A stretch of 29,829 nt of DNA from a virus: positions 1 through 29,829 of the IMG/VR virus record IMGVR_UViG_3300008267_000520, one strand, 5' to 3'. The notes under the pieces are model-generated. The model was not told the DNA's origin, ran no database searches, and saw nothing but the letters and a program-made list of their open reading frames with translations. Made by a program: the position numbers and the translations under genes. This document shows, in pieces, positions 1-29,829 of this stretch; the first letter of the stretch is position 1; every line of letters begins with the position of its first letter.

Positions 1-56
1 CTTATTATATTTACGCATATATTGGCGGTGCTTGGAGGTCAGGATCACTATCATAA
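1..56 (+). CDS. 3' end of an upstream gene (partial)
   Basis: The third frame is open from the window edge to a TAA at 54-56 and reads as about 17 residues ending in YIGGAWRSGSLS. The Gly/Trp/Ser-rich end looks like the C-terminus of a phage structural protein. A late-promoter-like element and the next gene start directly after it, as at other gene junctions here. Too little is present to name a family, and a chance open frame of this length cannot be excluded. Confidence 0.4.
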   Translation, partial: YYIYAYIGGAWRSGSLS

Positions 57-64
57 AACATTCT

Positions 65-75
65 AATATTTATAA
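65..75 (+). promoter_or_regulatory. Late-type promoter element AATATTTATAA
   Basis: This is one of six exact copies of AATATTTATAA placed just before a structural-gene start. Here only four bases separate it from the ATG at 80. No -33 TTGG box is present. If it acts as a -10 box the transcript would begin at or next to the ATG. Its position also argues that the upstream in-frame TTG at 32 is not the real start. Confidence 0.6.
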
Positions 76-79
76 ACAT

Positions 80-358
80 ATGACACAAGTTACAGATTAC
101 GAAAGCAGAGAATTTATGATTTTCTCCGTAACAGAATTATCAGAAATCGATTTTACTCAAGTATGTGAAACATCAGAAGAGACAGTCCGTAAATCAGTTG
201 ACGGAACTAAAACATTCGTTAAGTGGGATGGAGTAACTCCGGAATGTGTTGCTAACTTAGCTACAAAAGAAGGTCCTTACACTTACGAAGAAATTCTGGT
301 TATATTAGCTACCGATGAGTGGACTGATCCTAACCCAATGGGAATGGGAGGAGAATAA
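80..358 (+). CDS. Small conserved-looking phage protein, function unknown
   Basis: A 92-aa acidic protein with no signal peptide or membrane segment. The middle has a basic/aromatic patch (TKTFVKWDG) followed by an EGPYTYEEI segment; I have the impression of similar small proteins next to tail-fibre genes in marine T4-like phages but cannot name a family. I chose ATG 80 over the in-frame TTG at 32 because the latter would translate through the late promoter element at 65-75. The stop overlaps the ATG of the LamG gene by one base (TAATG), so the two are probably translationally coupled. A structural or accessory role with the adhesins is inferred from position only. Confidence 0.7.
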   Translation: MTQVTDYESREFMIFSVTELSEIDFTQVCETSEETVRKSVDGTKTFVKWDGVTPECVANLATKEGPYTYEEILVILATDEWTDPNPMGMGGE

Positions 359-1041
359 TGAGTTTTGCACACTCACCTAAAATAGTAACAGATGGACTTG
401 TCCTGGCTCTTGATGCCGGGAATGTAAAGTCCTATGTTTCTGGTTCTACAACCTGGTTTGACAAATCAGGAAATGCAGTCAACGGGACTCTAGTCAACGG
501 ACCAACATTTGACACAGGGTCTGGAGGGTCAATTAAATTTGATGGAATAAATGACTGGGTTACTTTACCTACTAGCTCTGTAGTTGCTTTTGGTACCGGT
601 TCTTTTACTACAAACGCTTGGTACAGTTTAAGCAGTACTAGTGCTCCACTCCCGTATAGTGTAATATGGGATATGGGAGGTTCTAACACAGCTTTTGGAG
701 GTGTGTATTCTAATAGATTTGCAAATAACACATTACTATACTACGCTAATGGAGCAAGATTACAACCATCAGTTACACAAGCTACTAATACATGGTACTA
801 TGTTACCTTAGTATGTAGCGGAGGAACAACAGTTGCTATATACTTAAATGGGAATTTACTAGAATCTAATACCTACAATTACAATTTTACCTCACAAAAC
901 TGGGTTATTGGTACAAACCAATCAGCTTATTCAGAAGTAATGAACGGAAGAATACCTATCTTTTCAGTATACAACCGAGCACTTTCCCAAGCAGAAATCA
1001 CCCAAAACTTTAACGCCCTCCGAGGCAGATTCGGAATCTAA
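358..1041 (+). CDS. LamG/concanavalin-like domain protein, putative tail adhesin (module 1)
   Basis: A 227-aa protein made of a single jelly-roll module of the LamG type (concanavalin A-like lectin/glucanase superfamily). The diagnostic opening is at residues 9-20 (IVTDGLVLALDA), followed by SGSTTWFD, a NGTLVNGPTF stretch and a FDGINDWV strand. The end is VYNRALSQAEITQNFNALRGRFGI-like (residues 205-227). Four neighbouring genes have the same architecture. Phage proteins of this type usually sit on the virion and bind glycans or surface polymers. No catalytic residues are evident, so a binding role is preferred. The start ATGAGT is coupled to the previous stop. Receptor binding is inferred. 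Confidence 0.8.
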   Translation: MSFAHSPKIVTDGLVLALDAGNVKSYVSGSTTWFDKSGNAVNGTLVNGPTFDTGSGGSIKFDGINDWVTLPTSSVVAFGTGSFTTNAWYSLSSTSAPLPYSVIWDMGGSNTAFGGVYSNRFANNTLLYYANGARLQPSVTQATNTWYYVTLVCSGGTTVAIYLNGNLLESNTYNYNFTSQNWVIGTNQSAYSEVMNGRIPIFSVYNRALSQAEITQNFNALRGRFGI

Positions 1042-1044
1042 ACC

Positions 1045-2268
1045 ATGGCAACAAGATACAATTATACAGGACAATTAGTTACCGACGGATTGGTTTTAAA
1101 CCTTGATGCAGCAAAACTAGATTCATATCCCGGGTCAGGTACAACCTGGAGAGACATATCAGGAAATAATAATAACGGAACATTAACTAATGGACCTACG
1201 TTTTCCGGGATTGGTAAACAGGCTGCTATTGTGTTTGATGGGACTGATGATTATGTAACTACTCCTTATACAAACCCCCCCGCTCCTTTTACTTTTGTAA
1301 ATTGGGTTAAACCATCTGCTGTTAATAGTACAAGAGTAATGTTCTATGGGAACTCTAATATGGTAGCTACTATAAATTCTAATGCTAATGTAATTTTGTA
1401 CGTAAATGGAACTCCTCAAAACACAGGGACATCAACAATTTTAACCCCTAGCACTAATATAAAAATATCAGACACTCTATTTCCGTTTTCAGGATCAATA
1501 TCAACATCCCAAATCTACAACCAATCTCTTTCCCAATTCCAAGTTTGGCAAAACTTCAACGCTTACAAATCCAGGTATGGAATACCAGACATAGTAACCG
1601 ACGGTCTAGTATTAAACCTAGATGCAGGTAATCCTTATTCTTATTTATCAGGATCTTCAGGTACTACTTGGACTAATACAGTGGCTGCTAGTAGCAGTTT
1701 ATCGGGAACATTAATAAATAGTCCAGTCTATAGAAACGGGGCAATCGCTTTTGATGGAACAGATGATTATGTATCAATACCTGCTCATCTAACATCGTCT
1801 GGATTAACATTAAGCTTTTGGGCTTACATACCCAGTACACTTGGTACTTTACCAACACTAATAGGTGACGGTAGTCAAAGTAACACTGTAGGTTATATAT
1901 GGATTTATAGAAGTGACATAAATCAAGTGACGTGGCAATTTGCAACAGATACTGCACGTGATTTAATTAATGTTACTAATATATTCTCAGGTTCTCTTAA
2001 TTCATGGGCAAATTATGTGTTTGTGGCTGACTATACAAACTACCCAGCAGGAAGTCTGACTGTATATAAAAACGGAGTATTATTAACAACAACAACATTT
2101 CCAAATATACAAATTCCTTTATCTAGAACAAGATTTATAGGAAGTTATAATGGCGGATTATTTAACTTAAGCGGAAGCATCAGCTCATACTTAGAATATG
2201 ATAAAGCCTTAACCCAAGCAGAAGTCTCACAAAACTTTAACGCCCTAAGAGGCAGATACGGAATATGA
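1045..2268 (+). CDS. Two-module LamG-domain protein, putative tail adhesin (modules 2 and 3)
   Basis: A 407-aa protein containing two tandem LamG modules. The first covers about residues 1-179, from LVTDGLVLNLDA to a degenerate tail (QNFNAYKSRYGI). The second starts directly at IVTDGLVLNLDA and runs to the C-terminal QNFNALRGRYGI. Neighbouring genes have one module each, so this gene looks like a fusion of two formerly separate cassettes in which the first stop was lost. The first module is shorter than the others and lacks part of the middle sheet, suggesting erosion. It starts three bases after the previous stop; its own TGA overlaps the ATG of the HNH gene (ATGA). Confidence 0.8.
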   Translation: MATRYNYTGQLVTDGLVLNLDAAKLDSYPGSGTTWRDISGNNNNGTLTNGPTFSGIGKQAAIVFDGTDDYVTTPYTNPPAPFTFVNWVKPSAVNSTRVMFYGNSNMVATINSNANVILYVNGTPQNTGTSTILTPSTNIKISDTLFPFSGSISTSQIYNQSLSQFQVWQNFNAYKSRYGIPDIVTDGLVLNLDAGNPYSYLSGSSGTTWTNTVAASSSLSGTLINSPVYRNGAIAFDGTDDYVSIPAHLTSSGLTLSFWAYIPSTLGTLPTLIGDGSQSNTVGYIWIYRSDINQVTWQFATDTARDLINVTNIFSGSLNSWANYVFVADYTNYPAGSLTVYKNGVLLTTTTFPNIQIPLSRTRFIGSYNGGLFNLSGSISSYLEYDKALTQAEVSQNFNALRGRYGI

Positions 2269-3068
2269 GTGTAAAATATCAAACATATAATATATTAACA
2301 AATAATATAAATAACTCAAGGTATAATAAATTAGGTTATGTATGTAAACCTGGAGATACTATTACTATAAAATGGGAAGATACTCCCTCAAATTTTGATA
2401 TAGAATATAAATGTATAAAATGTAATGTTAATCACACATCTAAAAAACATGTTTTATTAAAACAAAAGTATAAATTTACTTGCAAAAAATGTATAGGTGA
2501 AATAAGTACTAGTAATAGATTTATTGATTTAACAGGTCAAAAATTTAATAGATTAACAATTCTTTCATTTGATTATAAAAAAAATAAAAACTATTATTGG
2601 TTAACTTTATGTGATTGTGGAGTTAAAAAATCAATAAATTCACGTTCATTTAAAACAGGTAGGGTATATTCGTGTGGATGTTATAATAAGGAAATAACCC
2701 AAAAAGTAAAAATGCCTAAAATTATAGCTATAATGAAAATTAGAACTGGTGAAAATCATCCAAATTGGAATTTTGATAAATCTAATAAAGAACGATTCAC
2801 TATAAGAAAATATGAAATGTCTGTTTTAAGAGAAAAGACATTTAAAAGAGATAATTATACTTGTCAATGCTGCTTACAAAGAGGAGGTCAAGTATTAAAT
2901 GCTCATCATATATTATCTTTTAGTAAATATGTAGATTTGAGATATGATTTAATTAATTTAATAACATTATGTTATAAATGTCATACTACTTATCATAGCA
3001 AATACAAGAAAAACATTAATCAAGAAACTTTAAACGAGTTTAGAAAGGAGACAAATTTTGTTCTCTAA
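2265..3068 (+). CDS. HNH endonuclease, putative homing endonuclease inserted in the LamG array
   Basis: A 267-aa protein with three recognisable parts. Near the N-terminus is a zinc-ribbon-like CX2C...CX2C (CIKCN and CKKCIG). In the middle is a DLTGQKFNRLTIL / CDCG / SCGC block often found in phage HNH homing enzymes. The C-terminal HNH nuclease has CQCC, AHHI and LCYKCHTTYH, the expected zinc ligands and catalytic histidines. It would nick or cut DNA, probably to spread into phages lacking it. It is AT-richer than its neighbours and splits two LamG genes. Its ATGAGT start looks taken from the downstream gene (see findings). No intron features are seen, so it is called free-standing. Confidence 0.88.
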   Translation: MSVKYQTYNILTNNINNSRYNKLGYVCKPGDTITIKWEDTPSNFDIEYKCIKCNVNHTSKKHVLLKQKYKFTCKKCIGEISTSNRFIDLTGQKFNRLTILSFDYKKNKNYYWLTLCDCGVKKSINSRSFKTGRVYSCGCYNKEITQKVKMPKIIAIMKIRTGENHPNWNFDKSNKERFTIRKYEMSVLREKTFKRDNYTCQCCLQRGGQVLNAHHILSFSKYVDLRYDLINLITLCYKCHTTYHSKYKKNINQETLNEFRKETNFVL

Positions 3069-3738
3069 TGGCCCTGTAGTAGTAACAAACGGACTGGTAT
3101 TATCTTTAGATGCCGGTGATAGAAATTCATATGTATCTGGGTCTACTACCTGGTTTAATTTAGCAGGCACTAATAACGGAACATTGACTAACGGTCCTAC
3201 GTTTAATACAGGGTCACTTGGTTCAATTGTGTTTGACGGAGTAGATGACTATGTGATAGTAACCAGTGGAAGTACTTCTGTAAATATTGGAACAGGAGAT
3301 ATGAGTGTTAGTATGTGGGTTAGGCAAACTCAATTTTTCGGTGTTAATGCATTCTTTTACTCCATAGGTTCGAATCAAACTGGATTTTACGGCCTTGGAT
3401 CTGCTTCAAATGGAGCACCGTTTTTTGCAACAACCCCTGGAGGAGGTATAACTATACAGGGAAGCGCTGGAAGTATTACTGCAAATAACTGGTGTAATTT
3501 AGTTGGAACTAGAACTAGCGGTGTTATTAGATTATATCTTAACGGTGTTCAAATAGGAACCCCAGTAACATCTTCTGGAATTTTTAATACTACAAATGCT
3601 AGAATTGCTACAAATGCTGATGCTAGTAGTGAAAAATTACAAGGTAATGCAGCTTCTCTTATGATATATACTATAGGCCTTACAGCCTCAGAAGTTCAAC
3701 AAAACTACAACGCCTTGAAAGGAAGGTTCGGATTATAA
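3058..3738 (+). CDS. LamG-domain protein, putative tail adhesin (module 4), TTG start
   Basis: A 226-aa single-module LamG protein: VVTNGLVLSLDAGDRNSYVSG at the N-terminus (residues about 7-27), a GSIVFDGVDDYV strand, a LYLNGVQIG strand and the shared C-terminal QNYNALKGRFGL. The likely start is TTG 3058, because the next in-frame ATG lies inside the domain. An AAAGGAG 7-8 bases upstream is one of the few good Shine-Dalgarno sequences in this window and lies inside the end of the HNH gene, which overlaps by 11 bases. The unusual start probably reflects damage and repair after the HNH insertion. Its role is as for the other LamG proteins. Confidence 0.8.
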   Translation: MFSNGPVVVTNGLVLSLDAGDRNSYVSGSTTWFNLAGTNNGTLTNGPTFNTGSLGSIVFDGVDDYVIVTSGSTSVNIGTGDMSVSMWVRQTQFFGVNAFFYSIGSNQTGFYGLGSASNGAPFFATTPGGGITIQGSAGSITANNWCNLVGTRTSGVIRLYLNGVQIGTPVTSSGIFNTTNARIATNADASSEKLQGNAASLMIYTIGLTASEVQQNYNALKGRFGL

Positions 3739-3739
3739 T

Positions 3740-4471
3740 ATGGGAGTCGCAGGTGGACCAGATTTAATACAAGACGGGTTAGTACTAGCCCTTGATGCAT
3801 CGGATAGAAATTCATACATGTCCGGTTCTACTACTTGGTTTGATCTATCAGGATTAAACAGATCAGGATCATTAATTAATGGACCTACTTTTAATACTGG
3901 ATCTTTAGGATCGATTGTGTTTGATGGAACAAACGACTACTTTATAGGATCTACAGGATCATACGCTAGCACAGGATCAGGTCCTTTTACTCATGATGTT
4001 TGGTTCTACCAACCTACAGTACTAGGATTCTCAGGAAGCTTTGGTAATAGATACGGAGTATTATTTTCTGGAAATGCTCAGTCAACATTTGAATGTTTTT
4101 TGTATGCCAACTTAACAGGAAGTGGAGTTCCTACGAATTTAGTAATAAGTAGTTACGGCGGAGGAACAGTAGGCTCCGTATCTGATGTAGGAACTTATTC
4201 TTTCCCTATACAAACATGGCACAACGTAACAGTAACTAGGGATGCTACCGGAAGTATGTTAGTGTATAAAAATACAGTAATTATTGCAACAGGATCAATA
4301 ACCAATAATTTTGCTAATGCTCCTTTATATCTAGCAGCCGCACCTATTAACTCACAGTACGCTGCTTATGTAAATATACAGTACGGTTCTTTTAAATCTT
4401 ACAATCGAGCATTATCAGCATCAGAAATTCTCCAAAACTACAACGCAACAAAAACAAGATTTGGTTTATAA
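3740..4471 (+). CDS. LamG-domain protein, putative tail adhesin (module 5)
   Basis: A 243-aa single-module LamG protein with the shared entry LIQDGLVLALDASDRNSYMSG, the SGSTTWFDLSG and FDGTNDYF strands, and the C-terminal SYNRALSASEILQNYNATKTRFGL-type ending. The centre (residues about 70-190) differs strongly from its neighbours, while the first 65 and last 25 residues are conserved, the pattern expected if the exposed face changes and the framework is kept. The start is one base after the previous stop. It probably forms part of a surface-exposed virion appendage. Confidence 0.8.
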   Translation: MGVAGGPDLIQDGLVLALDASDRNSYMSGSTTWFDLSGLNRSGSLINGPTFNTGSLGSIVFDGTNDYFIGSTGSYASTGSGPFTHDVWFYQPTVLGFSGSFGNRYGVLFSGNAQSTFECFLYANLTGSGVPTNLVISSYGGGTVGSVSDVGTYSFPIQTWHNVTVTRDATGSMLVYKNTVIIATGSITNNFANAPLYLAAAPINSQYAAYVNIQYGSFKSYNRALSASEILQNYNATKTRFGL

Positions 4472-4474
4472 AAT

Positions 4475-5176
4475 ATGGCAACCCAATACGCATTTGGAAA
4501 AATCATAACAGACGGTCTAGTATTATGTTTAGATGCTGCCGATAGAAATTCTTATGTTTCTGGTTCAACTACTTGGTTTGATGTGGCCGGTTCTAATAAC
4601 GGTACTTTAACAAACGGACCTACGTTTAGTTCTGCTAATGGTGGTAGTATTGTTTTTGATGGAGTGAATGATTATATTACTATTACACGACCTTCTCAAA
4701 TTATAACTAGCGGTTCAATCACAGTAAGTATGTGGGTTAAGTGGACTACCACCGGAACTACCACAGGAACCATTCAAGCTTTACTAGACAACAACCATAG
4801 CGGTTCTCCTCCTGTACAAGGTTTTATTATCCAAGACAGACCTGATTTAAATAAAAAGATACAGTGGGGAGTTTATCCTAATACTAACGGAGCTACTTCA
4901 TCTTTTCAGGTTGGAGATGGAACCTGGAGGCATATTACAGGTACATATGAAAGTGGAAGTACAAAATTATACATTAACGGAAGTTTAGATGGATTTGCAA
5001 CTAACGAACCTGTTATGTCTACCGTTCAAACTACCATTAGCTTAGGTAGGTGGCAGTTTAGTCCTTCTAGATACCTAAACGGAAATATAGCTTCAACCCA
5101 AATATACAATCGAGCACTCTCAGCCTCAGAAGTCCTACAAAACTACTCCGCACAAAAATCACGTTTCGGCCTGTAG
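4475..5176 (+). CDS. LamG-domain protein, putative tail adhesin (module 6)
   Basis: A 233-aa single-module LamG protein: IITDGLVLCLDAADRNSYVSG, NNGTLTNGPTF, GSIVFDGVNDYI, then ITVSMWVKWTT and LYINGSLDG strands, closing with IYNRALSASEVLQNYSAQKSRFGL-type residues. Its middle is closest in style to module 4. It is the last member of the array; a late-promoter-like element follows its TAG within two bases, so the next gene can be transcribed independently. A carbohydrate or surface-polymer binding role is inferred from the fold; the ligand cannot be read from sequence. Confidence 0.8.
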   Translation: MATQYAFGKIITDGLVLCLDAADRNSYVSGSTTWFDVAGSNNGTLTNGPTFSSANGGSIVFDGVNDYITITRPSQIITSGSITVSMWVKWTTTGTTTGTIQALLDNNHSGSPPVQGFIIQDRPDLNKKIQWGVYPNTNGATSSFQVGDGTWRHITGTYESGSTKLYINGSLDGFATNEPVMSTVQTTISLGRWQFSPSRYLNGNIASTQIYNRALSASEVLQNYSAQKSRFGL

Positions 5177-5177
5177 T

Positions 5178-5188
5178 AATATTTATAA
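5178..5188 (+). promoter_or_regulatory. Late-type promoter element AATATTTATAA
   Basis: An exact copy of the late element, followed by CAA and then the ATG at 5192. The three-base gap means a transcript starting at normal distance from a -10 box would be leaderless. Confidence 0.65.
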
Positions 5189-5191
5189 CAA

Positions 5192-6136
5192 ATGGCAAAC
5201 GCAGTAAATTATTTAGCCCAAATCCAAACCGGACAAACTATCCAGGCAGTTCACGTAAATCAGTTTGTAGATGCTTTATCTGGTTCTCAAGCATATGACT
5301 TAGTAACTTCCGGTTCATATACAATTATCGGTCCTTTGTATGCAACAGCATCTTGGGCAACTAATGCCTTGAATTCTAAAACGGCCGATTCTGCTAGTAA
5401 AGAATATATTGCTTCTAATAACTCAACTAATGCTGAATATACGCTAGTATTTAAGAATTCAACAGGTGCATTAAATGATTATTACCAGTTAGGGGCAGAC
5501 GGATCAAATGGTCCTTATTATAACCCATCAACCAATACTTTAACCGTTCCTGTTTTATCAGGTAGTTCGGCTCAAATTGGATCAATCACAGGTTCATTAT
5601 CTGGTAGTATTACCGGAACTGCTTCTTTTGCAACCTCTGCATCTTATGCACTAACTTCATCTTATGCAAGTAACGGAGTTACAAACTTAGGAGTTGGTAC
5701 ATTCTACGATACAAGTACTCAAACAGTAGTGACAGGAGCGTCAGCCTCTATTACTTTAAACACCCCAGTCATTCAAGACGGAGTTACAGTAGCATCAAAT
5801 TCAAGAGTTACAGTAACCAGGACCGGTATTTATAACCTACAGTTTTCAGCACAGGTTCAAACTACAGTAGGTGGATCTCCCGACGTTCATATCTGGTTAA
5901 GGAAAAATGGAATAGATGTAAGTAACAGTAACACAGGTGTTTCAATTCAGAACCAAAACCAAAAGTATGTTGCAGCTTGGAATTTCGTAGAAAGTTTAAT
6001 TGCCGGAGATTATTTAGAATTAGTATGGTACGTCAATGGCGGTGCTAGTGCACAATTAGTTGCCGAAACTGCCGCTCCTGCAAACGGTGGAGTAGGAGTT
6101 CCCTCTGTAATCGTTACAATGACCCAAATCAAGTAA
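5192..6136 (+). CDS. Fibre-like structural protein with C-terminal beta-sandwich domain
   Basis: A 314-aa protein. The N-terminal 60 residues (with TIQAVHVNQFVDALSGSQAY) look like a virion attachment domain. The middle is rich in Ser/Thr/Ala/Gly with repeated ATASWATNA, TASFATSASYA and TSSYAS units, as in fibrous tail or collar proteins of T4-like phages. The last 130 residues resemble a C1q/TNF-like jelly roll (TRTGIYNLQFSAQV, VHIWLRKNGIDV, AGDYLELVWYVNG), a common receptor-binding head. It has its own late-type promoter and sits between the adhesin array and the sheath gene. A role in host recognition or as virion decoration is likely; its exact place on the particle is unknown. Confidence 0.7.
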   Translation: MANAVNYLAQIQTGQTIQAVHVNQFVDALSGSQAYDLVTSGSYTIIGPLYATASWATNALNSKTADSASKEYIASNNSTNAEYTLVFKNSTGALNDYYQLGADGSNGPYYNPSTNTLTVPVLSGSSAQIGSITGSLSGSITGTASFATSASYALTSSYASNGVTNLGVGTFYDTSTQTVVTGASASITLNTPVIQDGVTVASNSRVTVTRTGIYNLQFSAQVQTTVGGSPDVHIWLRKNGIDVSNSNTGVSIQNQNQKYVAAWNFVESLIAGDYLELVWYVNGGASAQLVAETAAPANGGVGVPSVIVTMTQIK

Positions 6137-6162
6137 TCTTAAAGTTTTTTACAGGGTTCTGT

Positions 6163-6173
6163 AATATTTATAA
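6163..6173 (+). promoter_or_regulatory. Late-type promoter element AATATTTATAA for the sheath gene
   Basis: An exact copy, nine bases before the ATG at 6183. A short TTACAG-GGTT-CTGTAA inverted repeat (6149-6164) lies directly in front and shares the first bases; its role is unclear. Confidence 0.65.
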
Positions 6174-6182
6174 CAAAATACA

Positions 6183-7886
6183 ATGGCAGAACAAATTATA
6201 TCCCCAGGGGTTTTCATGAATGAAAACGATCAGTCACAAGTGACTCAACAACCTGCTGTGGTTGGGGCAGCAATCATTGGTCCTACCGCAAAGGGTCCTG
6301 TAGAGATCCCTACATTAGTAACTACTTATTCACAATTTAAACAAGTGTTTGGTGGTGCTATTACAAGTGGTAGTAATACTTATGGTTATTTCACTAATAT
6401 AGCAGCATACAATTATTTTAACAATGGTGGAACCAGTCTATTGGTTGCTCGTGTAGTATCAGGTTCTTATACCTCAGCTACATCAACCGCAATTTCCGCC
6501 TCTGCTCAAGCATCTAGTCAACCTGCGTTTGTTTTAGAAACCTTCTCTAAAGGTATCAACATGAACAGCAGCAGCTCATTAGGAACTAATGGTACTTTAG
6601 CGAGCGGTTCTGGAGATAACGTTCGTTGGGAAATTTCTCAACGCGATACTGGATCTGGAACATTCACATTGTTGATCCGTCAAGGTAATGATACCACAAA
6701 TACTCCTTCTGTATTAGAAACTTGGAGTGGTTTGTCATTAGATCCTAGATCTAGTAACTTTATTGGTGCTGTAATCGGTGATTACACATACAACTACAAT
6801 GCAACTACTAATCAAATTGAAGTATCTGGTTCTTACCCTAATAAATCAGCATATGTTCGTGTTAAGTCTGTTAACTTAACTACTCCTGATTATTTTGATA
6901 ATAACGGTGTTGCTAAAGCACAATACACTTCTTCTATTCCATTAGTAGCTAGTGGTTCATTCACTGGTGCTACAGGTGATGTTAAAGGAGGTGCTAATTT
7001 CTATGAACTTATTAACTCAAGTAACACACAAGGATTAGAAGCTGGTAACTACACTAACATGATCAATTTGTTATCAAATGTTGATGATTACAAATACAAC
7101 GTATTGATTACTCCTGGTTTGTATAATGCTGATTATGCAACTCCTATTGCAAGTATTGTTTTAAATACTCAAAACCGTGGCGATGCTATTTACGTAACTG
7201 ATATGGTTAAATATGGTTCTACTGTTTCTACTGTTGTAAGTGAAGCAGCTGAATTAGATAACTCATATGCAACTACTTACTGGCCTTGGTTGCAAGTACA
7301 AGATCCTGAAACTGGTAAAAACGTTTGGGTTCCTGCCTCAACTATGATTCCTAGTGTTTACGCTTATAACGATAGAGTAGCTGCTGAATGGTTTGCACCT
7401 GCTGGATTTAACAGAGGTGGATTGTCTACAGTATTACGTGTTGAACAAAAATTATCTCAAGCAAACCGTGATAGCTTGTATTTAGGTAAAGTTAACCCAA
7501 TCGCTACTTTCCCAGGACAAGGTATTGTAGTATTTGGTCAGAAAACATTGCAAACTAAAGCAAGTGCTTTGGATCGCGTAAACGTTCGCCGTTTGTTGAT
7601 TTCTTTGAAAAACTACATTGGTGGTGTAAGTAATAACTTGGTATTCGAACAAAACAGTGTTGCAACTCGTAACAGCTTCTTGTCTCAAGTTAACCCATAC
7701 TTAGCATCAGTACAACAACGTCAAGGTTTGTATGCTTACAAGGTAGTAATGGATGAATCAAACAACACAGCTGATGTAATTGATCGCAACCAATTAGTAG
7801 GTGCTATTTACATTCAACCAACCAAAACTGCTGAGTACGTAGTGTTGAACTTTAATATTCTTCCTACTGGAGCCTCTTTTGAATAA
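6183..7886 (+). CDS. Contractile tail sheath protein (gp18-like)
   Basis: A 567-aa tail sheath subunit; rings of it surround the tail tube and contract to drive the tube into the host. The N-terminus is typical of T4 gp18-type sheaths: IISPGVFMNENDQS, then AAIIGPTAKGPV and a YSQFKQVFGG segment (residues about 5-55). The C-terminal domain has the usual YLGKVNPIATFPGQGIVVFG, RRLLISLKNYI and an IYIQPTKTAEYVVLNFNI end. T4 gp18 has 659 residues; the difference is likely in the outer insertions. The second half uses many TTG and CGT codons, unlike neighbours, as expected for a very highly expressed gene. The tail tube gene follows directly. Confidence 0.96.
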   Translation: MAEQIISPGVFMNENDQSQVTQQPAVVGAAIIGPTAKGPVEIPTLVTTYSQFKQVFGGAITSGSNTYGYFTNIAAYNYFNNGGTSLLVARVVSGSYTSATSTAISASAQASSQPAFVLETFSKGINMNSSSSLGTNGTLASGSGDNVRWEISQRDTGSGTFTLLIRQGNDTTNTPSVLETWSGLSLDPRSSNFIGAVIGDYTYNYNATTNQIEVSGSYPNKSAYVRVKSVNLTTPDYFDNNGVAKAQYTSSIPLVASGSFTGATGDVKGGANFYELINSSNTQGLEAGNYTNMINLLSNVDDYKYNVLITPGLYNADYATPIASIVLNTQNRGDAIYVTDMVKYGSTVSTVVSEAAELDNSYATTYWPWLQVQDPETGKNVWVPASTMIPSVYAYNDRVAAEWFAPAGFNRGGLSTVLRVEQKLSQANRDSLYLGKVNPIATFPGQGIVVFGQKTLQTKASALDRVNVRRLLISLKNYIGGVSNNLVFEQNSVATRNSFLSQVNPYLASVQQRQGLYAYKVVMDESNNTADVIDRNQLVGAIYIQPTKTAEYVVLNFNILPTGASFE

Positions 7887-7887
7887 T

Positions 7888-7898
7888 AATATTTATAA
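7888..7898 (+). promoter_or_regulatory. Late-type promoter element AATATTTATAA for the tube gene
   Basis: An exact copy followed by TAAAATAAGAAC and the ATG at 7911. It overlaps the region just after the sheath stop, so the tube gene can be transcribed separately from the sheath. Confidence 0.62.
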
Positions 7899-7910
7899 TA
7901 AAATAAGAAC

Positions 7911-8399
7911 ATGGCAATTTTAAGCTCTAACGAAATATTTTTCACCGCCTTTGAACCTAAGGTAAAGAACCGTTTTATCATGTACGTAGATGGTTTTCCT
8001 TCATACATGATTAAAGGAATTAATGGATTAGGATTTGATCAAGGTGAAATCAAATTAAACCACATCAACGTTTACCGTAAAATCAAAGGTAAAATGTTGT
8101 GGAATGATGTAACATTAACATTATTCGACCCCATTACTCCTTCAGGTGCTCAAGCAACTATGGAATGGGTTCGTTTACACCATGAATCAGTAACTGGCCG
8201 TGATGGTTATGCTGATTTCTATAAGAAAGATATTGTGTTGGATGTTTTAGGTCCAGTAGGTGATATTGTTTCTGAATGGGTATTAATGGGTGCCTTTATT
8301 AAATCAGCCGATTTTGGTGAATATAACTGGGATACGGAAGCTGAAGCACAAAATCTTACCATGACATTAGGTATGGATTACTGTGTATTGAACTTCTAA
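7911..8399 (+). CDS. Tail tube protein (gp19-like)
   Basis: A 162-aa protein that forms the inner tail tube under the sheath. Its length matches T4 gp19 (163 aa), and it has the family layout: an N-terminal RFIMYVDGFPSYMIKGINGLG strand pair, an INVYRKIKGK segment, a WNDVTLTLFDPI strand and the C-terminal LTMTLGMDYCVLNF strand. Directly downstream of the sheath gene, the usual order in T4-like phages. A strong hairpin terminator follows its stop, separating this high-expression pair from the gp26-like gene. Confidence 0.95.
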   Translation: MAILSSNEIFFTAFEPKVKNRFIMYVDGFPSYMIKGINGLGFDQGEIKLNHINVYRKIKGKMLWNDVTLTLFDPITPSGAQATMEWVRLHHESVTGRDGYADFYKKDIVLDVLGPVGDIVSEWVLMGAFIKSADFGEYNWDTEAEAQNLTMTLGMDYCVLNF

Positions 8400-8423
8400 A
8401 AAGTACTATACATTTTTTCAAGA

Positions 8424-8457
8424 AAGGCTTGTCTTTTGGCAAGCCTTCTTGTATTTT
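8424..8457 (+). terminator. Rho-independent terminator after the tube gene
   Basis: A perfect 8-bp stem, AAGGCTTG (8424-8431) with CAAGCCTT (8440-8447), with an 8-base loop and a T-rich tail CTTGTATTTT. The loop contains the TTGG that serves as the -33 box of the promoter that follows. Confidence 0.8.
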
Positions 8458-8466
8458 ATATATTTA
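8436..8466 (+). promoter_or_regulatory. Host-type promoter TTGG-N19-TATATTTA
   Basis: TTGG at 8436-8439 and TATATTTA at 8459-8466 are 19 bases apart, the same spacing seen at 19446, 27704 and 28547. It resembles the -33/-7 promoters of Bacteroidota. It drives the gp26-like gene, whose ATG is 27 bases downstream of the -7 box. The -33 box lies in the loop of the terminator hairpin. Confidence 0.6.
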
Positions 8467-8493
8467 TATACAACAATAAAGTTATAATAAATT

Positions 8494-9237
8494 ATGAGCG
8501 AATTTAAGATGCCCACCGAAGTTGTAGATTTACCATCCAAAGGTCTACTTTATCCAAAATCAAACCCATTATCTAGTGGAACCGTTGAAATGAAGTATAT
8601 GACGGCTAAAGAAGAAGATATTCTTACTAACCAATCATATATTCAAAAAGGTGTTGTATTAGATAAATTGTTACAAACATTGATTGTATCTAATGTTGAT
8701 TACAATGATTTAATTATTGGTGATAAGAATGCAATTATGATTGCCGCCCGTATTTTAGGATATGGTAAAGATTACTCATTCCAATACAGAGGACAAGATG
8801 TAACAGTTGATTTAACCACAATGCAGGATAAACCATTCGATGAATCACTTATCTCTCCAGGTATCAATGAATTTAAATTTACCTTACCTAAATCAAATAC
8901 TAACTTAACCTTTAAAATCTTAACACACGGGGATGAATTAAAAATTGACCGTGAATTAGAGGGATTAAAGAAAATTAATAAAGATAACGTTCCCGAATTA
9001 TCAACTCGTTTGAAGTATATGATTACTTCTATCGAAGGTAACCGCGAGCCTAAGGTAGTTCGCGAGTTCGTCGATAACTACCTTTTAGCGCAAGATTCGC
9101 GCGCATTACGCGAGTATATTCGCCAAGTACAACCCGATATTGACCTAAAATTTGACTTTGATGGACCAAACGGCGTTGAGGAGGACGTTAATTTACCTAT
9201 TGGGCTTAGCTTTTTTTGGCCTGACTCCCGAGTATAG
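8494..9237 (+). CDS. Baseplate hub/tail assembly protein, gp26-like (T4_baseplate family)
   Basis: A 247-aa protein. Residues 1-60 carry the family signature: VVDLPSKGLLYPKSNPLSSG followed by VEMKYMTAKEEDIL and KGVVLDKLLQTLI. A Zn-less middle domain follows, and it ends in LPIGLSFFWPDSRV, where FFWP is a usual close. In T4, gp26 is needed to assemble the baseplate hub. The gene lies between the tail tube and the tape measure, the place where tail assembly chaperones are found in other tailed phages. Its last codons overlap another open frame across a T7 run, so a longer frameshift product is possible (see next entry). It is preceded by its own host-type promoter. Confidence 0.8.
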   Translation: MSEFKMPTEVVDLPSKGLLYPKSNPLSSGTVEMKYMTAKEEDILTNQSYIQKGVVLDKLLQTLIVSNVDYNDLIIGDKNAIMIAARILGYGKDYSFQYRGQDVTVDLTTMQDKPFDESLISPGINEFKFTLPKSNTNLTFKILTHGDELKIDRELEGLKKINKDNVPELSTRLKYMITSIEGNREPKVVREFVDNYLLAQDSRALREYIRQVQPDIDLKFDFDGPNGVEEDVNLPIGLSFFWPDSRV

Positions 9238-9493
9238 GAAAGCCATGTTTGATCAAATACACCAGATTGTATTTCACGGTAAAGGTGGATATACATTTCC
9301 TGATGTGTATAACATGCCTATATGGTTGCGCATATATACTTTTAACCAAATTAAAACTTGGTACGAGGAACAGAATAAAGAAAAAGATGATATTGATACC
9401 TTTACTAGCAAAGTTAAATCAGGACAAGTACAAGTTCCCGACTATGTTAAAGGTGCTAAATTAAAATACAACGGGGGCACTACACAAAAGTAG
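9211..9493 (+). CDS. Second-frame extension of the gp26-like gene or separate small protein
   Basis: The frame one base ahead of the gp26-like gene is open across its end and continues to TAG 9491-9493. From the T7 run (9211-9217) it reads FFGLTPEYRKAMFDQIHQIV, then FHGKGGYTFPDVYNMPIWLR and a charged helical tail. These look like genuine protein from the T run onward, whereas residues coded before it (from ATG 9152) look like noise. Two readings are possible: a +1 (or -2) frameshift at the T run giving a gp26-like fusion of about 335 aa, analogous to lambda G/GT, or a separate 82-aa protein from ATG 9245, eight bases after the gp26-like stop with AGGAAA in front. T4 has gene 51 at this place. 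A homopolymer error is a third option. Confidence 0.65.
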
Positions 9494-9497
9494 TGCC
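9476..9497 (+). terminator. Hairpin overlapping the stop of the second-frame gene
   Basis: A perfect 8-bp stem, GGCACTAC (9476-9483) with GTAGTGCC (9490-9497), and a 6-base loop. It contains the TAG stop codon. The tail is only TTC followed by the late element, so as a terminator it is weak; it may instead be an RNA-processing or stability element between the gp26-like region and the tape measure gene. Confidence 0.5.
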
Positions 9498-9501
9498 TTC
9501 A

Positions 9502-9512
9502 AATATTTATAA
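9502..9512 (+). promoter_or_regulatory. Late-type promoter element AATATTTATAA for the tape measure gene
   Basis: An exact copy followed by CAA and the ATG at 9516, identical in layout to the copy at 5178. Confidence 0.63.
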
Positions 9513-9515
9513 CAA

Positions 9516-11738
9516 ATGGCTACACCCGAGGAATTAAAACGACAACAAGAGCAAAATGCTCTTCTTGAGAAGGAAAACGAAATCCTACGGAGACGCCTTG
9601 ATTTACAAAGTGAGAGTTATTCATTATCTACATCTTATTTAGAGTCAATAAAAGAAATTTTAGGGATTCAATCTAAACGATCTCAATTTGAAAATGATAC
9701 TTTAGATATTAATAAAAAAATCCAAAGAGCTATTCGCGATCAAAATTTAGACTTGGATGATTCTATTGAAAAAGTAAAACAGGTCAGTAGAAATAGAAAA
9801 TTAATTTTAGAGGCACAAAAACAAGAAGCTATTTTAGAATCTCAGCTACAAGGTAAGGATGCACGACGATTAGCTTTAGCTAAAAATAAAATTGATCGTA
9901 TAAATGATATTACTGAAAAGCTTAAAGAACAACAAGCTTTACCTGTAGAACAAAGAGATAAAAGTGAAATTGCTAGTCTTCAAGAGAAATTAATATACAA
10001 TGAAAAATATCTTGGTGGATTAACTCGAAATATGAGTAACAGTGCTCGTTTATTACTTTTAACTCAATTACAAATAGAGGAATTAAAAAAAGTAAATGCT
10101 GAGCGTGAAAAAGAATTAACAACTGCCGATAAACTAGTAGCAGCCGCTAATAAACTACCAGGTGAATTAGGTAAATCCGTAAAATTAGTAATGGATTTAA
10201 GAGCAGGTGGGCAACTAGCTGCTTTGGCTATTGGAGCATTTTTAGTTAAAGCACTCCTACAGGCTGATGATAAAATTACTAATTTACAAAAAGCATTTGG
10301 TATTACTCGTGGAACAGCTCGTGGTATTTCATATGAACTTGAAAGACAAGCAGTTACCTCGGGTGATATTTTCATTACTAGCAAAAAACTAAACCAATCA
10401 TTCAGAGAATTAAGTGCTGAATTAGGATTTGCCGCAGACATTTCAGGACAAACATTAGAAACATTTACTAATTTAACACAACGATTAGGATTTAATACTA
10501 AAGAGGCAACTCAATTAACGTATTTAGCGCGTTTACAAGGCGAAAGCACTGAAACCACGCTAAACAATGCATCTAAGACAGTAAGCGCATTAAACAAACA
10601 GAAAAACACATCTATCAACATCAAAGCTGTGTTTAGCGATATAGCTAATGCTAGTGCTGCTACAGTTGTTAGTTTAGGTGGAAGTGTTAATGCCTTAGCT
10701 GAAGCATCAACTAAAGCAAGACAATTAGGATTAACATTAGGTGAGGTTGATCAAATAGCATCATCATTACTTGATTTTCAATCATCTATTGAAAACGAAT
10801 TAGCAGCCGAATTAATGACTGGTAAACAGATTAATTTAGAGGCTGCTCGTTATTATGCTTTAACTAATCAAACAGCTAAATTAACTGAAGAAATTGGTAA
10901 TAACCAAGAATTAATTAATGCTTTTGCCACAGATAACCGCTTAGCGCAGGATGCTGCCGCTAAAGCATTAGGATTATCTCGTGAGGAATTGGGTAAAATG
11001 GTTATGCAACAAGACTTCTTAACATTAGGTGCTGATGCCTTTAGAGCTAAATTCGGTGAGGCTAACTATGAACAAATGCAAGCGTTATCTATTAGTGATA
11101 AATTTAAAGCAACATTAGAAAAAATACAAGAGATAATTGGTAATGTTGGATATGCTTTAGAACCAATCTTAAATGCATTTGCTTCATTAGCATCTAGTTC
11201 TACTTTAGTGTTAGCAACTGTTGGTGCACTTGCTGGTTTATCATTAGTAAGATTAATAAGTAGTATATCACTAATGGCTAGTCAATTAGTTATAGCATCT
11301 GCTGGTGCCTTAACTATAGGTAATGTATTGACGGCTGGAGGTATTACTGTTGCTGTTCTAGCAGGTTTAGGAGCATTATTAGGTATGTTCCAAGACTTTA
11401 AAAAGATGGATGATGGTATATCTACAGGATACGGTAAACGTATGTTGTTTGATGAAGGTGAAATATTTGCTTTAAATGATAAAGACAACATCATTGCTAC
11501 TACTAACCCAATCCCCGTAAACGATATTCAATCACGTCCTAAAGGATCAATAAAAGTAGCACCTCAACAAGCTGCACCAACACAACAAAATGTTAAAGTA
11601 ACACCTTCAACTACTGTTGTACAACTTGAACTTAATGGTGCTAACATAGGTAATGCACAAGCCCGCTCAACATATAGTATATCCTCTAATATTAGATCAT
11701 TTGGAGGTAGTGGAATTGATACAAGTGCTACAACATAA
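9516..11738 (+). CDS. Tail tape measure protein (gp29-like)
   Basis: A 740-aa protein. Residues 1-215 are charged coiled coil (EELKRQQEQNALLEKENEIL and further heptad-like stretches). A hydrophobic Ala/Gly-rich helix follows at about 235-250 (LAALAIGAFLVKALL), then a long helical region rich in Ala/Asn/Thr, and further membrane-like helices at about 560-635 (LVLATVGALAGLSLVRLI, VLAGLGALLGMF). The C-terminus is low-complexity Pro/Gln/Thr. This composition is typical of tape measures, which set tail length and leave the tube during DNA entry. The location after the gp26-like gene supports the call. It is longer than T4 gp29 (590 aa), so a longer tail is plausible. Confidence 0.82.
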   Translation: MATPEELKRQQEQNALLEKENEILRRRLDLQSESYSLSTSYLESIKEILGIQSKRSQFENDTLDINKKIQRAIRDQNLDLDDSIEKVKQVSRNRKLILEAQKQEAILESQLQGKDARRLALAKNKIDRINDITEKLKEQQALPVEQRDKSEIASLQEKLIYNEKYLGGLTRNMSNSARLLLLTQLQIEELKKVNAEREKELTTADKLVAAANKLPGELGKSVKLVMDLRAGGQLAALAIGAFLVKALLQADDKITNLQKAFGITRGTARGISYELERQAVTSGDIFITSKKLNQSFRELSAELGFAADISGQTLETFTNLTQRLGFNTKEATQLTYLARLQGESTETTLNNASKTVSALNKQKNTSINIKAVFSDIANASAATVVSLGGSVNALAEASTKARQLGLTLGEVDQIASSLLDFQSSIENELAAELMTGKQINLEAARYYALTNQTAKLTEEIGNNQELINAFATDNRLAQDAAAKALGLSREELGKMVMQQDFLTLGADAFRAKFGEANYEQMQALSISDKFKATLEKIQEIIGNVGYALEPILNAFASLASSSTLVLATVGALAGLSLVRLISSISLMASQLVIASAGALTIGNVLTAGGITVAVLAGLGALLGMFQDFKKMDDGISTGYGKRMLFDEGEIFALNDKDNIIATTNPIPVNDIQSRPKGSIKVAPQQAAPTQQNVKVTPSTTVVQLELNGANIGNAQARSTYSISSNIRSFGGSGIDTSATT

Positions 11739-11752
11739 AAACAATAATTTTT

Positions 11753-11763
11753 AATATTTATAA
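11753..11763 (+). promoter_or_regulatory. Late-type promoter element AATATTTATAA for the baseplate gene block
   Basis: An exact copy followed by CAAAATAACACATT and the ATG at 11778. It is the last exact copy seen; the genes from 11778 to about 19440 may all depend on it. Confidence 0.63.
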
Positions 11764-11777
11764 CAAAATAACACATT

Positions 11778-11993
11778 ATGGGAACCACTTTATTAGAAAG
11801 ATTACAAGCAAAAACTTACACTGATGAGTCATTGGATGGTGTTGTGCCTTTAGTTCAAAATTTAGATCCTAATTTCCCTGCTATTAACGATAGCTTTGAA
11901 AAAGGAACTTACGATGAAACTTTAAGAAGCGACATTTCAAACCCTGATTCAGTAGCTGCAGGTAGAATTACACGCCTTCCTAAGCGTCCTTAA
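11778..11993 (+). CDS. Small structural-region protein, function unknown
   Basis: A 71-aa acidic protein starting MGTTLLERLQAKTYTDESL and ending in a basic TRLPKRP. No domain is recognised. It has a late-type promoter 14 bases upstream and sits between the tape measure and the large baseplate gene, so a role in baseplate assembly is likely by position. The 64-base gap after it holds only a weak CAATAA/TTATTG inverted repeat around TATAAATG (12003-12022). Confidence 0.65.
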   Translation: MGTTLLERLQAKTYTDESLDGVVPLVQNLDPNFPAINDSFEKGTYDETLRSDISNPDSVAAGRITRLPKRP

Positions 11994-12057
11994 TCATACA
12001 AACAATAATATAAATGTTATTGAATGGAAACTTTCTGCTTATAAGTAAATAAAATAA

Positions 12058-14406
12058 ATGGCGCTAAGAAAACTACTAACCGATGTTGGAACCGAATACC
12101 GTAACCTAGAGTTCGGTAATGATCGTCCCGGAGGAGGTAATAGTAAACAACCATTTATTATTAAAGATTTACCACCGGTAGAAAGTGATCCTGACTCTAC
12201 TTTTCCTGATTTTATATTACGAGACCCAAAAAATCAACTTGAAAACAGAGTTGATGATACAACTCGTATTAGTAAATTTTTAGTAAGTAGAAATGGTGGA
12301 TTGTTTATTGCTAAACAAGAATTATTATCATTACAAAACCCTTTAGTACCTGGCCGTCCTAACAGATCAAATCCTGTAGCCGGTTTATATAACCCATTAA
12401 TGACTCTAGCTCAAGTTGCTGGAGCCGGAACGGGTTTACACATTGAAAAACAAGGGATTGCTCCTATTTTCAACGATGATGTTAAATATGCTAATGTTTA
12501 TAGAAGATTCCATAGTGAGGAAAATAATAACCGATTAACATTATTAAAGATATCAAAAATTGGGAAAGAGCCTGGTCCTGAGGAAGCAATAACTCCTCTT
12601 GGCTTTTTATCATCATTAGTTTCCCCATTAGAGGCTGCTAACTTAGGTATAGCATCAAACGATAATTATATTTTATCGTATACTGGTGGACCCGATTCAT
12701 TTGGTTTAGGTAGAACTCGTATTCCTTTTTCTAATGATAGATTATCTCCTAAAGAATTAGAACAAAGAACAAACGAATCTAAAGAAGAAAGTTTTAATAA
12801 AACTAATAATTATTCTAAAGTAATTATTAATACTTTAGGATTAAGTGAAAAATACTTAAACCCTAATCAATTAAATGATACTACATTAGTTGATGCTAAT
12901 AAAATTACTATTGGTAGTTACGTTGATGATTTGCTAGGTGTCAATAACCAAGGAATAATTGTTAATGGTGGTCAACTTAGAAGTGCTCAAAACACAGCGT
13001 TTTTAAGAGATCCAATAGATGCTAATGCTCAAATTAACGCTGCTTTATCTCAAAGTTTTAATAGAACAACCTCACCATTAACCTCTGATGACTTAATCAG
13101 AATAACAAAAAGTGGTGTTTCTCAAGAATCAACTAATTTAAAATATATAACCATCAAAACTAATGTAACGGATGGTGGTGACAATTTTAATATTACAAAC
13201 CAATTATTCCAAAATAGTGTTTACACTTTAGGTAATACATTTCCTGAGGAAAATACTTTAAATACTAAAGATAAAGGAATTTATACTTTTAACCAAACAC
13301 AGTTAAGAGACAGAAAATCACTTCTTGACCCTGCAGAATCTGGAAAAGCAGTACCTTCTGATTTTAGAAAAGACATAACTGGTGCTCCTGATAAATTAGG
13401 TATTTATTACTTTGATTATCAAAGCGCTCGAGTAAATAGAATGCAACGTATTGGAGATGGAAATCCCGGTAAACGCACTCGAAATCGTTCAAAATTAAAC
13501 ATATATGATGATGCTACTGTTGATCGTATCAACATGATTCCATTATATAGAGATAGAGTTGTACTAGATCCCGATGTATTAACACGAGATTTAGTCAAAT
13601 TTAGATTTGAAGTAATAGATAATACTAACCCTGATATATCTACATTTGTTCACTTTAGAGCATTTTTAGGTGCTATAACTGACCAATACAACTCAGACTG
13701 GGAAGGATATAGGTTTGTAGGTAGAGGTGATAAAGTTTGGAACTACCAAGGTTCATCTCGTGCTATTAATTTTTCATTTAAAGTAGCAGCTCAATCAAGA
13801 GCTGAAATGAGACCTTTATATCAAAAGTTAAACTTCCTTGCCTCCTCACTATCTCCTGATTATAATGGTGGATATATGAAAGGTAATTTAATTAGATTAA
13901 CTATTGGTGATTATCTAATGTATGTACCTGGCTTTATTACAAATTTAACTTATACAATACCCGAGGAAGCAAGTTGGGAAATTGCACTTAACTCGCCCGA
14001 ATTAGGTGAGGATGAAGGATTAATGGAAACTCCAAAATATTTTGAAGTAGATGTTGCCTTTACCCCAATACACGACTTTACTCCAAGATTAAGTGATGGA
14101 GGTAGAGATGTAGCATTTATTACTAATCCTACTAACGTTGGAGGAAAAGATAACCAATACTTAGATAATGGTAAAATTTATTTCTTTAGTAATGGTAGTG
14201 ATGGAATATATGCACCTGGTGAAGAAGCTAATTTAATTGCTCGTTCTGGAAATATATCAACTATATCTCCAACTACTTTAGACATATATGGAACTAAAGG
14301 ATACATAAAACCTACAGGCATACCTATAGCTGATACTATTCCTGCTACACCTCCAGCATTAACTACAGCAGATCAAAATTTAACCTCTGGAACCGCATTT
14401 AACTAA
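12058..14406 (+). CDS. Large baseplate/tail structural protein, possible tube-initiator domain
   Basis: A 782-aa protein with no signal peptide or membrane helix. The N-terminal two thirds are Asn/Asp/Leu-rich without a recognisable domain. Residues about 500-650 resemble a tail-tube-like beta domain: FRAFLGAITDQYNSDWEGY, NYQGSSRAINFSFKVAAQS, then LIRLTIGDYLMYVPGFITN. The FSFKV strand and the short loops are reminiscent of baseplate proteins that cap the tube (T4 gp48/gp54 role), but the similarity is only by eye. It lies between the tape measure and the LysM gene, in the block where T4-like phages keep the baseplate. The structural role is fairly secure, the exact subunit is not. Confidence 0.65.
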   Translation: MALRKLLTDVGTEYRNLEFGNDRPGGGNSKQPFIIKDLPPVESDPDSTFPDFILRDPKNQLENRVDDTTRISKFLVSRNGGLFIAKQELLSLQNPLVPGRPNRSNPVAGLYNPLMTLAQVAGAGTGLHIEKQGIAPIFNDDVKYANVYRRFHSEENNNRLTLLKISKIGKEPGPEEAITPLGFLSSLVSPLEAANLGIASNDNYILSYTGGPDSFGLGRTRIPFSNDRLSPKELEQRTNESKEESFNKTNNYSKVIINTLGLSEKYLNPNQLNDTTLVDANKITIGSYVDDLLGVNNQGIIVNGGQLRSAQNTAFLRDPIDANAQINAALSQSFNRTTSPLTSDDLIRITKSGVSQESTNLKYITIKTNVTDGGDNFNITNQLFQNSVYTLGNTFPEENTLNTKDKGIYTFNQTQLRDRKSLLDPAESGKAVPSDFRKDITGAPDKLGIYYFDYQSARVNRMQRIGDGNPGKRTRNRSKLNIYDDATVDRINMIPLYRDRVVLDPDVLTRDLVKFRFEVIDNTNPDISTFVHFRAFLGAITDQYNSDWEGYRFVGRGDKVWNYQGSSRAINFSFKVAAQSRAEMRPLYQKLNFLASSLSPDYNGGYMKGNLIRLTIGDYLMYVPGFITNLTYTIPEEASWEIALNSPELGEDEGLMETPKYFEVDVAFTPIHDFTPRLSDGGRDVAFITNPTNVGGKDNQYLDNGKIYFFSNGSDGIYAPGEEANLIARSGNISTISPTTLDIYGTKGYIKPTGIPIADTIPATPPALTTADQNLTSGTAFN

Positions 14407-14408
14407 TA

Positions 14409-14714
14409 ATGAATCGTTACGCTAACATACCCGAATTAAAAACAAGCACAGGTACAAGGTACTTAGGTACTACTTTTTACCCTGAAATTCCTTATTCGGA
14501 GAACGATATATATGTGTATACAACTGAGGGTGATAGGTTAGATAATTTAGCGCAACAGTACTATGGTGATGTTACTTTATATTGGGTTATAGCATCGGCT
14601 AACGCAACTATACCATTTGCATCACTATTTATTACTCCTGGAACACAATTAAGAATCCCAGGTAATATAACTGAAATAATTTCTAGTTTTAACCAATTAA
14701 ATGAATCAAGGTAA
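14409..14714 (+). CDS. LysM-like baseplate protein (gp53/gpX-like)
   Basis: A 101-aa protein dominated by one LysM-like domain at residues about 30-85: YVYTTEGDRLDNLAQQYYGD, then TLYWVIASANA and a closing PGTQLRIPG. This is the arrangement in small baseplate proteins such as T4 gp53 and P2 gpX, which clamp wedge parts together or hold the hub. Start two bases after the previous stop; its TAA overlaps the next ATG by one base, so translation is likely coupled with the next gene. No catalytic function is expected. Confidence 0.75.
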   Translation: MNRYANIPELKTSTGTRYLGTTFYPEIPYSENDIYVYTTEGDRLDNLAQQYYGDVTLYWVIASANATIPFASLFITPGTQLRIPGNITEIISSFNQLNESR

Positions 14715-16126
14715 TGGCAACTCCAAGAATTTTAGGTTTACCCTTTGATAGTGGGGTAGATGCCCAAGTAAAAATAAGACAAAAACAATTATCTGTTAGA
14801 AATAGAGTTGATGGAGGGCAAGAACCTAACAACTTAGTTGTTTTTAACAGCTCAACATCATTTGTTCGCTTATCATCAGCAGTAAGTGTTGATAGTACTG
14901 AACGATTAACTACATTAAAAAATAATTTAGGTATAAGCGAAGGAAACATTGGTGGTTATGAATTAGCTAAAAATTTAGTTTTATGGGGTGGAGTAAATAT
15001 TAAAGAACTACCTAGAGGAATCGGATATGATTTAAATTCAACTTATGGATTTTTATCTGATAGCGCCCAAGGTTTAAAACCACTACCTGGTATTACTAAC
15101 ATGGTTAGTAATTATAAAAATAACGGTTCATTGCGCGAGGTAACATTAAACATTAAATGTTTTACCCGTAAACAGTTTGAAGCAATTGAGGCTATTTACT
15201 TGCGTTTAGGTTATACAATGGTAGTTGAGTGGGGACATACTGATTATTTTTTAAATGATAATACTAAGTCACAAACAACCCAAGCATCTATATTAAATCT
15301 TTTATACCCTGGAACAAAATCAGATAAAATTAAACCTACTATTATTCAACAAAAACTTCAAGACAATAAAAAGAATACTAGCTACAATTATGACGGGTTA
15401 TTGGCTCGAGTAACTAACTTTAGTTGGGAACTTAGCTCTGATTTAACCTATGATATAACATTGTATTTAATTTCTTGGGGTGATATAATTGACTCATTAA
15501 AAATAAATACATCTATTACTGATGTAGCTGATGCATCTAATGTATCAATTCAAAACTCAAATATTACTCCTAGCTTATTAAATATTGTTAATAATAAATC
15601 TTTAAGTAGCCTAAATCGTTTATTTTATCAAATGTATCAAGATCTAGTTGTTATTAAATCTAATAATGGGCTAAGTACAAACACCCAGGAAGAAATACAA
15701 ATTATTGATCAAGAACAAAAAGAAGCTGAAAAAATTCCTAAAGCTAAAGATAAACTTATTGGTATTGTTAACCAATACTTACAACTTACAGATAAATACT
15801 ACAACGATAATGTTATTGGTATAGATGATAAAAATCTAGATAGTTTAAATAGGTTTAAAATTGCTTTAAATACTGTATCTAGGGATATTAATTCTATAGG
15901 CAATACTGAACAATTTAGGGATTATACAGGATATACTGCTGATACTATATTAAATGGACTTGAAGAGGTGTCTGGTGCTGCTGCTACTGTTACCGTTCGT
16001 GATGTTTCGGTAGGTCTTATCAAAACTAAAATTTTAGATATTTATGAAACTCAAAATAATAATACTGATTTTCAAAATTATATCGAAGATGAAATTAACC
16101 CTGTTGGATATAGAATAGACTTATAA
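14714..16126 (+). CDS. Baseplate/hub structural protein, unnamed
   Basis: A 470-aa protein. Residues about 135-180 contain REVTLNIKCFTRKQFEAIE followed by YLRLGYTMVVEWGHTDYF; an 'LGY...EWG' motif of this kind is common in baseplate proteins of T4-like phages. Residues about 230-260 read SSDLTYDITLYLISWGDIID, a tail-protein-like beta segment. The centre has a long charged helix (EEIQIIDQEQKEAEKIPKA). It is flanked by the LysM gene and the CHAP hub gene, so it probably forms a hub or inner wedge part. The family could not be named from sequence alone. Confidence 0.65.
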   Translation: MATPRILGLPFDSGVDAQVKIRQKQLSVRNRVDGGQEPNNLVVFNSSTSFVRLSSAVSVDSTERLTTLKNNLGISEGNIGGYELAKNLVLWGGVNIKELPRGIGYDLNSTYGFLSDSAQGLKPLPGITNMVSNYKNNGSLREVTLNIKCFTRKQFEAIEAIYLRLGYTMVVEWGHTDYFLNDNTKSQTTQASILNLLYPGTKSDKIKPTIIQQKLQDNKKNTSYNYDGLLARVTNFSWELSSDLTYDITLYLISWGDIIDSLKINTSITDVADASNVSIQNSNITPSLLNIVNNKSLSSLNRLFYQMYQDLVVIKSNNGLSTNTQEEIQIIDQEQKEAEKIPKAKDKLIGIVNQYLQLTDKYYNDNVIGIDDKNLDSLNRFKIALNTVSRDINSIGNTEQFRDYTGYTADTILNGLEEVSGAAATVTVRDVSVGLIKTKILDIYETQNNNTDFQNYIEDEINPVGYRIDL

Positions 16127-16129
16127 AAT

Positions 16130-18085
16130 ATGGCAATTAACTATTCAGAATTTATAGCAAAAAATATTACCGCCGAATATAGGGGAATGAACTATATTGA
16201 ATACAATGATGGAGGGTTAGAAATGTATATTTCATTCCAAGCATTATTGCGTTTTATTTCTGAAAATTTAAATTTAATAAGTAATGGTGAGGGAATAGTT
16301 TCTATTGATTGGGAAAGTGATAAACCGTTTTATGCTTTATCGTGTCATATATCTACTGATTTAACTAAGTGTTATTTATATAATGAACAGTTAAATATAG
16401 AGGATGGAACAAATCCTGATCCTAATTTTGCTACTTTTCATCCTTTTTATCTTTTTAGAGATGATAATTTAACTCAAATTAATAAAGATTTATTAAATAA
16501 CTCTAATATACCCTCAAATAGAAAACAAAACTTTGCTTATCCTCAAATAGGGAACATAAATTATATTTATTTAAATACTGGTTATTTATCTAAAATAATT
16601 GCTGATAATTTAGATAAAGAAAATAAAATTACTTTACGAAATTTTTTACAAACAGCTTGTGATGATATTAACAGAGCATTAGGTGGTATAAATGATTTTC
16701 AAGTAGTAATTGATTCTGACCAAACACCTAATGTTTTAACTATTATTGACATAAACCAAAACCGTATTAAAGGATTAACTAAAAAATATGGTAATAACCA
16801 AAACTATACTTTAATACAAGCCCAAGGAATTGGACCCGACAATAACACTCAGGGATCATTTGTTACTAGCCTCAAAGCACAATCACAGATCACCCCAGAA
16901 ATTGCATCTGCTATTTCAATTGGTGCCCAAGCAAACGGAAATCAATTAGGTGAGGAAGCCACTAGTTTTAGTCGTTTAAGTAAAGGATTAATAGATCGGA
17001 TTTACCCAGACAAAATACTGTCATCTCAACCTACAGGTTCATTTGCTGATAGCTTTCAAGCAACCTTTAAGACTAACTTACAAGCATTTCAAAACTTAGT
17101 AGATAACTTACAGAAAAATCCACAACCTAATAGTGCTGCTGTTAGGCTATCCTTAAAAATGTCTGATGAAGATAACAATGGACCTATGGTATCGGATTTA
17201 TTTAAAGCAATAGTGGGTGAATTTACAGAAAAAAACCAATCTAATCCTACATTTATCCCTATTAAGTTAGACATTGAATTATTAGGTATTAGTGGAATAA
17301 AAATATTTCAACAGTTTGAATTATCAAGTGATGTATTACCATTAAGCTACCAAAATGACTTTAATTTTTTAATTACAGGTATTACTCATGAGGTAAGAAC
17401 ACACAAATGGATTACCAAATTAGCTACATTAACTTATTTAAAAGAAAAAGATTTAACTACTGCTCAAAAAGCAGACATTAAACCTCTTAAAGTATTAGGT
17501 CTTGATTTTTCAACTATCATTGTTGCCGGTGTTTGTAAACCTTATAAACTTAATACTCAATATAACAAACGTCCTTATAACATTTCTATAACTCAATTAA
17601 ATGATTCATTTAAAGCATGGGATCTTACTTTTGGAAATAATTACTTAATAACAGAACAATCAGGGTGGTGTGCTCGAGGGGTATATAATACTGCTGTAAA
17701 CTTCCAAAATTATAAAACAGGAAAAACAATATACATTAAACCTAATCTATTGCCATCAGGAGGTGATGCTAAAACTTCAGGGTATGATTTCCAATTAAAA
17801 ACCTTAGGATGGACCGGACAGTTAATAGGTGAAGGATTAAATAAAACCCAAATTCAACAAGCAATTAATAGTATTGACTATAACATTGGTGACATATTAA
17901 TTTATTACTCAGAAGACTCAGGTGATAGTAACGGATTATCTGGACACACTCAAATCTATGTAGGTTCTAAATCACCCTCAGGATGGTCATCGGATGTTAG
18001 GGACAACTATGGTTTTAGTTTTGTGTATAACAGTAAACCTTCAAATTGCTATACTTTATATTTATATCGTGTACCTAACTTTTAA
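16130..18085 (+). CDS. Baseplate hub protein with C-terminal CHAP peptidoglycan hydrolase
   Basis: A 651-aa protein. The N-terminal 450 residues look like a structural hub part (beta-rich, FQALLRFISENLNL near residues 37-50). The C-terminal 140 residues fit a CHAP amidase/endopeptidase: catalytic Cys514 in GWCARGVYN, a GDILIYYSED strand, and the His606 in SGHTQIYVG. Such an enzyme would cut peptidoglycan locally as the tail penetrates the wall, the role of the T4 gp5 lysozyme domain, but with a different enzyme fold fused to the hub. It is followed within two bases by the next baseplate gene. The Cys/His pair is visible; specificity cannot be read from sequence. Confidence 0.75.
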   Translation: MAINYSEFIAKNITAEYRGMNYIEYNDGGLEMYISFQALLRFISENLNLISNGEGIVSIDWESDKPFYALSCHISTDLTKCYLYNEQLNIEDGTNPDPNFATFHPFYLFRDDNLTQINKDLLNNSNIPSNRKQNFAYPQIGNINYIYLNTGYLSKIIADNLDKENKITLRNFLQTACDDINRALGGINDFQVVIDSDQTPNVLTIIDINQNRIKGLTKKYGNNQNYTLIQAQGIGPDNNTQGSFVTSLKAQSQITPEIASAISIGAQANGNQLGEEATSFSRLSKGLIDRIYPDKILSSQPTGSFADSFQATFKTNLQAFQNLVDNLQKNPQPNSAAVRLSLKMSDEDNNGPMVSDLFKAIVGEFTEKNQSNPTFIPIKLDIELLGISGIKIFQQFELSSDVLPLSYQNDFNFLITGITHEVRTHKWITKLATLTYLKEKDLTTAQKADIKPLKVLGLDFSTIIVAGVCKPYKLNTQYNKRPYNISITQLNDSFKAWDLTFGNNYLITEQSGWCARGVYNTAVNFQNYKTGKTIYIKPNLLPSGGDAKTSGYDFQLKTLGWTGQLIGEGLNKTQIQQAINSIDYNIGDILIYYSEDSGDSNGLSGHTQIYVGSKSPSGWSSDVRDNYGFSFVYNSKPSNCYTLYLYRVPNF

Positions 18086-18087
18086 TA

Positions 18088-18681
18088 ATGTACTATCCTA
18101 AATCACAAATAATAACCAATTTATATACTAATGGGGATAAATATGCATTACAACGTACCCCTAATGTACCTTATACCGGATATTATTATATAGTAAGTAC
18201 TGGTGATGTTTTTAGTGGTAGAAACCCAAGTGATGGTATTCCCCAAAAATTAGTTAATATATCTACTAAAGAATACAGTAGTGGTGCTGATCCGGATCCA
18301 AATAATTTTTCTTATTTATCAAGCCAGTATGATACTATTCGCCAACAAAACGGAGTACCACAATCGTTAAACTCATTGTTAGAACCTAAATATATTAAAC
18401 CATCACCCCAATATCCTTCATTTACTCGTTATTTTGTTAAAAAAGCGAACGAATTACAATTTATTGAGACAAGTTCCGATATTTATAATAAGATATTAAG
18501 TAAAGACAACACATATAATTGGCCTATTTACATTCCTTTTACCATACTCTGGACAACTAGTGGGGAAAACATGGAAACAGTAGCAAAAACCAATAAAAAT
18601 ATTGTTTTACTTGAAGAACAAAGAAAAAAATTGTATGGTTTAAGCAATTACTTTAAAAACTACAGCGAATTTTACCGATGA
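18088..18681 (+). CDS. Structural-region protein, function unknown
   Basis: A 197-aa Tyr/Ser/Asn-rich protein beginning MYYPKSQIITNLYTNGDKYA and containing YTGYYYIVSTGDVFSGRNPS. It has no membrane segment or known motif. The C-terminal 30 residues form a likely helix (NKNIVLLEEQRKKLYGLSNY). Its position right after the hub lysin, with a two-base gap, points to the baseplate. Its TGA overlaps the next ATG (ATGA). An exact TATTTATAA lies inside this gene at 18480-18488, probably by chance. Confidence 0.65.
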   Translation: MYYPKSQIITNLYTNGDKYALQRTPNVPYTGYYYIVSTGDVFSGRNPSDGIPQKLVNISTKEYSSGADPDPNNFSYLSSQYDTIRQQNGVPQSLNSLLEPKYIKPSPQYPSFTRYFVKKANELQFIETSSDIYNKILSKDNTYNWPIYIPFTILWTTSGENMETVAKTNKNIVLLEEQRKKLYGLSNYFKNYSEFYR

Positions 18682-19049
18682 AAAAATCCCTATTAAAAGA
18701 AATTATACAAGAATCAGTGCGTTATGCGTTGTATGAGCAAAAATTCCTTAACGAGGAAGTAGAAGCATCAATTACTAAACAAGAGGCACTTGATAAAATT
18801 ATATTAACCAAGGGAAAACGATTCTCAGCAACCTTTAAAAAGAAAAACGGACAACGACGAGTTATGACTGCTGTAACTAGAGAGTCCCCTATATATAAAA
18901 GAGCATTACGAGGTGGAAAATTACCTTATGATCCATTCCAAAAAGGAGTAATTCCTGTATTTGATTTAGGAAAAAACTTTTTTAGAATGATAAATGTCAA
19001 CGGCCTTGAAACTTTAAAAATTGATAACGAGGTGTTTATAGTTAGATAA
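18678..19049 (+). CDS. Small basic protein, possible SH3-like fold, candidate capsid-targeting N-terminus
   Basis: A 123-aa protein, basic after residue 45. The first 12 residues, MKKSLLKEIIQE, form an amphipathic helix ending in an I-x-E site like those cut by the T4 prohead protease. The rest, from KGKRFSATFKKKNGQRRVMT to RMINVNGLETLKIDNEVF, is beta-rich and resembles small SH3-like phage proteins that contain a 'KYDP...VYDL..RMIN' pattern. Function unknown. The stop is one base from the ATG of the next gene, so the two small proteins are probably co-translated. Confidence 0.65.
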   Translation: MKKSLLKEIIQESVRYALYEQKFLNEEVEASITKQEALDKIILTKGKRFSATFKKKNGQRRVMTAVTRESPIYKRALRGGKLPYDPFQKGVIPVFDLGKNFFRMINVNGLETLKIDNEVFIVR

Positions 19050-19050
19050 T

Positions 19051-19440
19051 ATGGACCATTTTAACTTAAAACAATTCTTAGTAGAAAATAAATTAACTGA
19101 AAATTCTCGTTTAAAGGAAATCAAAGTTACACCTGGAAACACAGGACTAAGCAATTTTAATGATGAAGACGATAATGATTTTAATCTAAATGATGCTTAC
19201 TTAAATTCTCAATATGTGGCTCCTTATGAGGATGTATTAGATATTATTGAATCTTATGAAGATGAAGATATACTAAACGATTTTATAAATGACTTTCCTG
19301 AAGGTGAACCTATAAACAGAACCCAATATGATGACTTTGTTATGGATTATATAGATGATATGAGTGAAGTATCGTTTATTCAAGCTAACTGGGTAAGTAT
19401 TTGGGATGATGATATTTACGAAAAAGCTGGACTAACTTAA
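19051..19440 (+). CDS. Small acidic protein with candidate capsid-targeting N-terminus
   Basis: A 129-aa very acidic protein (stretches such as NDEDDNDF and ESYEDEDILNDF). The N-terminus MDHFNLKQFLVE (L-x-E at residues 10-12) and a second L-x-E at 21-23 resemble the capsid-targeting peptides of T4 internal proteins. The following IKVTPG is nearly repeated in the 99-aa protein at 21184 (IKVVPG). High acidity would suit a DNA-mimic or an internal protein, but this is inference. It ends the late gene block; the polymerase promoter follows. Confidence 0.65.
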   Translation: MDHFNLKQFLVENKLTENSRLKEIKVTPGNTGLSNFNDEDDNDFNLNDAYLNSQYVAPYEDVLDIIESYEDEDILNDFINDFPEGEPINRTQYDDFVMDYIDDMSEVSFIQANWVSIWDDDIYEKAGLT

Positions 19441-19445
19441 AAAAT

Positions 19446-19476
19446 TTGGCTTTTTAAATCTTTTATCGTATATTAA
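19446..19476 (+). promoter_or_regulatory. Host-type promoter TTGG-N19-TATATTAA
   Basis: TTGG (19446-19449) and TATATTAA (19469-19476) are separated by exactly 19 bases as in the three sister promoters. It lies 18 bases before the GTG start of the polymerase gene and begins the early/replication block. Confidence 0.6.
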
Positions 19477-19494
19477 GGTAAAAGGTTATATCAA

Positions 19495-20772
19495 GTGTTT
19501 TGGCTCGTCGAAAATAATAAACAATTACAATACTTTATTGATGTTAATAAAAATAAAGACATTAGTGAGGTATTTGTTGAAGTTGTTCAAAGCAACGATT
19601 TATATCATCCCGCATTAACTACCCCCTGTTTATTTTATGTTCGTCCTATAGGGTATAAAAAAGGATTTATGTTCCCTATCAACCATAATGATACATTCTC
19701 GGTTGATCTTAAACTACTAAAAGCATTATTTGACTCATTCGATACAGTATATGTGCGAGATAAAAAAGCAACATTATACCATTTTAAACACCACAACATT
19801 CAGGATTTAAATTTTATATCTAATATTGAAAAATTAGATTTTAACACTCCTGTTCACCAACATTTCTATCAGAAATACGGAGATAGAAATGATATAAATA
19901 AAATTATCCCTATTGTAAAACATTATGAACGGTGTGAATTAATTTATGATAAAATTAAACCCGTTTTATTTATGGATAAACCACCCCATTTTTATTTCTA
20001 TAACAATAATGTTGCTCCTGTTTTCTACATGATTGAAAAAAATGGAATGGGGATTAATAAACACGACCTTGATAAATTTTATGAAATACTACACGAATCC
20101 TATTCAATCAGTGATGATAAAATATTTACTCAATACAACCTTTACACAACAACAAGGAGACCATCTAATAGTTTTAATAGCGTTAATTTTGCGGCCTTAA
20201 ACAAGGATAGTGGTGCTCGTAAATCGTTTATTGCTCAAAACGATTATTTAGTTGAATTTGACATTTCATCTTACCACCCTACATTAGCAAATAAGTTAAT
20301 GGGTGGTGACTTTGACATTTCCCAATTATATGAGCAAGTAGGTAAAGAAAATGTATTTAGACAATTGTATGGTGGTATCCAAGAACAATATTTAGATATA
20401 CCTTTCTTTGCTAAATGTAAAGAATACATAGACAATAACTGGAAGATATACAATAACTCAGGTAAAGTTAGCGTGCCCATTTCAGGTTATTGCCTTGAAA
20501 ACATTGACAATCCTAACCCATATAAATTATTCAATTACATACTTCAAAATTACGAGACATCACTTAATATTAATATATTACGTAAAATAATTGAATTATT
20601 AAAAGGAAAACAAACAAAACCTATACTATATGTGTATGACTCTATTTTACTTGACTATGCTCAAGCCGACGGGGAGGAATTATTAACCGACATACACAAC
20701 ATATTTACACAACAAGGATTAACAGTAAAAACACAACATGGAGCTAACTACAACAACCTTCGTCCCCTATGA
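19495..20772 (+). CDS. Compact family A DNA polymerase (no visible proofreading domain)
   Basis: A 425-aa protein with the three palm/finger motifs of family A polymerases. Motif A is EFDISSYHPTLA (Asp256, metal binding). Motif B is KENVFRQLYGG, where Lys284, Phe288, Tyr292 and Gly293 have the same spacing as K758, F762, Y766 and G767 of E. coli Pol I. Motif C is VYDSILLDY (Asp382). A TTRRPSN segment precedes motif A in the place of TGR. The N-terminal 170 residues keep no DEDD exonuclease residues that I can see, so proofreading is lost or carried by another protein. The usual size is 600-900 aa. The start is GTG with a weak AAAGG in front. Probable replicative enzyme in place of T4 gp43. 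Confidence 0.75.
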   Translation: MFWLVENNKQLQYFIDVNKNKDISEVFVEVVQSNDLYHPALTTPCLFYVRPIGYKKGFMFPINHNDTFSVDLKLLKALFDSFDTVYVRDKKATLYHFKHHNIQDLNFISNIEKLDFNTPVHQHFYQKYGDRNDINKIIPIVKHYERCELIYDKIKPVLFMDKPPHFYFYNNNVAPVFYMIEKNGMGINKHDLDKFYEILHESYSISDDKIFTQYNLYTTTRRPSNSFNSVNFAALNKDSGARKSFIAQNDYLVEFDISSYHPTLANKLMGGDFDISQLYEQVGKENVFRQLYGGIQEQYLDIPFFAKCKEYIDNNWKIYNNSGKVSVPISGYCLENIDNPNPYKLFNYILQNYETSLNINILRKIIELLKGKQTKPILYVYDSILLDYAQADGEELLTDIHNIFTQQGLTVKTQHGANYNNLRPL

Positions 20773-20794
20773 TATTTATGGCCATACTGAAGAT

Positions 20795-21187
20795 ATGGCG
20801 CTTACCAACAAGTTATTTTGCACGTTCGTAGAAGAGCAACAAATTGATGGATTTATTGAAGACATCAAAAATTATTATACAATAGCATACAATAAAATAT
20901 TTGTTTTATATGTGAAGAGTAATAACGAGTACGTTTGTACTTACAATATTATGGAAACAGAAATTGATGAGATTCCTTATAATACTATTTTAGTACACCG
21001 TAAAAAGGAATCAAATACGTTATATACAATTAATGCTTTAAATGAGTTAATTAAAAAATTAAATGATGGTGTTGTTGATGTTAACTATAGAATCAACTGG
21101 CAACATTACAAGAATACTATTTTACTCACTCAGCACGATGAATTAAAACAACTACGAACTAAGATTTACAAAATTGTTGAATTGTGA
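20795..21187 (+). CDS. Hypothetical protein downstream of the polymerase
   Basis: A 130-aa protein with alternating helices and strands (YNKIFVLYVKSNNEYVCTY, INALNELIKKLNDGVVDV, LKQLRTKIYKIVEL); no known motif. An in-frame ATG at 20738 would add 19 residues but would overlap the polymerase gene; ATG 20795 is 22 bases past the polymerase stop and is preferred. A degenerate TATTTATG (20773-20780) precedes it. The stop overlaps the GTG of the next gene (GTGA). By position it belongs to the replication block. Confidence 0.55.
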   Translation: MALTNKLFCTFVEEQQIDGFIEDIKNYYTIAYNKIFVLYVKSNNEYVCTYNIMETEIDEIPYNTILVHRKKESNTLYTINALNELIKKLNDGVVDVNYRINWQHYKNTILLTQHDELKQLRTKIYKIVEL

Positions 21188-21483
21188 TCAAATTAACAGA
21201 CATACTGAATGAAATAAAAGTTGTGCCTGGTGGAGTTAAAGGAATATATATACTAAAAACAATTTGGGATGCAGACCGAGAGTGTGATGTATCTGTAGAA
21301 GTATTTCGTACTGAAAAAGAAGCAGAAAATTATGCCCTTACCCGCATGTGGGAATCAATGTCCGATAATGAAGATACTGAGTTATCTCAAGAAGAATTTC
21401 TTGGTACTTATTCATTTAACGATTATATTGATGGAACTATAGGTTATGAAGAACCTAGATATGAAATAGAAAAAGCAAAATAA
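21184..21483 (+). CDS. Small acidic protein with candidate capsid-targeting N-terminus, GTG start
   Basis: A 99-aa acidic protein. Its first ten residues, MIKLTDILNE, end in an L-x-E site and match in length and style the targeting peptide of T4 internal proteins; IKVVPGG follows, close to IKVTPG in the 129-aa protein at 19051. The body has VEVFRTEKEAENYALTRMWE and acidic patches (SDNEDTELSQEE). The start is GTG 21184, overlapping the previous TGA. No homologue is recognised. Confidence 0.62.
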   Translation: MIKLTDILNEIKVVPGGVKGIYILKTIWDADRECDVSVEVFRTEKEAENYALTRMWESMSDNEDTELSQEEFLGTYSFNDYIDGTIGYEEPRYEIEKAK

Positions 21484-21490
21484 AAAAAAT

Positions 21491-21504
21491 TTGTATGTTA
21501 TAGT
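21491..21504 (+). promoter_or_regulatory. Promoter-like element TTGTATGTTATAGT before the SSB gene
   Basis: This 14-mer is identical to the one at 28567-28580. Its TATGTTAT matches the -7 box of the sister promoters, but no TTGG lies 19 bases upstream (the DNA there is AAAA), so it may need an activator. The ATG of the SSB gene is 17 bases downstream. Confidence 0.5.
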
Positions 21505-21520
21505 GTAAATAAAAGTTATT

Positions 21521-22333
21521 ATGGATTTAAATGCTATTAAACAGAGGCTAAATGCCATGCAGCAGAAACCCGGTAAGAAAAACTCGGGTGAAGATCGCAA
21601 AAAATTCTTTTGGAAACCTTCGGTTGGTAAACAGGTTATCCGAATCGTCCCTTCAGCGTTTGACAAAACGAATCCTTTCAAAGAGTTGTATTTCCACTAT
21701 GGAATTGGAAACCGTACAATGATCTCTCCAATGAACTTTGGTGACAAAGATCCTATTGTTGAGTTTGCAAAACAACTCCGCCAGTCTCAAGACAAAGAAA
21801 ACTGGAAATTGGCTAAAAAATTGGATCCTAAAATGCGTATTTTTGCACCCGTAATCGTTCGTGGTGAAGAGCATTTGGGTGTTCGTTTGTGGGAATTTGG
21901 TAAAGAAATTTACTTGGAATTCTTGTCATTGGCTGATGATGAGGATATCGGGGATTACACTGACGTCTATGAGGGTAGAGACATTACTGTTGACACAGTT
22001 GGACCAGATGTTACTGGTACTGCCTACAACAAGTCCTCTATTCGCGTTAAGACTAAACAGTCAAACTTGACCGAAGACAAAGAAACAGCTAAAAAATGGT
22101 TAGCCGAACAACCTGACCCAACTGAATTGTACAAGCGCTATGAATTTGATGAAATGAAGCGTTTGTTGCAAGAATGGTTGAACCCTGAGGAAGCAGCTCC
22201 TGTTTCTACAGTTGAAGCTGAGGAAGAAGAAATTGTACAACCTGCAAAACCAAACTATGCTTTGACTCCTAAAGAAAGCAAAGTAGACAAATTTGATTCT
22301 TTGTTTGGTGATGATGATGATCTACCGTTCTAA
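21521..22333 (+). CDS. Single-stranded DNA-binding protein, gp32-like, lacking the zinc site
   Basis: A 270-aa protein. The N-terminal basic region (MDLNAIKQRLNAMQ, KKFFWKP) is followed by GKQVIRIVPSAF, FHYGIGNRT and an OB-fold-like core (residues about 30-200), and it ends in an acidic tail with GDDDDLPF. This is the plan of T4 gp32, which coats ssDNA and recruits replication and recombination proteins through its tail. T4 gp32 (301 aa) binds zinc through one His and three Cys; here the matching region reads NFGDKDPIVEF and the whole protein has no cysteine. Adjacent uvsX supports the call. CGT and TTG codons suggest high expression. Confidence 0.85.
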   Translation: MDLNAIKQRLNAMQQKPGKKNSGEDRKKFFWKPSVGKQVIRIVPSAFDKTNPFKELYFHYGIGNRTMISPMNFGDKDPIVEFAKQLRQSQDKENWKLAKKLDPKMRIFAPVIVRGEEHLGVRLWEFGKEIYLEFLSLADDEDIGDYTDVYEGRDITVDTVGPDVTGTAYNKSSIRVKTKQSNLTEDKETAKKWLAEQPDPTELYKRYEFDEMKRLLQEWLNPEEAAPVSTVEAEEEEIVQPAKPNYALTPKESKVDKFDSLFGDDDDLPF

Positions 22334-22335
22334 TT

Positions 22336-23418
22336 ATGGCAAGAAAATCATTGACTGAGGCTGTATCCTCAGAAATCCAGGGAAACTTTGACCTTGAACG
22401 TTTTAAGGAGAAAAAACTCCTTAACACAAACGTAAAATTCAAGGAACAAAGATGGATTCCCTTCTCAAATGCACTCCAACAATCGATTTCGGTTGTTGGA
22501 GCCCCTATGGGGCACATTACATTGTTACGAGGCCACAGTAACACAGGTAAAACAACTGCATTGCTTGAGCTAGCAATTAGCGCTCAAAAGATGAACATTC
22601 TACCTGTATTCATTATTACCGAAATGAAATGGTCTTGGGAACACGCTAAAACAATGGGTTTTCAACTTAATGATGTAATTGATCCTGAAACCGGCGAGGT
22701 AACTGACCATAATGGATTTTTTATCTATAAAGATAGGTCATCTTTAGGTACAATCGAAGACGTAGCTGAATTTATTGCTGATTTGTTAGACGAGCAGAAA
22801 AAAGGTAATTTACCTTATGATTTGTGTTTCTTCTGGGATTCAATTGGTTCAATACCATGTAAAATGAGTGTTGAGGCTAATAAGAATAACCCAATGTGGA
22901 ACGCAGGTGCTATGTCTCAACAATTTGGTAACTTTATTAACCAACGTTTCCCATTATCTAGAAAAGAAACAGCACCCTATACCAATACTATGGTAGCTAT
23001 TAACAAAATTTGGGTTGCCCCTGCTGAAAATATCATGGCTCAGCCTAAAATGAAAATGAAAAATGGTGAAACCATGTTCTTAGATGCATCTATTGTATTA
23101 ACTTTTGGTAACATTACTAACAGTGGTACAAGTAAAATTAAAGCAACTAAAGATGGTAAGGAAGTAGAATTTGCTGTGCGAACTAAGGTATCATGTGATA
23201 AAAACCACGTAACCGGATTACAAACTAAGAGTGTTGTAATTGCTACGATTCACGGTTTTATTGAAGATGATAAAAAAGACATCGATGCCTATAAGAAAGC
23301 ACATTCTAGTGAGTGGAAAGACATTTTGGGTGACGGTAAATTTGATGTTATTGAAGACACATCAGATTGGAACGAATCAACGCGTGATATTCCTTTGGGA
23401 TTGATGGATGAAGAATAG
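22336..23418 (+). CDS. uvsX: UvsX-like RecA family recombinase
   Basis: A 360-aa strand-exchange ATPase. The Walker A motif GHSNTGKT is at residues 66-73, Walker B is LCFFWDS (Asp168), and a TEMKW catalytic segment lies at about 95-99, where RecA/UvsX proteins keep the activating glutamate. T4 UvsX has 391 residues. In T4 it loads on gp32-coated ssDNA and starts recombination-dependent replication. Start two bases after the gp32-like stop. The C-terminus overlaps the next gene by 11 bases. DNA pairing loops are harder to identify by eye. Confidence 0.88.
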   Translation: MARKSLTEAVSSEIQGNFDLERFKEKKLLNTNVKFKEQRWIPFSNALQQSISVVGAPMGHITLLRGHSNTGKTTALLELAISAQKMNILPVFIITEMKWSWEHAKTMGFQLNDVIDPETGEVTDHNGFFIYKDRSSLGTIEDVAEFIADLLDEQKKGNLPYDLCFFWDSIGSIPCKMSVEANKNNPMWNAGAMSQQFGNFINQRFPLSRKETAPYTNTMVAINKIWVAPAENIMAQPKMKMKNGETMFLDASIVLTFGNITNSGTSKIKATKDGKEVEFAVRTKVSCDKNHVTGLQTKSVVIATIHGFIEDDKKDIDAYKKAHSSEWKDILGDGKFDVIEDTSDWNESTRDIPLGLMDEE

Positions 23419-24448
23419 TGATTTACTTAGGCTTCTCGACAATATAAAACAAGAGGAAACACCACACTCCTTTGATAAAAATAGTAGAATACTATTAGTA
23501 GATGGTTTAAATCTATTTTTTAGGAACTTTGCTATGATCAATTATGTAAACCAAAATGGAGTACATATTGGTGGATTAGGAGGATTTCTTCGCTCATTAG
23601 GAGCCCTTATTAAATTAAACCAACCAACCTCAGTTTATGTAGTATTCGACGGAATGGGTTCTTCTATTAATCGGAAGAACCTACTTCCCGAATACAAATC
23701 TAACCGAAATATTACCCGAATTACTAATTGGGATATATTTGATAGTTTAGAGGAAGAAAATGATGCTAAGGTTGACCAAATATCTAGATTAATACATTAC
23801 TTACGTTGTTTACCTGTTAATATAATTTCATTAGACAAGGCCGAGGCCGATGATGTTATCGCGTATTTAGCGAATTACTACAGTAATTTAAACAACTCTA
23901 AAGTAGTCATAGTATCTAGCGATAAAGACTTTATTCAATTAGTAAACGCAAATATTACAGTATATCGTCCTACTGAAAAAGATTTTTATACACCTAGTAC
24001 TGTAAAGGAAAAATTTGGAATATTATCATCTAATTTTATTATTTATAAAACATTATTAGGAGATAATTCTGATAAAGTTAAAGGTATTAAAGGGTTAGGT
24101 GAGAAGGGTTTATTAAAGCGTTTCCCTGAATTGGCCGAGAAAGAATTATCATTAAATGACATTTTAAGTATTAGTGGGGAAAAATACAAAGAACACATTG
24201 TTTATTCTAGAATAGTATTTGAGGAAAACAATTTGCGAATCAACTATCAGTTAATGGATTTACAAAATCCCTTGGTAGATGAAAGCCAAATTCGTATACT
24301 CAAGGAAGCAATAGATAAGCAAGTACCCTCTTTAGATATCCCGTCATTTATTCATTTATACAATGAGGATGGTTTAGGTAATATCTTAAAAAATGCTAAT
24401 TATTGGTTACAAGAGAATTTTAAAGTATTAAACAGTTTTAGAAAGTAA
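23408..24448 (+). CDS. 5'-3' exonuclease/RNase H of the FEN family (T4 rnh-like)
   Basis: A 346-aa flap/5' nuclease. Metal-binding residues are in order: LLVDGLNLFF (Asp32), VFDG near residue 82, KAEADDVIAYL (Glu146, Asp148, Asp149), SSDKDF (Asp172, Asp174) and GDNSDKVKG (Asp219, Asp222), followed by a helix-hairpin-helix GIKGLGEKG. In T4 the RNase H of this family removes RNA primers from lagging strands, with gp32 as partner. The ATG overlaps the end of uvsX and is the only plausible start. Confidence 0.88.
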   Translation: MKNSDLLRLLDNIKQEETPHSFDKNSRILLVDGLNLFFRNFAMINYVNQNGVHIGGLGGFLRSLGALIKLNQPTSVYVVFDGMGSSINRKNLLPEYKSNRNITRITNWDIFDSLEEENDAKVDQISRLIHYLRCLPVNIISLDKAEADDVIAYLANYYSNLNNSKVVIVSSDKDFIQLVNANITVYRPTEKDFYTPSTVKEKFGILSSNFIIYKTLLGDNSDKVKGIKGLGEKGLLKRFPELAEKELSLNDILSISGEKYKEHIVYSRIVFEENNLRINYQLMDLQNPLVDESQIRILKEAIDKQVPSLDIPSFIHLYNEDGLGNILKNANYWLQENFKVLNSFRK

Positions 24449-24451
24449 GTT

Positions 24452-25825
24452 ATGACGTTAGGAAGTTTAGCACAGTATGGGACAGGGTTCCAAATTAAAG
24501 TAATTGCATGTTTATTAAATGATAAAAAGTTTTTACAAACCGTGCACGACATTTTATCTGATGAGTATTTTGATAACTCATCTCACAAGTGGCTAATTCA
24601 ACAAACATTAAAATATTATCAAGAATACCACACAACCCCCAGCCTAGAATACTTCCAGGTTGAAATTAAGAAGATTGAAAATGAAATCTTGAAGGTTGCT
24701 TTGGTTGAACAGTTGAGAGAATGTTACAAAACATTCGAATCAGCCGAGGATATTGAATATGTTGAAGGTGAGTTTGCTACTTTTTGTAAGAATCAACAGT
24801 TAAAAAATGCGTTATTTACCAGCGTAGAGATGTTAAACGCGGGGGACTATGACTCTATTCGTTTCCTCATTGATAACGCGTTAAAAGCGGGTCAAGACAA
24901 AAATATTGGCCACGAGTACGTTAAAGATATCGAGTCACGTTATAGAGAAGAACACCGTAGTATTATTCCTACTCCTTTTGAACGATTTAATGAACTATTA
25001 CAAAATGGTTTAGGTAATGGCGATTTAGGAATCGTGTTTGGTTCACCAGGTGGTGGTAAATCTTGGTGCCTTATTGCAATGGGTGCACACGCTGTTGAAA
25101 TGGGATTCAATGTTGTTCACTATACATTAGAATTAGGTGAAGGTTATGTAGGCAAACGCTATGATGCTTACTTCTCAGGAGTTAGTGTAGCTGAGGTGCA
25201 TAATCACAGAGAAAAAGTACAAAATGCCATTGATGCATTGCCGGGTAAATTGATTATTAAAGAATATGCACCTAGAAAAGCATCAATTTCCACATTAGAA
25301 TCACACATTCAGAAGTGCTCTGACTCTGAGATGAAGCCAGATTTAGTTATTATTGACTATGTTGATCTTCTTTCATCATTCCGCAAAAATCGAGAACGGA
25401 AAGATGAGATAGATGATATTTATATTAGTACTAAAAGTCTTGCCCGACAACTTAATATCCCTGTTTGGACTGCCTCACAAGTAAACCGAGCTGGTGCAAA
25501 AGATGATATTATTGAGGGTGATAAAGCGGCCGGCTCATATGATAAACTTATGATTGCCGATGTTGCTATATCCTTATCACGTAAGAGGCAAGATAAAGTT
25601 AGTGGACTAGGAAGATTTCACATTATGAAGAACAGATACGGCATGGACGGTTTAACATTCAATACAAAAATTGATACCACTACCGGTCATTTTGAAATTT
25701 TAGGTGAAAATTTTGAAGAAGATGAACCCCAAACCAAACAAAGCGCTTATTCTAACCAACTCGACTCAGTTGACAAATCATTACTAGCACAGCGCTTTTT
25801 TGAACTTAACCCCTCAAATTATTAA
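24452..25825 (+). CDS. Replicative DNA helicase, DnaB/gp41-like
   Basis: A 457-aa hexameric helicase. An N-terminal helical domain (residues 1-165) contains the DnaB-type IQQTLKYYQEYHTTPSLEYF stretch, and the RecA-like motor has Walker A GSPGGGKS at 197-204 and Walker B LVIIDYVDLL (Asp302). TASQVNRAGAKD matches the DnaB Q/N sensor strand, and RYGMDG is in the place of the arginine-finger region. It unwinds DNA 5'-3' ahead of the polymerase and would interact with a primase not seen here. It is close to T4 gp41 in length (475 aa). Confidence 0.9.
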   Translation: MTLGSLAQYGTGFQIKVIACLLNDKKFLQTVHDILSDEYFDNSSHKWLIQQTLKYYQEYHTTPSLEYFQVEIKKIENEILKVALVEQLRECYKTFESAEDIEYVEGEFATFCKNQQLKNALFTSVEMLNAGDYDSIRFLIDNALKAGQDKNIGHEYVKDIESRYREEHRSIIPTPFERFNELLQNGLGNGDLGIVFGSPGGGKSWCLIAMGAHAVEMGFNVVHYTLELGEGYVGKRYDAYFSGVSVAEVHNHREKVQNAIDALPGKLIIKEYAPRKASISTLESHIQKCSDSEMKPDLVIIDYVDLLSSFRKNRERKDEIDDIYISTKSLARQLNIPVWTASQVNRAGAKDDIIEGDKAAGSYDKLMIADVAISLSRKRQDKVSGLGRFHIMKNRYGMDGLTFNTKIDTTTGHFEILGENFEEDEPQTKQSAYSNQLDSVDKSLLAQRFFELNPSNY

Positions 25826-25831
25826 TTAACT

Positions 25832-27685
25832 ATGAATATCGAACAAAATATCTTGTCGGATGTAACTGTGTACCTTAAGTACGCAAAATACGTCCCCGAA
25901 AAAAGCAGGCGTGAGACCTGGGAAGAGCTAGTAACGCGTAATAAAAGTATGCACTTGGAAAAATTTCCTAACTTAACTGAGGAAATTGAAGCAGCATACA
26001 AGTATGTTTATGAGAAAAAAGTATTACCATCAATGCGTTCAATGCAATTTGCTGGTAAGCCTATTGAAATAAACAACGCTCGTATTTTTAACTGCTCATA
26101 CTTGCCTATTGATGACCACAGAGCATTTTCTGAAATTATGTTCTTATTACTATCAGGATGTGGAGTAGGTTACTCAGTACAAACTCACCACGTAGAAAAC
26201 TTACCTGAAATCAGAAAACCATTAAAATCAAAACGTTATTTGGTAGGTGATTCTATTGAAGGATGGGCTGATGCTGTTCGTATGTTGACTAAAGCTTATT
26301 TTGGTTACACAACTACTGCCCCCTTGTTTGATTTCCGCGATATTCGCCCTAAAGGAGCATCATTAATTACCGTTGGTGGTAAAGCACCAGGTCCTGAGCC
26401 ATTAAAAATTGCTTTAGTACATATGCAAGCGATTTTGGATCGCAAACAAGATGGTGAAAAATTAACAACTTTAGAATGTCACGACATTATTTGCCACTTG
26501 GCTGATGCTGTGTTGTCCGGAGGTATTCGTAGGGCTGCTTTGATTGCTTTGTTTAATTTGCATGATGAAGATATGTTGACTTGCAAATTTGGTAACTGGT
26601 GGGAACACAACCCACAACGTGGCCGCTCAAACAACTCAGCCGTATTGCTTCGTAATAAAATTGATAAAGATACATTTATGAGTCTTTGGAAGAAAATTGA
26701 AGCATCTAACAGTGGTGAACCTGGTTTCTTGTTTACAAATGATAAAGATGCAGGAACAAACCCCTGTGCTGAAATTAACTTGAAAGCTAACCAATTCTGT
26801 AACTTGTGTGAAATTAATGCTTCAGACATCGATTCACAAGAGGAATATAATGCAAGAGCTAAAGCAGCAGCATTTATTGGTACATTACAAGCCTCTTATA
26901 CTGATTTCCATTACTTGAGAGATATTTGGAGACGTACTACTGAAAAAGAAGCATTGCTAGGTATTGGAATGACTGGTATCGCATCTGGAGCTGTATTTAA
27001 CTTCAATATGAAAGAAGCAGCTAAAGCAGCTTGTGATGAAAACGAAAGAGTAGCCGCTATTTTGGGTATCAATAAAGCAGCTCGTGTTACTACAGTTAAA
27101 CCTTCAGGTACTACATCATTAGTATTAGGTACTAGCTCAGGTATCCATGCTTGGCACGATGATTTCTATATGCGCAGAATTCGTTTGGGTAAAAATGAGG
27201 CATTGTATCAATACTTGTCTATTTACCATCCTGAAATGTTAGAGGATGATGTATTTAAACCTACATTGCAATCAGTACTATCTGTTCCTCAACGTGCCCC
27301 AGAAGGTTCAATCACACGTAGCGAATCAGCTATGGATATGTTGGAGCGTATTAAAACAATTAACAAAAATTGGATTAAACCAGGCCATAGAAAAGGAAAT
27401 AATATGCACAACGTATCAGCTACAGTAACTATTAAACAAAGTGAATGGGCTGAGGTTGGAGATTGGTTGTATGAAAACAAAGAATACTTCACTGCATTGT
27501 CTTTCTTGCCGGAAGACTTGGGAACTTATGTGCAAGCTCCTTTTTCTACCATTACTGAGGAACAATTTAATGAAGCAGTTAAATCGTTACACTCATTGGA
27601 TATATCAAAAGTAGTTGAAATTGGTGATAATACAGCCCTAATGGACCAAGCGGCTTGCGCTTCAGGTGCCTGTGAAATTGTATAA
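25832..27685 (+). CDS. Class II (B12-dependent) ribonucleoside-triphosphate reductase
   Basis: A 617-aa ribonucleotide reductase that makes deoxynucleotides for phage DNA synthesis. Key residues are visible: Cys88 in IFNCSYLP, the catalytic loop NPCAEI with Cys312 and Glu314, Cys323 in FCNLC as partner, and the mobile C-terminal pair Cys609/Cys614 in ACASGACEIV. The C-terminal C-x4-C and monomeric layout fit the adenosylcobalamin-dependent RTPR type. No NrdB or activase gene is beside it, as expected for class II, which needs B12 from the host. Somewhat shorter than the Lactobacillus enzyme (739 aa). TTG/CGT codon use suggests high expression. A strong terminator follows. Confidence 0.88.
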   Translation: MNIEQNILSDVTVYLKYAKYVPEKSRRETWEELVTRNKSMHLEKFPNLTEEIEAAYKYVYEKKVLPSMRSMQFAGKPIEINNARIFNCSYLPIDDHRAFSEIMFLLLSGCGVGYSVQTHHVENLPEIRKPLKSKRYLVGDSIEGWADAVRMLTKAYFGYTTTAPLFDFRDIRPKGASLITVGGKAPGPEPLKIALVHMQAILDRKQDGEKLTTLECHDIICHLADAVLSGGIRRAALIALFNLHDEDMLTCKFGNWWEHNPQRGRSNNSAVLLRNKIDKDTFMSLWKKIEASNSGEPGFLFTNDKDAGTNPCAEINLKANQFCNLCEINASDIDSQEEYNARAKAAAFIGTLQASYTDFHYLRDIWRRTTEKEALLGIGMTGIASGAVFNFNMKEAAKAACDENERVAAILGINKAARVTTVKPSGTTSLVLGTSSGIHAWHDDFYMRRIRLGKNEALYQYLSIYHPEMLEDDVFKPTLQSVLSVPQRAPEGSITRSESAMDMLERIKTINKNWIKPGHRKGNNMHNVSATVTIKQSEWAEVGDWLYENKEYFTALSFLPEDLGTYVQAPFSTITEEQFNEAVKSLHSLDISKVVEIGDNTALMDQAACASGACEIV

Positions 27686-27697
27686 GAAAAAATAATT

Positions 27698-27726
27698 AAG
27701 GGCTTGGAAAACCAAGCCCTTTTTTG
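27698..27726 (+). terminator. Strong rho-independent terminator after the reductase gene
   Basis: A perfect 10-bp stem, AAGGGCTTGG (27698-27707) with CCAAGCCCTT (27712-27721), closed by an AAAA loop and followed by a T tract. It contains the -33 TTGG of the next promoter. Confidence 0.9.
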
Positions 27727-27734
27727 TATATTTA
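27704..27734 (+). promoter_or_regulatory. Host-type promoter TTGG-N19-TATATTTA
   Basis: TTGG (27704-27707) lies in the left arm of the terminator and TATATTTA is at 27727-27734. The ATG of the DpdA-like gene is 13 bases further on. The in-frame TTG at 27724 falls in this promoter and is therefore not the start. Confidence 0.62.
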
Positions 27735-27747
27735 TGTAGAAGATAAT

Positions 27748-28545
27748 ATGTCGTTTATTAAGAAATCACACGAGACCCCATTATGTTTACTCGAAGATAG
27801 TAAACAATTTAATGATTATGATTACTGTTTGCCTCATTTATTAGACAAAGAACCTGAGTACGAGGAATATTTCCGTCGTGCTAAAGAAGAGGGTCGTTAC
27901 ATTATTATGGACAACTCTCTCCACGAATTAGGTGAGGCATATGATTGGGAAAGATTAATATATTGGATTAATGAGATAAAACCCAATGAATTTATTGTTC
28001 CCGATTCTTGGGAAAATGCTAATATATCTATTTTAAATGCTGAAAAATGGGCTAATATGAAAGATTGGCCTGAGGGTGTAATGAAAGTAGCAGTTGTTCA
28101 AGGGATAGGATTGCATGACTTAATTCGTTGTTATGAATCATATAAAAATTTAGGATATAAGAAAATTGCATTTCCATATGGATTAACGTTTTATGCTAAG
28201 TATGTAAAACATCCTAATGTAGATATGGCTAAAATGTTAGGTAGAATTTCTATTATTACTCATTTCCACAATGTAAAAATAATTTCTCAAGGTGATAAAG
28301 TCCATTTATTGGGATGCTGCTTACCTCAGGAATTCTTATACTACCAAGGATTTACATTTATAGATACAATTGATACTTCAAATCCCATCATTGCCACTAT
28401 TGAGGGTACTAAGTATAAAGAATATGGTTTGATTACTAAACCTAAAACTCGAATTGACGATGTAATGTATATTGAACCCGAAAAAATTGATTACCAATTA
28501 TTAACATACAACCTAGAATATTTTAATAAACTTAATAAACTTTAA
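27748..28545 (+). CDS. TGT/DpdA-like DNA guanine transglycosylase
   Basis: A 265-aa protein (from ATG 27748) with the ordered motifs of tRNA-guanine transglycosylases on a TIM barrel: IIMDNS (Asp55, base recognition), FIVPDSW (Asp86), VVQG (Gln118), FPYG (about residue 142), HLLGCC (186-191) and FIDTIDTSNP, where Asp209 aligns with the nucleophile in the GxDxFDCVxPT motif of TGT. It lacks the C-terminal zinc CxCxxC...H site of TGT and is shorter (TGT has about 370-380 aa). Phage DpdA proteins exchange guanine in DNA for preQ0 or a derivative; queC lies 900 bases downstream and supports this. The host-type promoter suggests expression before the structural genes. A tRNA-modifying enzyme is the alternative. 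Confidence 0.72.
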   Translation: MSFIKKSHETPLCLLEDSKQFNDYDYCLPHLLDKEPEYEEYFRRAKEEGRYIIMDNSLHELGEAYDWERLIYWINEIKPNEFIVPDSWENANISILNAEKWANMKDWPEGVMKVAVVQGIGLHDLIRCYESYKNLGYKKIAFPYGLTFYAKYVKHPNVDMAKMLGRISIITHFHNVKIISQGDKVHLLGCCLPQEFLYYQGFTFIDTIDTSNPIIATIEGTKYKEYGLITKPKTRIDDVMYIEPEKIDYQLLTYNLEYFNKLNKL

Positions 28546-28546
28546 G

Positions 28547-28577
28547 TTGGAGGATTAAAAAATCTTTTGTATGTTAT
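28547..28577 (+). promoter_or_regulatory. Host-type promoter TTGG-N19-TATGTTAT
   Basis: TTGG (28547-28550) and TATGTTAT (28570-28577) are 19 bases apart. The ATG at 28582 is four bases past the -7 box, so the transcript would be leaderless. Contains the 14-mer TTGTATGTTATAGT found also before the SSB gene. Confidence 0.62.
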
Positions 28578-28581
28578 AGTT

Positions 28582-28824
28582 ATGGAAAATTTTCTATCAC
28601 TTTACGACTATCTAAAGAGACCAGCCGGCCGAGAATTAGGGATGCAAGTAAGCCAAGCAGCACAAGAGGCTAACATCCCTATTCAAAACAAATCAGTAAG
28701 TAACTCAACATACTCTGGACCTATCCAGATGTATCCTGAAAGTTGGTTGGATTTTTATTTTGGTAATCATGTCAAATCCGACATAGAAATTTTATATAAT
28801 GAACCAGACGACTTACCTTTTTAA
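28582..28824 (+). CDS. Small protein with SSB-type DDLPF tail
   Basis: An 80-aa protein. The in-frame TTG at 28567 lies inside the promoter, so ATG 28582 is the likely start. The N-terminus (LYDYLKRPAGRELGMQVSQA) is helical, the middle has a QMYPESWLDFYF segment, and the C-terminus ends NEPDDLPF, nearly identical to the acidic tail of the SSB at 21521 (GDDDDLPF) and like the DDDIPF tip of bacterial SSB. It could compete for or borrow SSB-tip binding partners. No known domain is recognised. Confidence 0.65.
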   Translation: MENFLSLYDYLKRPAGRELGMQVSQAAQEANIPIQNKSVSNSTYSGPIQMYPESWLDFYFGNHVKSDIEILYNEPDDLPF

Positions 28825-28827
28825 ATT

Positions 28828-28965
28828 ATGGAAAAAATAGATATTAACCCCGCTTGGGAAGCGGAAATTAAGAAAGTATTGGATGCTATTTGGGAAAATC
28901 GTTTTCGAATGAACTTGAATAATTTGGAAAAGTTACGTAAATTAGCAAATAAGACAAAATTATAA
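28828..28965 (+). CDS. Very small hypothetical protein (45 aa)
   Basis: A 45-aa, mostly helical protein, MEKIDINPAWEAEIKKVL followed by a basic second helix ending KLANKTKL. It starts three bases after the previous stop and ends one base before the next ATG, so it fills the gap exactly, as expected for a real gene. Function unknown. Confidence 0.55.
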   Translation: MEKIDINPAWEAEIKKVLDAIWENRFRMNLNNLEKLRKLANKTKL

Positions 28966-28966
28966 T

Positions 28967-29434
28967 ATGGAAACATTTACATCAACAGGGACAGGTGGAA
29001 TAGGAGTAACAGACCCTAACGTACTTTTAAAGTTCACATCATCAGGTCCCACAACATCAACAGGAACCGCAACAGGGTTATGGGTACATCCTCTATCAGG
29101 AGGAGGAACAGGTATAGGTACTACCTACCCTTCATCAGTAACTACACCTTCTACCCCTAACAACACAGTATCATTTTCAGCACCCGTATCATTTTCAAAT
29201 CCAATCAATTTTACACAAGCAACATCAAAACAAATTATGCAAAACAAAGTAGCAGTCTTCAAAGTAACAAGAGACAAAGACGAGAAAATCACTAACGCCG
29301 AGTTCATCAAAGAACTTTGGGTAGAAACCAAGAACGGACAATCAGTAGATTTCCAAGTAGCTAGAGACAAAGATTTAGCTGATTACGAAATGTCTGATCT
29401 TTCTATTAGAATAATTTACACAGTAACTTTCTAA
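28967..29434 (+). CDS. Low-complexity Ser/Thr/Gly-rich protein with C-terminal globular domain, unknown
   Basis: A 155-aa protein. Residues 1-90 are almost entirely Thr, Ser, Gly and Pro (for example TSTGTGGIGVTDPN and SVTTPSTPNNTVSFSAPVSF), like fibre or decoration proteins. Residues about 91-155 are charged and structured (NKVAVFKVTRDKDEKIT, ELWVETKNGQSVDFQVARDK, SIRIIYTVTF). It looks like a structural protein displaced among metabolic genes. The TAA overlaps the queC start (TAATG), so the two are probably coupled. Confidence 0.6.
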   Translation: METFTSTGTGGIGVTDPNVLLKFTSSGPTTSTGTATGLWVHPLSGGGTGIGTTYPSSVTTPSTPNNTVSFSAPVSFSNPINFTQATSKQIMQNKVAVFKVTRDKDEKITNAEFIKELWVETKNGQSVDFQVARDKDLADYEMSDLSIRIIYTVTF

Positions 29435-29829
29435 TGACAAAACAAGCAGTATTATCGTTAAGTGGTGGAATGGATAGTTCCACCCTACTGCTTCATCTAC
29501 TCGCCAATGGCTATGAAGTAACAGCACTATCCTTTGATTATGGACAAAAACACAATGTTGAATTACAACGTGCTAAAGAATTAGTAAAGTATTTGAATGC
29601 TCATTCTCGTTATGAGGATGAACAATACTATGCTAAAGTAAAACACCAAGTAATTACTTTAAAAGGTCTTGACAAATTACTTAACTCTGCTTTAGTAAAA
29701 GGTGGAGATGATGTTCCTGAAGGACATTATGCCGAAAGTAATATGAAAGCAACTGTGGTTCCTAACCGCAATAAAATTTTTAGTTCAATTATCCAATCAG
29801 TAGCATTAAGTATTGCAAATGAAAAAAAT
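29434..29829 (+). CDS. queC: 7-cyano-7-deazaguanine (preQ0) synthase QueC, partial
   Basis: The first 132 residues of QueC, cut by the window end. QueC converts 7-carboxy-7-deazaguanine to preQ0 using ATP and ammonia. The ATP-pyrophosphatase loop SGGMDSS is at residues 10-16, followed by FDYGQKHNVEL and the late motif VPEGHYAESNMKATVVPNRN, with VPNRN at 109-113. All are family hallmarks. In phages QueC usually serves DNA modification with a DpdA; the DpdA-like gene at 27748 fits that. Other pathway genes (folE, queD, queE) may lie just past the window. Confidence 0.93.
   Translation, partial: MTKQAVLSLSGGMDSSTLLLHLLANGYEVTALSFDYGQKHNVELQRAKELVKYLNAHSRYEDEQYYAKVKHQVITLKGLDKLLNSALVKGGDDVPEGHYAESNMKATVVPNRNKIFSSIIQSVALSIANEKN

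Follow-up and report, generated by a model that had tools for sequence, protein, structure and literature searches.

Swapping guanines for an altered base is a known way of disguising phage DNA from host defences. The cases closest to the locus described here come from isolates, namely Flavobacterium phage immuto, the Campylobacter Firehammervirus phages, Cellulophaga phage phiST and Chryseobacterium phage MA9V-3, all of which have a member of the protein family that we discuss below. The immuto homologue is annotated as DpdA, a 'DNA guanine transglycosylase', with queD, queE and folE near it and queC elsewhere in the genome. The phiST member lies beside queD, queE and folE, and we found no QueC in that phage; the MA9V-3 member is near queE/folE. 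All 14 Campylobacter phage records matched by the protein from our locus carry a homologue (as a hypothetical protein), and CP220 also has queC and queD. We take the DNA of the Firehammervirus phages to contain 100% dADG. Cui et al. reportedly defined DpdA3 in 2023 for phages with complete guanine replacement, and we assume that CP220 gp056 is the DpdA3 reference protein. PMC6884629 and PMC10273834 hold secondary mentions relevant to 100% dADG and DpdA3, and Hutinet 2019 (PMC6884629) lists the Campylobacter phages as possibly DpdA-independent. Campylobacter phage CC_R7 (PQ092953.1) has at 103396-104115 a homologue that is only a 27%-identical one, against a 95% one in sister Firehammervirus phages, possibly through a swap of the transglycosylase gene.

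The locus is at the end of a 29,829-base IMG/VR virus record (IMGVR_UViG_3300008267_000520, GC 34%), the whole of which we call the window. The window itself covers a dpdA-like gene and part of queC (Table 1), and queD, queE and folE come from its relatives. Judging from sequence and fold models, we put the probability that the window holds the first part of a phage DNA 7-deazaguanine modification cassette at roughly 0.88. This was also the reading of the first-pass annotation, a 7-deazaguanine system made of a DpdA-like enzyme and QueC, and it gained support from a PDB fold search in which the best 50 matches were all TGTs and from preQ0-pathway genes in near-identical relatives.

Table 1. 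Features of the cassette end of the window, with the evidence for each.
Feature	Position	Strand	Evidence or remark
Rho-independent terminator	27698..27721	+	10-bp stem, AAAA loop, T run; divides ribonucleotide reductase gene from cassette
dpdA-like gene (265 aa) for a predicted DNA-guanine transglycosylase of Firehammervirus/immuto type	27748..28545	+	fold searches, homology, profile alignments
Asp55 codon (MDNS)	27910..27912	+	invariant; equivalent of 9g DpdA Asp72; equivalent of TGT general acid/base Asp (DSGG) by motif order
Asp209 codon (D-T-S), predicted nucleophile	28372..28374	+	invariant; equivalent of 9g DpdA Asp215, TGT DMFDC aspartate
Small protein, 80 aa, SSB-type C-terminal tail DDLPF	28582..28824	+	ATG start inside listed ORF 28567-28824
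45-aa ORF	28828..28965	+	kept in closest relatives only
Gly/Ser/Thr-rich ORF, 155 aa	28967..29434	+	in L002, absent from L003-L006
queC 5' part, 132 codons up to contig end	29434..29829	+	PF06508, E 3.8e-27

The immuto DpdA and CP220 gp056 are the described proteins most like the window protein, with 35-36% identity over 90-97%, a similar length, the invariant residues in common and preQ0-pathway genes in the same genome. CP220 differs in that its QueC (L029) keeps the zinc cysteines and its genes are scattered, and immuto differs in having a QueF homologue, of which there is none in the tested marine cassettes with the zinc-less QueC described below. From these sequence comparisons the window protein probably belongs to subfamily DpdA3. 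DpdA1 of Enterobacteria phage 9g is alike in that its D72, D114, H196, G199 and D215 align with the window family and queC, queD and folE adjoin its gene; it differs in length (317 aa) and in that 9g uses a Gat-QueC fusion. No 9g-type records were among the BLAST matches of the window protein. Any likeness to DpdA2 is structural, the 464-aa protein R9TGF0 of Vibrio phage nt-1, which may be a DpdA2, being a match of the window model at E 7e-6. DpdA2 lacks the conserved histidine (PMC6884629), whereas the window family has H186, which is invariant and aligns with H196 of 9g DpdA.

Based on its model and its alignments, the ORF at 27748-28545 is a TGT-superfamily protein of the DpdA type. It has the TGT motifs in the order first noticed (IIMDNS at residue 52, VVQG at 116, HLLGCC at 186 and FIDTIDTS at 204), the last of which makes Asp209 the candidate nucleophile, as had been stated. 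The zinc site of TGT is missing, as was also claimed, with no CxCxxC in the window protein or in any of the 19 aligned members. The protein had also been called short; its 265 aa are correct, but members of this subfamily are usually about that size (those of CP220, immuto and phiST have 258-264 aa). An AlphaFold model built from the 19-sequence alignment had a pLDDT of 93.9 and a pTM of 0.90. A closest fold from some other superfamily than TGT had been named as a result that would count against the reading, and when we ran this search with Foldseek against the PDB, the best 50 matches proved without exception to be tRNA-guanine transglycosylases, with E from 8e-9 to 2e-7 and a probability of 1.00. 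Among viral models the matches included phiST M4SLA5 (TM 0.85), the nt-1 protein and, besides these, viral proteins annotated as queuine tRNA-ribosyltransferases.

Profile libraries hardly see this family. Pfam gave no family match for the window protein, the PF01702 (TGT) profile detected none of the family and found no other TGT-family protein in 15 records with a zinc-less queC, and a PDB search by sequence, with this one protein as the query, brought up nothing of use. With a profile, the sole PDB match was a DNA-guanine transglycosylase, 7ui4, below threshold at E 0.78, and DUF6610 matched 9 of the 19 members weakly (best E 0.0014). The window protein does match PHROG 19058, which is of unknown function, at 5e-38. 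This match, at least 558 relatives in IMG/VR and catalytic residues that are invariant in 13 diverse members tell us that the gene is not there by chance.

The 13 members, which take in CP220, immuto, phiST and MA9V-3, have only P11, D23, L28, Y38, D55, N56, P79, D86, R166, H186, L188, G189, E195 and D209 in common without exception, and D55 and D209 are also invariant in the 19-sequence alignment. Against a DpdA1 profile (phages 9g, CAjan, Dp-1 and others; E 0.0019), D55, D86, H186, G189 and D209 fall on 9g D72, D114, H196, G199 and D215. Against a profile of TGTs from four genome assemblies (E 0.0068), VVQG falls on IVQGG, HLLG on YLMG and IDTS on FDCV, with D86 and D209 aligned. These profile-profile alignments are small, so that E-values are modest (0.002-0.007) and hhalign probabilities low (6-15%); by the identical method DpdA1 and TGT matched each other at only E 0.16, which makes the window family at least as demonstrably kin to DpdA1 here as DpdA1 is to TGT.

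Two pattern scans of IMG/VR gave at least 558 and at least 586 confirmed relatives, the first figure being for the DpdA-like family. In the closest relatives, with dpdA 94-98% identical, the gene is followed by queC and then by thioredoxin, queD, queE, phosphoribosyltransferase, folE, a dCTP-deaminase/dUTPase-like gene and a family B DNA polymerase. Near-identical relatives thus do have the folE, queD and queE that the first-pass annotation had suggested looking for downstream. In the 26 loci of more than 20 kb that were found through dpdA, we counted queC in all 26, queD and queE in 25 each, the polymerase in 24, folE in 23 and the phosphoribosyltransferase, usually between queE and folE, in 20. 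The phosphoribosyltransferase is HGPRT-like (TIGR01203 at E 1.6e-37, which is below its cut-off, and PDB HPRT at E 2e-25). A MazG-type pyrophosphohydrolase often adjoins the polymerase end. Starting instead from queC, each of 20 zinc-less-queC records had exactly one DpdA-family gene. A thioredoxin gene is also present in 25 of the 26 large loci (L005:12402-12644 and equivalents) and has no obvious role in 7-deazaguanine synthesis. L005 (IMGVR_UViG_3300020042_011666, 111,940 bases) has one dpdA and two queC/queD/queE/phosphoribosyltransferase blocks, at about 25.5-29.6 kb and 71.5-77.5 kb; either the base-synthesis block was duplicated or two phages were joined in assembly.

We propose that FolE, QueD and QueE would convert GTP to 7-carboxy-7-deazaguanine (CDG), which the QueC variant would amidate to ADG and/or dehydrate to preQ0. 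Asp209 of the DpdA-like enzyme would then attack a deoxyguanosine of the phage DNA, so that guanine is expelled and the 7-deazaguanine base inserted; Asp55 would serve as general acid/base. A guanine-type phosphoribosyltransferase may return the expelled guanine to GMP and on to GTP, from which FolE starts, a plausible role because base exchange frees guanine. What our computations show directly is the fold, how the catalytic residues line up, the order of the genes and their co-occurrence. Homology argues for DNA as the substrate, for the exchange chemistry and for protection from restriction; that the inserted base might be ADG or preQ0, that replacement might be near-complete and that guanine might be recycled we suggest with much less confidence.

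The same genes could be read as a nucleotide-pool route, where the phosphoribosyltransferase makes a 7-deazaguanine nucleotide, the phage ribonucleotide reductase and kinases take this on to the deoxy-triphosphate, DNA polymerase incorporates it, and the TGT-fold protein is secondary. The HGPRT-like gene is in most cassettes, the polymerase closes the cassette with the pyrophosphohydrolase often next to it, the window has a ribonucleotide reductase gene adjacent, and a modified-dGTP proposal for the Campylobacter phages is mentioned in Hutinet 2019 (PMC6884629). We consider this route improbable nonetheless, as the TGT-fold protein is in 20 of 20 zinc-less-queC records and its exchange-catalysis residues are invariant, while we found no phosphoribosyltransferase domain in 6 of the 20 records searched, including CP220. 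In addition, Crippen and colleagues reportedly found no dADG phosphate in infected cells in 2019.

The QueC that had been recognized at 29434 is real, although it is cut off by the contig end after 132 aa. The complete QueC of L002, which is 99% identical over the part shared with the window, has 290 aa and lacks the zinc-binding cysteines. The motifs of QueC have been defined as SGGxDS, YxQxHxxE, VPxRN, YPDC and the zinc-binding C(x)8CxxCxxC (PMC13329287). Like the canonical QueC of that source (PF06508 cluster 1), 12 relatives retain SGGMDS, YGQKHxxE, VPNRN, YPDC (YLDC in L016) and the essential Tyr equivalent to Y189. They differ in that canonical QueC is about 222 aa with C(x)8CxxCxxC, whereas zinc-less QueC is 268-315 aa and has in place of the motif a nearly invariant segment, TNTSYKP...W[FY]SDYKSASSVERVEAF, also given as TNTSYKP...W[FY]SDYKSASSVER. 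The zinc motif is absent from 123 of 132 distinct QueC sequences (117 by pattern and 6 close variants by eye); the remaining nine are two with the motif, both alongside a divergent DpdA, and seven that are truncated or frame-broken. In a 30-row tree the zinc-less sequences make up one side of a branch with support 100/98, several of the zinc-type rows being on very long branches. The QueC model (pLDDT 81.5) has a beta-hairpin and a helix in the replaced zinc region and its best fold matches are 3bl5 and 2pg3, the QueC proteins of B. subtilis and E. carotovora. Zinc-less QueC scores 120 bits against an NCBIfam equivalog cut-off of 150 because the zinc domain is replaced. The available part of the 2026 QueC survey (PMC13329287) makes no mention of a zinc-less clade.

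A divergent QueC paired with a TGT-fold protein resembles Cap9/Cap10 of type IV CBASS, a QueC-like/TGT-like pair reported to act on protein (PMC11996544), and Cap9-CdnD (9nto) is among the structural matches of the QueC model. It is nevertheless very unlikely that the present pair deazaguanylates a protein: the cassette holds the complete base-synthesis pathway, we recognized no CD-NTase by eye in the listed ORFs adjoining it, the QueC variant keeps the small-molecule motifs YxQxHxxE, VPxRN and YPDC, and the DpdA-like protein is kin to DpdA and to phages reported to have modified DNA. Hardly credible is a mere boost to queuosine, in which the genes would do no more than increase the preQ0 available to host tRNA, with the TGT-like protein itself acting on tRNA, as was proposed for phages with preQ0 genes and no DpdA (PMC6884629), given the missing zinc motif, the somewhat better alignment with DpdA1 than with TGT, the DpdA1-type histidine and the lack of a PF01702 match in the 15 records.

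For the DNA modification reading, the DpdA core is of a known kind, as the immuto homologue is already named DpdA and Cui et al. reportedly defined DpdA3. New here are the single-clade zinc-less QueC tied to this DpdA and the HGPRT-like salvage gene that most cassettes have, which suggests that the guanine expelled is recycled. We found no description of the zinc-less QueC or of the guanine-salvage gene in the literature that we covered (Crippen 2019 and Cui 2023 lie outside it). Both bear on which base is made and on how a phage could afford genome-wide exchange. Loss of the zinc site as the cause of a dADG product is not supported by the one known dADG case, CP220, whose QueC keeps its cysteines; losing them is therefore no requirement for ADG. 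It is possible, although we are doubtful, that the zinc-less QueC is functionally altered (for example, it might form the amide ADG and go no further towards preQ0, or it might channel its product to DpdA) and that it forms, together with HGPRT-like return of guanine to GTP, a closed guanine-for-deazaguanine loop. Such a loop would allow near-complete G replacement in large aquatic phage genomes.

The DpdA-like family could supply the transglycosylase of the Campylobacter dADG phages, a question that Cui et al. may already have settled. Its members are spread widely over phage contigs, some of which (several) are T4-like in genome size, and because standard profiles miss them, 7-deazaguanine-modified phage DNA is probably commoner than annotations indicate. 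Sequencing-library methods can be biased with DNA of this kind (PMC11515303).

Between dpdA and queC there are three small ORFs, one with an SSB-type tail (...DDLPF), as the first reading had it. A homologue of the 80-aa DDLPF protein is in 30 of 96 loci found through dpdA. Its end resembles the C-terminal tail of the gp32-type SSB in the window (21521-22333), so its binding partners may be those of SSB, and immuto has a similar protein near queC. We rejected the 155-aa ORF as a member of the modification system: of the five closest relatives with contigs extending to queC, four lack it, and it is probably an insertion.

The source is an aquatic phage that looks contractile-tailed and T4-like. 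Upstream of the dpdA-like gene there are a gp32-type SSB, a UvsX-like recombinase, a 5'-3' exonuclease, a DnaB-type helicase, ribonucleotide reductase and, by eye, a tail sheath-like protein. Several close relatives have a stem related to the terminator in Table 1, with loop or arm bases altered. Upstream of the dpdA-like gene we found no extended Bacteroidota-type promoter motif, and sigma-70-like sites occur there at chance level. Relatives are binned partly in Flavobacteriales and Winogradskyella MAGs and otherwise in unrelated MAGs; these bins and the host of immuto suggest a Bacteroidota host. The window has a single 617-aa ribonucleotide reductase (25832-27685), with a match to a B12-type insertion domain at its cut-off, where L012, L014 and L019 have two NrdA/NrdB-like genes. 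At the other end of the window (358-5176), five genes have repeated 'TDGLVLxLDAxNxxSYxSGSTTWxDxSG' lectin/LamG-like segments, one gene having two, and an HNH-endonuclease-like gene (2265-3068) breaks up the run, which looks like a diversifying tail-adhesin array.
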